NCBI GenBank assembly: GCA_017549815.1
Contig: JAFYNH010000023.1
Location: 1 to 64,000, forward strand
Length of the DNA stretch: 64,000 nt
From: Selenomonadaceae bacterium
Lineage (GTDB): Bacteria; Bacillota; Negativicutes; Selenomonadales; Selenomonadaceae
Reading direction: 5' to 3'
Of the stretch, positions 1 to 64,000 are shown piece by piece (the first letter of the stretch is position 1; every line of letters begins with the position of its first letter). The position numbers were made by a program, and so were the translations under genes. Under the pieces are notes generated by a model. That model was not told the origin of the DNA. It saw nothing but the letters and a program-made list of their open reading frames with translations, and did not search any database.

Positions 1-59
1 AAGGTACCGAGTGCTCCGCCAACCGTAGCCACGCTCAAAGCAACGAGTACTTCGAACAT
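1..59 (-). CDS. Small hydrophobic peptide, toxin-like copy 1 (partial, runs off the left edge)
   Basis: Only the first 19 codons are inside the window. The ATG at 57-59 follows a strong AGGAGGGAGGTGA site. The visible peptide starts MFEVLVALSVATVGGALGT and matches copies 2 to 4 below, which have a GG-A-(I/L)-GT glycine pattern in a single membrane segment. Its leader, promoter and antisense partner (RNA A) have the same arrangement as the other copies. Function is inferred from this layout, which resembles type I toxins; no named family was recognised. Confidence 0.65.
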   Translation of the reverse strand, partial: MFEVLVALSVATVGGALGT

Positions 60-120
60 AAATCTCACCTCCCTCCTAAAGTACCTATAACTGCGAACTC
101 GGAGGTACGGCATTGGCGCG

Positions 121-149
121 ATTATATCAGAAAGTTTTCAGCAATTCAA
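121..149 (-). promoter_or_regulatory. Promoter of toxin-like copy 1
   Basis: On the minus strand TTGAAT is followed after 17 bases by TATAAT. The same promoter block recurs upstream of copies 2 and 3. The leader between promoter and start contains CCTCC, which can pair with the GGAGG of the ribosome site. Confidence 0.75.
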
Positions 150-170
150 CATGAACATTGCGACAAAAAA

Positions 171-239
171 ATTTTGGACGACGAATCGGCAATAGTGGCG
201 CGGCTTATGGAGCTTTACGACTCCTTGACAAAAAAATAA
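171..239 (+). pseudogene. Remnant: last 22 codons of an MmeI-like restriction-modification gene
   Basis: The frame reads ILDDESAIVARLMELYDSLT plus two lysines and a stop. This closely matches the C-terminus of the intact gene at 17626-20412 (ILDDEPAIVAELMKLYEALT). No upstream coding sequence remains, because the toxin promoter block directly abuts it. As in the intact gene, the codons for Leu-Thr (TTGACA) form the -35 box of the following short RNA. Confidence 0.75.
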
Positions 240-253
240 TTCTGTAGTAGATT
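225..253 (+). promoter_or_regulatory. Promoter of short RNA A
   Basis: TTGACA at 225-230, a 17-base spacer and TAGATT at 248-253. The -35 box overlaps the restriction-gene remnant. Confidence 0.75.
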
Positions 254-259
254 GCCATT

Positions 260-363
260 GTCAATTAAGACAACAACTGTAAGAAACACTGCAGTTCGAC
301 CATAAATAACACTGAACGAAAACCCCCGCGCAGGTTGCTAAACTGTACGGGGGCTTCGTTTTG
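260..363 (+). ncRNA. Short antisense-like RNA A, proposed antitoxin of copy 1
   Basis: The RNA is bounded by the promoter at 225-253 and a terminator whose CCCCCG and CGGGGG arms lie at about 322-352, followed by CTTCGTTTT. It contains TTCGACCATAAAT, which matches the complement of the copy 1 start region (TTCGAACATAAAT) except for one base. It also has an ACTG...CAGT stem just before this. Pairing would cover the start codon. Ends are predicted only. Confidence 0.6.
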
Positions 364-365
364 CC

Positions 366-394
366 TTGACAAAAAAATATGTATGTGGTAAATT
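366..394 (+). promoter_or_regulatory. Promoter of short RNA B
   Basis: TTGACA at 366-371, a 17-base spacer and TAAATT at 389-394. It starts directly after the terminator of RNA A. Confidence 0.75.
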
Positions 395-400
395 TTAAAC

Positions 401-499
401 GCTAGATAAACAATAAAAGCGTAAGGAAACTATCGAGCACAATAATCACCGAAACGAATAACCCCGCCGGAGTAGTGACCCGTGCGGGGCTTCGTTTTG
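401..499 (+). ncRNA. Short antisense-like RNA B, proposed antitoxin of copy 2
   Basis: The RNA contains AGCGTAAGGAAA, nine unmatched bases, then ACAATAATCACC. Both 12-base arms are identical to the complement of the copy 2 translation start region at 640-672. Pairing would cover the first codons, the GTG start and part of the ribosome site. A terminator with CCCCG and CGGGG arms lies at about 460-490 and is T-rich on both strands, so it can also end the copy 2 message. Confidence 0.7.
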
Positions 500-558
500 C
501 CTAACCGGTTAGTGAATCCGATTATCTGGGGCAGTTAGAGAGCAGAAGTGTCTGCCGC

Positions 559-663
559 TTAGAAAAATTTCTTTGCGATGTAGTATGTAATGACGTTTCC
601 GAGAACCGTTCCAATAGCACCGCCAATAATACTAGCACCGAGCGTAAGGAAAAACTCCTCCAC
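559..663 (-). CDS. Small hydrophobic peptide, toxin-like copy 2
   Basis: This 34-residue peptide starts at GTG with an AGGAGGGAGGTGA site upstream. It begins with Glu-Glu-Phe-Phe, has one predicted membrane segment with the glycine pattern GGAIGTVLG, and ends with Tyr-Tyr-Ile-Ala-Lys-Lys-Phe-Phe. The leader has a GCGCCTC...GAGG inverted pairing that can hide the ribosome site. It is transcribed convergently with RNA B, which carries two exact arms complementary to its start. A single-span peptide with a cationic tail and an antisense RNA fits a type I toxin; this is inference. Confidence 0.72.
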   Translation of the reverse strand: MEEFFLTLGASIIGGAIGTVLGNVITYYIAKKFF

Positions 664-723
664 AATAATCACCTCCCTCCTCAAGCGTCAAGTTACCGCC
701 TGTTGAGGCGCGGCATTGGCGAA

Positions 724-752
724 ATTATATCAGAAAGTTTTCAGCAATTCAA
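724..752 (-). promoter_or_regulatory. Promoter of toxin-like copy 2
   Basis: TTGAAT, a 17-base spacer and TATAAT on the minus strand, nearly identical to the blocks at 121-149 and 1189-1217. Confidence 0.75.
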
Positions 753-773
753 CATGAACATTGCGACAAAAAA

Positions 774-842
774 ATTTTGGATGACGAACTAACAATAGTA
801 GCGCGGCTTGTGGAGTTTTACGAGTCATTGACAAAAAAATAA
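774..842 (+). pseudogene. Second remnant of the 3' end of an MmeI-like gene
   Basis: The frame reads ILDDELTIVARLVEFYESLT, two lysines and stop. It has the same length and position relative to the toxin promoter (left) and RNA promoter (right) as the remnant at 171-239. Substitutions relative to the intact copy suggest it no longer codes for anything. Confidence 0.72.
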
Positions 843-856
843 TTCTGTGGTAAATT
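828..856 (+). promoter_or_regulatory. Promoter of short RNA C
   Basis: TTGACA at 828-833, a 17-base spacer and TAAATT at 851-856. Confidence 0.75.
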
Positions 857-862
857 GTTATT

Positions 863-968
863 GTCAATTAAGACAACAACTGTAATGAGTACTGCAGTTC
901 GAACATACTTTAAACCGAAAACGAAAACCCCCGTACGGATTGCGACACCGAGCGGGGGCTTCGTTTTG
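863..968 (+). ncRNA. Short antisense-like RNA C, proposed antitoxin of copy 3
   Basis: The RNA carries GTAATGAGTAC, an extra TGCAG, then TTCGAACATACTT. The first arm is identical to the complement of copy 3 codons 4-7 and the second differs from the complement of its start region at one base. ACTG...CAGT can form a stem that presents the first arm in its loop. A terminator with CCCCCG and CGGGGG arms ends it at about 927-968. Confidence 0.7.
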
Positions 969-1022
969 CCATAACCGATGCGACTCGGTTAGCGGGCTGT
1001 TAAGGATAGATGTTCTGCCGAT

Positions 1023-1127
1023 TTAGAAAAACCGTTTAATGATGTAGTAGGTAGCCACGCCGCTGATAATGCCGCCAATGGCTGTTCCGACCACAGTCAC
1101 TCCTAAAGTAATGAGTACTTCGGACAT
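1023..1127 (-). CDS. Small hydrophobic peptide, toxin-like copy 3
   Basis: This 34-residue peptide starts at ATG after AGGAGGGAGGTGAGA. It begins MSEVLITLGVTVVGTAIGG, continues with a hydrophobic stretch and ends in Tyr-Tyr-Ile-Ile-Lys-Arg-Phe-Phe. Its layout matches copy 2: leader with CCTCC facing the ribosome site, convergent RNA C with two complementary arms, shared GC-rich terminator between them. Toxin function is inferred from architecture alone. Confidence 0.72.
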   Translation of the reverse strand: MSEVLITLGVTVVGTAIGGIISGVATYYIIKRFF

Positions 1128-1188
1128 ACTTCTCACCTCCCTCCTAAAGTACCTATAACTGCGAACTCGGAGGTACGGCATTGGCGCG

Positions 1189-1217
1189 ATTATATCAGAA
1201 AGTTTTCAGCAATTCAA
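1189..1217 (-). promoter_or_regulatory. Promoter of toxin-like copy 3
   Basis: TTGAAT, a 17-base spacer and TATAAT on the minus strand. It lies just downstream of the rplL terminator, so the array begins where the ribosomal operon ends. Confidence 0.75.
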
Positions 1218-1231
1218 CATGAACATTGCGA

Positions 1232-1266
1232 CAAAAAAGTCCCCCGCCCAAAACTTCGAGCGAGGG
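1232..1266 (-). terminator. Terminator of the ribosomal protein operon
   Basis: On the minus strand CCCTCGC pairs with GCGGGGG across a 12-base loop and is followed by ACTTTTTTT. It lies about 30 bases after the rplL stop codon. Confidence 0.85.
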
Positions 1267-1297
1267 TTTATAGAAAATTTGTATACGCTTGCGCAAA

Positions 1298-1672
1298 TTA
1301 TTTAATCTCAACGGTTGCGCCGACTTCTTCGAGTTTAGCTTTAAGAGCCTCAGCGTCAGCCTTCGAGATTTTTTCTTTGACGGGAGCGGGTGCGCCGTCG
1401 ACAAGAGCTTTAGCCTCTTTGAGACCAAGACCAGTTGCCTCGCGGACAGCTTTGATAACCTTAATTTTTTCCGCGCCGACATTAGCAAGAACAACGTCGA
1501 ATTCGGTTTTTTCTTCTTCGGGTTCAGCCGCCGCAGCAGCAGGACCAGCAGCCGCAACAGCTACAGGAGCCGCCGCAGAAACGCCAAATTTTTCTTCCAT
1601 AGCTTTGACGAGTTCGCTGAGTTCGAGAACTGTCATGCTTTCAATAGCTTGCATAATTTCTTCTTTAGTCAT
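1298..1672 (-). CDS. rplL: 50S ribosomal protein L7/L12
   Basis: The 124-residue protein has the L12 layout: an N-terminal dimerisation helix ([18 protein letters not shown]), an alanine-rich hinge around residues 38-55, and a C-terminal domain with [12 protein letters not shown] that binds translation factors. The ATG at 1672 is preferred over an in-frame ATG nine codons upstream because TGGAGG lies just before it. It is the last gene of the L11-L1-L10-L12 group and is followed by a terminator and the peptide array; rpoB, the usual next gene, is absent. Confidence 0.97.
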
Positions 1673-1732
1673 TGTATGTTTACCTCCAAAAATTTTCATT
1701 ACGCATTGCGCATTTCTAATTCCTAATTGCTT

Positions 1733-2293
1733 TTACGCCGCCGCCTCTTTTTCCTTCTTTTCGCGAATAGCATCGACGACGCCGACGAAATTGCGAATAA
1801 CAGCCGACAAGACACCGACGCAGTTGGCAATGGGAGCGTTCATGCTGCCAAGCAATTTTGCGACGAGTTGTTCGCGGCTCGGCAAATTGGCAAGAGCTTT
1901 AACGCCTTTAGCATCGATAACTTTGCCCTCGACCATACCGACTTTGATAGTGAGAATGCCCTTGTCTTCGAGCTTATTTTTCTTCATGAAGTCGCAAATG
2001 ACTTTGGACGGCGCGACCGGATCTTCCGTCGAAAAAGCAATCGCGGTAGTACCTTCGAGATGAGAATCAAGCCCTTGAATGCCAGCCTGTTGAGCGGCAA
2101 TACGGAGCATGGTATTTTTGACGACTTTATATTTAACGCCCGCCGCACGGAGTTCGCGACGCAGTTGGGTATCGGTAGCAACGTCAAGCGCGTTGTAGCT
2201 TGTCAAAACGACGCCCTTAGCGGAAGTCAGCCAGCCTTTAATTTCGGCGACGACAGCCTCTTTTTTGGGTGTCACTTTGCTAGTAACTGCCAT
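1733..2293 (-). CDS. rplJ: 50S ribosomal protein L10
   Basis: This 186-residue protein anchors L7/L12 dimers on the ribosome stalk. The N-terminal part contains the typical KGVVLTSYNALDVATDTQLR and KVVKNTMLR segments that bind 23S rRNA, and the C-terminal helix is present. AGGAGG lies before the ATG. It is preceded by a long leader with an attenuator-like hairpin, which fits the known feedback control of the L10-L12 pair. Confidence 0.97.
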   Translation of the reverse strand: MAVTSKVTPKKEAVVAEIKGWLTSAKGVVLTSYNALDVATDTQLRRELRAAGVKYKVVKNTMLRIAAQQAGIQGLDSHLEGTTAIAFSTEDPVAPSKVICDFMKKNKLEDKGILTIKVGMVEGKVIDAKGVKALANLPSREQLVAKLLGSMNAPIANCVGVLSAVIRNFVGVVDAIREKKEKEAAA

Positions 2294-2320
2294 AAAAATT
2301 TCACCTCCTGTTTGTTAATG

Positions 2321-2350
2321 AAAAAATCCTTCGACCGCGCAGATCGAAGG
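2321..2350 (-). terminator. Attenuator-like hairpin upstream of rplJ
   Basis: CCTTCGATC and GATCGAAGG-like arms form a strong stem followed by ATTTTTT on the minus strand, 30 bases before the rplJ start. Lying inside the operon, it probably works as a regulated terminator. Confidence 0.75.
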
Positions 2351-2351
2351 A

Positions 2352-2430
2352 ACTTTTAATGTCAAAGTTACTTTCGACCTGAGCAAGTACTTTAATCGGC
2401 GTGCCGAACTTGCCTTCTGCGGTCTGATTG
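2352..2430 (-). promoter_or_regulatory. Probable L10 leader (autoregulatory region)
   Basis: The stretch between rplA and the rplJ attenuator contains paired segments (GCAAGTTCGGCACGCCG facing CTTGCTCAGG) in the position of the ribosomal L10 leader family of Firmicutes. A covariance-model search would decide; the call rests on position and pairing. Confidence 0.5.
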
Positions 2431-2433
2431 TAG

Positions 2434-2470
2434 GGACTGGGGACTAGGAGCTAGGGACTAGGGTTTTCCT
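2434..2470. repeat. Heptamer repeat cluster in the rplA-rplJ gap
   Basis: Consecutive GGGACTG, GGGACTA, GGAGCTA and GGGACTA units lie in the leader of rplJ. They belong to the repeat family found at many places in this window. Confidence 0.7.
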
Positions 2471-2512
2471 TTTCCTAACAGCTGAATCCTTATCTCTTAT
2501 CCCTGAAAGCTA

Positions 2513-3193
2513 TCAAATTTGAATCGGGACGCCTGGACCCATAGCCGCCGCTAACGTAATGGACTTGATATATTGTCCCTTAGCCGCCGCCGGTTTAACG
2601 CGAATCAAGGTATCGATAAGCGTCTGATAATTTTCTTTGAGTTTGATGTCCTCGAAAGATTTTTTACCAATGGGGCAGTGAATGTTGCCCTGCTTATCGG
2701 TGCGGTACTCGACCTTACCGGCTTTTTGTTCGCTGATAGCCTTAGCAATGTCGGTAGTGACGGTGCCGAGTTTAGGGTTAGGCATAAGTCCGCGAGGACC
2801 AAGCAATTTACCCAAACGACCGAGAATGCGCATCATGTCGGGCGTAGCAACTGCAACGTCGAAATCGAACCAGCCGCCTTGAATTTTGGCAACGAGATCA
2901 TCGGAACCGACGTAATCCGCGCCTGCCGCTTGAGCCTCTTGAGCTTTTTCGCCCGTAACGAATGCCAAAACTCTTTTGCTTTTGCCGATACCGTTCGGCA
3001 GGACAATCGCGCCGCGAACTTGTTGGTCGGCATATTTAGGATCGACGCCTAAGCGAACATGAAGTTCAATCGTCTCGTCGAATTTTGCGGTAGCGGTTTT
3101 CTTTACGAGTTCGACAGCCTCATCAACGGAATAGAATTTTCCTTTTTCGATAAGGGCTTGCGCCGCATTGAATCTTTTACTTTGCTTTGCCAT
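2513..3193 (-). CDS. rplA: 50S ribosomal protein L1
   Basis: The 226-residue length is normal. Typical L1 segments are visible: [20 protein letters not shown] near residue 35, [20 protein letters not shown] near 125 and AAMGPG at the end. It binds 23S rRNA at the E-site stalk and represses its own operon in other bacteria. AGGAGGAAATTT lies upstream of the ATG. It sits between rplK and rplJ as expected. Confidence 0.97.
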
Positions 3194-3235
3194 TAAAAAT
3201 TTCCTCCTGTGGTATTAACGAATAAATCTCCCACT

Positions 3236-3300
3236 GTTTAGGAACTAGGATTTAGGAACTGGGGACTGGTAGGAATTAGTTCCTTGCTCCTGATTCCTAC
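3236..3300. repeat. Heptamer repeat hairpin in the rplK-rplA gap
   Basis: GGAACTA/GGGACTG units on one side and TTCCTAG-like units on the other can fold back on each other. The block fills nearly the whole intergenic space. Confidence 0.7.
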
Positions 3301-3722
3301 GCAACAATTTCAATGCCCATACTGCGGGCAGTACCTTCAATCATGCGCGTAGCCGCCTCGATAGACGCCGCATTGAGGTCTTTCATTTTCAATTCGGCAA
3401 TCTCTTGAGCCTTAGCGCGGGGAAGCTTAGCGACTTTATTTTTATTAGGTTCGCCGGAAGCTTTTTCGATACCCGCCGCCTTTTTAAGCAGGACAGCCGC
3501 CGGCGGAGTTTTGGTTATGAAGGTAAAGGAGCGGTCTTCGTAAACCGAAATTTCGACAGGAATAATCAAGCCGGCTTGTTGCGCAGTGCGGTCGTTGAAT
3601 TCCTTGACGAACGCCATAATATTGACGCCCGCCTGACCGAGCGCAGGACCTACAGGCGGCGCGGGAGTAGCTTTACCCGCAGGAACCTGAAGTTTGACGA
3701 CTTTGGTAACTTTTTTTGCCAT
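3297..3722 (-). CDS. rplK: 50S ribosomal protein L11
   Basis: The 141-residue protein has the proline-rich N-terminal start ([20 protein letters not shown]) and the C-terminal rRNA-binding domain with [17 protein letters not shown] and the conserved ending [10 protein letters not shown]. It forms the GTPase-associated centre. An AGGAGG site precedes the ATG. nusG lies just upstream, as in most bacteria. Confidence 0.97.
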
Positions 3723-3737
3723 GTGAGCACCTCCTTT

Positions 3738-3822
3738 CGATGAAGAACTAGGAACTAGTTGTTAGGAACTGGGAACCAGCAGTAATTAGTAATTAGTTCC
3801 TAGTTCCTGATTCCTAATAACT
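3738..3822. repeat. Heptamer repeat hairpin in the nusG-rplK gap
   Basis: GGAACTAGGAACTAG on the left and TTCCTAGTTCCTGATTCC on the right form an inverted pair around AATTAGTAATTAG. Confidence 0.7.
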
Positions 3823-3825
3823 ATA

Positions 3826-4374
3826 TTAAATCTTTTCAACTTGGCTGACATCCAAATCAACAGGCATGTCTTCAACCAAAACTTTAAGGCGTTGTTTAGC
3901 CGCGTCGATTTTCTTGACGACCGCAAGGCGATTTTCAAAAATGCCGTCGATAATGCGGACGTTGTCATTGACTTTAAAACCGAGAGTATTATCGGTGGCG
4001 CGTCCGTCGACAAGCTCGGTTAAAATTCTCTCTGCCTCTTCGGGGCTAAGCGGAATAGGGTCTTTCTCGGAACCGACAAAGCCCGTGACGCCTTGCGTAT
4101 TGCGGACGACGTACCAAGTATTATTATTGACAATCATATCGACAAGGACGTAACCGGGAAAAACTTTTTTCTGAACAAGGCGGCGTCTTCCGTCCTTGAA
4201 TTCGGATTCGGCACGCATGGGCACGATAACATTAAAAATTTTATCTTCAAGCCCTTGCGCGGCGATTTTGCTGTCAAGAGTGGCTTTAACCTTTTTTTCA
4301 AAGCCCGAAAAGGTATGAACAACGTACCAAGCTCTTTCGGTAATTCGCTCTGATTCGGGAATTTTTTTATCCAT
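3826..4374 (-). CDS. nusG: Transcription termination/antitermination protein NusG
   Basis: The 182-residue protein has an N-terminal NGN domain (WYVVHTFSGFEKKVKATLD) and a C-terminal KOW domain (FKVNDNVRIIDGIF). It binds RNA polymerase and links it to Rho or the ribosome. The ATG at 4374 follows AAAGGAGATTTT and is preferred over a start 20 codons upstream that would overlap secE. It sits between secE and rplK, the standard order. Confidence 0.96.
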   Translation of the reverse strand: MDKKIPESERITERAWYVVHTFSGFEKKVKATLDSKIAAQGLEDKIFNVIVPMRAESEFKDGRRRLVQKKVFPGYVLVDMIVNNNTWYVVRNTQGVTGFVGSEKDPIPLSPEEAERILTELVDGRATDNTLGFKVNDNVRIIDGIFENRLAVVKKIDAAKQRLKVLVEDMPVDLDVSQVEKI

Positions 4375-4388
4375 GATAAAATCTCCTT

Positions 4389-4601
4389 TCAGCCGAGAAT
4401 GATACGAAACAACTTTGCAAACGCTGTGTCGCAAATCCAGATTAATGCGCAGACGATGATAACCGCCAAGCCGACGACGCCAGTATAGGAAAAGAGTTCT
4501 TTTTTAGTCGGCCAAGAAACTTTATTGAGCTCGGCGCGGACTTCCTTAATGAATTGGATAATGCCCTTTTTTTCGCCCTTTTGCTCCGACAATGCTCTCA
4601 C
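4389..4601 (-). CDS. secE: Preprotein translocase subunit SecE
   Basis: This short one-span SecE (about 70 residues) has the amphipathic segment FIKEVRAELNKVSWPTKKEL followed by one membrane helix. It clamps SecY in the inner-membrane translocon. The GTG at 4601 has almost no spacing from GGAG; a TTG at 4592 is about ten bases from it and may be the true start, giving 67 residues. It lies between rpmG and nusG as usual. Confidence 0.92.
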   Translation of the reverse strand: MRALSEQKGEKKGIIQFIKEVRAELNKVSWPTKKELFSYTGVVGLAVIIVCALIWICDTAFAKLFRIILG

Positions 4602-4605
4602 GCTC

Positions 4606-4668
4606 CAATTAGTGGCTAGGATTTAGGAACTGGGGACTAGTAGGAACTAGTTCCTGATTCCTAAAAAC
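4606..4668. repeat. Heptamer repeat hairpin in the rpmG-secE gap
   Basis: GGAACTG, GGGACTA and GGAACTA units are followed by TTCCTGATTCCTAAA, so the block can form a hairpin. It fills the gap between the two genes. Confidence 0.7.
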
Positions 4669-4817
4669 TATTTAGTCTCTTTGTGCGGGGTATGTTTCTT
4701 GCAGAATTTGCAATACTTTTTCATTTCGATGCGGTCGGGCGTATTCTTTTTGTTTTTGTTAGTCCTGTAGTTGCGGTTTTTGCATTCGGTGCAGGACAAA
4801 GTAATATTCGTTCTCAT
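4668..4817 (-). CDS. rpmG: 50S ribosomal protein L33
   Basis: The 49-residue protein has two CxxC pairs (CTEC near residue 9 and CKFC near 36) and is therefore the zinc-binding form of L33. The core [19 protein letters not shown] is typical. AGGAGGTTTCAGC precedes the ATG. It lies directly downstream of a tRNA cluster and upstream of secE, the usual position in Firmicutes. Confidence 0.95.
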
Positions 4818-4879
4818 GCTGAAACCTCCTAGAAATTAATTTAATAAGCCCCTTATGCAGGGGCGTTAATCTCAAGTAG

Positions 4880-4953
4880 TGGCGGCACACAGATTTGAAC
4901 TGCGGACACAGCGGGTATGAACCGCTTGCTCTAGCCAACTGAGCTATGCCGCC
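4880..4953 (-). tRNA. tRNA-Met(CAT), elongator type
   Basis: The minus strand folds into a cloverleaf with acceptor GGCGGCA, D-loop AGCTCAGTTGGCTAGAGC, anticodon stem CGGTT/ACCCG region with CAT, and T-arm TTCAAATC. The acceptor ends are G-C paired, unlike the initiator tRNA nearby. CCA is not encoded. Confidence 0.9.
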
Positions 4954-4956
4954 TGA

Positions 4957-5029
4957 AGCTGATGACCAGGATTGAACTGGTGACCTTATCCTTACCAAGG
5001 ATACGCTCTGCCGACTGAGCTACATCAGC
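4957..5029 (-). tRNA. tRNA-Thr(GGT)
   Basis: A cloverleaf with acceptor GCTGATG/CATCAGC, anticodon loop TTGGTAA and T-arm GTTCAATCC is visible on the minus strand. CCA is not encoded. Confidence 0.92.
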
Positions 5030-5031
5030 GT

Positions 5032-5107
<76 letters not shown>

Positions 5108-5143
5108 GCGTTTGTCATGAACTCTTGTTTCATAACAGCGCGA

Positions 5144-5172
5144 ATACTATCACACAGATTTAAATATGTCAA
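5144..5172 (-). promoter_or_regulatory. Promoter of the tRNA cluster and downstream rpmG-secE genes
   Basis: TTGACA, a 17-base spacer and TAGTAT lie on the minus strand just upstream of tRNA-fMet. Confidence 0.75.
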
Positions 5173-5245
5173 CAAAAAATTTTTGCGGCAGGAAATTTTT
5201 AGCGGCAACAAGAATTAATTAAAAAAAATTTTGGGGGGTAAAAAT

Positions 5246-5902
5246 TTGGTTCATGTAGTGATTGATTTGGAAATGAATCCCGTCAGCAAGAGTTTTAAAG
5301 ATATTCGCAAACTCACGACTGACGAGATTATAGAATTCGGCGCGGTTAAGCTCGACGAAAATTATCAGCAGTTCGACGAGTTTCAATGTTATGTTCGTCC
5401 GCAATACGGCGAGATAACCAAGCACATAACGAAATTAACGGGAATAACTAATGAGACAGTCGCCGATAAGCCGCTGTTCCCTGAGGCGTTTCAAAATTTC
5501 ATGGATTGGATAGGTACGTGGGATATGACGCTTTATTCGTGGAGCAATTCGGATATAAATCAGCTTAAGGACGAATGCGCGTTGAAGATGCCGCGTTATG
5601 ACATAAACAGATTGGAACGACAATGGCGGGATTTGCAAAAGGCGTTTGATGATAGAATCGGCTTGCACAGCTCGCTTGCGCTTAAACATGCAATCGGCGC
5701 GATGAATCGGGACTTTGAAGGGACTCAACACACGGCACTTGCGGACGCGGCTAATACGGCGGCAATTTTAACGTTGCTACAAGACGACGAAGAATTTTTC
5801 CGCGTCATGCAACCCGTAATCGAATTACTCAAGCCCAAGCGACTTTCGCAGTCAATAGGAGACCTTTTCCCCGAATTAGGCAAATTAAAATTCGACAGGT
5901 GA
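5246..5902 (+). CDS. DnaQ-like 3'-5' exonuclease (KapD/EriC type)
   Basis: The protein has the DEDDh exonuclease residues: VIDLEMN (Asp-x-Glu) at the start, WSNSDINQLKDE near residue 95, and HTALADAANTAAIL near 160. Such enzymes trim single-stranded DNA or RNA; the substrate cannot be read from sequence. The TTG at 5246 is preferred because GGGGGG lies six bases upstream; an upstream TTG at 5231 overlaps that site. The pheA gene follows within a few bases, so the two are probably co-transcribed. Confidence 0.85.
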   Translation: MVHVVIDLEMNPVSKSFKDIRKLTTDEIIEFGAVKLDENYQQFDEFQCYVRPQYGEITKHITKLTGITNETVADKPLFPEAFQNFMDWIGTWDMTLYSWSNSDINQLKDECALKMPRYDINRLERQWRDLQKAFDDRIGLHSSLALKHAIGAMNRDFEGTQHTALADAANTAAILTLLQDDEEFFRVMQPVIELLKPKRLSQSIGDLFPELGKLKFDR

Positions 5903-5908
5903 TTGGCG

Positions 5909-6760
5909 ATGAAAAGATTGGGAATACTCGGACCGAAGGGGACGCATTCGGAAGAGGCGGCACTTTGGCTGAAAAAATTTTCGCGGGAAGATTTTCAGTT
6001 AGAAATCTGCGCGGACATATTCGACGTATTGACGGCAGTTAAGGAGCGGAATTTGGACGCGGGACTTGTACCGGTAGAAAATTCTTTGGAAGGCTCGATA
6101 AATATAACGCTCGACACTTTAGCGCGGAGCGATACCTTGACTGTCACTCGCGAATTGGTTTGGAAGGTTAAAAACTTTTTAATGACAAAGCCGTTCGCTG
6201 ACGTTAAGGAAGTTAAGAAAATTTATTCGCATATTCAGCCGCTCGCGCAGTGCAGGAAATTTATCCATAACAATTTTCCCGACGCAGAAATTATTTCAAC
6301 GACCTCGACCGCTCGCGCCGCAGAAATTGTTGCCGAGTCCGATGAAGTTTGCGCCGCCATTTGCACCGAACGCGCAGGGAAATTACACGGGCTGACCGTC
6401 GCCGCGAAAGATATTCAAGACAACCCGAATAACAGCACGCGCTTTTTTGAAATCGGCTATCGTCCACGCGACGCCGCTCCGATTGAAACTTTCGACGGCG
6501 ATAAAGTTTTGATTATCTGTCAGATTGACGGCTCCCGCGCAGGTTCTCTTTGCGAAGTGCTTAATGAATTTGCCAAACGCGGCGTGAACATGACGCGAAT
6601 TGAATCCCGACCCGCTCGGACGATTTTAGGCGCGTATATCTTTTTCTTCGACCTTGAGACCGACGTTGGCAACGACGCTTTGAAAGAATCAATCAAAGCC
6701 GTTTACGACAAGAGCATTTGGCTAAAAAATCTGGGTGTCTTCCCCGTCATATACGCATAA
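5909..6760 (+). CDS. pheA: Prephenate dehydratase
   Basis: The 283-residue protein is a monofunctional PheA that converts prephenate to phenylpyruvate for phenylalanine synthesis. The catalytic domain shows GPKGTHSEEAA at the start, VPVENSLEGSI and the TTSTARAAEI and NNSTRFFEIG motifs. A C-terminal ACT domain (GSLCEVLNEFAKRGVNMTRI and ESRP) senses phenylalanine. The second in-frame start, ATG at 5909, is preferred to a TTG six bases upstream. No other aromatic pathway gene is adjacent. Confidence 0.95.
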   Translation: MKRLGILGPKGTHSEEAALWLKKFSREDFQLEICADIFDVLTAVKERNLDAGLVPVENSLEGSINITLDTLARSDTLTVTRELVWKVKNFLMTKPFADVKEVKKIYSHIQPLAQCRKFIHNNFPDAEIISTTSTARAAEIVAESDEVCAAICTERAGKLHGLTVAAKDIQDNPNNSTRFFEIGYRPRDAAPIETFDGDKVLIICQIDGSRAGSLCEVLNEFAKRGVNMTRIESRPARTILGAYIFFFDLETDVGNDALKESIKAVYDKSIWLKNLGVFPVIYA

Positions 6761-6797
6761 AAAAATTTCCCCTTCAACGCGGAGGGGAATTTTTATT
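6759..6797. terminator. Bidirectional terminator between pheA and the ABC ATPase
   Basis: AAAATTTCCCCT and AGGGGAATTTT arms flank a nine-base loop, with T-rich tracts on both strands. It serves two convergent genes. Confidence 0.85.
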
Positions 6798-7497
6798 TTG
6801 TCAGCTCGATGAATTTTTCTTCCAAACTTTGTCCCGCGCAGAGATTTTCTATCGTGTCTAATGCGACTAACTTTCCGCGATTTAGGATTGCCGCCCTGTC
6901 GCATAAAAATTCTGCCTCTTCTATGTAATGCGTCGTCAATACGATTGTGATTCCCTGCGTCTTTAAATTTTTTATCAGCTCCCAGATTTTACGGCGAACT
7001 TGTGGGTCAAGCGCAACCGTCGGTTCGTCTAAGAATAAAATTTTCGGTCGGTGAATCAAGGCGCGAATTATTAATAATCGTCGTTTCATGCCGCCCGATA
7101 ATTCCCGCACGAACGATTTACGAACTCGCTCCAGCTCTACGAATTTTAAAAGCTCGTCAATCCTCTCAAGCCGCGCAGATTTTTTTAAGTGATGAAGTCG
7201 CGCATGAAGTTCTAAATTTTCTTCGACCGTTAAATCTTGGTCAAAGTTCAAATGTTGTGGTACCAAACCGAGCAAACTCTTAATAGAAATTTCGTTGCCG
7301 CAAATCGGCTGCCCTTCAAATAAAATTTCGCCCGCCGTCGGCTTAAGTTGCAACGTCAGCATTTTTATTGTAGTCGTTTTGCCTGCACCGTTCTTGCCGA
7401 GTAAGCCGAAAACTTCGCCGTTAAAAATTTTAAAACTTAACTTATCGACCGCCCGTACGTCACCAAAAACTTTTTCCACGTCGCAAAGTTCAATCAT
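6793..7497 (-). CDS. ABC transporter ATP-binding protein (NatA/CcmA-like), no permease nearby
   Basis: The protein carries Walker A GKNGAGKTTTIKML, the signature LSGGMKRRL, Walker B ILFLDEPTVALDP and the switch histidine in LTTHYIEEAEFLCDRAA. The sequence fits the ATPases of drug or sodium ABC-2 exporters. The start is uncertain: MIELCDVEKVFG at 7497 fits the family, and an upstream ATG at 7548 would add 17 residues with no better ribosome site. No membrane partner is encoded in the window. Confidence 0.85.
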   Translation of the reverse strand: MIELCDVEKVFGDVRAVDKLSFKIFNGEVFGLLGKNGAGKTTTIKMLTLQLKPTAGEILFEGQPICGNEISIKSLLGLVPQHLNFDQDLTVEENLELHARLHHLKKSARLERIDELLKFVELERVRKSFVRELSGGMKRRLLIIRALIHRPKILFLDEPTVALDPQVRRKIWELIKNLKTQGITIVLTTHYIEEAEFLCDRAAILNRGKLVALDTIENLCAGQSLEEKFIELTK

Positions 7498-7671
7498 AAG
7501 CCGCCCCGCTTTCCTGCCCAACTTTAGCCGTAAAAATTCGGCGAACATAAAAATAACCCTTTTTATTTCAAAAGCCGCACAGGCATTTATAGATTTTTGC
7601 AGGAAATATTTGCGGCTTGTCTAATAATTACTGCTAACTTTCGCCACAAAAATTTTTGGGAGGTGACCGAT

Positions 7672-8343
7672 ATGGGGAAATTAATCGTTATAGAAGGCTC
7701 GGACGGCTCTGGCAAAGCGACGCAGACCCGAAAACTTTTCGACCGCCTGAGCGATTTGGAAGGCAAAGTAAAACGTCTGAGCTTTCCCAATTACGAATCC
7801 GAATCTTCCGCGCTTATCAGAATGTATCTGCGCGGCGATTTCGGAGGCACGGCGGAGGAAGTCAACCCCTATGCGGCGGCAACCTTCTACGCCGTCGACA
7901 GATTTGCGAGTTATTCCGAGTGGAAGGATTTTTATGAGGCGGGCGGTATCGTCTTAAGCGACCGCTATGTTGAATCGAACATGGTTTATCAAGCGGCTAA
8001 GTTGAGCAAAAAGGGCGACCGAACTAAATTTCTGACGTGGCTTGAAGATTTAGAATATAATCGCTACGGCTTGCCGCGTTCCGACTTGACAATTTTTTTG
8101 GATATGCCGCCCGAAGTTTCAGCGATTCTTCGCAAGGAGCGCGGGCGCGACGACATTCACGAGAGCGACGCCGCTTATATGGCAAAGATTTATACTACTT
8201 ATAAGGAGCTTGCCAAGAAATATAATTGGAAAGTCGTCGATTGTGCCAAAGGAATTCAGCCGCGAAGTACAACCGATATTCATGAAAATGTTTTGGCACT
8301 CGTCGAAGATTTGCTGATTCAAGGGGAGAATGTTCTTGATTAA
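7672..8343 (+). CDS. tmk: Thymidylate kinase-like protein
   Basis: The 223-residue protein has the P-loop EGSDGSGKATQT, DRYVESNMVYQAAK and a lid region with KERGRDDIHE. It phosphorylates dTMP to dTDP for DNA synthesis. The P-loop has Ala where most dTMP kinases have Thr (GKTTQ), seen also in a longer subfamily. TGGGAGGTGACC precedes the ATG. It overlaps the next gene, rnmV, so tmk-rnmV-rsmA form an operon. Confidence 0.87.
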   Translation: MGKLIVIEGSDGSGKATQTRKLFDRLSDLEGKVKRLSFPNYESESSALIRMYLRGDFGGTAEEVNPYAAATFYAVDRFASYSEWKDFYEAGGIVLSDRYVESNMVYQAAKLSKKGDRTKFLTWLEDLEYNRYGLPRSDLTIFLDMPPEVSAILRKERGRDDIHESDAAYMAKIYTTYKELAKKYNWKVVDCAKGIQPRSTTDIHENVLALVEDLLIQGENVLD

Positions 8344-8881
8344 AGAAGTTTTGATAGTCGAGGGGAAATCCGACACAGCCGCCGTTCGCCGTGCAGTCGA
8401 GGCAGATTGCATAGAGACGGGCGGCTTTCGTTTTGACAGGCGGACGCTCCAAAACATTGCGGCGGCTTATGAAAAGCGCGGGATAATAATTTTAACCGAC
8501 CCCGATTCGGCGGGCGAGAATATCAGAAATTTTTTGTCGAAGAAGTTTCCGAACGCTAAGCACGCCTACATTCCCCGCGAAGAGGCGACCGCTAATGACG
8601 ACGTTGGAGTTGAGCAAGCTACGCCCGAATCAATCAGAAAGGCGTTAAGCAAAGTTCGGGTGCTTGAAATTAATCCCCGAAATGAATTCACGGCGGCGGA
8701 GATGGTTGACTTCAAACTTTCGGGCGGCGCGGACAGTTCTAAACTTCGCGATAAAGTCGGAGCGATTCTCGGCATTGGTTATGGCAATGTTAAAACTTTC
8801 GTTCGGCGGTTAAATAATTATGGCGTGACACGTCAAGAATTTATGGAGGCGTTGAGAAATGTTACATCCGTTAATAGCTGA
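8336..8881 (+). CDS. rnmV: Ribonuclease M5
   Basis: The protein has the TOPRIM motifs KEVLIVEGKSDT at the N-terminus and ILTDPDSAGE near residue 50, plus IPREEATANDDVGVEQA, typical of RNase M5, which matures 5S rRNA in Firmicutes. TTG at 8336 is preferred over ATG at 8330 because it has an eight-base distance from GGGGAG; both overlap tmk. It overlaps rsmA by 23 bases, the conserved pairing in Firmicutes. Confidence 0.93.
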   Translation: MIKEVLIVEGKSDTAAVRRAVEADCIETGGFRFDRRTLQNIAAAYEKRGIIILTDPDSAGENIRNFLSKKFPNAKHAYIPREEATANDDVGVEQATPESIRKALSKVRVLEINPRNEFTAAEMVDFKLSGGADSSKLRDKVGAILGIGYGNVKTFVRRLNNYGVTRQEFMEALRNVTSVNS

Positions 8882-9686
8882 CCCGTCGGCGACGCGCCAT
8901 ATACTCAAAAAATTTAAATTGCGGGCAGTCAAAGGACTCGGACAAAATTTTTTAATCGACGCGGACATTGTTAGGCAAACGGTCGAGGCGGCTGAAATCT
9001 GCGCGGGCGATGAAGTTTTAGAAATAGGCGCGGGCATAGGGACTTTGACGCAAGGACTGCTTGAGGCGGGCGCGAAAGTTACAGCCGTCGAAGTGGATAA
9101 AAAATTACCCGCCGTCTTAAAAGAGACACTCGCGGGCTACGAAAATTTTAAGTTAGTCGAAGGCGACATTTTAAAAATAAATATCGCAGAACTCATGCCG
9201 CAAAAATTCAAAGTCGTAGCGAACTTGCCCTACTACATAACAACGCAAATTCTGTTGACGTTGCTTGAAAAAAATTTGCCCGTAACTAAAATCGTGACAA
9301 TGGTACAACGCGAAGTCGCCGAACGTATGACTGCCGCGCCCGGCTCGAAAATTTACGGGGCATTATCAGTAGCAGTTCAATTTCGTTCGGAGCCGCGAAT
9401 TGCCTTTGAAGTTGCGCCCGAATGTTTTTTACCGCCGCCCGAAGTTACAAGCGCGGTCGTAGTCTGCAACGTTCGCAAACCAAATTTTGAAGTCCGCGAC
9501 GAAGATTTTTTTATAAAGGTCGTGCGGTCGGCATTTGCTCAGCGCAGAAAAACTTTGATAAACGCTTTGGCGGGCGCAGGCTTTAATCGGGAAAAAATTT
9601 TGGCGTCGGGCATTGACGTTACACGCCGCGCAGAAACTTTAAGCCTTGAAGAATTCGCCAAACTCGCGGCGGCTTTAAAGAATTAA
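8859..9686 (+). CDS. rsmA: 16S rRNA dimethyladenosine transferase KsgA
   Basis: The 275-residue protein dimethylates two adjacent adenines near the 3' end of 16S rRNA. Visible motifs are GLGQNFLID, VLEIGAGIGTLTQGL (SAM binding), and VVANLPYYITTQI (the catalytic NLPY). The C-terminal helical domain contains FAQRRKTLINAL. It starts inside rnmV, so the two are translationally coupled. Confidence 0.96.
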   Translation: MLHPLIADPSATRHILKKFKLRAVKGLGQNFLIDADIVRQTVEAAEICAGDEVLEIGAGIGTLTQGLLEAGAKVTAVEVDKKLPAVLKETLAGYENFKLVEGDILKINIAELMPQKFKVVANLPYYITTQILLTLLEKNLPVTKIVTMVQREVAERMTAAPGSKIYGALSVAVQFRSEPRIAFEVAPECFLPPPEVTSAVVVCNVRKPNFEVRDEDFFIKVVRSAFAQRRKTLINALAGAGFNREKILASGIDVTRRAETLSLEEFAKLAAALKN

Positions 9687-9758
9687 AACTTTGCAGGAAA
9701 ATTTCAAAGACGATAGAATAAATCTTGCGAAAAAATTTACGGAGGGACAACTTCAAAT

Positions 9759-11834
9759 ATGAAAGACTACAAAAGCGAAAGCATTAGAAACGTAGCATTC
9801 TGTGGACATGGTCGCTCAGGCAAGACGACTTTGCTTGAGGCGGCACTCTTTAACAGCGGCGCGACGACTCGTCTCGGCAACGTCGATTTGGGCACCAGCG
9901 TCCTTGACTTCGAGCCGGAAGAAAATAAACGCAAAATGTCTATCAGCGCGAGCTTGGCGGCTACCGAGTGGAAGAATTTCAAAATCAACGCTATCGACGT
10001 GCCCGGCTTCCCCGATTTCGTAGCGGAAATGCACGGAGCACTTGCGGCGGCTGATTCAACCGTTATCGTCGTTTCGGCAAGCGCGGGCGTCGAAGTCGAA
10101 ACCGAAAAGGCTTGGGCACTCGCTGAAAAATTGAATCTCCCGCGTGCTTTCTTCATAACTAAAATGGACAGGGAACACGCCGACTTTGAAAAAGTTCTTC
10201 AGCAACTCAAAGACAAATTCGGCAATAGCGTCGTCCCCGTTCAAATTCCTATCGGCAAAGAAGACAGCTTTAAAGGCGTCGTCGATTTAGTTAAGGCTTT
10301 CTCCAAAGTCAAAGCCGATGACGAACAGATTGACGCGGCTCCCGTTGCGGACGAAGTTGAAGATAAACGCCTTGAAATGCTTGATATAGTCGCCGAGTTC
10401 AATGATGAACTTATGGAAAAATATCTTGAGGGCGACGTTGATGATTTGGACGAAAACGAAATCAGTCAAGCTCTCGCGCAGGGCTTTGCAGAGGCTAAAG
10501 TTTTCCCCGTGTTCGTCGGCTCCGCGCTTAAAAACGTCGGCATTAAAAAATTCCTTAACAGTATTGTCGAATTCTTCCCCGCGCCCAATTCAAAAGCTTA
10601 TCAAGGCATTAATCCCAAGACTGATGAACTTGTCGAGCGCAAAGTTACCGAGCCTTTCAGCGGACAGATTTTTAAAACTATGGTTGACCCGTTTGTCGGT
10701 CGTATGTCCTATGTGCGCGTAATCAGCGGCGATATGAAGGGCGACGCAACTTATCAACTTATCGCTGAAAATGACGAGGGACAAGAACGTTTAAGCGGGC
10801 TTTTCACAATGCAGGGCAAGAAACAAATTCCTGTCGACGTTGCACACGCGGGCGATATTGTCGTTACGTCGAAACTTGCCGCCGCTAAAACGGGCGATAC
10901 TCTTTGCGATAAAGCCGCGCCGATTAAATACGAACGCATTAAATATCCCGAACCGATGTTGGCAATGGCTGTTACTTCGGAGAAAAAGGGCGAAGAGGAT
11001 AAAGTCTTTGGCGCGATAGTCCGTCAGCAAGACGAAGACCCGACGATTATGCTTGTTAAAAATGCCGAGACTAAGCAGACGATTTTGAAGGGCGTCGGCG
11101 AAGTTCACCTTGATATTTTGAGCGATAAACTTCAACGCAAATTCGGCGTTAAAATGGTATTGGGCGAGCCGCGTGTTGCTTATCGCGAGACTATTCGCAA
11201 GGAAGTTGAAGTTCAAGGCAAGCACAAGAAACAATCTGGCGGACACGGACAATACGGCGATGTTTGGCTGAGAATTGGTCCGAATAAGGAAGGCACTGGC
11301 AACGTCTGGTCGGAAAGCATTTTCGGCGGTAGTGTTCCACGTCAATATTTCCCAGCAGTCGAAAAGGGCACTCAAGAAACTTTGGCGGACGGCGTTATCG
11401 CGGGTTATCCTGTCGTTAATGTCAGCGTTAATCTGTTTGACGGCTCCTATCACGCAGTCGACAGTTCAGAAGCCGCTTTCAAAACCGCAACTTCAATCGC
11501 GATTAAGAAGGGCATTTTGTCCGCCGACCCGATTTTACTTGAGCCGATTGACGAGATAACCGTTTTGACTCCCGAAAATTATATGGGCGACATTATCGGC
11601 AAGCTGAACAGCAAGCGCGGCAAAATTTTGGGCATGGATCCTAAAGGCAAGGGCATGACCGAAGTTAAGGCTTTAATTCCGTCAAGCGAGCTTTATAAAT
11701 ATGCGACGGATTTGCGCTCCCAAACTCAAGGACGCGCCTCCTACAGCTTGAAGTTCTCGCATTATGACCCGATGCCCGATAAATTGGCGGAAAAAATTAT
11801 CGAAGAACATAAAGCCGCTCAAGCTGAAAAGTGA
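9759..11834 (+). CDS. EF-G-like translation GTPase (FusA2 type)
   Basis: The 691-residue protein has five EF-G domains. Its G domain reads GHGRSGKTTLLEAALF, DVPGFPDF and TKMDREHADF, which differ from canonical EF-G (GHIDAGKTT, DTPGHVDF, NKMDR) and match the second EF-G-like family. The role of this family is less certain than that of fusA; ribosome binding is expected. A strong GGAGGG site precedes the ATG. No ribosomal gene is adjacent. Confidence 0.9.
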   Translation: MKDYKSESIRNVAFCGHGRSGKTTLLEAALFNSGATTRLGNVDLGTSVLDFEPEENKRKMSISASLAATEWKNFKINAIDVPGFPDFVAEMHGALAAADSTVIVVSASAGVEVETEKAWALAEKLNLPRAFFITKMDREHADFEKVLQQLKDKFGNSVVPVQIPIGKEDSFKGVVDLVKAFSKVKADDEQIDAAPVADEVEDKRLEMLDIVAEFNDELMEKYLEGDVDDLDENEISQALAQGFAEAKVFPVFVGSALKNVGIKKFLNSIVEFFPAPNSKAYQGINPKTDELVERKVTEPFSGQIFKTMVDPFVGRMSYVRVISGDMKGDATYQLIAENDEGQERLSGLFTMQGKKQIPVDVAHAGDIVVTSKLAAAKTGDTLCDKAAPIKYERIKYPEPMLAMAVTSEKKGEEDKVFGAIVRQQDEDPTIMLVKNAETKQTILKGVGEVHLDILSDKLQRKFGVKMVLGEPRVAYRETIRKEVEVQGKHKKQSGGHGQYGDVWLRIGPNKEGTGNVWSESIFGGSVPRQYFPAVEKGTQETLADGVIAGYPVVNVSVNLFDGSYHAVDSSEAAFKTATSIAIKKGILSADPILLEPIDEITVLTPENYMGDIIGKLNSKRGKILGMDPKGKGMTEVKALIPSSELYKYATDLRSQTQGRASYSLKFSHYDPMPDKLAEKIIEEHKAAQAEK

Positions 11835-11868
11835 TAAGTGGTCAGAGATAAGTGGTTAGTGGTTAGCG
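11832..11868. repeat. Heptamer repeat variant between the EF-G gene and queH
   Basis: Units of the form ATAAGTGGTCAGAGATAAG and GTGGTTAGTGGTTAG fill the short gap between two convergent genes. Confidence 0.6.
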
Positions 11869-12461
11869 AAGAATTTTTTTCGGGCTTTACGCAAGTCGTT
11901 GCTGAAACGTTCTTCTTCGCTGAAAATGCAACCGCAATAATTTTGCCGATAAAGTCCAAGCTCTAAACTTAAATCAATACCTTCCTGCCAACCTGCGCGG
12001 AAGTCTTCATAAAAAAATTTAACGTCGAACACCTTAGCAAAGTGCTCGGCGATTTTTTTCATCAGTTCATGATTCTGGTGTTTGCTGTAGAAAAGCGTCG
12101 AAGTAAACGTTTCAAAATTATTTTCTGCCGCAAAACGCGCCGCCTCACTCAATCGCCACGAATAACAAATCCCGCAACGCTTATGAAAGCCGTCCGCAAA
12201 TTCAATCGTGTCCTGTTCGTCAACGACGCCCGAAACTTTTTCCAAGTACTCGCGCAGGCGATAATGATTATCCTCAAAAAATTTTATCCCGACCTTCTCG
12301 GCGAACTCCCGCGCAGTTTTCAAACGCCGTTTCCATTCTTGATAAGGATGAATATTCGGATTGAAAAAGTATCCGACAGGCTCGAAATTTTCTTCACGCA
12401 ATTTTTTCACGGGATAACACGAACACGGCGCACAACACATATGCATTAAAATTTTTTCCAT
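11856..12461 (-). CDS. queH: Epoxyqueuosine reductase QueH
   Basis: The 201-residue protein starts with MHMCCAPCSCYPVKKL and has a second cysteine pair near residue 182 (QNYCGCIFSEEERF), the metal-binding cysteines of the QueH family. It performs the last step of queuosine formation in tRNA. Further typical parts are NPNIHPYQEWKRRL and KRCGICYSWRL. No other queuosine gene is adjacent. The start follows a weak A-rich site. Confidence 0.9.
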   Translation of the reverse strand: MEKILMHMCCAPCSCYPVKKLREENFEPVGYFFNPNIHPYQEWKRRLKTAREFAEKVGIKFFEDNHYRLREYLEKVSGVVDEQDTIEFADGFHKRCGICYSWRLSEAARFAAENNFETFTSTLFYSKHQNHELMKKIAEHFAKVFDVKFFYEDFRAGWQEGIDLSLELGLYRQNYCGCIFSEEERFSNDLRKARKKFFANH

Positions 12462-12478
12462 AAAAATTTACTCCAAAT

Positions 12479-12546
12479 TTGGTGATAGGTGTTAGGTTAT
12501 AGGTAATAGCAAAAACTATAACCCATTATCTACAACCTATAACCTA
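12479..12546. repeat. Repeat hairpin (TAGGTTATAGGT variant)
   Basis: GGTGATAGGTGTTAGGTTATAG on one side and complementary CTATAACC units on the other form an inverted repeat ending at the stop of the next gene. It is a sequence variant of the heptamer family. Confidence 0.6.
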
Positions 12547-12804
12547 ATAAATGTAATATTCCTTCCAAGGGATTTGGTCGAGCCGAATCGTCTGTAAAAA
12601 TTGAACAATGTCCTTGCGCCCGTAGTAATGCGGCGTCCCGTTCGAGTCCTGCGACATTAAAATTATCGGCATGTTCCTAAAAAATTGCGATAGCGAATGT
12701 CGGACGCGAATCGCCCGTGAAGTGTAATTCGTTACCGTCCGATTAACCGCGACGATTGCAAACGTTACGCCTTGTTCAATTATGACCGCGCCTTGAATTT
12801 TCAT
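12544..12804 (-). CDS. Conserved-looking hypothetical protein
   Basis: This 86-residue protein is not recognised. It is soluble by appearance, starts MKIQGAVIIEQGVTFAIVAV, has an Arg-rich middle (RAIRVRHSLSQFF) and a C-terminus rich in Tyr and Trp (WKEYYIY). GGGAGGCGATAAAA gives it a good ribosome site. The DUF4422 protein gene lies 27 bases upstream on the same strand, so both may share a transcript. Confidence 0.75.
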   Translation of the reverse strand: MKIQGAVIIEQGVTFAIVAVNRTVTNYTSRAIRVRHSLSQFFRNMPIILMSQDSNGTPHYYGRKDIVQFLQTIRLDQIPWKEYYIY

Positions 12805-12819
12805 TTTTATCGCCTCCCA

Positions 12820-14331
12820 TTAAACGCCCTTGCGAAAAAGCACGGGCAATTTTTTTATCCTCAAACGATTTTTCCACAGCCAAACCGTCATTAATCGTTC
12901 TGTTATAAAGGAAATTATTCTGTACTTGCGCGGGTTATCAATTTGTTTAATGTTCGTTTTGGCAAAAACTTCTTCCGTCACGTCGATTATAAAAGAGAAC
13001 AACCATTCGCAATAAGCATTAAAAATATTTTGCCGCGTAATAAAAATTTCATATTGAAAACCCGTATAAGTTTCAGCCACGTATTCAAAGGCGTTGAGAT
13101 AATCATGTTGCTTAAGTGCAATATGTTTCTTGAAAATGTTGCTGACGAATTGTTCTAAATCGCCGCCGCTAACCAATTTTTGCCAACAAGTTACCGACAT
13201 ACGCGCCAACTTATTTTCGGCAACAATAATGTCATAGTCTTGCAGGAGTTCTGTCGCCTCCCGCGTAGATAAAATATTTTCGCCGTCCGTCGTGAAAAAG
13301 CGGCGATAGTGATTCAGCCCGATAGTCGAATGCGAAGTATTTTTCCATACCCAATAAAGAGCCGTGACTTCGTTGAGATAAAGATTTAATCGGCTGATAT
13401 TGTCGCCCGTGTCGTCACCAATGTAGCCAAATTCTTCTTTAGCCTGCGCGTGTCCAGCATGAATAACTTTGTAGCCTTCGGGCAAAGTCTCAAGCTTGGC
13501 GTCCTTGTGTGTAACGACATAAACGCAAAAATCTTTCGGCGGCATTCGCTTTTGAATCAGATACCAGTTGCCGTTGATTGCAGGAAAACGTAAAATCTTT
13601 TCAAAGACATTTACATTAGTCGCCAAAAATTTTTCAAGCGCGGAATTTTTCCTTGCGAACGTCAAAATTCTCTCCGCCAAATCGTTTGTCTCAATCAGCA
13701 CGTCGATAAATTCTTCAGGCAAACGTTCGTTAATCAACAGCGCGTCATAAATTTTAAAGCGGCAATCGTTAAGCGAATCATAAATCCGCGTGTAAAAATT
13801 TTCGTGAATCGGCTCGTAGTTTTTAACAATGCCGTCCGTGTCTGGGAATTTGTCAGGGAACATAAAAAAATCCGTCTCAATAAAAAGCGCGTCGACATCA
13901 AGCACGCGAGAAATTTTTTCATCACGTAAAATCTGCGCGAGCGTCTGTAAATTTTGCGGTGAATAAAAATTATGCCGAGCCTGTCGGAAAAGCGTTTCGC
14001 GTGGAATAAATCGCTCGAAAATTTTCAGCGAATGTAAATCATTATTGCGCGCACCAAATTCCCCTTCGTCGTCAAAGACAATATAATCTGCCCCGCCGTC
14101 CAAAATTTTCCTTAGTTCGTCGGCAGAAATTTCTTCGCCGTTCAGAAAAATGTGTAGGTCTTTCGGCACGTAAGCAAAAACGTCTTCAGGCGTCGTGAAT
14201 AAATAATTTTCTCCGCGCTCTGGCGAACCCGTAAAAGAAATTTTCCCGATAATCTCAACAGCCATGTCGCCCGCCGCGTCCCTAAATGAAGTTTCTTCGC
14301 CGCAAAGAAGAATTCGAGGAATATAACTCAT
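12820..14331 (-). CDS. DUF4422 domain protein, probable glycan-related transferase
   Basis: The 503-residue protein has a C-terminal region (about 270-500) like DUF4422: VYVVTHKDAKLETLPEGYK, GDNISRLNLYLNEVTALYWVWKN (split here as two parts) and IGLNHYRRFF, found in capsule or LPS gene clusters. The N-terminal 260 residues are not recognised. ATG at 14331 follows AGGAG and is preferred to an upstream in-frame ATG at 14412. No signal peptide is visible, so it likely acts in the cytoplasm. Confidence 0.75.
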   Translation of the reverse strand: MSYIPRILLCGEETSFRDAAGDMAVEIIGKISFTGSPERGENYLFTTPEDVFAYVPKDLHIFLNGEEISADELRKILDGGADYIVFDDEGEFGARNNDLHSLKIFERFIPRETLFRQARHNFYSPQNLQTLAQILRDEKISRVLDVDALFIETDFFMFPDKFPDTDGIVKNYEPIHENFYTRIYDSLNDCRFKIYDALLINERLPEEFIDVLIETNDLAERILTFARKNSALEKFLATNVNVFEKILRFPAINGNWYLIQKRMPPKDFCVYVVTHKDAKLETLPEGYKVIHAGHAQAKEEFGYIGDDTGDNISRLNLYLNEVTALYWVWKNTSHSTIGLNHYRRFFTTDGENILSTREATELLQDYDIIVAENKLARMSVTCWQKLVSGGDLEQFVSNIFKKHIALKQHDYLNAFEYVAETYTGFQYEIFITRQNIFNAYCEWLFSFIIDVTEEVFAKTNIKQIDNPRKYRIISFITERLMTVWLWKNRLRIKKLPVLFRKGV

Positions 14332-14414
14332 AGATTGCAACTCCTGCCCTTGAAAAATTTTTTTTTGATTATAAAATAACCACGCGGTACTGTCAAAAAA
14401 TCGGAGGTTCAATA

Positions 14415-15431
14415 ATGACTCGGCTCAAAATTTTCGCACTGATAATCTGCGCGGTTGTTCTGCTAATGACGGGTTGCATAAAAGAAAATCACGGTACGCA
14501 AGAACTCCTAAACGCTTCCTGCGAGCCTACTCGCGACTTCTATTCCGCTTATAACGAAATTTTCAAAAGGCATTGGGAAAAAGAATTGGACAACGGCGAA
14601 GTGATTATAACTCAATCGCACGGTGCCAGTCGCAAGCAAGCTCTCGCCGTTATCGACGGGGCAATCAACGCCGATGTCGTGACGCTTAGCATTTCTTATG
14701 ACGTGACGATAATTCGCAATGCGGGCTTGATTCGCGGCGGCTGGCGTAGAGAATTTCCCGGAAACTCTTCGCCTTACACTTCGACGATAGTTTTTCTCGT
14801 CCGCAAAGGCAACCCAAAAAATATTCACGACTGGGACGATTTAGTTCGTGAGGATATTAAAGTTGTCACGGCAAATCCTAAAACTTCGGGCGGCGGGCGT
14901 TGGAATTATCTGTCGGCATGGGAATTTGCGCGTAGAAAATTTGGCGAAAACGAAGAGCGGATTAAAGATTTCATGCGGAAAATTTTTGTCAATGTCGTTT
15001 CGCTCGACGAAGAAGTCCGCAGTGCCAAAGAAAGTTTCATCAGCGGCAAGGGCGACGTTTTAATTGCGTGGGAAAATGAGGCTTTACATTTAAAAGACGA
15101 ATCGCCCGAATTCTACGATATTGTCACGCCGAGCCTTAGTATTCTTGCCGAAATGTCCGTTGCAGTCGTCGATAAGAACGTCGAAGAAAAAGGCAATCGC
15201 GAACTTGCCGAAGAATATTTGCGCTATCTTTATTCGCCCGAAGCTCAAGAACTCGCCGCGCAGAATTTCTATCGCCCGCGTGACAGAGCTATCCTGAAAA
15301 AATATTCCGCCGTCTTCAAGCCCTTGCAACTCTTCACGATTGATGAGGTATTCGGCGGCTGGGTCAAGGCTACTAATGAGCATTTCGCTGACGGCGCAAT
15401 CTTCGACCAAATTTCCAAAAAAGTTGATTGA
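14415..15431 (+). CDS. Sulfate/thiosulfate-binding lipoprotein
   Basis: The 338-residue protein has a lipoprotein signal ([15 protein letters not shown]) and the Sbp/CysP fold motifs: [49 protein letters not shown] and [15 protein letters not shown]. It should bind sulfate or a similar oxyanion for an ABC importer. The cysT, cysW and cysA partners are not in the window, so it is an orphan here. GGAGGTTCAATA precedes the ATG. Confidence 0.92.
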
Positions 15432-15483
15432 AAAATTTGTAGCTAGTGTTATAATCGTTAAAAATTTTAAGGAGGTTTTTGTT

Positions 15484-15633
15484 ATGAAATGGGTTTGTAA
15501 TGTTTGCGGCTACGAGTACGACGAAGAAGAAGGCGATGCCGATAACGGGATTGAGCCGGGCACTCCTATGGACGAAAATTTTGTATGTCCGTTGTGCGGC
15601 GTCGGCAAAGAGGATTTCTCGCCCGCCGAATAA
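15484..15633 (+). CDS. Rubredoxin
   Basis: The 49-residue protein has the two iron-binding knuckles [14 protein letters not shown] and [11 protein letters not shown]. Rubredoxins are small electron carriers, often used in oxygen or peroxide detoxification in anaerobes. AAGGAGGTTTTTGTT precedes the ATG. It is shorter by a few residues than typical rubredoxins but complete. Confidence 0.96.
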
Positions 15634-15711
15634 AAAATTTTCCCGCGCCTGTAGCAAATTATTAATCGTTATGCTAAAATGGACTTAACAAATTTGAGGA
15701 GGCATTTTTAC

Positions 15712-16662
15712 ATGAAAGTAACTGTAGTTGGTGCAGGTAATGTCGGCGCGACTGTGGCGAACGTCCTCGCGACCAAAGGTTTTGCAAGCGAAGTTGTCCT
15801 TATCGACATTAAAGAAGGTCTTTCCGAAGGCAAAGCAATGGATATTATGCAGACTTCGCATATGCTTAACTTCGACACAACCGTTATCGGCGTGACAAAC
15901 GATTATGCGGCGACGGCAGGCTCGCAAGTCGTTGTTGTCACGAGTGGCATTCCGCGTAAACCCGGCATGACCCGCGAACAACTCATTGGCACCAATGCAA
16001 AAATCGTCAAGAGCGTTGTAGATCAAATCCTCGCCAATTCGCCCGACGCGATTCTTATTATCGTCTCCAATCCTATGGACGCTATGACTTATCTCACGCT
16101 GAAAGATACCAAGCTCCCGCGCAACCGCATTATCGGACAAGGCGGTATGCTTGACAGCTCCAGATTCCGCTACTATCTCGCGCAAGCTCTTCAGGAAGCT
16201 GGTTATCCCGCGACTCCGACTGATATTGATGGCATGGTTATTGGCGGACATGCTGATAAAACTATGGTTCCGCTCGTCAGCCTTGCGACTTATCGCGGCA
16301 TTCCCGTTACCCAACTCCTTAGCGAAGAGGCTATTCAAAAGGCGGTTGAGGCTACCAAAGTCGGCGGCGCAACTTGCACGAAACTTTTAGGAACGTCCGC
16401 TTGGTATGCACCGGGCGCGGCGGCGGCGGCACTCGTTGAGGCTATCGCGCTTGACGCTAAGAAACTTATCCCGTGCTGTGTTTATCTCGACGGCGAATAC
16501 GGCGAAAAAGACCTTTGCATTGGCGTTCCCGTCATTCTCGGCAAAGACGGCGTTGAAAAAATCGTTGAAGTTCAATTCTCCGACGCCGAAAAAGCCAAAT
16601 TCCAAGAAAGTATTGCGGCGGCTCGCGAAGTCAACAGCAAGCTCGCTGAAGCGTTAGCGTAG
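15712..16662 (+). CDS. mdh: Malate dehydrogenase (LDH-like type)
   Basis: The 316-residue protein has the Rossmann start VTVVGAGNVGATVA and the malate-type substrate loop GIPRKPGMTRE, where arginines select oxaloacetate rather than pyruvate. The catalytic histidine lies in MVIGGHADKTMVPL. It interconverts malate and oxaloacetate with NAD. The ATG at 15712 follows GAGGAGGCATTTTT. A terminator hairpin follows at 16742. Confidence 0.94.
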   Translation: MKVTVVGAGNVGATVANVLATKGFASEVVLIDIKEGLSEGKAMDIMQTSHMLNFDTTVIGVTNDYAATAGSQVVVVTSGIPRKPGMTREQLIGTNAKIVKSVVDQILANSPDAILIIVSNPMDAMTYLTLKDTKLPRNRIIGQGGMLDSSRFRYYLAQALQEAGYPATPTDIDGMVIGGHADKTMVPLVSLATYRGIPVTQLLSEEAIQKAVEATKVGGATCTKLLGTSAWYAPGAAAAALVEAIALDAKKLIPCCVYLDGEYGEKDLCIGVPVILGKDGVEKIVEVQFSDAEKAKFQESIAAAREVNSKLAEALA

Positions 16663-16741
16663 CTTAGGAACTAGGAGCGAGTTACTAGGAACTGGCAGGA
16701 ACTATTTCCTACTAGTCCCTAATTCCTAGTCCCTAACAACT
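16663..16741. repeat. Heptamer repeat hairpin after mdh
   Basis: GGAACTAGGAGCGAG and ACTAGGAACTGG units are followed by complementary CCTACTAGTCCCTAATTCC units, giving a long imperfect hairpin. Confidence 0.7.
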
Positions 16742-16780
16742 AAAAAGGAACTCTGCCGTAAAAGGTAGGGTTCCTTTTGA
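16742..16780 (+). terminator. Terminator of mdh
   Basis: AAAAGGAAC pairs with GTTCCTTTT around a GC-containing loop and ends in a short T tract. Confidence 0.7.
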
Positions 16781-16855
16781 TTTAAGGAGGTGACGCATTT
16801 TGACGATAAAATTGTTGAAGGATACGAAAAGAATTGTTTCAAGGAGGAGAGCAAA

Positions 16856-17119
16856 ATGTTGGATAGAGTTGAAAAAATTGAACGGGTTGCTCGGATTAAT
16901 GGCGTCGCCCATGATAATAAACACCGCTTTAACAGCGGGCGCAATAATCGCGAAGGAGGAAGTTTCGCCGATGAATTGCGGCGCGTAATGAATAAAAAAA
17001 CCGAACCCGTCAAGAAAGTCGAAATCCCCGAAGCTTATAATTTGGAATTGAACAGTTGCGGAACGCATTCGCTGTTTTATTCGAGCGGACTCAGCCTTGA
17101 CCGTTTGCTTATGTTATAA
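16856..17119 (+). CDS. Hypothetical small protein with an overlapping upstream frame
   Basis: The 87-residue protein is not recognised. It is charged, with a basic middle (HDNKHRFNSGRNNREGG), FADELRRVMNKKTEPVKKVE and a C-terminal SLFYSSGLSLDRLLML. ATG at 16856 follows AAGGAGGAG. A second good site, AAGGAGG at 16784-16790, precedes a TTG at 16800 that opens another frame (62 codons to 16988), and a GTG at 16790 in frame with this gene. The upstream frame may be a leader or a second peptide. tadA follows after 21 bases. Confidence 0.6.
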   Translation: MLDRVEKIERVARINGVAHDNKHRFNSGRNNREGGSFADELRRVMNKKTEPVKKVEIPEAYNLELNSCGTHSLFYSSGLSLDRLLML

Positions 17120-17140
17120 AATTTTCTTGGAGGCTGTCTT

Positions 17141-17593
17141 ATGAATTGTGATAAAAAATTTATGAAGTTTGCGCTGGAAGAGGCATTAAAGGCTTATGAC
17201 GAAAATGAAGTTCCTATCGGAGCCGTTCTCATAAATGGGGACGGCGTTTTAATTTGTGGCGACCATAATCGGATTGAACAGCTCGGCGACGCAACGGCTC
17301 ACGCAGAAATTTTGACGTTACGAGCGGCAAGTAAAATTTTAAATCGACGGCGGCTCTCGGATTGTACGCTTTATTCGACGGTTGAGCCTTGCGCTATGTG
17401 TGCTGGAGCTTTAGTTTTATGTCGTATAAAAAGGCTTGTCTATGGCATAACCGATTCAAAGTTTGGAGCCGCCGAATCAATCTTCAACGTGGTAAATAAT
17501 CCCGCGCTCAATCATCAACTTGAAGTTACTGCGGGCGTTTTGGAGGAAGATTGCCGCGAGCTTATGAAAAAATTTTTCGCTAATCGCCGCTAA
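17141..17593 (+). CDS. tadA: tRNA-specific adenosine deaminase
   Basis: The 150-residue protein has the zinc deaminase motifs HAEILTLRAASK and EPCAMCAGALVLCR, with KFGAAES and a helical C-terminus typical of TadA. It converts A34 to inosine in tRNA-Arg(ACG). TGGAGGCTGTCTT precedes the ATG. The restriction-modification gene starts 33 bases downstream on the same strand. Confidence 0.95.
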   Translation: MNCDKKFMKFALEEALKAYDENEVPIGAVLINGDGVLICGDHNRIEQLGDATAHAEILTLRAASKILNRRRLSDCTLYSTVEPCAMCAGALVLCRIKRLVYGITDSKFGAAESIFNVVNNPALNHQLEVTAGVLEEDCRELMKKFFANRR

Positions 17594-17625
17594 ATTTGCT
17601 ATAATCTGCGCGGGAGGAATTTTCT

Positions 17626-20412
17626 ATGAACGTAAAAGAATTCGTGAATCAATGGCGCGAAGTCAGCGGCGAACGTGCCAACTATCAAAAGTTTTGGTTG
17701 ACTCTTATTCGCGACGTGTTCAATATCGATAAGCCCGAAAATTTTATTCAGTTTGAAGTGCCCGTTAAGCTTAAGCATAAAAGTTTTATCGACGGCTACT
17801 TTCCCGACTCCAAAGTCATCATTGAACAGAAAAATTTCGGCGTCGACCTAGAAAAAGAAATTACCCAGTCCGACGGAACTAAATTAACGCCCTACGAACA
17901 GGCGCGGCGTTATATTGTCGGCTTGCCGCTGTCCATGCACCCGAAGAAAATCATCACCTGCAATTTTAGCGAGTTCCTTATTTATGACATGGAAACGCTG
18001 GAACCGCCCGTTAAAATTCTGCTTGAAGAATTGCCGACCAAATATCATCTGCTCGATTTTCTTATCAATCCTGCCGAAAATAAAATCCGCCTCGAAAAAG
18101 AGTTGTCGCTTGAGGCGGGTAAAATCGTAGCCAAAATTTATAATGAACTCCTTAAGACACTCGCGCCCGGCTCCGACGAAAAAAATCTTAATATCCTCTG
18201 CGTCCGAATCATTTTCTGCCTTTATGCCGAGAGCGTCGATATTTTCGGCAAGCATAAAATCTTCCGCGATTATCTTCAAGGCGAAAAAAATATCCGCCGC
18301 GCCCTCCGCGAATTGTTTGAGGTTTTGAATACGCCGATTGAAAAGCGCAGTCCTTATCTCGACGACGCACTTAAAAATTTTCCTTACGTCAACGGCGGCT
18401 TGTTCGCAGATGAAATCGATTTCCCGAACTTTACGCCCGAACTCCGCGAGCTGTTATTGGAGGAGGCAAGCAGTAATTTTAATTGGGAAGGAATCAGCCC
18501 GACTATTTTCGGCACGGTCTTTGAATCGACGTTGAACCCCGATAATCGACGCGCCGGAGGTATGCATTATACCGACGTTGAAAATATTCATAAGGTAATC
18601 GACCCGCTTTTTCTTAACGACCTGCGACAAGAATTCAACGCCATAAAAAATAAAAAACAGCTCCGCGATTTCCAAGACAAACTCGCCGCGATAAAAATCT
18701 TCGACCCTGCTTGCGGCAGCGGCAACTTTTTGACGGAAAGTTATTTGAGCTTGCGCCGTTTGGAGAATGAAGTTTTAAAAGAATTGCTGGGCAGTCAAAT
18801 TCAACTCGGCGAACTCGACGACCCGATTAAAGTTTCCATACAGAATTTTTACGGCATAGAGATAAACGATTTCGCGGTAACGGTCGCCAAAACTTCAATG
18901 TGGATTGCGGAACTCAAAATGAAAAAAGAGACTGCCGCCCTTGTTCATAAGGACTTGAAAAATTTCCCGCTCAAGGAGTTTAAAAACATTCACGAGGGCA
19001 ACGCTTTGCACGTCGACTGGAAGGAGCTTTTTTCAATTCCTAATTCCTCATTCCACATTCCTAATTACATAATAAGTAATCCGCCGTTTATCGGGGCGAG
19101 TATGATGACTGCCGCGCAAAAAGCCGACGCCGTTAAGATTTTCGGCAAAATTAAACTCTCGAACAGTATCGATTACGTCGGCGCATGGTATCATCTCGCC
19201 GCTAAATTCATGCAGGGCACCAAAATTAAAGCCGCGTTCGTCTCCACGAATTCTATAACTCAAGGCGAACAGGTTGCGCCGCTCTGGAAAAAAGTCCTCG
19301 ATGATTACGGTATGCAAATCATTTTCGCACATCAAACTTTTAAGTGGGACAGCGAAAGTACCGACAAAGCCGCCGTTCATTGCGTCGTTATCGGCATTGC
19401 CGACAAAAATTTGCCCGTTGATAAAAAAATTTTTAACGGCGAAAAAGTTTACCCTGCCAAAAATATCAATCCTTACCTTGTCGACGCCCCAACCGTTTTT
19501 ATCGAAAGCCGCGCTAAACATATTCAACCTTTTGTCCCGCGAATTTCTCATGGCAATAAACCAACTGACGGCGGAAATTTTATTTTCAGTGCTGACGAGG
19601 CAAATAAATTTATAAAAAAATATCCCGCGCAGAAACATTTGATTCACAGATATTTAGTTGCAAAAGATTTTCTTCACGGTGAACCGATTCGATATTGTCT
19701 TTGGCTTTTTAATGTGCCGCCTAATGAATATTCTGGCAATCGAGAAATCATGCGGCGACTTGAAGCGATAAGAGTTTTTCGTTTAGCAAGTTCATCATTG
19801 ACGACGCAAAAATCAGCCGAGACGCCCTATAAATTCTTTTCAACACCGCAAACAAATGAAAATTATCTTTGTATTCCGCAAGTAAGTTCAGAACGTCGAA
19901 AATATATTCCGATTGGTTTTATGCCTCCTGACATTATTGCAGGCGATAGAGTTTTAATTATTCCGTCCGCGCAGATTTATCATTTCGGAATTCTAACAAG
20001 CTCAATTCATATGGCATGGATGCGAGCGGTAGCAGGACGCTTAGAAATGCGATACAATTATTCGGGTAGCGTGGTTTATAATAATTTTATTTGGGCAGAG
20101 CCGACGCCCGCGCAAAAGGCTTTGATAGAAAAGTCCGCGAAGAATATTTTGGACGTTCGGGCTAAGTATCAGGGAAGTAGAGAAGTAGGGAAACAGGGAA
20201 ATAGCAATAAAAATTCTACTTCACTACTTCGCTCGTTCCCTAATTCCCTAGCAGATTTATATGACGAATTGACAATGCCCGCCGATTTACGGAAGGCTCA
20301 CCGAGCTAACGATAAAGCAATTGCCGCCGCCTATGGCTTTGAAAATATTTTGGACGACGAGCCAGCCATTGTCGCCGAGCTGATGAAGTTGTATGAGGCG
20401 TTGACAAGTTAG
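17626..20412 (+). CDS. Single-chain restriction-modification enzyme, MmeI-like (type IIL)
   Basis: The 928-residue protein combines an N-terminal nuclease-like region (DGYFPDSKVIIEQKNFGVD, a D...ExK pattern near 60), a helical spacer, a SAM-dependent N6-adenine methyltransferase core (FDPACGSGNFLTE near 365 and SNPPFIGAS near 485) and a C-terminal target-recognition part. Such enzymes methylate one strand and cut at a distance. Two heptamer-repeat insertions lie in frame: before the NPPF motif (19036-19078) and near the C-terminus (20167-20252). The last codons hold the -35 box of RNA F. GGGAGGAATTTTCT precedes the ATG. Confidence 0.88.
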   Translation: MNVKEFVNQWREVSGERANYQKFWLTLIRDVFNIDKPENFIQFEVPVKLKHKSFIDGYFPDSKVIIEQKNFGVDLEKEITQSDGTKLTPYEQARRYIVGLPLSMHPKKIITCNFSEFLIYDMETLEPPVKILLEELPTKYHLLDFLINPAENKIRLEKELSLEAGKIVAKIYNELLKTLAPGSDEKNLNILCVRIIFCLYAESVDIFGKHKIFRDYLQGEKNIRRALRELFEVLNTPIEKRSPYLDDALKNFPYVNGGLFADEIDFPNFTPELRELLLEEASSNFNWEGISPTIFGTVFESTLNPDNRRAGGMHYTDVENIHKVIDPLFLNDLRQEFNAIKNKKQLRDFQDKLAAIKIFDPACGSGNFLTESYLSLRRLENEVLKELLGSQIQLGELDDPIKVSIQNFYGIEINDFAVTVAKTSMWIAELKMKKETAALVHKDLKNFPLKEFKNIHEGNALHVDWKELFSIPNSSFHIPNYIISNPPFIGASMMTAAQKADAVKIFGKIKLSNSIDYVGAWYHLAAKFMQGTKIKAAFVSTNSITQGEQVAPLWKKVLDDYGMQIIFAHQTFKWDSESTDKAAVHCVVIGIADKNLPVDKKIFNGEKVYPAKNINPYLVDAPTVFIESRAKHIQPFVPRISHGNKPTDGGNFIFSADEANKFIKKYPAQKHLIHRYLVAKDFLHGEPIRYCLWLFNVPPNEYSGNREIMRRLEAIRVFRLASSSLTTQKSAETPYKFFSTPQTNENYLCIPQVSSERRKYIPIGFMPPDIIAGDRVLIIPSAQIYHFGILTSSIHMAWMRAVAGRLEMRYNYSGSVVYNNFIWAEPTPAQKALIEKSAKNILDVRAKYQGSREVGKQGNSNKNSTSLLRSFPNSLADLYDELTMPADLRKAHRANDKAIAAAYGFENILDDEPAIVAELMKLYEALTS
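19036..19078. repeat. Heptamer repeat inside the restriction-modification gene
   Basis: ATTCCTAATTCCTCATTCC and the following bases encode SIPNSSFHIPNYI in frame, immediately before the catalytic NPPF motif. Confidence 0.65.
20167..20252. repeat. Second heptamer repeat hairpin inside the restriction-modification gene
   Basis: GGGAAGTAGAGAAGTAGGG and complementary CTACTTCACTACTTCG units lie in frame and encode the low-complexity GSREVGKQGNSNKNSTSLL. Confidence 0.65.
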
Positions 20413-20429
20413 AGCGTTTGTGATAGATT
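20401..20429 (+). promoter_or_regulatory. Promoter of short RNA F inside the restriction gene end
   Basis: TTGACA at 20401-20406 (codons Leu-Thr of the restriction gene), a 17-base spacer and TAGATT at 20424-20429. Confidence 0.75.
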
Positions 20430-20435
20430 TTTCAT

Positions 20436-20565
20436 GCTTGAAACAGCAAACAACATATGCAAATAAATTTAGTGGTAGGCAGTCGATGCGAACCTGTCGA
20501 CTCCTTCCTCGTTAGTAGATGAAACCTAGTTAAACGAATTTAGAGCCGGTGGGACGGCTTTTTTC
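20436..20565 (+). ncRNA. Short antisense-like RNA F, proposed antitoxin of copy 5
   Basis: The RNA carries ATGCGAACCT, a seven-base insertion, then CCTTCCTCG. The two parts match the complement of the copy 5 start region (ATGCGACACCT next to CCTTCCTTCG) with small differences, so pairing would cover the start codon and ribosome site. The terminator GCCGGTGGGACGGC plus six T residues lies at 20544-20565 and abuts the copy 5 stop codon. Pairing is weaker than for RNAs B to D. Confidence 0.55.
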
Positions 20566-20652
20566 TTACTTGTGATTATCGAAGTACGTCAGTGCCGCGA
20601 ATACGAGCGTTCCGACTTGGCAAATTATGCTTACCCAATCTAAAAACTCCAT
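20566..20652 (-). CDS. Small hydrophobic peptide, toxin-like copy 5
   Basis: This 28-residue peptide starts MEFLDWVSIICQVGTLVF and ends with Tyr-Phe-Asp-Asn-His-Lys. It has one membrane segment and is similar in size and start to copy 4, but lacks the GGAIGT glycine motif, so it is a divergent type, reminiscent of short holin-like toxins. GGAAGGAGGTGTCGC precedes the ATG and is part of a CTTCCTCGAAGGAAG hairpin that can hide it. It is convergent with RNA F. Confidence 0.6.
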   Translation of the reverse strand: MEFLDWVSIICQVGTLVFAALTYFDNHK

Positions 20653-20712
20653 ATGCGACACCTCCTTCCTTCGAGGAAGAAAGCCGACACATTAAACTGC
20701 CTACCGTGCAGG

Positions 20713-20741
20713 ATAATATCATACGTTCATAAACTTTTCAA
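20713..20741 (-). promoter_or_regulatory. Promoter of toxin-like copy 5
   Basis: TTGAAA, a 17-base spacer and TATTAT on the minus strand, about 60 bases upstream of the start codon. Confidence 0.65.
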
Positions 20742-20770
20742 GAAGAAGTTCAAAAAAACTTTATATAATG

Positions 20771-20945
20771 TTGGATTGTCAAAGATATATTACAAGAGGG
20801 CAGAAAAAAGTTGCCGAGGATATTTGAAAGCTAAAGGACGCATAGGAAGAGCGTTAGAAAACTCATTTATGACTGTTACTAATCTAAGCATAACCCAAAG
20901 GTGATTTTTCTCTTTAATTTTTCTCACCCATCTATTGTAATCCTA
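20771..20945 (+). repeat. MITE-like element, copy 1 of an inverted pair
   Basis: About 175 bases are shared, with roughly 10% differences, with the reverse complement of 26361-26535. The ends (TTGGATTGTCAAAGATA and the complement of TAGGATTACAATAGATG) are imperfect inverted repeats. The inside has short open frames (KAKGRIGRALENSFMTVTNL) with no clear start, so it may be a remnant of a transposase or a non-coding mobile element. The right end abuts the stop codon of the Wzt gene. Confidence 0.7.
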
Positions 20946-22298
20946 CACGCGGCAAATTTTTAGTTCGTTGTGCCAGTGAACGTAGCCACCCGGCAAACTC
21001 AGATAAGCATTTGGGCTGATGACGTTGAATTGAAGGGCGCACGGAATAAAATCGCACATTTCCGCCGAGTTTAAAGTTTCGTCAAGCGGCGTCGAAATCA
21101 CGCAGGCTATATCGTACATTTCCTGCCGCAATTCGACTTTGAATTTCCAATCGATAACGTAGACTTCGCCCGCCTTAGCGTCGAAAATCGCTTTGGTGTC
21201 GTTAAAGCGCGAGTCCGTGTAAATCAAATCAATGCCCGTCGCGTTTCGAATATGATAGCCCATGCCTAAGCACTCAACATCTTTTTGAAACTTAACGACC
21301 ATGCGCAATATAACTTCCTGCCCAAAAATAACTTCCGAAATAATTTCGCCGTCAAGATCGAGGAGCTGAACATTTTCAAAGACAGCCCGCTTGTCGCCGA
21401 TTCGTTGATAAGTCGCGTTCTTCATGAAAATATCTTTGCCGCGTTCCAAATTCTCTTTAGAAAATTCACTGACACCTTTACTATGGCCACTGACCACTGA
21501 ATTTCCGCGCAGATTGTCAAAGAGATTATTTTGGCGATAAGTTTGTTCCTCCGTGAGTTCGCCGCGAGATTCAAGCAACATATTCCGATAAACTTCAACG
21601 ACCTCTTTAGCCGCCGCGTCCATTAAAATTTTCCCGCCCTGCATGAGAAACGCCCGTTCGCATAAATTTTTCACGGCAAAGGTATCGTGGCTGACAAAAA
21701 TAACCGTCACGCCGCCCGCTATCATCGAACGCATTTTATCTATACACTTGCTTTGAAAAAAGGCGTCGCCGACACTCAACGCCTCGTCGACAATTAAAAT
21801 ATCCGGCTCGACGAACGCATTAACCGCAAAAGCCAACCTTGCGAACATGCCCGACGAATAGGTCTTGACGGGCTGATTTATGAAGTCGCCAATGTCCGCG
21901 AACGCGATAATATCATCAATCTTGGCATCCATAACTTCGCGGCTGTGCCCGATTAAAAGCCCGTTCATGTAAATATTTTCGACGCCCGTCATTTCGGGAT
22001 TAAAGCCCGCGCCCAATTCCAACAGCGAGGCAATGCGCCCGTTTACTTCGAGAGTGCCGCCGCTCGGAGTTAAAACGCCCGTGATAATTTTCAGCAACGT
22101 CGATTTACCCGCGCCGTTCTTGCCGACAAGTCCGACGTTTTCGCCGCGCCTTATCTCAAAAGAAATATCGTTCAGCGCGTAAAAATCTCGGCTGTAACGT
22201 TTATGGAACGGGTGAAAAGTTTCCTTTAGCCGGTCAATATCCCGTTCGTAAATCTTATAAATCTTCGTGAGGTGCTCCGCCTTTATCGCAACACTCAA
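20943..22298 (-). CDS. Polysaccharide ABC exporter ATPase, Wzt/TagH-like
   Basis: The 451-residue protein has an N-terminal ATPase with GKNGAGKSTLLKIITG, the degenerate signature TYSSGMFARLAFA, Walker B ILIVDEALSVGD and FVSHDTFAVKNLC. Residues 290-450 form a Wzt-type C-terminal domain that in related systems binds the glycan before export. TTG start after AAGGAGAAAAAA. The linker contains SVVSGHSKGVS, encoded by a heptamer-type repeat at 21470-21502. The permease partner is not in the window. Confidence 0.88.
   Translation of the reverse strand: MSVAIKAEHLTKIYKIYERDIDRLKETFHPFHKRYSRDFYALNDISFEIRRGENVGLVGKNGAGKSTLLKIITGVLTPSGGTLEVNGRIASLLELGAGFNPEMTGVENIYMNGLLIGHSREVMDAKIDDIIAFADIGDFINQPVKTYSSGMFARLAFAVNAFVEPDILIVDEALSVGDAFFQSKCIDKMRSMIAGGVTVIFVSHDTFAVKNLCERAFLMQGGKILMDAAAKEVVEVYRNMLLESRGELTEEQTYRQNNLFDNLRGNSVVSGHSKGVSEFSKENLERGKDIFMKNATYQRIGDKRAVFENVQLLDLDGEIISEVIFGQEVILRMVVKFQKDVECLGMGYHIRNATGIDLIYTDSRFNDTKAIFDAKAGEVYVIDWKFKVELRQEMYDIACVISTPLDETLNSAEMCDFIPCALQFNVISPNAYLSLPGGYVHWHNELKICRV
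21470..21502. repeat. Repeat unit inside the Wzt gene linker
   Basis: On the minus strand AGTGGTCAGTGGCCATAG continues in frame through the linker between ATPase and C-terminal domain. It is the AGTGGTCAGTGG variant also seen at 35356. Confidence 0.5.
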
Positions 22299-22310
22299 GG
22301 TTTTTTCTCC

Positions 22311-23996
22311 TTACAATTTGAATTGCTCAATTTCCCTTTGCATATCGTTTGCAAGCTCGGCAAGAGTTTTACTCGCGTGCGCAACTTCCTGCATTGTCGC
22401 GCTTTGTTCTTGAGTCGCCGCGCTGACCGAACTCGCATTATCACTGGATTGATTCGCAATTTCACGAACCTTTTTTATCGCCGTAAAAATTTCTTCGTTG
22501 CTCATGAAGACTTCGCCGATACCCGCCAAACTTTTTTCAACGTTAGCGGTTAGCTTAGTCGATTGCTCCTTTATGCCGACAAATGCCGCGCCTGTATCCG
22601 AAACAGATTTTGTTCCTTCAGCGACGCATCTATTGCCGTTTTCGATTGACTCAACCGCCGACGCTGTATCAGCTTGAATTGTCGCTATAAGTTGCGAAAT
22701 TGTCGTTGCCGCTTCAGCCGATTGCTCCGCCAATTTGCGAACTTCTTCCGCGACGACTGCAAAGCCCCGACCGTGTTCAGCCGCCCGCGCCGCCTCGATT
22801 GCCGCATTCAACGCAAGCAAATTAGTTTGTCCCGCTATTCCAGAAATGGTTTCGACAATCTGCCCGATTTCGTCTGAACGTCTGCCAAGTTCGCCGATAA
22901 CCTTTGACGACGATGTAACTTGTTGCTCAATATTTTTCATCATCTCAATCGCAATGTCAACTTTTTCCCTGCCGTCATTGGCATTGGTCGAGCTGTCTTG
23001 AGCGATTTTTTCCATTTCTAAAGCCGTCTGACTAAGTTCGTCCATTCTGTCGCACATAGCTTGGAATTTTTCTTCAAGAATTTTAATCATCTGTTCCTGT
23101 TCAGCGGTGCCGCTCGTCATAACTTCCATACTCTGCGCGACAACCGTTATTGATTCGTTGGTCTCTTGAGTGCTTGCCGTAAGTTCTTCGCTCGATGCCG
23201 CCACTTTTTCCGAACACTGCGCGATATTCGTAAGCAAATGTTGAAGGCGATATTTCATGTCATTAGCACTTTCAGCCAACGCGCCGATTTCGTCTTGCGT
23301 CTTAATCTCCAAATCATTGATTCGCAAATTGCCGCCCGATATTTTTTTCATCGCGCCGACTACAGAATTCAGTTGCCCGACCATTTTCCCGATAAAAAAG
23401 TTCGACGCAAAGATACATAAAGCCACAATCACGACAAGGGCAATCGCTATCGAGACGACCAAATCTTTAACGATACTGTCCATTTCGTGAACGCTGACGC
23501 CGACGAATAACATACCAATCGTCTTGCCCGCCGTGTCCTTAATCGGTTGATAAGCGGCGTAATGTTGTTCGCCCATGACGTTAGCCTCGCCGACGAAATT
23601 TTTTCCCTGCGTTATGACGTTCTCAATAACTGCGGCGGACGCTTTAGTTCCGACTGCGCGGGTACCTTGTGCATTTTTAACCGTCGTAGCAACGCGAGTG
23701 TCTCCATTAAAAATCGTGACTTTGCCGTTGCAAATTTGGCTGAGCGAATCAACAATATCGTCCGCGCCGTCCATTTGCTGTTTACCCTTGAATAAAATCC
23801 CGTTTTCTAAATGCCAATCGCCCGCGTAACGATTATTCAAAATTTCCGACAGCGATTGAACGTCGGCTGAGGCTTTCATTTCCAACGCTTTAGAAAAGCC
23901 TTCTTCGGCGCGAAGATAGCCGATAATTCCCATTAGTACGCACGCGATTATTACTATCGTGTTGACCGCCAAAATCGATTTGGTTTTCAAGCCCAT
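22311..23996 (-). CDS. Methyl-accepting chemotaxis protein 1
   Basis: The 561-residue receptor has a membrane helix at residues 7-27, a periplasmic Cache domain to about 185, a second helix, a HAMP domain near 210-265 and a C-terminal signalling domain with the hairpin tip [20 protein letters not shown]-type sequence. The ligand is not predictable. It is closely related to the next receptor, and the pair is probably a tandem duplication. GGGGGATTTC precedes the ATG. Confidence 0.95.
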
Positions 23997-24010
23997 TGTT
24001 GAAATCCCCC

Positions 24011-25699
24011 TTACAATTTAAACTGCTCAACCTCGCTGTGCATTTCGCCCGCAAGTTCGGCAAGCGTTTTACTGGCATTAGCAACTTCCTGCATAGTAGC
24101 CGTTTGTTCTTCAGTCGCCGCGCTGATTGAACTAGCGGTATCGTTCGATTTGCCGGCTATCTCGCGGACTTTCTTTATCGCCGTAAAAATTTCTTCATTG
24201 CTCATGAAAATTTCCCCGATACCCGCCAAACTTTTTTCAACGTTCGCAGTGAGTTTCGTTGACTGTTCCTCAATGCCTTGAAGTGCCTCGCCCGTCTCGG
24301 CTACAGATTGAGTGCCTTCCTTGACGCATTCATTGCCTTCTTCGATTGATTCGACCGCAGAATTTGTATCCGCCTGAATCGTGCCGATTAATTTTGCAAT
24401 AGTCGTAGCCGCCTCTGCCGATTGCTCCGCTAACTTGCGAACTTCTTCCGAAACGACTGCAAAGCCTCTGCCGTGTTCACCAGCGCGAGCCGCTTCGATT
24501 GCCGCATTTAACGCTAAAAGATTTGTTTGTCCTGCTATGCCCGAAATAGTTTCGACGATTTGCCCGATTTCGTCTGAACGCTTGCCGAGTTCGCCGATAA
24601 CTTTAGCCGAAGAACTGACGCGCTCCGCAATATTTTTCATAGCATCAATCGCAGTGTCGACTTTAGCCTTGCCGTTCGCCGCATTGCTCGCGCTGTCTTG
24701 AGCGATTTTTTCCATTTCCAAAGCCGTTTGGCTAAGTTCGTCCATTTTATCGCACAAGTTTTTAATCTTTTCCTCAAGCGTTTTAATCGTCTCTTCCTGT
24801 TCGGCAGTTCCGACCGTCAGATTTTCCATACTGCCCGCAACGACGTTAATTGATTCGCAAGTTTGTTGAGTTCCAGCGGTTAATTCTTCGCTCGACGCCG
24901 CAACCTTTTCAGAACACTGCGCGACATTCGTCAAAAGTTTTTTAAGCTTAGTTTTCATATCGTTGACGCTTAATGATAACGCGCCGATTTCGTCTTGCGA
25001 TTTAACTTCCAAATCTCTAATCTGCAAATCGCCGCCCGAAATTTTCTTCATGGTGTCGACGACCGAATCAAGTTGCCCAACCATTTTTCCTATAAAGAAA
25101 TTCGACGCGACGATACAGATTAAAACTATCACGAAGATTGCCAACGCGGTCGAGGAGAAAATTAATCCGATAAGCATGTCGTTCATTTCCTTGACGCCGA
25201 CGCCTACAAAAAGCATTCCGATTGTTTTGCCCGTCACGTCTTTAATCGGCTGGTAAGCGGCGTAGTGTTGCTCGCCCATAACCATTGCTTCGCCCGAAAA
25301 AAATTTCCCTTGATTTATGACGTTATCAATAATCGCGTCTGACGCCTTTGTCCCGACTGCGCGGGCACCTTGCGCATTTTTAACCGTCGTGGCTACGCGA
25401 GTATCTCCATTAAAAATCGTAACTTTGCCGCCGCAAACTTGGCTGAGCGAATCGACAAGAGCGTCCGCGCCGTCCATTTGCTGTTCGCCCTTGAATAAAA
25501 TCCCGTTCTCTAAATGCCAATCTCCCGCAAAGCGATAGCTCAGAATTTCGGCGATAGATTTAACGTCGGCTGAGGCTTTCATCTCCAATGCCTTAGCGAA
25601 AACTTCACCTGCGCGGAAGTAGCCGATAATTCCCATTAGCACGCAGACGATAACTATAATTGTGTTTACTGCAAGAATGGATTTGGTTTTAAGATTCAT
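24011..25699 (-). CDS. Methyl-accepting chemotaxis protein 2
   Basis: The 562-residue receptor has the same domain order as its neighbour, with long stretches of identical residues in both the Cache and the signalling parts (for example [11 protein letters not shown] and [20 protein letters not shown]). Differences concentrate in the HAMP and helical regions. It lies upstream on the same strand, 14 bases from the next gene, so the two are co-transcribed. Confidence 0.95.
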
Positions 25700-25806
25700 T
25701 GATGAGTGTCCCCCGTTAAGAAATTTTCCTGCATTGTATCACAGATTCCGCGCAGATAACAAAAAAAATTTAGCCGATAACACAATGCTATCGACCGTTT
25801 TAAAAC

Positions 25807-25835
25807 TTAAAATTTTTATGAAAGCATAATATAAT
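25807..25835 (+). promoter_or_regulatory. Promoter of toxin-like copy 4
   Basis: TTAAAA, a 17-base spacer and TATAAT at 25830-25835. The leader that follows contains CCTCTCA facing TGAGAGG, seven perfect pairs that include the ribosome site. Confidence 0.65.
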
Positions 25836-25899
25836 TTCGCCAATGCTACTTTCCTCTCAACTTCTTAGCATTAATCCACAATGAGAGGAGGTGATAATC

Positions 25900-26001
25900 A
25901 TGGAGTTTTTGGTTCAACTCAGCGTGACTGTGGTCGGCGGAGCAATCGGAACTGTCATCGGCGGTTTGATTCTCGACTACATCCGCAGTAAGAAACGGTA
26001 A
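25900..26001 (+). CDS. Small hydrophobic peptide, toxin-like copy 4
   Basis: This 33-residue peptide starts MEFLVQLSVTVVGGAIGTVI, continues GGLILDYIRSKKR and has the same glycine pattern as copies 1 and 2. A GAGAGGAGGTGATAATC site precedes the ATG and is embedded in a perfect seven-pair hairpin. It is convergent with RNA D, whose two arms match its start region. One hydrophobic span plus a basic tail fits a type I toxin; this is inference. Confidence 0.75.
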   Translation: MEFLVQLSVTVVGGAIGTVIGGLILDYIRSKKR

Positions 26002-26054
26002 GTGGTAGATTTTTCATCTTATTGCACCAGATAATCGCATCACCCGGCGGTTAG

Positions 26055-26155
26055 GCAAAACGAAACCCCCGTACAGTTTACCCTTCTGCGCGGGGGTTAT
26101 TCGTTTCGGTGATACTCATGGAAATACGTTTTCGGTTCAACTCTTCTACTTACAT
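26055..26155 (-). ncRNA. Short antisense-like RNA D, proposed antitoxin of copy 4
   Basis: The RNA contains GTTGAACCGAAAAC, a bulge of about five bases, then CCATGAGTATCACC. Each arm is complementary to the copy 4 start region with one mismatch and together they cover the ribosome site, start codon and first codons. The promoter is at 26162-26190 and a terminator with CCCCCG and CGGGGG arms ends the RNA near 26055. Confidence 0.72.
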
Positions 26156-26161
26156 GTAGAA

Positions 26162-26190
26162 ATTTATCATATGCATAATTTTTTGTCAAG
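26162..26190 (-). promoter_or_regulatory. Promoter of short RNA D
   Basis: TTGACA, a 17-base spacer and TAAATT on the minus strand. Confidence 0.75.
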
Positions 26191-26192
26191 AC

Positions 26193-26269
26193 AAAACGAA
26201 GCCCCCGTCGGTTCATCACTTCGGCGGGAGTTATCGTTTGTGAAAGCCATGGTTCATATTCTTACATTT
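26193..26269 (-). ncRNA. Short RNA E, orphan member of the family
   Basis: Promoter and terminator (CTCCCGCCG...CGACGGGGGC then TTCGTTTT) match the family. The middle part has only TGAACCATG in common with the copy 4 antisense region, so it does not clearly pair with any peptide gene in the window. It may serve a peptide elsewhere or be decayed. Confidence 0.55.
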
Positions 26270-26275
26270 TAAATA

Positions 26276-26304
26276 AATTTATCACACGCATATTTTCTTG
26301 TCAA
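26276..26304 (-). promoter_or_regulatory. Promoter of short RNA E
   Basis: TTGACA, a 17-base spacer and TAAATT on the minus strand, the same form as for RNA D. Confidence 0.7.
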
Positions 26305-26360
26305 GGTAAACAAAATCCCATTCATTTTCGCGTTAATATAAAGTTTTTCTTTGAATTGTA

Positions 26361-26535
26361 TAGGATTACAATAGATGAGTGAGAAAAATTAAAGAGAAAA
26401 AGGCACCTTTGGGTTATGTTTAGATTAGTAACAGTCATAAATGAGTTTTCTAACGCTCTTCCTATGCGTCCTTTAGCTTTCAAATCTCCGCGGCAACTTT
26501 TTTCTGACCTCTTGTAACATATTTTTGACAGTCCC
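26361..26535 (-). repeat. MITE-like element, copy 2 of the inverted pair
   Basis: This is the reverse-oriented partner of 20771-20945. Its ends read TAGGATTACAATAGATGAG and, on the other strand, TGGGACTGTCAAAAATATG. The two copies bracket the Wzt gene, two MCP genes and the copy 4 cassette. Confidence 0.7.
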
Positions 26536-26538
26536 ACA

Positions 26539-26571
26539 CACAACGAACTAAAAATTTGCCGCGTTAATTGA
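26539..26571 (+). pseudogene. Remnant of the 3' end of a second Wzt-like gene
   Basis: The frame reads HNELKICRVN and stop, nearly identical at DNA level to the last nine codons of the Wzt gene at 20943. The MITE copy sits directly upstream, so a second gene copy seems to have been cut away, leaving its tail. Confidence 0.6.
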
Positions 26572-26595
26572 AATTAAATTTTTATGGGTTATAAT
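26568..26595 (+). promoter_or_regulatory. Promoter of the VanW-like gene
   Basis: TTGAAA, a 16-base spacer and TATAAT at 26590-26595, about 30 bases before the GTG start. Confidence 0.65.
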
Positions 26596-26626
26596 AGTCT
26601 GAACAAAATATGGAGGCGAAATTTTT

Positions 26627-27904
26627 GTGGAGACTACAGAAGTTGAAAAGTTTAACCTTAAAAATTTTCTCTTGAAGAAAGTTTCGATGACATTAGCGGC
26701 TTCAATCGCGGCGGTGGGCGTCGGGACACTGGCGTTTTCAAATTTTGTTGCGGACGACGATAAAGTTGTTCCGGGCGTCAGTTTTGAGGGGCAAGCGATT
26801 AATGGACTTGATAGACGCAGCGCAGAAAAAATTATTGCAAACGTTGTTGCTCAGAAAGTTCATCCGCTTAAGTTCCGATATGAAGACACGGAGTTTGAGA
26901 TTACGCCAGAGGAAATTAATCTGAAACCGCTCGTCGATAAGGCGGAGCAAGAGGCTTTCAGTTACGGGCGCGGCGGCTCGCTTTTGGACAATTTTAATAA
27001 CCAGCTTAAATGTATGCTTAACGGGCGCGACGTAAAACTTTCTGCCGAATATGATTCAGCCTTGCTTGAGGAAAAACTTTCAGAGATTGCCGCACAGGTT
27101 AATTGCGACCCAGTCAACGCGGTTGTCGAATTCTCTTCGGGCGGCGTGATTGAAAAAATTCCCGGCGTCATTGGCAAGAAATTAAACACCGAAGAAATTG
27201 CCGAGAATCTGCGCGAGCCACTAACGACTTTGAATCTGCCGACAGGAATAATTAAACTTGAGCCTGAAGATATTATGCCGTTCGTCACGACGGAAGACAT
27301 TGCCGCGATTGATTCGGTTATCGGCACCTACAGCACTCATTATTATCCCGGAGATCGCGGCGATAACATTTGGCTTGCCGCCAACGCGATTTCTCACAAG
27401 CTGGTTAAAAGCAGTTGGACTTTTTCATTTAATGACACGGTGGGCGAACGCACTTGGGGCAACGGCTACAAAGTTGCGGGCGTTATCATTAACGGACGAC
27501 CTGCCGAAGATTATGGCGGCGGCGTTTGTCAAGTTAGCTCGACGCTTTACAATGCGGTTTTATTGGCGGGCTTGACTCCGACAGAACGCACTCCGCATTT
27601 TTATCAATCAACCTACGTCGCGCCGGGCAGAGACGCCACTGTTGCCGACGGTTATCTTGATTTCAAATTCAGAAACGATTTGCCGCATAATGTTTATCTT
27701 ATCGCGGAGGCTTATGGCTCGACTTTAAGCGTATATGTTTTGGGTACGAAGGCTGATTTGGGCGGCGCAAATATTGCGATTGAGCGCGAAGGCTCGGATA
27801 TGTCGCCGTCGATTTATCGCGTTTGGTACAATGGCAATGAAGTTATCAAGAGTGAATTTTTACACACGGACGTTTATGAGACGCCCAAGCCTAGACAGGA
27901 TTAG
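26627..27904 (+). CDS. VanW family protein
   Basis: The 425-residue protein has a membrane helix near residues 20-40, a peptidoglycan-binding-like region and the VanW core (FSFNDTVGERTWGNGYKVAG, YGGGVCQVSSTLYNAVL and GRDATVADGYLDFKF). The core cysteine in GGGVCQVSSTL is conserved. It is likely anchored in the inner membrane facing the envelope; the biochemical role of VanW is unknown. GTG start after TGGAGGCGAAATTTTT. Confidence 0.9.
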   Translation: METTEVEKFNLKNFLLKKVSMTLAASIAAVGVGTLAFSNFVADDDKVVPGVSFEGQAINGLDRRSAEKIIANVVAQKVHPLKFRYEDTEFEITPEEINLKPLVDKAEQEAFSYGRGGSLLDNFNNQLKCMLNGRDVKLSAEYDSALLEEKLSEIAAQVNCDPVNAVVEFSSGGVIEKIPGVIGKKLNTEEIAENLREPLTTLNLPTGIIKLEPEDIMPFVTTEDIAAIDSVIGTYSTHYYPGDRGDNIWLAANAISHKLVKSSWTFSFNDTVGERTWGNGYKVAGVIINGRPAEDYGGGVCQVSSTLYNAVLLAGLTPTERTPHFYQSTYVAPGRDATVADGYLDFKFRNDLPHNVYLIAEAYGSTLSVYVLGTKADLGGANIAIEREGSDMSPSIYRVWYNGNEVIKSEFLHTDVYETPKPRQD

Positions 27905-27972
27905 GGGACAGGGAACGGGGAACAGGGAACAGAAAAACCTAATCCCTAGTCCCTAGTTCCTAGTCCCTAAAA
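27903..27972. repeat. Heptamer repeat hairpin before mnmA
   Basis: GGGGACAGGGAACGGGGAAC units face CCTAGTCCCTAGTTCC units and can fold into a hairpin just before the mnmA ribosome site. Confidence 0.7.
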
Positions 27973-27986
27973 ATGGAGTGATTGAT

Positions 27987-29012
27987 TTGAATGAGAAAAT
28001 AGCCGTAGCAATGAGCGGAGGTGTTGACAGCTCGTTGACTGCGGCACTTTTGTTGGAAAAAGATTTTGAAGTTATCGGCGTGACAATGCGTCTTGACGAT
28101 GAAGAAAAAAATATTCTTGACGCCAGCCGAGTTTGTAAGCATTTGGGGATAAGGCATGTTGTCGCCGACTTCAGAGAAATTTTCCGTGCTAAGGTTGAGA
28201 ATTATTTTGTTGAAGAATATCTGCGCGGGCGGACGCCGAATCCTTGCGTTCGTTGCAATCGCGAAATTAAATTCGGTGCGCTGTTCGATTTTGCTAAAGA
28301 CTTGGGCGCGGATTATATGGCAACGGGGCATTATGCGCGGATTGTTTTTGAGGACGGACGGTTTAAATTAAAAAAAGCCGTCGACGTTAAAAAAGACCAG
28401 TCGTATGTTCTTTACAATTTGACGGCTGAGAAATTGGCTAAAATTATTTTACCGCTCGGAGAATTTTCAAAGGCGGAGACGCGTAGATTGGCTGAGGAAT
28501 TGAAATTACCAGTTGCCGCTAAGCCAGATAGTCAAGAAATTTGTTTTGTGCCCGATGACGATTATAAAAGTTTCATAGCTAATCGCGTACCGACCGCGCA
28601 GGCTTTACAGGCGGGTGAGATTGTCGACGCGAATGGAAAAATTTTAGGGCGTCATAACGGCGTTGCAAATTACACAATCGGTCAGCGCAAGGGCATGGGA
28701 ATTGCCGCGCCTCAACCGCTTTACGTCACGCGCCTTGACGTTGCTAATAAAAAAATCGTCGTCGATACCAACGATAAACTTTTTAGCGAAACTTTGACTG
28801 CGCGTGAAGTTCATTGGATTTACAAGCCGCAACTCCCAAAAACTTTACAGGCGAAAATTCGCTACGGTTCAAGATTCGCCGAGTGTGAAGTTACAGAAAA
28901 AGAAAATTTTTTACTTGTAAAATTCTCCGAGCCTCAACGCGCTGTTACGCCCGGTCAGTCTATAGTTTTCTACGACGACGATGAAGTTTTAGGCGGAGCA
29001 ATTATCGATTAA
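27987..29012 (+). CDS. mnmA: tRNA 2-thiouridylase MnmA
   Basis: The protein adds sulfur to U34 of tRNA-Glu, -Gln and -Lys. The PP-loop AMSGGVDSS, the catalytic NPCVRCNREIKF and the second cysteine in DSQEICFVPDDDY are all present. TTG at 27987 is preferred because GGAG lies eight bases upstream; the GTG at 27978 overlaps that site. It is convergent with pncC, with the two stops three bases apart. Confidence 0.94.
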   Translation: MNEKIAVAMSGGVDSSLTAALLLEKDFEVIGVTMRLDDEEKNILDASRVCKHLGIRHVVADFREIFRAKVENYFVEEYLRGRTPNPCVRCNREIKFGALFDFAKDLGADYMATGHYARIVFEDGRFKLKKAVDVKKDQSYVLYNLTAEKLAKIILPLGEFSKAETRRLAEELKLPVAAKPDSQEICFVPDDDYKSFIANRVPTAQALQAGEIVDANGKILGRHNGVANYTIGQRKGMGIAAPQPLYVTRLDVANKKIVVDTNDKLFSETLTAREVHWIYKPQLPKTLQAKIRYGSRFAECEVTEKENFLLVKFSEPQRAVTPGQSIVFYDDDEVLGGAIID

Positions 29013-29014
29013 TC

Positions 29015-29446
29015 TCAGTTAAAACAATGTTCAGCTAAAAGTTTAAACGCCTCGTCCGCCGCAAGAAATTTTATCTCCGTGCGGCTGCCCTTGAAATGAA
29101 ATTCTTTAACTTCCGAAAAATTTTCTCCGACTATCGCCACGTAAACTAAGCCAACAGGTTTTCCTTCGCTGGTAAGAGGTCCTGCAACGCCCGTTGTACT
29201 TAATCCGATTGTCGAAGAAAAAATCGTGCGGACATTCGCCGCCATTTCCAACGCCGTTTGCGAGCTGACCGCGCCGAATTCTGCTAACGTCTCCGCCTTG
29301 ACGTGCAGAATTTTATTTTTTATATCGTTGTTATAAGCCACGATACCGCCCTTAACATAAGCCGACGCGCCCGATATATCCGTCAAGCGGCTCGCGACTA
29401 ATCCGCCCGTACAACTTTCCGCCGTCGCAACCGTGAAATTTTTCAT
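29015..29446 (-). CDS. pncC: CinA C-terminal domain protein, nicotinamide-nucleotide amidohydrolase
   Basis: The 143-residue protein corresponds to the stand-alone PncC domain: TVATAESCTGGLVASRLTDI, KGGIVAYNNDIKNKIL, GAVSSQTALEMA and STTGVAGP. It deamidates nicotinamide mononucleotide in pyridine nucleotide salvage. The N-terminal domain of full CinA is absent. It directly follows rimO on the same strand, with stop and start adjacent, so the two form an operon. Confidence 0.92.
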   Translation of the reverse strand: MKNFTVATAESCTGGLVASRLTDISGASAYVKGGIVAYNNDIKNKILHVKAETLAEFGAVSSQTALEMAANVRTIFSSTIGLSTTGVAGPLTSEGKPVGLVYVAIVGENFSEVKEFHFKGSRTEIKFLAADEAFKLLAEHCFN

Positions 29447-30772
29447 TTAATCAATCCTCTCCGCCGCAATGTCATAGACGAAGCCCGCCAAAACTTTCAC
29501 GCGAACTATATCGCCCGCCTTACTGCGCCCGTCGTTTTCAATGTAAACAAGTCCGTCGACTTCTGGCGCGTCTCGATAAGAACGCCCCGCCACAACTTCT
29601 GGAACTTCTTCATCGCGATTTTCAATTAAAACTTCAAGCTCCTGCCCTTCAAGCGATTCATTTATCTCCTGCGAAATCAAGCTCTGCAAACTCATCAGCT
29701 CATGATAACGCTCCTGCATAACCTCTTCAGAAATTTGGTCGGGTAAGTCATAAGCCGCCGTGTCCTCTTCCCGCGAATAAGTAAAAATTCCAACCTTATC
29801 AAGCCGTTGCTCCTGTAAGAAATTTTTAAGCTCCATAAAATCTTCGTCCGTCTCGCCCGGAAAGCCCACGATAAATGTTGAGCGAATAGTAACGTTCGGA
29901 ATTTTTTCGCGAATTTTTTTAAGCAGAGTTTCTATAGACTCGCGGTTGTCGGGGCGATTCATCAGCTTTAAAATTTTGTCGCTCGCGTGTTGCAATGGCA
30001 AATCAACATACTTGCAAATTTTTTCTTCGCTCGCGATTAAGTCAATCAGCTCGTCGCTAAATCTGCGCGGATAGGCGTAAAGAATTCTTATCCAACGAAT
30101 TTTTTCAACCTTAACCAGCTCGCGCAGAAGTTCGACGAGTTGCGGCTTGCCATAAATATCTGTGCCATAAGCCGTCGTGTCCTGCGCGATTAAATTTATT
30201 TCCTTAACACCCTGCGCGGCTAGTCTTTCAACCTCTAACTTTATATCTTCAATCGGACGGGAAATCTGCCGCCCGCGAATCAACGGTATCGAACAGAACG
30301 AACAGCGATTATTGCAACCCTCCGCGATTTTTACATAAGCCGTATAGTCGGGCGTCGTGCGGAGGCGCGGAGTTTTCGCGTCGTAAATAATTTCACGCTC
30401 GCCGATAAGAATCACGCGCCGACCGGAAAGAGTTTCTTCAATAGCCTCCATGATTCTGTTCCAAGCTCCCGTTCCAATAACCGCGTCGACTTCGGGCATT
30501 TCTTCTAAAAGATTTTCCTTGTAAAGCTGACCGAGACAACCCGCCACAATCAGCGAACGACATTTGCCGTCTTTGTATTCCGCCAAATTCAAAATCGTCG
30601 TGATAGATTCTTCCTTCGCCGAAAGTATGAAGGCGCAAGTGTTGACAATTAAAATATCGGCGTCGGCAGGATTTGCAGTCAACTCTATCCCGTGTTTTTG
30701 CATTATGCCGAGCATAACTTCAGTATCGATTAAATTTTTTGCACAGCCTAAACTCACAAAGCCTGCTTTCAA
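29447..30772 (-). CDS. rimO: Ribosomal protein S12 methylthiotransferase RimO
   Basis: The 441-residue protein has the N-terminal cluster-binding domain (SLGCAKNLIDTEVMLG, VNTCAFI), the radical SAM motif GCNNRCSFCSIPLIRG with CxxxCxxC, and a C-terminal TRAM domain. It adds a methylthio group to an aspartate of S12. The start follows a purine-rich GGGAGG site. Confidence 0.96.
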   Translation of the reverse strand: MKAGFVSLGCAKNLIDTEVMLGIMQKHGIELTANPADADILIVNTCAFILSAKEESITTILNLAEYKDGKCRSLIVAGCLGQLYKENLLEEMPEVDAVIGTGAWNRIMEAIEETLSGRRVILIGEREIIYDAKTPRLRTTPDYTAYVKIAEGCNNRCSFCSIPLIRGRQISRPIEDIKLEVERLAAQGVKEINLIAQDTTAYGTDIYGKPQLVELLRELVKVEKIRWIRILYAYPRRFSDELIDLIASEEKICKYVDLPLQHASDKILKLMNRPDNRESIETLLKKIREKIPNVTIRSTFIVGFPGETDEDFMELKNFLQEQRLDKVGIFTYSREEDTAAYDLPDQISEEVMQERYHELMSLQSLISQEINESLEGQELEVLIENRDEEVPEVVAGRSYRDAPEVDGLVYIENDGRSKAGDIVRVKVLAGFVYDIAAERID

Positions 30773-30785
30773 AATTTTTTCCTCC

Positions 30786-31832
30786 CTACTTCAATCTAAC
30801 TTCATTAATCCAACGATATAAAAATTCCTGCCGCTGCTTATCAGAAAAATTCGCCCGATTGTCAAAAAGTAATAAGTTCTTCCCTGCAAACGATTTATAA
30901 GCCAACGTCTGCGGATTCGTCGGGATAAAATAAAATCCATTCGTCTGCAGATAAAGCTGAGCCTCGTCGCCCAACAGCCAATCGGCAAACTTCGTTGCAA
31001 CTTGATTCTTCGCGGCGTCCGTCGTCGTTATCCCAAAGCCCGTTAATAAATAACTCGTGCCGTCAGCGGGATAAATTATCTTCAGCGGGTAGCCGTTCTG
31101 CAAATAACGTAACGTCTCACTCTCGACCGCAACCGAAATGTCAACTTCGCCCATGCCCGCTTGTCGTACAGGATTAGATAAAAATTTCGCGTACTGAACA
31201 ACTTTAGGGTGAATGCCTTCCAAAATGTCGTAGGTCTTCGCGTCGCCAAAATTCCCTACGAGTTGCAATAACAAATTCGCCGAAGCCTCTGCCGCTAAAA
31301 AATCCGTTATCCCGACGCGCATATTCTTTGCCGCCGAAAGTTTTTCCCACGTGTCCGGTATGTCAACCGTCGAGCGTAAATAATCCCTGTTCGCGCAGAA
31401 AACAATCGGGTCGTACCAAACGCCTATCCAACGGTCAAACTCGTCCTTGAAAAGGTCGCGAACTGCGTCATTTGTTTCCGACGTGTAGGGCGTCAGTAAA
31501 TCTAAATCAGCTGCCTCCTTTAAAATTTTGCTGTCGGCAAGCACTATGTCAACCGTCCTAACTACCGTCGGGTCGCTCACCGCATCATTTCTGATTTCCT
31601 GCAAAATTTCTCGCGAATTCATCGGTACAAAATTTATTCGGACATGTGTCTCGCGCTCATAAACTTCCGCTAAAATCGCCGCCGTTTCCGCTGGCAAAGT
31701 CGTATAAGCCGTCAGCTCGTGAGTCGGCAAGCCTAAAGTTTTTTTGTCCGCGTCGACCCGAAAACTCATGCCCGCTATCGCCGCTAATACTATTAGGAAC
31801 GCCGTTAAGATAAATATCGCATATCGACGCAT
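30786..31832 (-). CDS. Extracellular solute-binding protein
   Basis: The 348-residue protein has an N-terminal membrane signal (RRYAIFILTAFLIVLAAIAG) without a lipobox and the fold of iron- or polyamine-type binding proteins (ELTAYTTLPAETAAILAEV, WYDPIVFCANRDYL, GFGITTTDAAKNQVATKFAD). The ligand is unknown. ATG at 31832 follows ACGGAGGATTTGG and is preferred to an upstream in-frame ATG at 31862. No ABC partners are adjacent. It lies 13 bases from rimO. Confidence 0.85.
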   Translation of the reverse strand: MRRYAIFILTAFLIVLAAIAGMSFRVDADKKTLGLPTHELTAYTTLPAETAAILAEVYERETHVRINFVPMNSREILQEIRNDAVSDPTVVRTVDIVLADSKILKEAADLDLLTPYTSETNDAVRDLFKDEFDRWIGVWYDPIVFCANRDYLRSTVDIPDTWEKLSAAKNMRVGITDFLAAEASANLLLQLVGNFGDAKTYDILEGIHPKVVQYAKFLSNPVRQAGMGEVDISVAVESETLRYLQNGYPLKIIYPADGTSYLLTGFGITTTDAAKNQVATKFADWLLGDEAQLYLQTNGFYFIPTNPQTLAYKSFAGKNLLLFDNRANFSDKQRQEFLYRWINEVRLK

Positions 31833-31954
31833 TGCCAAATCCTCCGTAATTTTTTCAGCCATTATATAAAATTTGACAAACCTTTACAAGAAAATTATTA
31901 TTCTTGCTTGAAAATGCGCCGCGTGTTAAAATTTTTCCGCGAGGAGGTTTTGCG

Positions 31955-32383
31955 ATGAAATTGGATACCCTTTACCAAAGACATAAACTCGTTGAAAATA
32001 TGATCGAAAAGGGCTTTGAATTTGAAGAAAGTTTGATTCACGACCAAGAATGCGGAAACGATTGGGGCGGCGCAATGAGTACCGTCGAAAATTTGATGAC
32101 GATTGAGGAAATGATTCGCACCGAAGAAATTTACCTGAACATTTTCGCCGAAATGGATAGCTATCGCACGCGCAACATTGACGATAAAGCAATCTACTTT
32201 CGCATAGTTGATGACGCCTTTATGCATTTTATTGACACGATTCTTTTAGACAAGATTGAATTTGCTTTTGATCATCTTGAAGGCTGGGATTTCGTTTCGG
32301 AGGGCGGCAAGAAATTTAAGAAAAATTACTGCAAGAAACTCGACGCGCTGATTAAAAAGTATCAAGACTTGTATGACCTTTAA
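31955..32383 (+). CDS. Hypothetical acidic helical protein, tandem copy 1
   Basis: The 142-residue protein is not recognised. It is rich in Glu, Asp and Leu and looks all-helical. It shares MKLDTLYQRHKLVENMIEKG-like start, NDWGG, MTIEEMI, SEGGKKF and KLDALIKKYQ with the next gene. GAGGAGGTTTTGCG precedes the ATG. No cysteine pattern or membrane segment is seen. The pair probably forms a two-gene transcript. Confidence 0.8.
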   Translation: MKLDTLYQRHKLVENMIEKGFEFEESLIHDQECGNDWGGAMSTVENLMTIEEMIRTEEIYLNIFAEMDSYRTRNIDDKAIYFRIVDDAFMHFIDTILLDKIEFAFDHLEGWDFVSEGGKKFKKNYCKKLDALIKKYQDLYDL

Positions 32384-32395
32384 GGGGAGTTTATT

Positions 32396-32827
32396 ATGGA
32401 TTTAAGCACTTTGGATAAGAGATACGAACTTGTCAAGGACATGATTGATAAGGCGTTCGAGTTTCAAGATGAAGTCTCCGAATTGGAAGACGATAACGAT
32501 TGGGCGGGCGTGGCAGTTACTTTGGATAACTTAGCGGCGATTGAGGGTATGATTTGCGAGGAAGAAACTTTTCTTAATGCCTTTGAGGAAATGCAAGCTG
32601 TTCGGATGAGCGACCGCGACGATAAAGAAACTTACCTTAGCATTCTTTATCTGGACGGGCTTGTTGAATTCAGCAGGACGATTCTTTTGCCGCGCTTGCA
32701 AAAAGCTTTGGATACTCTTAACGATTGGGGATTCCGAACCGAAGGTGGCAAGAAATTTCAAGAAGATTTTTCAGTAAAACTCGACGCGCTGATTAAGGAA
32801 TATTATTCGCTTTATGAAGGCGTTTAA
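32396..32827 (+). CDS. Hypothetical acidic helical protein, tandem copy 2
   Basis: The 143-residue protein is a paralogue of the gene 12 bases upstream, sharing the NDW, EGGKKF and KLDALIKEY blocks and overall length. It may assemble with its partner. The function is unknown. AAGGGGAG is upstream of the ATG. fabF follows after about 40 bases on the same strand. Confidence 0.8.
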   Translation: MDLSTLDKRYELVKDMIDKAFEFQDEVSELEDDNDWAGVAVTLDNLAAIEGMICEEETFLNAFEEMQAVRMSDRDDKETYLSILYLDGLVEFSRTILLPRLQKALDTLNDWGFRTEGGKKFQEDFSVKLDALIKEYYSLYEGV

Positions 32828-32866
32828 CGGAGAATTCATAAAAATAAAAATTGGGAGAGGATAATT

Positions 32867-34117
32867 TTGATTGAGAAAAAAAGAGTAGTCGTCACAGGAC
32901 TTGGAGCAGTTACGCCCATTGGCACGGGCAAAGAAAATTTTTGGAAGGCTCTGATTGCTGGCACGAACGGCATAGGGAAAATTACGCGCTTTGACGCTTC
33001 GGACATAAGTGCGCAGATTGCCGGCGAAGTCAACGATTTCGACCCCGCGCAGTTCATTGACAAAAAAGAACTCAAGCGCATGGACAGATTCACGCAATTT
33101 GCTTTGGCGGCGGCGAAACTCGCGATTGAAGATTCAAAACTCGACGTTGAAAAAATTGACGGCGACCGCGCAGGCGTTTTTATCGGGACGGGTATCGGCG
33201 GCATGGAAACTTTGCACTCGCAATATCAAAAGCTCTTCGATAAGGGCGCGTCGCGAATCAGTCCGTTTTTTATCCCTATGGCGATTACGAATATGGCGGC
33301 GGGCAATGTTGCGATTGCTTTCAAACTGCGCGGGGCTTGTGAATGTATAGTTACGGCTTGCGCGTCAGGCACGAATGCTATTGGCGACGCTTTCCATATT
33401 ATTCAGCGCGGCGACGCGGATATAATGTTAGCGGGCGGCTCTGAGGCGGCGATTTCTCCTGCGGGCGTAGCGGGCTTTGCGGCGATGAAGGCTCTTTGCT
33501 CCGACCATAACGACGATCCGGCTCATGCGTCGCGACCGTTTGATAAAAATCGTAGCGGATTTGTTATGGGCGAAGGCGCGGGAATTATTTTGCTTGAAAA
33601 TCTCGAACAAGCTAAAGCACGCGGGGCGCACATTTACGCGGAGATTGTCGGCTACGGCAGGAATGACGACGCCTATCATATAACGACACCTGCGCCCGGT
33701 GGCATTACTCAAGCAAAGTGTATGAAACTTGCGCTCGACGACGCGGGACTTAAGCCCGAAGAAATTGATTACATTAACGCGCACGGCACCTCGACGCAAT
33801 TCAACGACAGGGGCGAGACTGAGGCGATTAAAAATCTTTTCGGCGAACACGCATATAAAATTCCCGTTTCGTCGACAAAATCTATGACGGGGCATATGCT
33901 CGGAGCGGCAGGCGGCGTTGAGGCGGTCGCGACGGTTTTATCGATTGAAAACGACATTGTTCACCCGACGATTAACTACGAGACGCCCGACGAAGGACTT
34001 GATTTAAATTACGTCCCGAACGTGGCGCAGGAGCATGAAGTCAACGCGGCGATTTCAAATTCGTTTGGATTTGGCGGGCACAATGCTTGCGTAGTGTTTA
34101 AAAAATTTGCGGAGTAG
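32867..34117 (+). CDS. fabF: 3-oxoacyl-ACP synthase II
   Basis: The 416-residue protein has the KAS II catalytic cysteine in [17 protein letters not shown], histidines in [13 protein letters not shown] and [13 protein letters not shown], and the start [13 protein letters not shown]. It elongates acyl-ACP chains. TTG start after GGGAGAGGATAATT. Other fab genes are not adjacent; gmhB starts just after its stop. Confidence 0.95.
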
Positions 34118-34121
34118 GAAA

Positions 34122-34616
34122 ATGAATCGGGCAATCTTTTTCGACAGGGACGGCACTTTAAATGAGGAAGTCGGCTATCTTTGGGAGATTGAAAAGTTCA
34201 AATGGATTGACGGGGCGCGTGAGGCGATAAAATTTTGCAACGAACATGGGTTGTTAGCTGTCGTCGTCACGAATCAAAGCGGCATTGCCAGAGGGTTTTA
34301 CACTGCGCGGGAAGCTGACGACCTTCATAATTTCATGCAGGAAAATTTATCTGAGCTTGGAGCGCACATTGACGGCTTTTATTACTGTCCTCATCACCCC
34401 GATTTTAGCGGTGAATGCGATTGTCGCAAACCCAAGCCCGGTTTGATTCTCAAGGCTTGCAAAGATTTAAAAATAAATCCCGCGCAGTCAATCTTAATCG
34501 GCGACTCGACACGGGATATTGAGGCGGCAACGGCGGCTGGACTTCGGGCGGGAATTTTATTTAAGGACGGCAATTTGCTTGAAGTCATCAAAGCCGAGTT
34601 TGGAAAATATTTTTAA
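34122..34616 (+). CDS. gmhB: D-glycero-beta-D-manno-heptose 1,7-bisphosphate 7-phosphatase
   Basis: The 164-residue HAD phosphatase has FFDRDGTLNEEVGY, TNQSGIARG and the GmhB zinc loop YCPHHPDFSGECDCRKPKPG. It makes heptose-1-phosphate for LPS core, which supports an outer-membrane organism. ATG at 34122 follows GGAGTAGGAAA and lies four bases after fabF. A terminator follows. Confidence 0.93.
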   Translation: MNRAIFFDRDGTLNEEVGYLWEIEKFKWIDGAREAIKFCNEHGLLAVVVTNQSGIARGFYTAREADDLHNFMQENLSELGAHIDGFYYCPHHPDFSGECDCRKPKPGLILKACKDLKINPAQSILIGDSTRDIEAATAAGLRAGILFKDGNLLEVIKAEFGKYF

Positions 34617-34629
34617 GCGAATTTTTTAG

Positions 34630-34668
34630 GCGGCGGCGGTTCATTAAGAGAAATTCCGCCGCTTTTCT
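34630..34668 (+). terminator. Terminator of fabF-gmhB
   Basis: GCGGCGG pairs with CCGCCGC across a loop of about 20 bases and is followed by TTTTCT. Confidence 0.75.
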
Positions 34669-34685
34669 ATTGCGTTCCTTTTCAC

Positions 34686-34715
34686 TTGACATTCATTTAT
34701 GGGCTTTGATATTAT
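34686..34715 (+). promoter_or_regulatory. Promoter of the M15 peptidase-oppAB transcript
   Basis: TTGACA, an 18-base spacer and TATTAT at 34710-34715, about 30 bases before the TTG start. It overlaps the upstream in-frame ATG at 34699, which argues against that start. Confidence 0.6.
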
Positions 34716-34746
34716 ATCAGAAATTTTTCAGGGAGGTATCAAATTT

Positions 34747-35346
34747 TTGGATAAGGCATTTTACATTTCGGAGATTGACGATAAAATTTTTGCAAGAATC
34801 GACGGCAAATCTTACAAAAAAAATTGTCCCGTACCGCTGGAGACTTTACGTTATCTGCACGTCCTGCATAAAAATTTAAGCGTTGAAACTTTAGAGGGCG
34901 AATTGATTTGTAACGTTAAAATCGCCGAGTCGTTGCTCGAAATTTTTAAAAAGCTTTTTGCGGAGAATTATCCGATTGAAAAAATTCGTTTGATTGACGA
35001 ATACGACGCCGATGACGAACTTTCTATGCGCGACAATAATTCTTCGTGTTTTAATTTCCGCTACGTCTCATTCACGAACAGAATTTCATTGCACGGCTAC
35101 GGAATGGCGGTTGATATTAATCCGCTTTACAATCCGTATATCAAAACCGTTGACGGCAAGAAAATTATCGCGCCCGATAACTCGGCAGACTTTGAAGACC
35201 GTACTAAAAATTTCCCTTATAAGATTGACGCGGACGATTTATGTTGCAAACTTTTTAAGGAACGCGGCTTTTTATGGGGCGGCGATTGTTGGGACGACGA
35301 AAAAGATTATCAGCATTTTTTTATTGAGGAAGGGATTATCAGATGA
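34747..35346 (+). CDS. M15 family peptidase (VanY/D-Ala-D-Ala carboxypeptidase-like)
   Basis: The protein of about 199 residues has the M15 zinc site: SLHGYGMAVDINPLYNP (HxxxxxxD) and WDDEKDYQHFF (final His) with GGDCWDD between. Enzymes of this group cut peptidoglycan stem peptides. TTG at 34747 follows GGGAGGTATCAAA. No signal peptide is visible with any start, which is odd for a wall enzyme. Its stop overlaps the ATG of oppA, so they are translationally coupled. Confidence 0.75.
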   Translation: MDKAFYISEIDDKIFARIDGKSYKKNCPVPLETLRYLHVLHKNLSVETLEGELICNVKIAESLLEIFKKLFAENYPIEKIRLIDEYDADDELSMRDNNSSCFNFRYVSFTNRISLHGYGMAVDINPLYNPYIKTVDGKKIIAPDNSADFEDRTKNFPYKIDADDLCCKLFKERGFLWGGDCWDDEKDYQHFFIEEGIIR

Positions 35347-37061
35347 AAAATTTTTTTAGTGGTCAGTGGAAAGTGGTCAGTGGTAAGGGGGCAGGGGTCA
35401 GTGGAAAGTGGAAAATTTTTTTCTTGGCTCTTTTCACTTTTCACTTTTCACTTTTCATGACGGGTTGCGGCGGCTCCGATTCTGCGGACGACGGCAAATT
35501 AAGCGTCATGCTCGGTTCAAACGTTGTATCGCTCGACTCCGCGCAGGCTACCGATTCTGCATCTTTTGAAGTTATTGCAGATTGTATCGATGGCTTAATG
35601 CAACTCGATTCCGAAGGCAAAGTTATTCCCGCGCTTGCCGAAAGTTACGACGTTTCGGAGGACGGCAAGACTTACACTTTCCACCTGCGCGACGCAAAAT
35701 GGGCTAACGGCGACGACGTAACCGCTGAAGATTTTGTATTTGCTTGGCGTCGTCACTGCCAAAAGGCTGAGGAATATTCCTACATCATGGGAAATACCGT
35801 TGCTTGCGTTAAAAATGCCGACGCAGTTATCAAAGGCGGCGACCCGAACACTTTAGGCGTTTCCGCTCCCGATAATAAAACTTTTGTCGTTGAACTCGAC
35901 GCGCCTGTTCCGTTTTTCCTGTCGTTAATGTGCTTTCCGACTTTCTACCCCATTAACGAAAAATTTTATAACACTGTCGACAGCGGCAGTTACGGCACAA
36001 GTCCCGAAACTTTTTTATCGAACGGTGCCTTTGCTTTAACGAGCTACATTCCCGGTACGGCAAATATTCAACTTAAGAAAAACGATTCTTATTGGAACGC
36101 CGCGCAGGTTTCGATTGACGGTTTTCAATATCAAGTCGTCTCTTCGTCCGATAACGCGCTGACTTCTTTTAAAAACGGAACTCTTAACGTTGTCAGCATT
36201 AACGGCAATCAAGTCGAACACGTCAAGCAGGACGCCGAACTTTCCAAAAATCTGAATTCGTTCCCGTCGGGCTATCTGTATTATCTTTCCTTTAACCAAG
36301 ACGCCAAAAATCATCATGCGGGCGCACTTGCCAACGTCAATCTTCGCCTTGCGATTTCAAATGCAATCGACCGCGAATCACTTGTTGATAACTTTGTCAT
36401 GAGCGGTGCAAAGGCAACCTATACCGCTGTTCCCGTCGAATTCGCGCCCAATGCAAAGACAGGAAAATTCTTCGCCGAGAATCAAAAACAATTTGCCGAC
36501 TATGTAGGTTTCAACGTTGATAAAGCGCAAGGATTTTTGAAGGCGGCTAAAAGCGAACTCGGCAAAGAGAAATTTGAACTCAATCTGATTTATTCCAATG
36601 ACGGCGACAGTGCTACAAAAGTTGTTCAAGCTATTAAGTCTCAAGTCGAAGAGAATTTACCCAGCGTGATTGTAAATCTTCAACCCATGCCCAAAGCCGA
36701 ATATTTCAGCAACGTCACTTCAAACAGCTACGATATAGCTTTGGTTGACTGGGCACCCGATTATAACGACCCGATGACTTTCCTGACACTTTGGACAACG
36801 GAAGGTTGCGAGATTGCCGAGCATTGGAGCAACGCCGATTACGACAAGATTATTACAGATTGTTCTACGGGCGAACTTTCCGCTGATTACGATGCTCGTT
36901 GGGACGCAATGTATAATGCCGAAAAGATTTTGCTTGAAAACGCTGTAATTGCTCCGCTTTATACCGACGTCAATACGGTTTTGATTTCGCCGAACGTCAA
37001 GGGAATTGATTTTCATTCCGTCGGTATCGACCGCGTTTATAAAAATGTAAAGCTTCAATGA
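35343..37061 (+). CDS. Oligopeptide-binding lipoprotein OppA-like
   Basis: The 572-residue protein has the SBP_bac_5 domain (ALAESYDVSEDGKTYTFHLR and GDDVTAEDFVFAWRR) and a lipobox ending TGC near residue 40. It should bind peptides for import. The first 40 residues are unusual: they are encoded by AGTGGTCAGTGG and CTTTTCACTTTTCAC repeats, which supply both the charged N-region and most of the hydrophobic part of the signal. ATG overlaps the preceding stop (ATGA). Confidence 0.9.
   Translation: MKNFFSGQWKVVSGKGAGVSGKWKIFFLALFTFHFSLFMTGCGGSDSADDGKLSVMLGSNVVSLDSAQATDSASFEVIADCIDGLMQLDSEGKVIPALAESYDVSEDGKTYTFHLRDAKWANGDDVTAEDFVFAWRRHCQKAEEYSYIMGNTVACVKNADAVIKGGDPNTLGVSAPDNKTFVVELDAPVPFFLSLMCFPTFYPINEKFYNTVDSGSYGTSPETFLSNGAFALTSYIPGTANIQLKKNDSYWNAAQVSIDGFQYQVVSSSDNALTSFKNGTLNVVSINGNQVEHVKQDAELSKNLNSFPSGYLYYLSFNQDAKNHHAGALANVNLRLAISNAIDRESLVDNFVMSGAKATYTAVPVEFAPNAKTGKFFAENQKQFADYVGFNVDKAQGFLKAAKSELGKEKFELNLIYSNDGDSATKVVQAIKSQVEENLPSVIVNLQPMPKAEYFSNVTSNSYDIALVDWAPDYNDPMTFLTLWTTEGCEIAEHWSNADYDKIITDCSTGELSADYDARWDAMYNAEKILLENAVIAPLYTDVNTVLISPNVKGIDFHSVGIDRVYKNVKLQ
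35356..35458. repeat. Repeat array forming the signal peptide of oppA
   Basis: AGTGGTCAGTGGAAAGTGG units are followed by CTTTTCACTTTTCACTTTTC units, an inverted arrangement. All are in frame with oppA. Confidence 0.7.
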
Positions 37062-37062
37062 G

Positions 37063-38004
37063 ATGACGAAATACGTAACGAAACGAATTTTAATGTCGGT
37101 GCTGACGCTGTTCGCAATAATTTTCGTGCTGTTCGTGTTGATTCGGATAATGCCCGGCGACCCATTCCCCGTCGAGCGCATGTCGGCAGAAATGATTTTG
37201 CAAAAGCGCGAGGAGCTCGGACTTAACAAACCGATTCTTGTACAGTTCGCGGATTATTTTTCAATGTTGATGAGCGGAAGTTTCGGCAACGGGACTTCCC
37301 TCTACAACGGCGCACCGATTAAACCGATATTGACGGCGTGTCTTATAAATTCATTTAAAATCGGCGTGCTGTCGATAATGTTGGGAACGATAGTCGGATT
37401 GACGATTGGAATAGTTGCGGCACTCAATCGCGGAAAATTTTTGGACGGATTTTGTACAGTCGTTTCGATTTTGGGCGTGTGCATTCCGTCCTATGTCTTT
37501 ATGATTTTCCTGCAATATTTTTTCTCGTATAAAATTCCGTTCTTCCCGTATTTTTTCGATCCGTCAAAATTTTTATTCTCGGCGATAATGCCGGCGATGT
37601 CGTTGAGTCTGTTCGCGACTTCGACGATAGCACGATTTACGCGCAACGAGATGATTGAAGTACTCAACAGCGACTACGTTAAATTGGCGGAGGCGAAAGG
37701 ACTTTACGGCTTTGAACTGATTCGCAAGCACGTTTTGAGAAATGCGCTGATACCGATTGTAACGGTTATCGCGCCGCTGGTTGTCGATTTACTTACGGGC
37801 GCGATGGTTATCGAAAAAATTTACGGGATAAACGGCGTCGGCAAGTTAATGGTTGACGCGATAGCGGGGCAGGGCGTCGATTACAATTATGTTTTGGCGT
37901 TGGGGATAGTATTTTCGGCGTTGTATATCGGCGCGATGTTGGTGCTCGATATTCTTTACGGGATAATCGACCCGCGAATCAGATTGGCGACCAAAGAAAG
38001 TTGA
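37063..38004 (+). CDS. Peptide ABC transporter permease OppB-like
   Basis: The 313-residue protein has six predicted membrane helices, an N-terminal VTKRILMSVLTLFAIIFVLF and the permease EAA-loop region VKLAEAKGLYGFELIRKHVLRNA-like near 210. It should form one half of a peptide channel with an OppC protein. oppC, oppD and oppF are absent: a terminator and the integrative element follow directly. It starts one base after oppA. Confidence 0.92.
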   Translation: MTKYVTKRILMSVLTLFAIIFVLFVLIRIMPGDPFPVERMSAEMILQKREELGLNKPILVQFADYFSMLMSGSFGNGTSLYNGAPIKPILTACLINSFKIGVLSIMLGTIVGLTIGIVAALNRGKFLDGFCTVVSILGVCIPSYVFMIFLQYFFSYKIPFFPYFFDPSKFLFSAIMPAMSLSLFATSTIARFTRNEMIEVLNSDYVKLAEAKGLYGFELIRKHVLRNALIPIVTVIAPLVVDLLTGAMVIEKIYGINGVGKLMVDAIAGQGVDYNYVLALGIVFSALYIGAMLVLDILYGIIDPRIRLATKES

Positions 38005-38015
38005 TTTAAATTTTA

Positions 38016-38048
38016 ACGGACGATTTAGACAAGTCGTCCAATTTTTTT
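38016..38048 (+). terminator. Terminator after oppB
   Basis: GGACGA and TCGTCC arms around TTTAGACAAG, followed by AATTTTTTT. Confidence 0.8.
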
Positions 38049-38051
38049 AAG

Positions 38052-38143
38052 CGAAAAGCCCCGCCGATTAGACGAGACTTTTTTAATTTCGATATATAGC
38101 GCGTCCGGCGTGACTCGAACACGCGCCCCACGGCTTAGAAGGC
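38052..38143 (-). repeat. attL: duplicated 3' end of tRNA-Arg and terminator
   Basis: The segment matches 51896-51984. The tRNA part covers anticodon to 3' end (GCGCGTCCGGCGTGACTCGA...CGGCTTAGAAGGC) but lacks the 5' half and the encoded CCA, so it is not a functional tRNA. Confidence 0.85.
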
Positions 38144-38252
38144 TTAAAGCTTGAATTTTAGCCTTCCATAAGTTACATTAAGTCTTGATTTTAAAGGGCT
38201 GAATCAATTTTTCCGTTACGTGCTTTCCAAAAATTTCGCTCATTTTTTCTGC

Positions 38253-38275
38253 TAATGCCCCACTAATTGCCCCAC
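38253..38275. promoter_or_regulatory. Probable integrase arm-type site, left
   Basis: TAATGCCCCACTAATTGCC plus CCAC contains two TGGGGCA-type units and is repeated identically at 51868-51890. Paired GGGGCA repeats next to attachment sites are typical arm sites of tyrosine integrases. Confidence 0.55.
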
Positions 38276-38482
38276 AAAAATTTATTCTTCAAGCTCGATA
38301 ATGTTCAACATCTCACGCGGCGTAACTATAAATGTTCGTTGAGGAAAATGTTTTAATTCCACGTAAAAAAATAGGCTTCGTGCTCTTTGCGAGATTCCAT
38401 TGCAACTTCGTAAAACACGGCACTGCTTGTTCGTCGAATTTGAATTTTTTCTTCGCAACACGTCGTTATATTCCGTAACAGT

Positions 38483-38794
38483 TCATTTTGTTGCGAGAGC
38501 TTCCCTTGAACGTCGCGAGGCAATAATCTCTGCGTTAATATCATCCAACGTCAAATTGCAAACACCATTGATTGCAGAAGTGTCGCTCAATTCTTGCATG
38601 GCGCGAACAGCACGCTCCGCTTTGTAATTGTGTTTAGGTAAGGTCATGTTGAAAGGAATTCCGTTTGCCAATACAGATCTCTTCAAGAAAATTTTTATAG
38701 CTGTCGAAAAATCCAGCCCTAACTTTTCAAATACGTCTGTTGCCGCCCGTTGCAGTTCTTCATCCATTTTAATTTCTACCTACACGGTTGCCAT
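38483..38794 (-). pseudogene. Decayed RelB/DinJ-type antitoxin
   Basis: The main frame (94 codons from ATG 38767) has DEELQRAATDVFEKLGLDFSTAI and KIFLKRSVLANGIPF, as in RelB/DinJ antitoxins. Upstream in the same frame a better start exists at 38794 (ATG GCA ACC GTG) after GGGAAGTGATAGC, as expected for the family, but codon 5 is TAG. No intact toxin follows; 38280-38480 holds only short frames. Translation could restart at 38767, so it may still be made. Confidence 0.6.
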
Positions 38795-38927
38795 GCTATC
38801 ACTTCCCGTAAAATTTAATTACAGTCAGATTTTAATGGGCTTTTTCGATTCGGTCAAGAAGTTTTGGCAGGTAAAGAAAATACTGTTGTCGAATCTGTCA
38901 GCAATTCATTGTAAGGACGTGTAAAGA

Positions 38928-40229
38928 GTGCAGAAAATAACAATCCATAACTTCGGACCGATAAAAGAATGCGAGATGAACTTAGCTCAATTTATCGTTT
39001 TGACGGGCGCACAAGCCGCAGGTAAGAGCACAATAGCGAAAGCCATTTATTATTTTTATCTGGTAAAAGAACTTTGTTTTGATTTTATTATCGGAAGCAA
39101 AGTTAAGGATATCGGCAAGTCGAAAAGTGATATTCTTGGTGAATTTTTACTCCATATATTTTACGAACTCTTCAGCGATACGCTTTCCAAATCAGTTGGT
39201 TGCTCATTGGAGTATGTTTACACCGAAAATACGAAGATTCAACTCTATGCTGAAGAAAATGATTCTGCTAGCTTTAATCTTACCATTAACTTTAGTGATA
39301 ATATAGTTGAATTGGCAAAACGTTATGATGAACGCGATTTATCCTTTTGGGCTGTCGATAAGAACAGTCAACAGTTGAATCGAGAATTGGAAAATATTTT
39401 CGACGTGCATTACAAGCCGCTGTATATTCCTGCCGGCAGGAGTGTCGTTACAATGATGACAGATTTTATGGGCGAACTTCTTTTGTCGAGTGGCGGCACC
39501 AGATCTCGCAGTGCCATGCAAAATCTTGATTATGCTACTCAAAAGTATGTGAGAGAAGTTCTTTTGCTCAGAAAATTTTTCTCGGAAGGAACAATGAAAC
39601 ATATTGAGCGTGCTCGCCAAGTGCGCAATTCAAACGCATGGTTATTTGAAAAATTTTTGTTACTGTCTATGAAGATTATCAAAGGTGAATATTTCTACAG
39701 AGAAGGCGCGGAATTTCTTCGTGTAAAAAAATTTGACGGTAAGACCGCTGATGTTTGGATAAACTTTGTCTCATCGGGTCAGCAGGAAATTTTATGGGTG
39801 TGTAACATAATGTTTTATCATCTCTTTCACGGCGACCGCGTGTTTATCATTTTGGAGGAGCCGGAAGCTCACTTGTATCCCGATTCTCAAAAATATATCA
39901 GTGAATTGATTGGTTTATTCGTTCACGTTGGCAATCGAGCAATCATAACGACGCACAGTCCCTACATATTGGGTGAGTTCAATAATTTGATTTACGCCAA
40001 CGAGATACAAGGCGTTGATGAGCAACGGAACGAAATCGTGGACGAAGAAAAAATTTTGCCCTATGATGATTCGCGAGCATTTTATGTCGCGGACGGTTTT
40101 GTTAAAGACGCAATGGAAGATCATTTGATTATCAATTCTCTTATTGATGGTGCCTCCGATGAAATTAACGCAGAAAACGACAGGCTTATCGAGCTGAAGT
40201 GGGCAACGGAGGGGCAAAATGAAAATTAA
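38928..40229 (+). CDS. AAA family ATPase (OLD/AAA15-like)
   Basis: The 433-residue protein starts at GTG and has ITIHNFGPIKECEM and Walker A TGAQAAGKSTIAK near 32, with a C-terminal signature SSGQQEILW, Walker B FIILEEPEAHLYPDS and TTHSPYIL. This is the layout of ABC-type ATPases that work with nucleases or effector partners in defence systems. The next gene overlaps it by 11 bases and encodes a possible partner. The substrate is unknown. Confidence 0.82.
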   Translation: MQKITIHNFGPIKECEMNLAQFIVLTGAQAAGKSTIAKAIYYFYLVKELCFDFIIGSKVKDIGKSKSDILGEFLLHIFYELFSDTLSKSVGCSLEYVYTENTKIQLYAEENDSASFNLTINFSDNIVELAKRYDERDLSFWAVDKNSQQLNRELENIFDVHYKPLYIPAGRSVVTMMTDFMGELLLSSGGTRSRSAMQNLDYATQKYVREVLLLRKFFSEGTMKHIERARQVRNSNAWLFEKFLLLSMKIIKGEYFYREGAEFLRVKKFDGKTADVWINFVSSGQQEILWVCNIMFYHLFHGDRVFIILEEPEAHLYPDSQKYISELIGLFVHVGNRAIITTHSPYILGEFNNLIYANEIQGVDEQRNEIVDEEKILPYDDSRAFYVADGFVKDAMEDHLIINSLIDGASDEINAENDRLIELKWATEGQNEN

Positions 40230-40545
40230 CCTTTCCGACTACGAAAATCTTTGCAAAGACAAACGTCAATCAATTATTGTATCGCAAGACCGCAAAAGCG
40301 ATTGTCAACATAGGGCGCAGAACGTTGTAAAGGAAAATAATCTTCGCTCTGTCGTTCGTCGGTATAAAATTGACGGAAATATAATCACTTTAGGAAACAA
40401 ATATGACTATCTTGTTTTGAATGACGACCTGAAAACTGCGTATCTGATTGAATTGAAAGGCAGTGAAATTCCTCGTGCCATAAAGCAGCTTGATGATACG
40501 TTCAGTGCAATATACGGGAAAATGCACACATACCGTCCGAGATAG
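40219..40545 (+). CDS. Small protein with D...ExK pattern, possible nuclease partner, perhaps frameshifted
   Basis: The 108-residue protein has NKYDYLVLNDDLKTAYLIELKGSEI, split here as YDYLV then AYLIELKG, a pattern like PD-(D/E)xK folds, followed by AIKQLDDTF. It stops at HTYRPR. A second frame continues the sequence (RIVQLTVGRKN if one base were added at about 40541), so the end may be a frameshift. It overlaps the ATPase gene and is probably co-translated. An antiviral role is inference. Confidence 0.6.
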   Translation: MKINLSDYENLCKDKRQSIIVSQDRKSDCQHRAQNVVKENNLRSVVRRYKIDGNIITLGNKYDYLVLNDDLKTAYLIELKGSEIPRAIKQLDDTFSAIYGKMHTYRPR

Positions 40546-40650
40546 TACAACTAACCGTTGGAAGGAAAAACATGGAAAATCTAAAGACGGTATTGCTACA
40601 GCTGATATAAAGCGTTCTCCTTATGAAGAGAAAATTTAAGTCATTACGTC

Positions 40651-40689
40651 AAAAAAAGAAGTGCTCAGAAAACAAATCCGAGCACTTCC
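40651..40689 (-). terminator. Terminator of the integrase gene
   Basis: AAGTGCTC and GAGCACTT arms around a 13-base loop, followed on the minus strand by CTTTTTTTG. Confidence 0.85.
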
Positions 40690-40700
40690 GATTTCGAGAG

Positions 40701-41879
40701 TTATTTGAAGAGTTCGCGCAGAGCGTCAACGGCTTGTCTTTGCATGTCAGGCAGGACGTGGCTGTAAGTGTCCATCGTAACTTTGATTGAACTGTGTCCG
40801 AGACGTTCCTGAACAATTTTGGGATTGACACCTTGTTGAAGAAGTAGCGTCGCGTGAGTGTGTCGCAAACCGTGAAACGTGAAGTCCGAGTTGATGTTGC
40901 ATTTCTTCAGCAACGGCTTGAAATATCGCCGTGAAAAATTCGTCGGGCTAATCGGCTCACCAAACGGGCTGGTAAAGATTAATCCGTTTCTCGCAAATTT
41001 ATCGCCCAATTCGTCGGCGTAATTTTTTTGCCATTCCCGATACTCTTTTAGAGATTGAACATCTTCCAGCATGAGCAAGACACGTCGCCGACTATTTTTG
41101 GTTTTTGGCTCCTGAAAAACTACGCCGCGTCCTACAACGTGGGCAAGTGAACGCCTTATGAATACACACGAGTTTTTAAAGTCAACGTCTTCCCACTTTA
41201 GCCCGAATACTTCGCCTTGTCTCAAACCTGTTTTGACCGTAAACGATAAGATTTCCGGCATCATGTTTCTCATAAACTCATTGTTGATTTGTCTTGCCCC
41301 TTCGATTAAAGTTGTAACCTCATCTCGCGTCAACACAACAATTTCTTTGCGCGTAAGTTTTGGGGATTTTGTTAAGCGCACCACATTTCGCAAGACCAAT
41401 CCTTCACGAACGGCATCGTCCACGCACATAGAGAAATATCTTCTTGCCGCTCGTACTGTGGAAGGTGATAGGGCATTGCCGTCGGCGCGTCCGTTTACCA
41501 GTAAAGAATTGAAATGTTTCTGCAGGCTCGACGCATCTAACGCCGCCAGTTTAAGATTCCCGAACTTTGGCACGATGTAATTTTTCAAACTGCTCCAGTA
41601 TTTTTCAAAAGTTCGCGGTCTGATTCGAGGCTTAACGTAGTTTTCCATCCATTCGTCAATCCAATCGGCAATCGTCATATCAGCTTTTAAAAGGATACTG
41701 CCTTGTTGATTTGCCATAAGAAAAGCCTTACCCTTTTCCATAGCCTCGTGTTTGGTTTTTGCGGCAAATTTTTTTCGTTTCGCTGAGCCGTTAGAATCCT
41801 TGTAGCTAACCTGATAAATCCAAAGTCCGCGATTTTTGTCTTGGTAGATGACGCCCTCTCCGGCGTTTCGTCTTCCCAT
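40701..41879 (-). CDS. Tyrosine site-specific integrase
   Basis: The 392-residue protein has an N-terminal arm-binding domain (GEGVIYQDKNRGLWIYQVSY), a core-binding SAM-like domain (DWIDEWMENYVKPRI) and a catalytic domain with GLRQGEVFGLKW (Arg), HGLRHTHATLLLQQG (HxxR) and MDTYSHV (Tyr). It integrates the element into tRNA-Arg. ATG start. The excisionase-like gene lies upstream on the same strand. Confidence 0.95.
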   Translation of the reverse strand: MGRRNAGEGVIYQDKNRGLWIYQVSYKDSNGSAKRKKFAAKTKHEAMEKGKAFLMANQQGSILLKADMTIADWIDEWMENYVKPRIRPRTFEKYWSSLKNYIVPKFGNLKLAALDASSLQKHFNSLLVNGRADGNALSPSTVRAARRYFSMCVDDAVREGLVLRNVVRLTKSPKLTRKEIVVLTRDEVTTLIEGARQINNEFMRNMMPEILSFTVKTGLRQGEVFGLKWEDVDFKNSCVFIRRSLAHVVGRGVVFQEPKTKNSRRRVLLMLEDVQSLKEYREWQKNYADELGDKFARNGLIFTSPFGEPISPTNFSRRYFKPLLKKCNINSDFTFHGLRHTHATLLLQQGVNPKIVQERLGHSSIKVTMDTYSHVLPDMQRQAVDALRELFK

Positions 41880-41948
41880 AAGTTACACCTCCGATTGGAA
41901 ATAAAACGGCGGTAAGAGCAATTCCGTAATCTCCTGCCGCCTCAAATT

Positions 41949-42107
41949 TTATGCCGCGAGAATTTCCTCAACGTAAGTTGCCGGAATTAAAATTCTGCGA
42001 CCAATTCGTCGTGAAGGTATCTGCCCGTTGCAAATTTTTGCGTAAATCAGAGACTTGCTTACACCGAGAATCTCCGCCACTTCCTTGACCGAGAAAAATT
42101 TTTTCAT
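41949..42107 (-). CDS. Helix-turn-helix excisionase-like protein
   Basis: The 52-residue protein reads KKFFSVKEVAEILGVSKSLI then YAKICNGQIPSRRIGRRI, an MerR/excisionase-type winged HTH. ATG at 42107 follows AAAGG; an upstream ATG would add 12 residues. Position beside the integrase suggests a directionality factor. Confidence 0.82.
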   Translation of the reverse strand: MKKFFSVKEVAEILGVSKSLIYAKICNGQIPSRRIGRRILIPATYVEEILAA

Positions 42108-42189
42108 CGTGATCAACCTTTCTAAGCTGACATTCATATTCATAGTACATATTTAAATGGTTTAATTTATACAAAATGATAAAACAGTT

Positions 42190-42699
42190 TTACCAGCCCA
42201 TCGCGACACGTGTCATTTGAAAGTTTCGATACGCTTCTGACATATGTAGCGCACGCCTCTTTTCCCGTTCTTCAAAATAGCGATCCCGAAAAAAATCCAG
42301 CCATTGTTGCGGAAGGAAAAGTTGCTCGGCGTTGTACCAGTACCGCGAGTAAAAACGTTTGACATAATTTTGACGAGCGGCAATCACGGCAGTTTCATGC
42401 GACGCCTCAAGCCACTGCGCCACTGGATAAGCAAGTTCACCACCCGCAAGCAAGGAGCAAAGTTCTTCGTCACTTGAGGCGGTGCAGAAGCCATTAAGTG
42501 CACTAATAGCCCATTCGCCCGTTTGCACCAAATTCATCAGATTTAGCGAAACTATCGCCTCATTTTCAGGAGCCTTCAAGCAAACCGTTTCAGTGACGGT
42601 CGTAGGCATGGCAATCTGTGGCACGGGATTTTTTTTCGTTCGTGTTATTTTCGCAGAAGCGCAACTGCGAAATCCCTGCCAAATGCCGTAACGTTTCAA
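42190..42699 (-). CDS. Hypothetical protein, probably the 3' half of a frameshifted gene
   Basis: The frame is open for 169 codons, but its first 110 bases overlap the preceding frame and look non-coding. The part from about residue 35 on (TVTETVCLKAPENEAIVSLN, QWLDFFRDRYFEEREKRR) looks coding. A run of eight A (T8 on plus, 42629-42636) joins it to the frame at 42590-42817. No family is recognised. Confidence 0.55.
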   Translation of the reverse strand: MKRYGIWQGFRSCASAKITRTKKNPVPQIAMPTTVTETVCLKAPENEAIVSLNLMNLVQTGEWAISALNGFCTASSDEELCSLLAGGELAYPVAQWLEASHETAVIAARQNYVKRFYSRYWYNAEQLFLPQQWLDFFRDRYFEEREKRRALHMSEAYRNFQMTRVAMGW

Positions 42700-42817
42700 A
42701 GTCGTCGGCTGTGTGCAACATTGCCGACGGTTTGGGACGATTTTTCAACGCCGAATAGACTTCGTTGACTGTACCGCAGAAGGCAACACTCTGCGTAGTT
42801 TGTAGCAAGTAAAACAT
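42590..42817 (-). CDS. Hypothetical protein, probably the 5' half of a frameshifted gene
   Basis: The 75-residue frame begins MFYLLQTTQSVAFCGTVNEV after GCAGGAGGAGTGAG and overlaps the primase gene end region. It runs into a stop soon after the A8 run. With seven A in place of eight, the two frames would form one protein of about 207 residues. Either a slippage site or a mutation is possible. Confidence 0.55.
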   Translation of the reverse strand: MFYLLQTTQSVAFCGTVNEVYSALKNRPKPSAMLHTADDFETLRHLAGISQLRFCENNTNEKKSRATDCHAYDRH

Positions 42818-42822
42818 GCGGC

Positions 42823-44916
42823 TCACTCCTCCTGCAAAAATTTTTCGATTGCTTTTTCTAGGGCATCTTTAGAGAGGACAAGCATTTCGACCAAATGCCC
42901 ATTAAGTTTCACACGCTTTAGGTATCGCTTGCGGGTGCCGCCGTTGCCGTCCTTGTTTTCGTAACCTTTCGATACGCCGTGATTCAGGAGCTCTTTAAAA
43001 ATCGTCGTCGAATCAGAGACCAATTCCCGTCCCGAATCCGTCAATAAATGCCGAGCGATCGATATGACTTTGTCGGGGGAAAGAACATACTCAGCGTCGC
43101 CCTTGTCGATTCGTTGAAATCCTGCGTATCGTCCGCCGTTTTGCTCAAATTCGTCCTTGTTGACAGCAATTAACGTCGTGCCCGTCGCTATCGCCTGTTG
43201 CAATGTCACGAGAAATTGTTGCCAAGGTTCAGCCTCAGTTGCCGCCGATTGGTTGCGCAACATCAAGTCGACGATGACGCGGTGCCAACAGGAAAGTTTG
43301 TCTTGAACTTGCTGCGAAGTAAGATTTTCAGATTGACGCCCCCAATCAGTTATCAAGGTCGCTACTGCGCAGAGGACGCGGTAGATTTGCTGATGTCGCT
43401 TGAATTTCAACGTTAGTGGTGGCGGTTGAAAAGTTAGCAAGAATTTGACAAGCTGTTCGTAGTTCGATTCAAGATATTCAATCCATGCGGCGAAAATTTC
43501 TTGAACTATCGTCGGTCTGTCTTCAAGTCGTGCGCAGATTTTGTCTTGCTGGAACATGCTCAAGTAGACGGTGTTAATCGAGTCGCTCTCAAGAGGAACT
43601 GAGACATAGCGTAACGTGCTGGACTGTTGGGATTCTAGATCGTGTTCGGCAGTGACAATGCAACCGCCTTGAACTTTGGTGCGCATGATTTCTTTGAAGT
43701 CCTTGCCGGCTGACTTAGCTCGCCCGATGCCTTCGCCGAAAGCCCGCAGGATGTCTTCAAATTTCGACATATTGGAAGATTTTTTCTTGAAGATGTCATC
43801 TACAACCATTGTTTGATCTATGCATTCCTCGCGGTAAAGTTCAAGAGCACGGCTGGTTGATTCAAAGCGGAGCATTGATCCCTCATTGAACGGTTCGGCA
43901 AACGTTTCGCAAATCGTCGTCTTCAAACTGCCCGTCTTGCCTATTAGCAACAACAAGAACTGAACTTTAAGACCCGCGTCGATGAACAATCTGCACGCGA
44001 AGCTGAGGTGCAAATACAGCCAAAACGGCAAACTAACTCTCAAGCTCGCCACGTCGTCGAATGTCCCGTCGGCGTTGAAAATTTTTCTGCCGATTTCCAG
44101 AATTTGCAAGTCGTTTCGCCAAGCAACCGCCATTCGCTCCGCTGGGATTTTCGGAATTGAAATGCCGCATTTACAATCGGCGCGGCTGTCGGATAAGTAA
44201 ACCATCTTGCCGCCGACAAGCTCCCAACCGTGATAGTTGAAAAATTCCTCAACGCCGTGACTTTGCCGGAATTCGCGATAGACGAGCGCACCATACTCTC
44301 GGAGATAATCTTTGGCGGAGTGACGGCTTTCGGGGCAGATATAACATTCCTTGAACTGCCGCTGAATTTCGTCGACTATTCTGTCATAGTCCTCCTCTGG
44401 CAAGCTCGGCAAATTTTTATCGTCGAATTCACCTGCGCGGTGTGTAAGAGCCGAACTTATGACGTTGTAAACGACTTCACGCTGAACGGTGCCGTCGCGA
44501 TTTTTTAACGTTCGCAGTGCAACGATCTCGAAGCTGAAGTTGCACAGGTGCATAGGATCGTCGGTCAACTTGTTTTTGGGGCGCAGATAAACACCGTCCG
44601 GTTCGATTATGAATTTTCTGTTGATCTCGTTTCCGCCTACCGTTAAAGTAATTTTTCTTGCGTTGGCATACGGCGAAGTGGAATTTGTCGCATTTGCTGA
44701 AGCCAACCGCACGCCACTTTGCTCTTGATACTTTTCCGCGCTGACATAAGGGTTGCCGTTTTCTTTTGGCTCGAAGTCTGCCGTCGAAAAAGGAATCTCC
44801 ATGGGAGCGACTTCGACGACTTGTTTCACGATTTTCGCCTGTCGGTAAGGATTAGGCGCACCTTTGTTAGGCGGTTGCCATGTCGTGTTTTGATTAACGA
44901 ACGGATTTTCGTCCAT
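42823..44916 (-). CDS. Replication primase/helicase-like protein (DUF927-like)
   Basis: The 697-residue protein has an N-terminal region without clear homology, a middle part like DUF927 and a helicase-type P-loop in LLLIGKTGSLKTTICETFAE near 330, MVVDDIFKKKSS (Walker B-like) and a C-terminal winged-helix-like tail. It likely replicates the element. GGAGGATTCG precedes the ATG. Confidence 0.8.
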   Translation of the reverse strand: MDENPFVNQNTTWQPPNKGAPNPYRQAKIVKQVVEVAPMEIPFSTADFEPKENGNPYVSAEKYQEQSGVRLASANATNSTSPYANARKITLTVGGNEINRKFIIEPDGVYLRPKNKLTDDPMHLCNFSFEIVALRTLKNRDGTVQREVVYNVISSALTHRAGEFDDKNLPSLPEEDYDRIVDEIQRQFKECYICPESRHSAKDYLREYGALVYREFRQSHGVEEFFNYHGWELVGGKMVYLSDSRADCKCGISIPKIPAERMAVAWRNDLQILEIGRKIFNADGTFDDVASLRVSLPFWLYLHLSFACRLFIDAGLKVQFLLLLIGKTGSLKTTICETFAEPFNEGSMLRFESTSRALELYREECIDQTMVVDDIFKKKSSNMSKFEDILRAFGEGIGRAKSAGKDFKEIMRTKVQGGCIVTAEHDLESQQSSTLRYVSVPLESDSINTVYLSMFQQDKICARLEDRPTIVQEIFAAWIEYLESNYEQLVKFLLTFQPPPLTLKFKRHQQIYRVLCAVATLITDWGRQSENLTSQQVQDKLSCWHRVIVDLMLRNQSAATEAEPWQQFLVTLQQAIATGTTLIAVNKDEFEQNGGRYAGFQRIDKGDAEYVLSPDKVISIARHLLTDSGRELVSDSTTIFKELLNHGVSKGYENKDGNGGTRKRYLKRVKLNGHLVEMLVLSKDALEKAIEKFLQEE

Positions 44917-45056
44917 AACGAATCCTCCTTTTGAAAGTACCTCTTAAATTTTCAAAGACCGTTGTTCTGTGAAGATCTGCTTTTTGCTACGGCTCGAAGA
45001 ATACCACAAAGGAGATACTTTCTACCATTTCCCAGACTTTCTCGATTTTGTGTACT

Positions 45057-45092
45057 AAAAAAGACTGCCCCAAGCAGAGCAGTCAGAAAAAA
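45057..45092 (-). terminator. Terminator after the 559-residue protein gene
   Basis: GACTGCTC and GGGCAGTC arms with a six-base loop, followed by TTTTTTA on the minus strand. Confidence 0.85.
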
Positions 45093-45098
45093 TTTTAT

Positions 45099-46778
45099 TC
45101 AAGTTTGCAATGCTTTGTCTATGATCTCTTGTCGCTGTGTTAAGGGAAAAATCTTTTCAATCAAGTTTTCAAGTGGAACTGTGTAGCCCGATTCTGTCAG
45201 CAACGGAATCGTTTCCTGCCAATATCTTAATAAAGCTGACTTCATCTTTTCACGCAGGATTTGAATTTTAATCGTCCGATGATTTGTCAGGATATACATC
45301 TGCTCGGTCAACCAACTGCAAGCCAGAAAATATTCCTCGTCCGATAATGGCGAAGCTATCTTTTGATTCTCGAATCTTGCGCGAAGTTGTTTCACGAGAG
45401 CCTTAATTTTCAAGTCACGTCTTTTCTTGTCTTCTTCGTAAATACTGTTGTAGCCGCTGTGCAGAGGTATATTTATGCCATTATCCGACAAATGTTCGTA
45501 TAGATAAACAATCGCGACGGCTTCCAGTCCGCTGAGATCAAAAAATTCATCTCGATTGATTCCCAAATTATAAACCAGACCGATAATTGCGTAGTCATCC
45601 TTGTGACGCTCAATTCTGACAGAAAATTTCCTAAGTTCTGTGCCATTAGTTATATCCGAGTGAACAATCTTTGCCAAATCTTTTTTATATTTCCCGGCAA
45701 AGTTGCAGAGATTTTCTAACGAAATCGACTCGATTTTGTTAGACAGCAAAAATTTCTCCGCTTTACTGTAGAAATCTTCTCCGGCTTCTATGACAAAAAT
45801 TTCTGAATAGAGCTCGCCGTATTCTTCATCAATAATATCGGTCATCAAAAAATGTTCGTATGCATAACATTGAATGGTTTTGACACCGTCAGCTTTACTT
45901 ACAGTTGAAAATTTTACTTCGCGAAGATTACTTATTACACTTCGATAAATGCTTTCGCAGACAAATCTTTTCACGCGGCAAGTCGGTTGTTTCAACTGTT
46001 TCAAAATATAGTCAACGATTCCTTCGCTGAAAGACTTTATAAAGCTTCGGACAGAATTATTATATCTCTCCAAATCTATTATCGTCCGAAAATCTACGCG
46101 ATAATTTGAATTGATATTCCTGACGAGGATTCGCTCTTTTATAAAATTCAGTGCCTTGCTGTAAGAATTTGGAATCAACGAATTTTGTTTCAAGAAGGAC
46201 ATGCGCAGAAGGTACCCTAAATCTACATTACATTCACGAATACAGTCATGTAAAATTTTCAGCAAGCGTAAGGTTTCGTATTTTTCGGCTTGAGATTCTG
46301 ATTTATCGTTATATTTTATTCCAAAAAATTTTTGAAGATAATTTTGGTTAAGCTTCCAAAGTTCAATACGTTTGCTGTCTCTATCAATGAGTTTGGTATT
46401 TTTCCCCATAATCATCGCCGATAAATCGGCAATAGAAAATTTTTCGTCAGGATAGTACGCACACGAGGTGAAATAACCGTACCTTTCGCCTGTCGGCATT
46501 TCATCTTCAGACCACCAACAAGTTACTTCTAAATACAGTGTTGCTATTTCGTCCAAGAAATCCGTAGGAATATTTTTTGTTGCTTTACCGTAACGAAATT
46601 CGCTGAGCTCAAAAATCTTATGACACGTTTCAATACAGTGACGGAATAAATCAAGCTGATTAAAATTTTTCAATGTCAAATCTGTCTCAACGTCGTCATA
46701 TATATCTTGATAAGGGTCATCTTGCATTATCTCTAATATGTCTTTGAGCTTCGATAAATCAAAATTCTTTTCGTTCAT
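45099..46778 (-). CDS. Hypothetical 559-residue protein of the unknown operon
   Basis: The protein is not recognised. It is charged and helical, without membrane segments, and has no P-loop. Features are a Trp/Cys-rich stretch (EVTCWWSEDEMPTGERYGYF) near 90 and a KRRDLKIKALVKQLRARFE region near 470. ATG at 46778 follows GGGAGCGACTCTT; an in-frame ATG ten codons upstream lacks a site. It is the last gene of the run of coupled genes that starts at 50392 and is followed by a terminator. Confidence 0.8.
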   Translation of the reverse strand: MNEKNFDLSKLKDILEIMQDDPYQDIYDDVETDLTLKNFNQLDLFRHCIETCHKIFELSEFRYGKATKNIPTDFLDEIATLYLEVTCWWSEDEMPTGERYGYFTSCAYYPDEKFSIADLSAMIMGKNTKLIDRDSKRIELWKLNQNYLQKFFGIKYNDKSESQAEKYETLRLLKILHDCIRECNVDLGYLLRMSFLKQNSLIPNSYSKALNFIKERILVRNINSNYRVDFRTIIDLERYNNSVRSFIKSFSEGIVDYILKQLKQPTCRVKRFVCESIYRSVISNLREVKFSTVSKADGVKTIQCYAYEHFLMTDIIDEEYGELYSEIFVIEAGEDFYSKAEKFLLSNKIESISLENLCNFAGKYKKDLAKIVHSDITNGTELRKFSVRIERHKDDYAIIGLVYNLGINRDEFFDLSGLEAVAIVYLYEHLSDNGINIPLHSGYNSIYEEDKKRRDLKIKALVKQLRARFENQKIASPLSDEEYFLACSWLTEQMYILTNHRTIKIQILREKMKSALLRYWQETIPLLTESGYTVPLENLIEKIFPLTQRQEIIDKALQT

Positions 46779-46853
46779 TAAGAGTCGCTCCCTTCGTTGA
46801 TGGGTCAAATTATATCTTCGTGCTTGTTACGTTGTAAAGCTGTTTCGCCGGTT

Positions 46854-47096
46854 TCACCAATTTACCTCAATGTTGGAATTATCGAACAGAGCTTTGCACT
46901 TCGCCCAATGCGCCTCAAGCCATTTGAGTTCGTAGCGTTTTTTGTAGAGGAGCTGAACATTTTTATTTTTGTCTTCGTACAGGAAGCGAAACAAGTCGGG
47001 GTTACCGTTCAAAACGTCCTCGACTAACTGACGGCGACATTCTCTTGTTATCTCAATAAATTTTACGAGTGCGAAAATTTCCCTTTGGCTGTTCAT
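46854..47096 (-). CDS. Hypothetical protein, 80 residues
   Basis: The protein is helical and charged (FIEITRECRRQLVEDVLNG, LYKKRYELKWLEAHWAKC). Its ATG overlaps the stop of the upstream gene (ATGA), which shows tight translational coupling. No family is recognised. Confidence 0.75.
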   Translation of the reverse strand: MNSQREIFALVKFIEITRECRRQLVEDVLNGNPDLFRFLYEDKNKNVQLLYKKRYELKWLEAHWAKCKALFDNSNIEVNW

Positions 47097-47485
47097 CGGA
47101 CGCCGCCTCCGAAAGTTTTTTCACGAAGAGCCGCGTTGAACTCCTCAACCTTTTTCGTCGTGAGTATGTCAATAAAATTCCCGCTCATCTTGAAACTGTT
47201 ATCCATGTGGCGTTCTAAATGCTTAAGCCACTCGCGACGCACGTCATCGGCTATCGGCTCCGCCGCTAACTTTCGCTGTATCGCGGGTAAATCGTTCCCG
47301 TAAAAATTTTTAACTTCCTGCGTGTGCGTCGTGTGCAAGTCGTTGATAAATTCAATCTCGTGCCGATAACTTTTCACGAGCCGCATGTAATGTTCTTCGT
47401 AATCCATTAACATTTCCGCCGCCGTGTCGGAGTTCCGAGAAGACGACCTGTGAAATTTGCCGAAAGCACTGCCGCTGTTATTCAT
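47093..47485 (-). CDS. Hypothetical protein, 130 residues
   Basis: After a Ser-rich start (NNSGSAFGKFHRSSSRNSD) the protein is helical (EMLMDYEEHYMRLVKSYRHE, EWLKHLERHMDNSFKMS). It overlaps the upstream gene by eight bases and the downstream gene by four. No family is recognised. Confidence 0.75.
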   Translation of the reverse strand: MNNSGSAFGKFHRSSSRNSDTAAEMLMDYEEHYMRLVKSYRHEIEFINDLHTTHTQEVKNFYGNDLPAIQRKLAAEPIADDVRREWLKHLERHMDNSFKMSGNFIDILTTKKVEEFNAALREKTFGGGVR

Positions 47486-47687
47486 TGGTTTCCTCCGCTA
47501 TCAAGTATATGAGTTTCGTTTTCTTACGAGCCGTTAAACGTTCGATAATGGATTCGGGCGTTCCGTCACCAACTGACACCACGCGATAATTGCGATTCAA
47601 TCCATCGCGGAAAATTGCGTTGTCGTAATTACGCTCAAGGTCGCTGACCAAATCATTCATGTTAGCGAACACTTTGGACGACTTCAC
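47478..47687 (-). CDS. Hypothetical protein, 69 residues
   Basis: The GTG start at 47687 overlaps the TGA stop of the tail-anchored protein gene (GTGA), so this is the preferred start; a longer upstream reading would overlap that gene almost fully and is low-complexity Arg/Ser. The protein has VSDLERNYDNAIFRDGLNRN, RVVSVGDGTPESIIERL and a hydrophobic TKLIYLIAEE end, like a small alpha/beta domain. Confidence 0.65.
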   Translation of the reverse strand: MKSSKVFANMNDLVSDLERNYDNAIFRDGLNRNYRVVSVGDGTPESIIERLTARKKTKLIYLIAEETNE

Positions 47688-48490
47688 TGCGTAAGGAAAA
47701 TTATTATTGCTATCACGGCGACTATCGCGACGATTGGAATAATCAGACTCTTGCCGCCCGAAGCTGAAGGAAGTTTCGGGCTTTGTGATCGTTGGGCTTG
47801 AAAACGTTCCGTAGCTTGAGCGTGGTTGCTCGAAGGTGTAGGTTGAGTTTTTTTTTGAGCCTCTTGGATACGATTGATAACGCTCTGCGCGGCGGTGATG
47901 ACTTCGTATTTGCCGTCCTCGAAAATTTTCACGGCGTCGACGTTTGAGCAAAAGTCTTTATGTGCGGCAATGCATTGCTCGAACAGTTCAATATCATCGC
48001 GTTCATTGGACGGATAAAACTTTTTGTCAAGAGTTTTTTTGGCTACAGACTTAACGCCGCAACTTTCATAGGGCACAATCACGGTATCAGAGGGATTATT
48101 ATTCCAAACCTTCGCGACAGTTTGCTTGAACATCTGCCAAAGCTTGGATTCGGACACGTCGGGGACGCCGCTCCCTTTGAAAGCATAGCCGAGAAAAATT
48201 TTAACTTCCCTGCCGCGTTCGTCATGGAAATATTTTTCGGCTTCCTCGTATTCGGCGGCGGACAAATATTTTTCTGCAAACGACTTGAAGTTGCAGGAAA
48301 TACCTGCGATACAAATCTTGCCGTCACTGGCGACAACGCGGCGCATGCCGTTCAAAATGTCAATATCGCGTGTCGAAGGCAAAATTTTGTTCATTGCCCA
48401 TTGAACGTTCAAGTCTTTTGGACGAGCCGCAAAGTTCTGATTAAAGTCGCAGTAAAAAGTTCTGCTGTGAATAAGCGGAGCAATTTCCAT
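47684..48490 (-). CDS. Tail-anchored membrane protein of unknown function
   Basis: The 268-residue protein has a soluble N-terminal part (KICIAGISCNFKSFAEKYLS, FKGSGVPDVSESKLWQMFK), a Gln/Ser/Pro-rich linker from about 213 and one C-terminal membrane helix (SLIIPIVAIVAVIAIIIFL) ending three residues later. It should sit in the cytoplasmic membrane with its body in the cytoplasm. It lies between the 88-residue gene and the 69-residue gene in the coupled operon. Confidence 0.8.
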   Translation of the reverse strand: MEIAPLIHSRTFYCDFNQNFAARPKDLNVQWAMNKILPSTRDIDILNGMRRVVASDGKICIAGISCNFKSFAEKYLSAAEYEEAEKYFHDERGREVKIFLGYAFKGSGVPDVSESKLWQMFKQTVAKVWNNNPSDTVIVPYESCGVKSVAKKTLDKKFYPSNERDDIELFEQCIAAHKDFCSNVDAVKIFEDGKYEVITAAQSVINRIQEAQKKTQPTPSSNHAQATERFQAQRSQSPKLPSASGGKSLIIPIVAIVAVIAIIIFLTQ

Positions 48491-48507
48491 TGCGCTGAAG
48501 CCTCCTC

Positions 48508-48774
48508 TTAAAAATTATAATCCGCGATGCTCTGAAGTTCAGCCCACATCTGATTGATACCGCGCTTGTCTTGCCACGCACCTTTGAAATAAATCATATC
48601 GATTGCCGCCAGTTCGCGATTCATACGTTTAAGGCTTTTCTTGAAGTAGTTAGCGACTTGACGATTATTTTCGATTTGCTTTCTTTCTTCATAAATATAA
48701 TTGTTCAGTTCGTCAATATTGTCGCCGAACAACCAGCGTGACAAAAAGAAACGATCCTCTTCCGCGCGCTTCAT
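48508..48774 (-). CDS. Hypothetical helical protein, 88 residues
   Basis: The protein has a likely coiled coil (NNYIYEERKQIENNRQVANY, FKKSLKRMNRELAAIDMIYF). It lies 21 bases after the GTPase gene and 17 before the tail-anchored protein gene. No family is recognised. Confidence 0.75.
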   Translation of the reverse strand: MKRAEEDRFFLSRWLFGDNIDELNNYIYEERKQIENNRQVANYFKKSLKRMNRELAAIDMIYFKGAWQDKRGINQMWAELQSIADYNF

Positions 48775-48795
48775 GCGTTGAGCTTCTTCGATGTC

Positions 48796-50076
48796 CTAGT
48801 GTTGCTTTTCGATAAGCCATTTTCCGTATTTGAGTTGGTCAATCAGCGCGAAGTTGATTCCCATGAGAATCGGAAGGGGAACGTTCAGCGGATCCAACTC
48901 GCCCTGACAGTCGTCGTCTTCGAGGGTATCGCCGAGCGAAACGGGAATTATCGCGACAAAAGTATCATTGCCGCTGAACAGTCCTTCAAAAGCCTCTTCG
49001 ACGATTTCGCGTACTTCGTCGGCGTCAGTGTCGTCTGCGCACATGTCATATTTGGTAACGAGCATTCCAATCGGCGGCAAGCTCTTGTTTTCCTTCTTGA
49101 GTTTATCCTTAAGTTCGATGAGGTAATCTTTGACATGTTGAGCGCAACGTTCTTTTACTTTCCTGATTTTTTTATGCGTGCTACTGCCTGTTAAGTTCGC
49201 GCCGTCAATGCAGATAAAGATCATTTCCGATTCCATTATTGACTTTGCGACATCGTTATATTGTTCGCTGGTGATGTCTCTGTTCCTTTTGTCCAAAAAA
49301 CCGCCGTGATAATCTACCCATTGGAAGGGATGGATCGTCTCGTAATTGTACTGCAGATTGAAGTCGAATTTCTGTACTTGGTCGCTGGGATCCGGAAATC
49401 TGCTTTTCCCGCGTGACTTGTCTTTGAGCCTGTCATAGCGTAACGTAAGATTTTTATCGGCGTCGGGTTCAGTGGCAACGACCGTGTAACCTGCAACGCT
49501 CATGCCCATTTCGTAGTACATTCCGAGCAGATAACACGTCTTGCCCGAACCGGTTTCGCCTAAGATTGTAAACTTTCTTCCTGCCATATTATCATTTTCC
49601 TTTGAATTATTTTTTCTGGTATTGCTAACGCTTTGAGGTTTATCCTCCTTTGAATTATTTGCGCGAGTGTTGCTGACGTTTTGAGGTTGTAGCGTGTAGT
49701 TTTGTCCGCCGAGTTGAAAAGTGATGTCGCCGAAGTCCGCATCGTTCTTGACGGTAAACATGACGATTTTACTAACGTTGAAGTAAGCCAGAATTTGATA
49801 GGCGTTTATCATTTGATTCTCTCTGACAGATTCTTCATAGAAACTTTTATCGCCGATTTGAATGAAAAGATTGATTCCGTTATCCGAGACGATTGAAATT
49901 GCGTTGCGAAAGACTTTGAGCACGCGCCCATGGAAAGGCAAAATTATTCTGCCGCTCGTATTTTTGACTGCGGCACCGCGTCCCATTGAGCCGTTTACAA
50001 AAGGAGTTTCGCCGCAATCTTTCAGCGAAAAGAATTGTCCTTTTTCAACGGGTGAATTCAAGATGATGTCACGCAT
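48796..50076 (-). CDS. Fusion of an EIIA(Glc)-like domain without catalytic histidines and a P-loop GTPase-like domain
   Basis: Residues 1-110 resemble PTS EIIA of the glucose family (NSPVEKGQFFSLKD, GRGAAVKN, SGRIILPFHGRVLKVF, SDNGINLFIQIG). The phospho-histidine position in the V-x-H-x-G motif is Gln73 and the second histidine (N-H-A) is also absent. A linker with two SNTR-x-NNSKE repeats follows. Residues 165-426 have P-loop GETGSGKT at 173-180, WVDYHGGF (switch-like) and LVTKYDMC (NKxD-like). ATG at 50076 follows GGAGG. Regulation by a dead sensor domain is inference. Confidence 0.75.
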   Translation of the reverse strand: MRDIILNSPVEKGQFFSLKDCGETPFVNGSMGRGAAVKNTSGRIILPFHGRVLKVFRNAISIVSDNGINLFIQIGDKSFYEESVRENQMINAYQILAYFNVSKIVMFTVKNDADFGDITFQLGGQNYTLQPQNVSNTRANNSKEDKPQSVSNTRKNNSKENDNMAGRKFTILGETGSGKTCYLLGMYYEMGMSVAGYTVVATEPDADKNLTLRYDRLKDKSRGKSRFPDPSDQVQKFDFNLQYNYETIHPFQWVDYHGGFLDKRNRDITSEQYNDVAKSIMESEMIFICIDGANLTGSSTHKKIRKVKERCAQHVKDYLIELKDKLKKENKSLPPIGMLVTKYDMCADDTDADEVREIVEEAFEGLFSGNDTFVAIIPVSLGDTLEDDDCQGELDPLNVPLPILMGINFALIDQLKYGKWLIEKQH

Positions 50077-50090
50077 GAAATTTTCCTCCG

Positions 50091-50225
50091 TCACTTGAGC
50101 CGCTTTTTAATCTCGTGCTTGATGGTTTGCTTGCCGATTTCGCGAACAGGCTTTGAAGTCACAAGCTCTGCAGTTTTCTTCGCGCCGAGAGTTTTAACTA
50201 CGGCTTTAAAAAGCGTTGTCAACAT
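50091..50225 (-). CDS. Hypothetical basic peptide, 44 residues
   Basis: The peptide is Lys-rich (MLTTLFKAVVKTLGAKKTAE, then HEIKKRLK at the end) and ends 14 bases before the GTPase start. The ribosome site (GTGGGT) is weak. It fits the coupled gene order of the operon. Confidence 0.55.
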   Translation of the reverse strand: MLTTLFKAVVKTLGAKKTAELVTSKPVREIGKQTIKHEIKKRLK

Positions 50226-50239
50226 GTAAATACCCACAA

Positions 50240-50392
50240 TCAGTTCTCGAATTTGCGATTAATCGTCCAAACATGCGGCTTATCGCCCTGCCGACGCGGA
50301 CATTTGCCCGGTTGCGGCTTGCCCATTGACACGAAGCGCGTTTCTTTCTTGCCGCAGTGACTGCACATGTATTCAATCCTTTTTGTCGCCAA
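50240..50392 (-). CDS. Small zinc-ribbon-like protein, 50 residues
   Basis: The peptide has one CxxC (YMCSHCGKKETRF) and a later KCPRRQ with a single Cys, so the metal site looks incomplete. It is similar to small phage zinc proteins. TTG start after GGGAGTGATAACG. It is the first gene of the operon that runs to the 559-residue gene. Confidence 0.65.
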   Translation of the reverse strand: MATKRIEYMCSHCGKKETRFVSMGKPQPGKCPRRQGDKPHVWTINRKFEN

Positions 50393-50477
50393 CGTTATCA
50401 CTCCCAAAATAAAATTAAGTTTATCAAATTAAAATTGCGCTTTGGTATTCTGTCGGGACACTGGCATACAAAAAATT

Positions 50478-50759
50478 TTAACCTCCGTTGCTTAATGAAA
50501 TGACTCGTTCAAGACACTGCAAATATTTCGGACAAGACTCCTCCGCAAAGAGTATGCATGGCGGCACTTGTAAGGCTTGCGCTATTTCTATCACCGACGC
50601 GATGCCTTTATTCGGACGGAAATTTTCAATTTGACTGATATACGCCGCGCTAACATTGGATTTCTCTGCCAATTCTTTTTGAGATAAGTTATTCAGTACT
50701 CTAAAATTGTAAAGGTTGTTGGCTAAGATTTTACAAGAACTTTCTTCATTAACTGACAT
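50478..50759 (-). CDS. XRE-family transcription regulator 1
   Basis: The 93-residue protein has an HTH_3 domain (LSQKELAEKSNVSAAYISQI) followed by GIASVIEIAQALQVPPCILF. It probably controls element genes. It lies next to a second XRE gene in the control region. Confidence 0.9.
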   Translation of the reverse strand: MSVNEESSCKILANNLYNFRVLNNLSQKELAEKSNVSAAYISQIENFRPNKGIASVIEIAQALQVPPCILFAEESCPKYLQCLERVISLSNGG

Positions 50760-50822
50760 TTTCTTTACCCTATCAACAAAAAAAATTTTGCGAGGGTTAA
50801 ACTTCTTGCATAGTAAAATCTT

Positions 50823-51125
50823 TTAATCTTTTGAGAGTGGCTTCCACCACATGCTTTTTTCCATATCGCTGAATGTCACGAGCATCGTTATATCTATCTG
50901 CAAACCATCTGCTATATCAAAGAGTAACGACACTGAAACATTATCATTATATCTGCCGCGCTCTATCTTGCTCAAACTGCTGACGCTCATATTTGCTCGC
51001 TTTGCGAGTTCTTTTTGCGACATGTCCCTCAACGTTCGATAATATGCAATCTTAGCTCCTATCTGTCTGAACAAAATTTCTTTGCGAGGATCTACCTGTT
51101 TTTCAACATCATTTTTGTAATTCAT
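50823..51125 (-). CDS. XRE-family transcription regulator 2
   Basis: The 100-residue protein has HTH residues MSQKELAKRANMSVSSLSKI and SVSLLFDIADGLQIDITMLV. GGAGGAAAACGA precedes the ATG. Together with the divergent HTH gene at 51460 it forms the likely repressor switch of the element. Confidence 0.9.
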   Translation of the reverse strand: MNYKNDVEKQVDPRKEILFRQIGAKIAYYRTLRDMSQKELAKRANMSVSSLSKIERGRYNDNVSVSLLFDIADGLQIDITMLVTFSDMEKSMWWKPLSKD

Positions 51126-51459
51126 TTCGTTTTCCTCCGTCCAAATTATTACATAACGACGCGAAAAAATCCAAAAATCGCTGTTATACCTAATGCCAAT
51201 AAAGCATTTATAGGCGCACTATCAACATTTATACGAAAATTGATAATCGGTTTCGCGTTCTCAATTACACAGAGATAGTATGTGCTTGAGATGACGGGCT
51301 TTATCGAAACATTATCTTTAACTCAAATTAAGTCATCTGAGCTTAAAGAACACCATAATAAAACAGGAAAACTTAACGAAAATTATTTGCTGTTATGAAA
51401 TTTTTTACTTTCTTATCTGATATTGAAAATAATGAACAAAAATTTGGGAGGGAAAACTC
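51126..51459. promoter_or_regulatory. Divergent control region with a fragment of a reading frame
   Basis: This 334-base gap separates the XRE genes from the HTH gene on the other strand. On the minus strand a frame of about 57 codons with no ATG, GTG or TTG start (ending ALLALGITAIFGFFRVVM at about 51150) looks like the tail of a small membrane protein gene that has lost its 5' end. Operators are expected here, but no repeated palindrome was obvious. Confidence 0.35.
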
Positions 51460-51654
51460 ATGGAAAATGCGAGTACAACCTTGATAACGGTAGAAGAGCT
51501 TTGTGAGGAATTGATGATTGGAAAAAACACGGCATACAAACTTTTGACATCTGGAGAGATTAAAGGATTTCGTATCGGGCGCATTTGGAAAATTCCACGC
51601 GAAAGTTTGAATCGTTACCTCATCGAGCAAACCAGTGTTTTAAATAGAAAATGA
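51460..51654 (+). CDS. Excisionase-family HTH protein
   Basis: The 64-residue protein has ITVEELCEELMIGKNTAYKL followed by GEIKGFRIGRIWKIPRE, a helix-turn-helix of the excisionase/DNA-binding family. GGGAGGGAAAACTC precedes the ATG. It is the last gene before attR and is divergent from the rest of the element. Confidence 0.85.
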   Translation: MENASTTLITVEELCEELMIGKNTAYKLLTSGEIKGFRIGRIWKIPRESLNRYLIEQTSVLNRK

Positions 51655-51867
51655 GCTTGGCTAATTTACGCCAAGCCCACTTTTTTATATATCGTATTAC
51701 AAAATTATCCATAACGACAGTGATAGCTTTTTTCTCTTGACAAACAGTTAGACAAAGGAGGGGGGGAAACTCCTCCATGAAATACCCATTTTTCTAAATG
51801 AGTAAGTGAATCGATTTTCCGGCTAAAACTCGTTTGTTTGTCCGTCATGTCCATAGATTTTTTATGT

Positions 51868-51890
51868 TAATGCCCCACTAATTGCCCCAC
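51868..51890. promoter_or_regulatory. Probable integrase arm-type site, right
   Basis: It is identical over 23 bases to 38253-38275 and lies just inside attR. Confidence 0.55.
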
Positions 51891-51895
51891 TAAAC

Positions 51896-52014
<119 letters not shown>

Positions 52015-52034
52015 AAATTTCTTAAACCGCGCAG

Positions 52035-52063
52035 ATTATACTAGCCGATAAAATTTTTGTCAA
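52035..52063 (-). promoter_or_regulatory. Promoter of tRNA-Arg
   Basis: TTGACA, a 17-base spacer and TATAAT, a perfect consensus, on the minus strand. Confidence 0.85.
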
Positions 52064-52141
52064 CCCGCTTTAAAAGTGGAATGATAGCTACCGCGCCTAA
52101 CAGTTCGATAAATTATTCTAACCTTTTTATCGTCAATGCAC

Positions 52142-53521
52142 CTAAATTTTTTCGCGGGGCATGGCAATTCTTATGGCGTCGCGCAGATTTTCTACGGGCA
52201 ACAGATTAGCCTTTGTCGCGGAGCTGAGTTTTGAAACTTCCGCGAAATTTTTTTTAGGCAAAAGAATATTGGTAAAGCCCATGCGAATAGATTCATCGAC
52301 GCGCTGGCGAGCTTTACTGACTGCCCGAATTTCGCCGCTCAATCCGACTTCGCCGAAGATAACGCATTGCGGCAAAAGTTTTCTATTGGCAAAACTCGAT
52401 GCTAAGGCAATCGCTATCGGCAAATCAGTCGCCGGCTCATCGATTTTAATCCCGCCCGCCGTCTTAACGTAAACATCACACGCGCCGATTGTTAAATGCA
52501 ATCTTTTTTCCAAGACCGCCAGCAAAAGTTGAATCCGCTTTATGTCAACGGAGTCTGAAGTCCTGCGCGGCGGCATAAAGGGCGTCGGAGCAACAAGGGC
52601 TTGCACTTCGACTAAGAGCGGGCGCGTCCCTTCGACTGTCGGAACAACCACACTGCCTATATCGTCGGCACGTTCTGGCAAAAATAATTTCGACGCATCG
52701 GGCACATCTGCAAGCCCTGTGTCGCGCATTTCAAATAATCCGATTTCGCTTGTCGCGCCAAATCGATTTTTTATTGCCCGCAAAACTCGGAAGTCGGCGT
52801 TGCGTTCGCCCTCGAAAAATAAAACCGTGTCAACTATATGCTCAAGGACGCGAGGTCCAGCTAAAGTTCCGTCCTTAGTCACGTGCCCGATTATAAACGT
52901 CGTCACGCCTAAACTTTTCGACATGCGCATTAAACCCGCCGAACATTCGCGAACTTGCGAAACACTGCCCGGCGCACTCTCAATATCAGATTTATAAATC
53001 GTCTGAATAGAATCGACGATTAAAAGTTCGGGTTGAACTTTCTCGACATGATGATTTATCCGTTCAAAATTATTTTCCGCGCAGATATAAAGTTCGTTGG
53101 CTAAGGCGTTCAATCGCTCGGCTCTCATGCGAATTTGCCGCGAACTTTCCTCACCCGTAATATATAAAACTTTCCTGCCGTTGCGAGCGACATTAGCACA
53201 AACCGCCAAAGTTAAACTGGACTTGCCGACGCCCGGATCTCCCGCAATTAAAATTATCGAACCGGGAATCAAGCCGCCGCCTAAAACTCTGTCCAATTCG
53301 CCCGAACCCGTCATGAAACGCGGCAGTTCTTCCATATCAACTTCGGCAATTCTGCGCGGCGTCTCAAAAGCAGTCGTCAAAGCGTGAGGATTTTTTATTT
53401 CTTCGGGAATTTCTTCCTCAACAAGCGTATTCCATTTCCCGCAACTCGGACATTTGCCAAGCCATTTAACAGACTCCGCGCCGCATTCTTGACAAATATA
53501 TTTAGTTTTTTTCTTAGCCAT
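52142..53521 (-). CDS. radA: DNA repair protein RadA
   Basis: The 459-residue protein has the four-cysteine zinc motif (CQECGAESVKWLGKCPSCGKW split around the middle), Walker A AGDPGVGKSSLTL, the RadA KNRFG motif (IKNRFGATSEIGLFEM) and a C-terminal Lon-like domain. It remodels branched recombination intermediates. ATG at 53521 follows GGAGGTTTAAAATTT and starts right at MAKKKTKYIC. Confidence 0.96.
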   Translation of the reverse strand: MAKKKTKYICQECGAESVKWLGKCPSCGKWNTLVEEEIPEEIKNPHALTTAFETPRRIAEVDMEELPRFMTGSGELDRVLGGGLIPGSIILIAGDPGVGKSSLTLAVCANVARNGRKVLYITGEESSRQIRMRAERLNALANELYICAENNFERINHHVEKVQPELLIVDSIQTIYKSDIESAPGSVSQVRECSAGLMRMSKSLGVTTFIIGHVTKDGTLAGPRVLEHIVDTVLFFEGERNADFRVLRAIKNRFGATSEIGLFEMRDTGLADVPDASKLFLPERADDIGSVVVPTVEGTRPLLVEVQALVAPTPFMPPRRTSDSVDIKRIQLLLAVLEKRLHLTIGACDVYVKTAGGIKIDEPATDLPIAIALASSFANRKLLPQCVIFGEVGLSGEIRAVSKARQRVDESIRMGFTNILLPKKNFAEVSKLSSATKANLLPVENLRDAIRIAMPREKI

Positions 53522-53730
53522 AAATTTTAAACCTCCGCGAATAATTTTCGACGCGCATAAAATTTTTCCCGCAATAAAGGCAACTTTTGAAAAGTTGACA
53601 AACAGTTGACGCACTCCAACTTATCAATTAACTAAAGTTTATCGCCGCGCTTAAAATTTTTCCTGCAGTGAAGGAATTTTCTAATGACGGCAGAATTGGC
53701 AAAGCAAAAAATTTTTAAGGAGTAATTTTG

Positions 53731-54966
53731 ATGATAAAAAAATTAGCCGCGCTGATGACGGCGGGGATATTTTTCATAAACGCGCAGAACGTTGCATTAG
53801 CGGAAGAAGAAGAGCCTTACGGTACAAATTTAGTCGATGCGCCTTTTACAGAACCTACGCGAGCAAATCCTCAGCCCGAAGAAAAAGCTCCGACAATAGA
53901 GCCGAGTTATCACGACATGCCGACCTACGAACCCGGCGAACAGCCTCCGCAGACAGTTGAACCGCCGCCCGTCGAAGAAGTCGAGGGCTTGGAATTTTTA
54001 GTTTATCATAACGACGGAGTAATGGCGTTTGCGGTTATCGCCGACCATGAAAAATATCAACTGCGCCCCGTGTTGGCAAAGGGACATGTACCGGGTCGCG
54101 CAACCGTTTCGCAAATGAATTCACCCGACGCAATCGCTACGATTAATGCAAGCTATTTCGGCGTCAACGGCGTCATCTACGGCAACACCAAAATTGACGG
54201 ACTGACGGCGGGCACGACATATTTTATCCGCTCGGCAATGGGCATTAACGCGGACGGCACAACGATTTTTGGCAGACAAACTTATCGTGGCGTGTTGCAA
54301 TTCAACGGCGCGGAGGTTATTTTGAACGGCGTCAACTGCGAGCGTAATAAAGATACTGTCGTCCTGTATAATTATTGGAACGGCGCGACGACTGGCACGA
54401 ATGATTTTGGCGTCGAACTGGTTGTTCAAGACGGCGTTGTTACGAATATTTTTAGCGGCAAGGGGAATAATTACATACCGCCCGGTGGTTACGTTATCAG
54501 CGCGAACGGAGCCGCTACAGAATTTTTTAAAACGGTTCATATTGGCGACAAGATAAATTTTGAAGAAGACTATATCAACGTTGAGGAAGGCGCGGACTTT
54601 AACGAATCGATTCACATTTTGGGCGCAGGTCCGACTTTAGTTAAAAATGGCGAGATTTACGTTACAGCGGACGCGGAGCAATTTCCGTCTGATATTCGCG
54701 TCGGCAGAGCACCACGTTCGGCAGTGGGTGTTACGAAATATGGCGATTATATCTTTGCGGTAGTTGACGGTCGGCAGGCGCACAGCAAAGGTTGCACGTT
54801 GACGGAGTGGGCGCAAATCCTTAAGAATAATTTTGGCGCAGTCAACGCGATTAATTTGGACGGCGGCGGCTCGACGGAATTATTTTTCAAAGGTAGTCTG
54901 ATAAACAAACCGAGCGACGGACATGAGCGACTAATCGGCGATGCTTTAACAATCCTTAGAAAATGA
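53731..54966 (+). CDS. Secreted phosphodiester glycosidase domain protein (NAGPA-like)
   Basis: The 411-residue protein has a signal peptide (KKLAALMTAGIFFINAQNVALA), a proline- and glutamate-rich linker (residues 25-85) and a NAGPA-type domain with NASYFGVNGVIYG, GRAPRSAVGVTKYG, INLDGGGSTELFF. Such domains hydrolyse phosphodiester-linked sugars. It should act in the periplasm or at the surface. AAGGAGTAATTTTG precedes the ATG. Confidence 0.87.
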   Translation: MIKKLAALMTAGIFFINAQNVALAEEEEPYGTNLVDAPFTEPTRANPQPEEKAPTIEPSYHDMPTYEPGEQPPQTVEPPPVEEVEGLEFLVYHNDGVMAFAVIADHEKYQLRPVLAKGHVPGRATVSQMNSPDAIATINASYFGVNGVIYGNTKIDGLTAGTTYFIRSAMGINADGTTIFGRQTYRGVLQFNGAEVILNGVNCERNKDTVVLYNYWNGATTGTNDFGVELVVQDGVVTNIFSGKGNNYIPPGGYVISANGAATEFFKTVHIGDKINFEEDYINVEEGADFNESIHILGAGPTLVKNGEIYVTADAEQFPSDIRVGRAPRSAVGVTKYGDYIFAVVDGRQAHSKGCTLTEWAQILKNNFGAVNAINLDGGGSTELFFKGSLINKPSDGHERLIGDALTILRK

Positions 54967-54968
54967 AA

Positions 54969-55100
54969 GCATAGCGGGTAGGGAAAACCCGGCGCACATG
55001 GACGTGCGCCGCCGGCAATAGAAACATGGATGTTTCTTTGCCGGTCTAAACGCCTTTTCTTTTTGTAACTTTTTCTTTGGGCGAGCAAAGAAAAAGTTTT
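54969..55100. repeat. Three-hairpin intergenic element between convergent genes
   Basis: Consecutive inverted repeats are GGCGCAC/GTGCGCC, GCCGGCAATAGAAACAT/ATGTTTCTTTGCCGG and AACTTTTTCTTTG/CAAAGAAAAAGTT. The last can terminate transcription from both sides. It is unlike the heptamer family. Confidence 0.7.
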
Positions 55101-55147
55101 TCAAATTCAAATATAAAAATTATGATTAGCTGAATAGATGACGCCGT

Positions 55148-56050
55148 CTAGCATGTATGACATACTTCGTAAATGCCTGCGCGTTTTAAAGTTTCGACAA
55201 CGGTATCGCCAATGTGCGCAACGGTATCCGCAACTTCAATTCCGACTGCGTTAAGAGCTTTAATTTTATCTGCCGCCGTACCTTTGCCGCCGCTGATAAT
55301 CGCGCCCGCATGTCCCATACGTTTACCCGCAGGAGCTTGACGACCCGCAATAAATGCCGCAACAGGCTTTTCAGGCATATTCTCCGCAATCCAACGAGCC
55401 GCGTCTTCTTCAGCGTCGCCGCCAATTTCGCCAATCATCAAAACCGCTTTAGTCTCGTCGTCTTCCTTAAAAAGTTTCAGCACGTCAATAAAATCCATGC
55501 CCTTAATCGGATCTCCGCCAATGCCAACCGAAGTCGTTATGCCAATGCCCGCGTTCATGAGCTGAAAAGCCGCCTCGTAAGTCAAAGTCCCAGAGCGCGA
55601 AACTAATCCGACGTGCCCTTTCTTCTGGACATTAGCGGGAATAATGCCGAGCTTAGCCTCACCAGTCGTCATGATACCGGGACAATTCGGACCGATAAGC
55701 CGCGTTTTCTTGCCGTACATGTAGCGACGAACTTTTACCATATCCAAAACCGGAATATGTTCGGTAATGCAAACGACCAAATCGAGTTCCGCGTTGACCG
55801 CCTCAAGAATCGAATCCGCCGCAAATGCCGCCGGTACATAGATAACCGAAGCAGTCGCGCCCGTCGCCTTAACCGCGTCTTCGACCGTGTTGAAAACAGG
55901 AATTCCTTCAACCGTCTGACCCGCTTTGCCGGGCGTCACGCCGCCAACGATATTCGTCCCATAAGCTACCATTTGTTTCGTATGAAAGGTTGCCGCCTTG
56001 CCCGTAATCCCCTGTACGATAACCTTTGTGTTTCTGTCAACCAAAATCAC
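55148..56050 (-). CDS. sucD: Succinate-CoA ligase alpha subunit, orphan
   Basis: The 300-residue protein has the CoA-binding [36 protein letters not shown] and the phospho-histidine motif [19 protein letters not shown]. With SucC it forms succinyl-CoA ligase. sucC is not adjacent: motA lies upstream on the other strand. Either sucC is elsewhere or another partner is used. No strong ribosome site is seen (GGGGAGTGACAATAAG). Confidence 0.93.
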
Positions 56051-56285
56051 TTATTGTCACTCCCCGAAAAATCTTCCGTTCTATATAATTTTTTTCAGTA
56101 TACAAATTTTCCGAATCAAAATCAAGCAAAATTACGCCCGCGCCGTTTGTTTAAATCGTTAAAAAAATTTTGCGGCGGCAGGAATTTTTTTTTCGGCATT
56201 GAACAGAAGGTTAGCGATTCGGCAACAGAAAAATTTTTTGGTGTACGGAAGTTTTCACCGCAAAGCCGGGAGGAGGCTGCTTGTT

Positions 56286-57059
56286 TTGGAAAAATCTACA
56301 GTAATAGGGCTGGTCGGCGGAATAATTTCCGTCTTCGTCGGCATGATTCTAAAGGGCGCGCCGTTGACTGCCTTGAATAACCCCGCCGCGTTCTTGATAA
56401 TCATCGGCGGAACCATCGCCTGTTTGTTTAATGCCTTTACAATGGAACAAATGTCGAAAGTTCCGACGCTCTTTAAACTTTTACTGCGCGGCAATGAGGA
56501 GCAAAGTAAAGGCGAATTGGTTAAGACTTTTGTTGATTTATCGCAACTTGCTCGTCGCGAAGGTATTCTGGCATTGGAAAGCCGCGTTGAAAGTATCGAA
56601 GATCCTTTCTTTAAAAACGGCTTGAGTATGGTTATCGACGGCATGGATCCCGAATTTGTCGAATCGGTTTTGGATGCCGAACTTGCAATCATGGAACAGC
56701 GTCATGCTGAAATGCGCTCGATATTCTCGCAGGCGGGAACTTATGCTCCTACGCTTGGCGTTTTGGGCGCGGTCGTTGGACTTATCGCGGCTCTTGGTAA
56801 CTTAAATGATATTGATAAACTGGGTCACTCAATCGCGGCGGCGTTCGTCGCAACGATTCTGGGTATCTTTACTGGTTACGTTCTTTGGCTCCCGTTCGCC
56901 AATAAACTCAAAATCAAATCGGAGAACGAAGTCGGACATAAGCGCATGATTATGGAAGGAATTTTATCTTTGCAAGCGGGCGACTCCCCGACGCAGATTG
57001 AATCGAAGTTGATGATTTACATTCCGCAGACCGAACGCGAGGCTCTCAAGGAGGGATAA
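56286..57059 (+). CDS. motA: Flagellar motor stator protein MotA
   Basis: The 257-residue protein has four membrane helices and the MotA core (TVIGLVGGIISVFVGMIL, GGTIACLFNAF, and APTLGVLGAVVGLIAALGN). TTG at 56286 follows GGGAGGAGGCTGC and is preferred to upstream starts. It pairs with motB four bases downstream. Together with two MCPs it points to a motile organism. Confidence 0.93.
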   Translation: MEKSTVIGLVGGIISVFVGMILKGAPLTALNNPAAFLIIIGGTIACLFNAFTMEQMSKVPTLFKLLLRGNEEQSKGELVKTFVDLSQLARREGILALESRVESIEDPFFKNGLSMVIDGMDPEFVESVLDAELAIMEQRHAEMRSIFSQAGTYAPTLGVLGAVVGLIAALGNLNDIDKLGHSIAAAFVATILGIFTGYVLWLPFANKLKIKSENEVGHKRMIMEGILSLQAGDSPTQIESKLMIYIPQTEREALKEG

Positions 57060-57062
57060 TCT

Positions 57063-57857
57063 TTGGCGAAAAAGAAACACGCTAAGAAGCACGAAGAAGA
57101 AGCTAGTGAGGCTTGGCTCCTGCCTTATTCCGACTTGATGACGTTATTATTGGCGTTGTTTATCTGTCTGTTCGCGATTTCGCAGACCGATCAGACGAAA
57201 CTTCAGCAAATGGCGCAAGCATTCACGGCGGCATTTAACATAGGCGGACCTTCATTCTTCGATAAAGCCGGGCCCAGCAATAGTATGCAACGCGAAATAG
57301 TTACGTCGGAGGACGCTGGCAACGCGGCTTATCTGCAGGAGAATCAGCAACTGCAGGATTTGCAACAGCGGCTTGAGGAATACATTAAGGAAAATAATTT
57401 GCAGGACGAATTATCAACCGAATTGCAGGAAGAAGGCTTGATGATTCGGATAAAGGAAAGGGCGTTATTCCCGTCAGGCTCGGCGGATTTAGTACCCGAA
57501 TCACAGCGCATCGGACCTATAGTGGCGGGGCTTTTAGCAGAAATTCCCGAACGAGTTTTAATATCGGGGCATACGGACACCGACCCGATTAATACAGCAG
57601 AATTCCCGTCGAACTGGGAATTAAGCTCGACCCGCGCTTTAACTTTTATGAAATATTTGCTGTCGATTAATAACAACCTCAACCCCGCCAGATTTTCCGC
57701 GATTGGTTATGGCGAATATCGTCCGATAGCTATGAACGATACGGCGGATAATAAGCAGAAAAATCGCCGCGTCGAAATTCTTATCGCAAGGACGCTAACT
57801 TTCAATCCTAATGAAGGTTTACGCGCACAGACCGACGCTGATTTGGTAGCGAAATGA
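57063..57857 (+). CDS. motB: Flagellar motor stator protein MotB
   Basis: The 264-residue protein has one N-terminal helix with the proton-binding aspartate (YSDLMTLLLALFICLFAIS) and a C-terminal OmpA-like peptidoglycan-binding domain (ISGHTDTDPINTAEF, NWELSSTRALTFMKYLL). A Gln/Glu-rich plug or linker lies between. TTG start after GGAGGGATAATC. It overlaps acpS by four bases. Confidence 0.94.
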   Translation: MAKKKHAKKHEEEASEAWLLPYSDLMTLLLALFICLFAISQTDQTKLQQMAQAFTAAFNIGGPSFFDKAGPSNSMQREIVTSEDAGNAAYLQENQQLQDLQQRLEEYIKENNLQDELSTELQEEGLMIRIKERALFPSGSADLVPESQRIGPIVAGLLAEIPERVLISGHTDTDPINTAEFPSNWELSSTRALTFMKYLLSINNNLNPARFSAIGYGEYRPIAMNDTADNKQKNRRVEILIARTLTFNPNEGLRAQTDADLVAK

Positions 57858-58219
57858 TTATCGGACTCGGCACAGATATTATTGAAATTGCGCGTGTGCG
57901 AAAAGCAGTTGGCAAGAAAATTTTTAGAGATAACGTCTTCACAGAAATAGAACAAGCTTATTGCGAAAGTCGCGGAAGTCATTCCGCCGCCTCCTATGCC
58001 GCAAGATTTGCCGCTAAGGAGGCTTTTTTCAAGGCATTGGGCACGGGGATTATTACGAATCTTTTGGACGTTGAAGTTGTCAATGACGGGCGCGGTGCTC
58101 CGAAAATAAATCTGCGCGGGAAGGCAAAGATTTTGGCTGATGAGAAATGCGTTGTAAAAATTTCTTTAAGCTTAAGTCACTCGCGGGACTTCGCAACGGC
58201 AACTTGTGTGATTGAATAA
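57854..58219 (+). CDS. acpS: Holo-ACP synthase
   Basis: The 121-residue protein has IIGLGTDIIEIARVRKAV and AARFAAKEAFFKALGTGI, the metal and CoA sites of AcpS. It transfers phosphopantetheine to acyl carrier protein. It overlaps motB (ATGA) and is followed by the nnr gene after 21 bases, a common acpS-nnr order. Confidence 0.95.
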   Translation: MIIGLGTDIIEIARVRKAVGKKIFRDNVFTEIEQAYCESRGSHSAASYAARFAAKEAFFKALGTGIITNLLDVEVVNDGRGAPKINLRGKAKILADEKCVVKISLSLSHSRDFATATCVIE

Positions 58220-58240
58220 AATTTTGGAGGAAAGTTTTTT

Positions 58241-59797
58241 ATGAAAGTGGCATTGGCAAAACAAATGCACGATATAGACAAGAGCGCGATTGAGGAATAC
58301 GGCTTGCCCGAATTGTCGCTTATGGAGAGTGCGGGGCATCGTGTTTTCGAGGCGACGAAAAATTTTTTGGGCGGCGTGGCTAAGAAAAGCATTTGCGTCT
58401 TGGCGGGCAGTGGCAATAATGGCGGTGATGCATTGGCGGCGGCGCGTTATCTGTCTAATGCGGGTGCTCGTGTGAAAATTTTTTTACTCGGCGAAAAAGA
58501 CCATAGGACGGCGTCGCTTAACGTCCAAATGAAAATTCTGCGCGGAATGGGTGTCGAACTTCAACAACTCGACAGCGACAGAGCTTGGGAACGTTTGCAA
58601 GTTACACTTAGATTTTCGGACGCGATTGTTGACGGGATTTTAGGCACGGGCTTTAGCGGTCAAATTCGTCCTAATGCCCTTCGCCTGATTCGGATTGTCA
58701 ATGCCGCCAAAAAAGTTACGATTGCGATTGATATTCCGTCGGGCGTCGAATCTGATAGCGGTGCGGTCGGCGAAGCGGCTATGCAAGCTGATTGTACTGT
58801 CGCGCTTGGCTTGCCTAAAATCGGGCATTACATTTGTCCCGGCGCGTCTTACGTCGGAAAACTTATCGTCGACAACATAGGAATTCCCGCCGAACTTTTG
58901 AACGAGGAAATTCATCAAACGCTGGTTGACGACGAATTGGCTTTAACTTTCCTGCCTGCGCGTCCTAAAGATTCGCATAAAGGAACTTGCGGGAAAATTT
59001 TAATCGTGGCGGGTTCAAAGGGCATGACGGGCGCGGCGTCTTTAGCGGCTATGAGTGCAATGAAAGTCGGCGCGGGACTCGTAACTTTGGCGACGCCCGA
59101 AAGCCTTAATCCGATTTACGAAGTCAAATTAACGGAAGTCATGACGGCACCGCTCGACGAAGTTAAGCAGGGGATAATCGGCGGCGATAAGGCGGCAGAA
59201 AAAATCTTAGACTTAGCAGAGAAATTCGACGCGATATTAATTGGTTGCGGACTTGGTCGCGAGCGCGAGACGGGCGAACTTGTTAAGAAAATCGTTGCGA
59301 CAGTCGATAAACCGTTGATACTCGACGCCGACGCTATTTATCCGTTTAACGGCAATGCCGACGAACTTAAAACTTGCAAACAAATTCCGATACTCACGCC
59401 GCATTTGGGCGAATTATCCGCGCTGTTAAATATTCCGATTGAAAAACTTCGTCCCGCGCTTATTCCAGAAGTTAGGCGAGCCGCGCAGACTTATAGAGCG
59501 ATAATCGTTGCCAAATGCGAAACAACCGTTATTGGCTACCCGAACGGAGAAATTTTTATCTCGCCGCTCGGAAATAGTTCAATGGCAACGGGCGGTTGCG
59601 GCGACGTATTAGCGGGCGCGATTGCTGGACTTATGAAACAAACGCCTTTTGCGCCATTAACGGGCGTCTGGTTGCAAGGTATCGCTGGGAACTTTGCGGC
59701 AGAAGAAAAGGCGGAAGGTTTAATCGCCTCCGACGTTATGAACAAATTGCCCGACGCGATTAAAAAGCTCCGAGCTATCGGCTATCAGAATTCGTAA
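58241..59797 (+). CDS. nnr: Bifunctional NAD(P)H-hydrate epimerase/dehydratase
   Basis: The 518-residue protein joins an N-terminal epimerase (LAGSGNNGGDALAAARYL near 57, AIDIPSGVESDSG near 150) and a C-terminal ADP-dependent dehydratase (KGTCGKILIVAGSKGMTGAA near 245, GGCGDVLAGAIAGL near 450). It repairs hydrated NAD(P)H. GGAGGAAAGTTTTTT precedes the ATG. A terminator follows at 59808. Confidence 0.95.
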   Translation: MKVALAKQMHDIDKSAIEEYGLPELSLMESAGHRVFEATKNFLGGVAKKSICVLAGSGNNGGDALAAARYLSNAGARVKIFLLGEKDHRTASLNVQMKILRGMGVELQQLDSDRAWERLQVTLRFSDAIVDGILGTGFSGQIRPNALRLIRIVNAAKKVTIAIDIPSGVESDSGAVGEAAMQADCTVALGLPKIGHYICPGASYVGKLIVDNIGIPAELLNEEIHQTLVDDELALTFLPARPKDSHKGTCGKILIVAGSKGMTGAASLAAMSAMKVGAGLVTLATPESLNPIYEVKLTEVMTAPLDEVKQGIIGGDKAAEKILDLAEKFDAILIGCGLGRERETGELVKKIVATVDKPLILDADAIYPFNGNADELKTCKQIPILTPHLGELSALLNIPIEKLRPALIPEVRRAAQTYRAIIVAKCETTVIGYPNGEIFISPLGNSSMATGGCGDVLAGAIAGLMKQTPFAPLTGVWLQGIAGNFAAEEKAEGLIASDVMNKLPDAIKKLRAIGYQNS

Positions 59798-59807
59798 AAA
59801 AATAAAC

Positions 59808-59833
59808 GCCTTCCGACATGGAGGGCATTTTTT
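59808..59833 (+). terminator. Terminator of the motA-motB-acpS-nnr transcript
   Basis: GCCTTCC and GGAGGGC arms with a five-base loop, then ATTTTTT. Confidence 0.85.
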
Positions 59834-59899
59834 ATAGAATCGGAACGAATTCCGCATAAAACACGACCAATTTGCCTCTGAAACAAGAATGAATGCTTG

Positions 59900-59928
59900 T
59901 TGCCCGAAATCAAGGGCTTTGCTACAAT
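59900..59928 (+). promoter_or_regulatory. Promoter of the HPr-like gene
   Basis: TTGCCC, a 17-base spacer and TACAAT at 59923-59928, with a 60-base leader before the ATG. Confidence 0.6.
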
Positions 59929-59990
59929 ACATTTGGCGCAAGGAAGCACGCACGGTGGGATTAAAAGAAGTACCTTAGGAGGTTCCCAAC

Positions 59991-60353
59991 ATGAAACACG
60001 CAAATAAATCTTTAAAAAATAGAAATCATAAAGTAAACCATAAAGTTATACCGCTTGTCGAAATTACTGAGGCAGTGGAACCCGTTAAAGAAGTTTCGTT
60101 CATCATGGTTGCAAAAGGCGTTATCGGATTCAGAGAGAGTGCGCATATCGTCAAAATCGCTGATGAAACGAATTGCACAATCAGCATTGCGTCGGGTAAA
60201 AATTTCGGCACGAACAAAAGTATCTTGTCGCTGGTTAATCTTATGCTCACGTCGGGCAAAAGCTTGGTTCTTAACATCAAGGGCGAGCGCAACGAGGAGG
60301 CTTTCCGCGCAGTTTCAAAAATTATCGCGGGCGAGACCGACGGCAACAGCTAA
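59991..60353 (+). CDS. HPr-like protein lacking the phospho-histidine
   Basis: The 120-residue protein has a basic 35-residue N-terminal extension and an HPr domain. The active-site segment, normally GLHARPA, reads VIGFRESAHIV, so the histidine is replaced by Arg. The regulatory serine region is partly kept (NKSILSLVNLMLTSG). It therefore cannot carry phosphate from enzyme I and may act as a regulator, like Crh. AGGAGGTTCCCAAC precedes the ATG. No PTS genes are adjacent. Confidence 0.75.
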   Translation: MKHANKSLKNRNHKVNHKVIPLVEITEAVEPVKEVSFIMVAKGVIGFRESAHIVKIADETNCTISIASGKNFGTNKSILSLVNLMLTSGKSLVLNIKGERNEEAFRAVSKIIAGETDGNS

Positions 60354-60400
60354 CTTGAAATCATCCTAACCCACCCACTCATATAAATACCTAATCCGTC

Positions 60401-60431
60401 TCCGACTTCAAAGGTCGGGGATTTTTTTTTA
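60401..60431 (+). terminator. Terminator of the HPr-like gene
   Basis: CTCCGAC and GTCGGGG arms with a seven-base loop, then a run of T. Confidence 0.85.
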
Positions 60432-60812
60432 TCCTCTGACGACTTTGCGCTTGGTTATGTAGTTCCAAATCGTAACGATAATCGTTGCGCCGATTTTAGC
60501 AATCATGTAATGAAGTCCCGCAATCGCCACGAAAAGCCACATGCAAAGTTGATTCAACAACAAGCCGACCGCGCCCGTCGTAAAGAAAATTATCGCTTGA
60601 CGGGGCGTTTGTTTTTTCGCGCCCTTGAAGACGTAGACGACGCAGAGCCAATAATTAAAAACAACCGTCACGCTAAACGAAATCGCTGACGAGTACAGAT
60701 AATAAATGCCCGCGAATTCGGTCAGCGCATAAAGCAACGAGTAATCTATTAGGAACGAGACGCCGCCCACAAAACAGAATCGGATAATTTCTAAAAATCT
60801 TTCGCGTGTCAT
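60429..60812 (-). CDS. GtrA family membrane protein
   Basis: The 127-residue protein has four membrane helices, with FCFVGGVSFLIDYSLLYAL and NYWLCVVYVFKGAKK, typical of GtrA proteins that take part in glycan lipid flipping or modification. It overlaps the upstream ChbG-like gene by four bases, so they share an operon. Confidence 0.87.
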   Translation of the reverse strand: MTRERFLEIIRFCFVGGVSFLIDYSLLYALTEFAGIYYLYSSAISFSVTVVFNYWLCVVYVFKGAKKQTPRQAIIFFTTGAVGLLLNQLCMWLFVAIAGLHYMIAKIGATIIVTIWNYITKRKVVRG

Positions 60813-61660
60813 AGTTTCGCCCTCAGTTCGGAAAAATTTATTACCGCGATATTTTTTTCCTCAAGCAAGCTTAAAACTTTTGGCGAAGTCACGGCAGCAA
60901 GTTCTTCTTCAAAATCATGTTCCCATTGGCAAAAGTCCTGCAGAATTTTATTGTCGATGCCGGGGTGGAGCATAATTTCTGTAGTGCCTTCGCGCAGATT
61001 CTCAATGAGTTTAAGCATAAAATTTTCGTTGACGGATTCGCCCGCGACGATACCCGTAAAATGTTCGGGCGTTGCGAAATTCTTTTTATGTGCTTTATGA
61101 GCCGCGAACTTCGCCAGAGAACTCAAGCCCAATCGCCCGACGAATTTTCCTATGCTGTCAAGTTCGCCGTCGAAAATTTTGGTATCGGCAACGCGCATGG
61201 TAAAAATATTTTCAGCCGCCGCCAATTCCAAAACAATTTCAATAATGCCGGGTATGTGGTGCAAATGTTGATGACTATCGAAGTGCGTCAAGTTCAAACC
61301 TGCGCGGCGAACTTTATTAAGTTGGGCGGCAAGCTCCGAACGAACTTCAGCGAGAGAAATTTTCCCGCTAAAATATTTTTTTAAGAACGTTATGTAGTCG
61401 GCATGAAAAATTCCCTCAGCCGTGACAAGTGAGGGAATATCTTCGGGCGGCAGAACGGGATTACCATTGGCAAGCGTGAAATGAATTCCGACGCCTAACT
61501 TTGAAATTTTTTTGGCAAGCGCGACTGCGTCGTCAAAGGCAATGCCACCCGCCATTAAAGTTGCCGACTTCAAACAGCCTGTATTAAATGCCAGTTCGAC
61601 TGCGCGATTAATCAGCTCGTGTCGCCCGAAATCGTCAGCATTAACTATCAAATTTTTCAA
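60809..61660 (-). CDS. ChbG/HpnK family carbohydrate deacetylase
   Basis: The 283-residue protein has the YdjC-type metal site NADDFGRHELINRAVELAF and HFDSHQHLHHIPGII, with EIMLHPGI later. These enzymes remove acetyl groups from sugars such as diacetylchitobiose or hopanoid-linked glucosamine. Coupling to GtrA suggests a lipid-linked sugar substrate. The ATG follows a GGGAGGTTTTC site. Confidence 0.88.
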   Translation of the reverse strand: MKNLIVNADDFGRHELINRAVELAFNTGCLKSATLMAGGIAFDDAVALAKKISKLGVGIHFTLANGNPVLPPEDIPSLVTAEGIFHADYITFLKKYFSGKISLAEVRSELAAQLNKVRRAGLNLTHFDSHQHLHHIPGIIEIVLELAAAENIFTMRVADTKIFDGELDSIGKFVGRLGLSSLAKFAAHKAHKKNFATPEHFTGIVAGESVNENFMLKLIENLREGTTEIMLHPGIDNKILQDFCQWEHDFEEELAAVTSPKVLSLLEEKNIAVINFSELRAKL

Positions 61661-61708
61661 TCGAAAACCTCCCTGCAGGAAATTTTTTTTGGCGGCAGAA
61701 TATTTTTT

Positions 61709-61778
61709 TAGGTATTAGGGACTGGGGACTAGGGATTAGAAGTTACTAGTCCCCAGTTCCTAGTTCCTAGTCCCTAAA
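61709..61778. repeat. Heptamer repeat hairpin before cobD
   Basis: TTAGGGACTGGGGACTAGGG units face CTAGTCCCCAGTTCCTAGTT units, forming a long hairpin directly upstream of the cobD ribosome site. Confidence 0.75.
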
Positions 61779-61792
61779 AGGAGTTTGATTTG

Positions 61793-62737
61793 ATGAGTCC
61801 AATGATTGTGGCGGTCGTCGCCTTCCTTATCGACGCGATGATTGGCGACCCGCGCAGTAAATTTCACCCTGTAGTTCTTATCGGCAATTTGATTTCTTTT
61901 CTTGAAAAATTTTTGCGACGCGATACCGACAGCCCGATTAAAAAAGTTATAAAAGGCGGCGCATTGGTTTACGCGGTTGTAATTATTGTAACACTAATTG
62001 GCGTTGGCATAGAAATTTTAACGCTCGAAATTCCGAATCTCGCCGCGCAGATTTTCATTCAAGCGTTAGTGCTTAGCTTTATGATTAGTCCGCGCAGTTT
62101 AGCGGAGGCAGGACGCGATATTTATCTTTTACTCGAAACAGACCACCTCGACTACGCCCGCAAAAAAGTTAGCTGGATTGTCGGGCGCGATACCGAAAAT
62201 TTGAACGAGGCGGAAGTTACTCGCGCCACAGTCGAAACGGTTTCGGAAAATACGGTTGACGGGATTATCTCGCCGCTGTTTTATTTTGCGATTGGTGGCT
62301 TGCCGTTGGCGATTTTTTACCGCGCAGTCAACACAATGGATTCTATGCTCGGCTACAAGAACGAGAAATATTTTTTCTTTGGAGGTATTGCGGCGCGGCT
62401 TGACGACATTGCGAATTATATCCCTGCGCGGCTAACTGGTTTGCTTTTTATCTGCGCGGCATTTCTCCTTAGGCTTGATTATAAAAATGCCTTCGCGATG
62501 ATGAAACGCGACGCTAAAAAACACCCAAGTCCGAACGGCGGCTGGGCTGAGGCGACAGTTGCAGGTGCGTTGAATATCAGACTGGGCGGCACGAATTATT
62601 ATTTCGGCGAGCCGCATTTTCGCGCTTATATGGGCGAGCCTAATGAAAGTTTAGAGGCGGCGCACATACTCGGAGCAATCCGCTTGATGTACACCGCCAC
62701 TATTTTATTTTTAGTCGTTGTATGTTTGATATTTTAA
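61793..62737 (+). CDS. cobD: Adenosylcobinamide-phosphate synthase CobD/CbiB
   Basis: The 314-residue membrane protein has AFLIDAMIGDPRSKFHPVVL, ENTVDGIISPLFYFAIGGLP and GWAEATVAGALNIRLGG, characteristic of CbiB. It attaches aminopropanol phosphate to the corrin in cobalamin synthesis. The start at 61793 follows AAAGGAGTTTGATTTG. No other cobalamin genes are adjacent. Confidence 0.94.
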   Translation: MSPMIVAVVAFLIDAMIGDPRSKFHPVVLIGNLISFLEKFLRRDTDSPIKKVIKGGALVYAVVIIVTLIGVGIEILTLEIPNLAAQIFIQALVLSFMISPRSLAEAGRDIYLLLETDHLDYARKKVSWIVGRDTENLNEAEVTRATVETVSENTVDGIISPLFYFAIGGLPLAIFYRAVNTMDSMLGYKNEKYFFFGGIAARLDDIANYIPARLTGLLFICAAFLLRLDYKNAFAMMKRDAKKHPSPNGGWAEATVAGALNIRLGGTNYYFGEPHFRAYMGEPNESLEAAHILGAIRLMYTATILFLVVVCLIF

Positions 62738-63471
62738 TCGAAAACTTTGGGCAACAGCTCAGCAATGTCAATGGTTATCGGCATGAAATAAAGTCCGCCG
62801 CTCGAAGTCTTAATGAACTCGATAACTTTTTTAGCGAAGTCGATATTCCAAGCCATAGTCGGCTGAAAACTTTTCGGGAAGACGGCTTTATCCTTGCGCT
62901 CCCAATAGCCTTTGGAACGATTGCTTAAAACTGGCGACACGCCCCAATAAATTTCGTGACCGTCCAAAAGGTCGGCGTACATTTCCAAAAATCTCAAGTC
63001 GAAGAAAGGCTGAGTGAAAAATCCCGCCGCGCCTGCTTGAGCCTTGCGCTCGACGTGATAAAGTTCCTCGCGAATGCCACTACGATATTGGTCGACGCCT
63101 GCATAAACTTTTACTTCAGGCAATTCTTCGCGGAACTTGCGAATAACGTCGATTGTTTCCGTCGGATAAACTGTGCGCGTTAAATCTTTTGGCGGGTCGC
63201 CCGCGATTATCAAAACTTCCTTGACGCCAAACTTTATAAAATCGTCGCGCATGGGGAGCGGTTTCGATAAATCAATGTCCATTGCGCGAACATGCGGTAT
63301 CGTCGGGAGCGCGGGTTGTGTAACTTTCGCCGCTTGCCACGGACGCAATTCAAAGCTCATTAAGTCGGGAATGTTCACGCAGTCAACCTGCGGATATTTT
63401 TTTATTACATCGATGTCCGCCTGAAGGCTCGCCTCACTGTGCGGTATGATTTCTACTGCTATTCTTCCCAT
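62734..63471 (-). CDS. metF: Methylenetetrahydrofolate reductase-like protein
   Basis: The 245-residue protein has the MTHFR barrel motifs VEIIPHSEASLQADIDVI (with catalytic Glu), VLIIAGDPPKD, GAAGFFTQPFFD and IYWGVSPVLS. It reduces methylene-THF to methyl-THF. It is about 45 residues shorter than E. coli MetF and differs from it in several motifs, so a related folate-dependent role is possible. AGGAGGAATTTT precedes the ATG. It is convergent with cobD with a four-base overlap of the ends. Confidence 0.85.
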   Translation of the reverse strand: MGRIAVEIIPHSEASLQADIDVIKKYPQVDCVNIPDLMSFELRPWQAAKVTQPALPTIPHVRAMDIDLSKPLPMRDDFIKFGVKEVLIIAGDPPKDLTRTVYPTETIDVIRKFREELPEVKVYAGVDQYRSGIREELYHVERKAQAGAAGFFTQPFFDLRFLEMYADLLDGHEIYWGVSPVLSNRSKGYWERKDKAVFPKSFQPTMAWNIDFAKKVIEFIKTSSGGLYFMPITIDIAELLPKVFD

Positions 63472-63667
63472 TAAAATTCCTCCTGTTAAGTATTGGCAGT
63501 CGAGCTACCACTATTCTCAAAGGGTTGTCCAAAAACCCCCTCCACAGTCGAAGTATAGATTTGGAAATATTAAATGTCAATGCGGCTATTATAGCTGATT
63601 TTGAGAACACGACGCACGAAGGTACAAAATCCTATATAGCGGATTCTGTATTCTGAAACCTCAACTC

Positions 63668-63697
63668 GCCCCACAAAATCACGGGGTATTTTTTTTT
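63668..63697 (+). terminator. Weak possible terminator
   Basis: A CCCC/GGGG stem around ACAAAATCAC is followed by TATTTTTTTTT. Confidence 0.45.
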
Positions 63698-63913
63698 ACC
63701 CATGAAAACCCGTATTGCTACGCCATTTCCACAACATACAAATTATACCAATGTAGAATCAGTATTTTGACATTCCAAATCGACTGCCAAAATCACTTTC
63801 AAACCTCCGAAACCGTTTTCAACGCTCCAAAATCACTTCCACAGCTCTAAATTCTCTTTCAAAATCATTTCAAGGCTCCGAAGTCATCTCTAAAAAATTT
63901 TTACTCTAAAAAC

Positions 63914-63941
63914 TTGCTAAAAACTCTTTTAGTGATATAAT
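63914..63941 (+). promoter_or_regulatory. Promoter reading off the right edge
   Basis: TTGCTA, a 16-base spacer and TATAAT. The gene it serves lies outside the window. Confidence 0.5.
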
Positions 63942-64000
63942 TTCCTTTAAAGTTACATTCAAACCTGTTTTTAAGCTTTAATGAGTTATGATTAATAAAA

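Follow-up and report, generated by a model that had tools for sequence, protein, structure and literature searches.

Why would a GTPase gene on a mobile element begin with a sugar phosphotransferase (PTS) domain deprived of its active-site histidines? The question is raised by a gene in the window, i.e., the 64,000-nucleotide stretch of a Selenomonadaceae bacterium contig analysed here. The original prediction proposed that the gene fuses an EIIA(Glc)-like domain lacking both histidines to a GTPase-like domain, and that the product senses the host PTS state or acts as a decoy for an infecting virus.

Domain organization of the fusion protein

The minus-strand open reading frame 48796-50094 encodes 432 aa from a GTG start or 426 aa from an ATG at position 50076. 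The protein comprises an EIIA(Glc) domain (approximately residues 4-130), a duplicated linker and a GTPase domain (approximately residues 165-426):

49687-50076 (minus): EIIA(Glc)-like domain, residues 1-130, with Q73 and N58 replacing the active-site histidines (Pfam, alignment, Foldseek)
49585-49688 (minus): linker with a 48-bp tandem duplication (PQNVSNTRANNSKED / KPQSVSNTRKNNSKEN; direct repeat D2), predicted to be disordered (pLDDT <50, residues 134-164)
48799-49584 (minus): Ras/Rag/Arf-like GTPase domain related to DO-GTPase2, with G1 GETGSGKT, DYHG and TKYD motifs (PF19993, E = 6.5e-5, below cut-off; motifs; VIA)

Residues 7-104 match PF00358 (PTS_EIIA_1; E = 1.8e-11, 44.3 bits), exceeding the curated cut-off of 27.2, and phmmer with the window protein retrieved EIIA(Glc) structures (E about 5e-6). 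When the AlphaFold model of the fusion protein (mean pLDDT 83.5) was submitted to Foldseek, EIIA crystal structures ranked first (3our, E = 1.7e-6, target TM about 0.66; then 1f3g and 1gpr). Judging from these matches and the predicted fold, the N-terminal domain is a true member of the EIIA(Glc) family with the EIIA beta-sandwich fold, as originally proposed.

The P-loop GxxxxGKT, DxxG and TKxD motifs are invariant in an alignment of 33 GTPase relatives. The window GTPase scores 23.1 bits against PF19993, whose cut-off is 27, whereas relatives exceed that cut-off (27.3-36; 28.3 and 54). VIA aligned the predicted GTPase domain with LokiRagO (Z 16.3, 175 residues, rmsd 2.8), RagD (15.8) and RagC (15.6), as well as with Arf and other Ras-type GTPases. 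The invariant motifs and the modelled fold thus identify the second domain as a Ras/Rag/Arf-type TRAFAC GTPase, and the structural comparison that had been proposed for both domains agrees with the GTPase-like C-terminus first suspected.

Loss of the active-site histidines within one genus

We aligned the window EIIA with 16 permease EIIA domains (IIABC type, same family) and with those of six other fusions. E. coli H75 is replaced by N58 and H90 by Q73 in the window domain, which has also lost about 16 further residues around the active site, while all 16 permease domains (14 of them from the same genus) carry histidine in both columns. The absence of both histidines, with Q73 in the column of the phosphorylated one, is thereby confirmed; having neither the phosphorylatable (H90) nor the auxiliary histidine (H75), the domain does not qualify as a working phosphocarrier.

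The other fusions fall on both sides. Both histidines are likewise gone from the fusions of genomes G017, G051 and G054, but those of G050, G056 and G040, from the same genus as the window, have kept both. The G040 gene is frameshifted, so that the unbroken full-length fusions are those of G050 and G056, whose Pfam EIIA E-values (6.7e-47 and 4.2e-35, respectively) are far stronger than that of the window. The G050 EIIA is 61-70% identical to the EIIA domains of the IIABC permeases of the genus, where EIIA occupies the N-terminus, and 56% and 61% identical to those of permeases in two other genera; its alignment with permease EIIA runs into the start of the linker leading to IIB. Since histidines persist in three fusions, including both unbroken ones, the ancestral domain was probably phosphorylatable and the His-less state derived. 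Based on these sequence comparisons, the domain was probably captured from the host PTS, with phosphorylation lost later in one lineage. The EIIA tree was poorly supported and captures could not be counted from it; there may consequently have been more than one capture or more than one histidine loss.

The existence of these intact homologues speaks against an EIIA that is dead by design, and also bears on the decoy proposed for an infecting virus. Homologues retaining the histidines had been named at the outset as an outcome that would refute the proposal, and the fusions of G050, G056 and G040 are such homologues. A dead EIIA could imitate the PTS protein of the host that a phage or rival element targets, and trigger the GTPase module when bound. 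Inactive enzyme homologues have indeed been proposed as effectors or decoys in related GTPase and MoxR systems (PMC7159879), and such a trap would suit a mobile element that bears a second, ATPase/nuclease-like module at its opposite end. Yet inactivity is not a constant feature of the fusion, the GTPase occurs in no phage record or viral contig searched, and neither evidence for a PTS-targeting phage factor nor other positive evidence emerged, which makes a decoy very improbable.

The fusion gene belongs to a conserved operon

The fusion gene is followed by partner genes and preceded by a small open reading frame and regulators:

50478-51125 (minus): a pair of Cro/C1-type HTH regulators preceding the operon (PF01381, E = 8e-12 and 6e-13)
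50091-50237 (minus): small conserved open reading frame, 48 aa, directly upstream of the fusion gene (tblastn match to a 96-aa open reading frame of G050)
47684-48490 (minus): 268-aa partner with a C-terminal transmembrane tail and an N-terminal, weakly longin/roadblock-like predicted fold (AF2 pLDDT 87; VIA Z 3-5), beside the GTPase in most relatives
47478-47672 (minus): small conserved open reading frame, about 64 aa, matching 57-68 aa open reading frames in G050, G017, G033 and G051
47093-47485 (minus): helical protein of 130 aa, the third of the conserved operon genes, 64-86% identical in most relatives of the genus and 41% in G003

In relatives, the gene order is fixed: GTPase, 268-aa-type partner, then helical proteins of 130, 154 and 222 aa. 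This order was found in Selenomonadaceae, an uncultured Clostridia bacterium, Lachnoanaerobaculum and Ruminococcus, and the profile of the 130-aa protein matches Clostridia and Lachnoanaerobaculum. Cyanobacteria, Clostridia SKW257 and a Thiotrichaceae MAG encode one to three GTPases with the partner. The GTPase, its partner and the three helical proteins therefore form an unnamed conserved module across Firmicutes, the core pair of which extends to cyanobacteria. A mechanically called 157-aa open reading frame was rejected as a whole gene, since it overlaps the partner gene and is conserved only in its last 64 residues.

The VIA matches of the 268-aa partner are all weak (Z 3-5) and mostly longin/roadblock regulators of GTPases, i.e., VAMP7, Sec22b, GATOR1 chains, Nprl, MglB and Ragulator. 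Foldseek against the PDB returned nothing significant for this protein (E above 0.3), the longin likeness coming from VIA alone, and neither the partner nor its relatives matched a GAP1 model among those searched in Pfam (E up to 1). The operon itself contains no recognisable effector or nuclease, and no defence family known to PADLOC fits it; the PADLOC identities mad8, PtuA and HerA were rejected as weak P-loop matches.

The N-terminus of the GTPase varies among relatives: it bears EIIA in this genus, regions with no Pfam match in two Ruminococcus genomes, and nothing extra elsewhere. Most likely, it is an exchangeable sensor position, occupied here by a PTS domain. One Ruminococcus GTPase (L058 651-2531) has about 310 extra N-terminal residues with two similar stretches, KGDHVTF and AGDTVKF, possibly another sensor domain.

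In G050, cyanobacteria, Clostridia SKW257 and Thiotrichaceae, GTPase paralogues lie in tandem. The G050 pair (L031 2049-2993) carries EIIA on the first copy only, and an identical-looking second copy is found in G033. In Clostridia bacterium SKW257 (L057 589-4670), two GGDEF-HD proteins are encoded upstream of the GTPase pair.

Comparison with known GTPase and EIIA systems

DO-GTPase systems comprise tandem GTPase paralogues whose Walker B contains a conserved glutamate (Kaur et al. 2020, PMC7159879). Like DO-GTPase/GAP1 systems (PF19993, PF19975), the operon combines a TRAFAC-type GTPase, often as two paralogues, with a partner gene immediately downstream, whose product is comparable to GAP1 in its place and probable role; membrane anchoring of components, Hsp70 genes in the vicinity of some relatives and a sporadic distribution complete the likeness. 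However, the window GTPase remains below the Pfam cut-off, its partner matches no GAP1 model, FNIII, GASH, SLATT and peptidase domains were not recognised, and an N-terminal EIIA stands in place of zinc ribbons. Furthermore, the Walker-B region reads W-x-D-Y-[PHR]-G, with no glutamate within this DYxGG-type motif. Based on the missing glutamate and the lack of a GAP1 match, we class the operon as related to DO-GTPase/GAP1 rather than as a member.

A Ras/Rag/Arf fold GTPase paired with a weakly longin/roadblock-like partner, as judged from predicted structures, also recalls MglA/MglB, the actinobacterial conservons and Rag/GATOR1-Ragulator. Unlike in these systems, additional helical genes and a fused sensor domain are found here, and no sequence relation to them was detected.

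The EIIA domain shares fold and family with EIIA(Glc) (Crr) and the EIIAs of IIABC permeases, and the histidines are retained in G050, G056 and G040. In LacS-type sugar symporters, a regulatory EIIA is fused to another protein, as it is here. Here, the domain is joined to a GTPase and not to a transporter, and the window lineage has lost both histidines together with nearby loops.

The operon is cargo of an integrative element

The operon lies within a 13.8-kb element integrated in a tRNA-Arg gene, delimited and marked by the following features:

38094-38143 (no strand): attL-like copy of the tRNA-Arg 3' end (50-bp direct repeat D1, 48/50 identical to 51935-51984)
40701-41879 (minus): tyrosine integrase (PF00589, 3.5e-31)
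51460-51654 (plus): excisionase-like HTH_17 protein (PF12728, 1.7e-13; PHROG excisionase matches)
51935-52014 (minus): attR and tRNA-Arg(TCT), the integration target (ARAGORN tRNA 51938-52014; repeat D1)

By its att repeats, integrase and excisionase, this is a tRNA-targeting integrative element, and the mobile-element location assumed at the outset proved correct. A tRNA-Arg(TCT) also lies near the copies of G017, G051 and G040 and near the EIIA-less copy of G063. The att core is present in G054, where no tRNA was called, and excisionase and HTH genes are present in G056.

The attL end (38928-40545, plus) encodes an AAA_15/AriA-like ATPase (PADLOC, 94 bits) followed by a 108-aa protein in which a PD-(D/E)xK-like motif was noticed by eye; the two, which are also present in G051, might form a two-gene defence module.

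Could the module serve the element itself, signalling host nutrition through the PTS state so that excision, replication or transfer happens at the right moment, instead of acting in defence? The operon often adjoins tRNA-Arg and the HTH and excisionase genes of the element, and in several genomes it is followed by DUF932, exonuclease and other core-like element genes. Against this, the EIIA-less operon is found outside such elements in G003, G032 and Lachnoanaerobaculum, and unrelated cyanobacterial plasmids carry the GTPase and its partner. We consequently find such element control quite unlikely.

Damage and selection in the His-less lineage

Several lesions are apparent in the window copy:

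48796-48798 (minus): in-frame TAG that cuts the conserved C-terminal coiled coil off the GTPase (translation past the stop; fused in relatives L031, L032 and L034)
48508-48774 (minus): 88-aa open reading frame that stands apart here but in relatives is the C-terminal coiled coil of the GTPase itself (97% identity to G017 GTPase residues 303-390)
46854-47096 (minus): truncated fourth gene, 80 of 154 aa, of which only residues 1-78 match (tblastn with the 154-aa protein of G050)

The 88-aa open reading frame was rejected as an independent gene, since it forms the GTPase C-terminus in relatives. A tblastn search with the 222-aa protein of G050 found no fifth gene in the window.

The region 42823-46808 (minus) encodes a 697-aa P-loop protein, weakly VapE-like, and a 569-aa protein with no family matches, at the position taken in relatives by the last genes of the operon and other element genes.

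One explanation is that the operon is decaying cargo, a non-functional remnant in which histidine loss marks early decay and not adaptation. Besides the lesions above, this would account for the state of the other His-less copies: the G051 fusion is a pseudogene, the G054 EIIA is interrupted and the halves of the G017 fusion lie on separate contigs, perhaps because the assembly broke at the repetitive linker. Both unbroken fusions, moreover, bear the histidines. With most His-less copies damaged or split, function in situ is doubtful. Nevertheless, between the window and G017 the His-less EIIA has a dN of 0.106 and a dS of 0.445, and this ratio of about 0.24, similar to that of the intact EIIA pair G056-G040 (0.21), indicates purifying selection during their divergence; the GTPase of the same two genomes gives 0.14. 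The Q/N state, being common to three genomes, predates their divergence, and the GTPase motifs are all intact. Decay as the full explanation thus seems somewhat unlikely to us, and the window copy may be decaying although its lineage was under selection.

A possible PTS-gated switch

The explanation that we favour, if only tentatively, is a membrane-associated GTPase switch related to DO-GTPase conflict systems, carried by tRNA-Arg elements and equipped with a captured PTS sensor. The fusion gene would encode the switch GTPase of a membrane module that also comprises the tail-anchored partner, of predicted longin/roadblock-like fold, and the three helical proteins; integrative elements targeting tRNA-Arg would carry this module among rumen Selenomonadaceae. 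Within the genus studied here, the GTPase would have gained its EIIA(Glc) from a host IIABC permease. In His-bearing copies, phosphorylation by HPr~P could report sugar uptake and energy state, and would set GTPase activity or partner binding; the GTPase in turn may act at the membrane by way of that longin-like partner together with the helical proteins. That the host genome encodes HPr and two EIIA-bearing PTS permeases counts in favour of a PTS sensor plugged into a GTPase switch. The sensing of host PTS state suggested originally is therefore plausible for the sisters with intact histidines, but the window copy, from which both are gone, cannot sense it by way of phosphorylation. With the phosphorylation site lost, EIIA could serve there only as a phosphorylation-independent docking or regulatory domain, i.e., in a locked state.

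A more specific version, which we consider unlikely, is a nutrient-sensing switch borne by mobile elements, in which EIIA(Glc), through its phosphorylation, would signal sugar uptake to a Rag-like GTPase and its longin-type membrane regulator to gate a conflict response, some lineages having locked the sensor through loss of both histidines. If true, bacteria would have an equivalent of Rag/GATOR nutrient signalling, one that probably arose by convergence.

Distribution and novelty of the fusion

The GTPase profile matched 15 of 380 genomes of the class, 14 of them in this genus, and among 398 genomes of the phylum matched that of the window alone. EIIA-linked copies are confined to this genus in both genome samples. 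Phage and plasmid collections contained no fusion, phages yielding ordinary PTS EIIA matches only; viral contigs, searched by protein and by GTPase alignment, held no relative, and cyanobacterial plasmids carry GTPase-only relatives devoid of EIIA. A combined term search of the literature did not find the EIIA-GTPase fusion. Within the genomes and literature covered, the statement that no such fusion was known holds outside the genus, with sister fusions inside it, and a PTS phosphocarrier domain joined to a GTPase switch appears not to be described in the literature searched. Natural His-bearing and His-less versions within one genus make sugar control of a GTPase conflict or mobile-element module directly testable.

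Two observations concern the surroundings of the element. A large methyltransferase-like open reading frame (17626-20412, plus), resembling by eye a type IIG restriction enzyme, has counterparts adjoining the element in G040 (L042 5162-7874). Some 8 kb beyond the right end of the element, an apparently chromosomal gene (59991-60353, plus) encodes an HPr-like protein (PF00381, 33 bits). As in Crh, the H15 equivalent is missing (R48 in GFRESAH) and KSI is retained as the motif around S46; this is another dead-histidine PTS protein.
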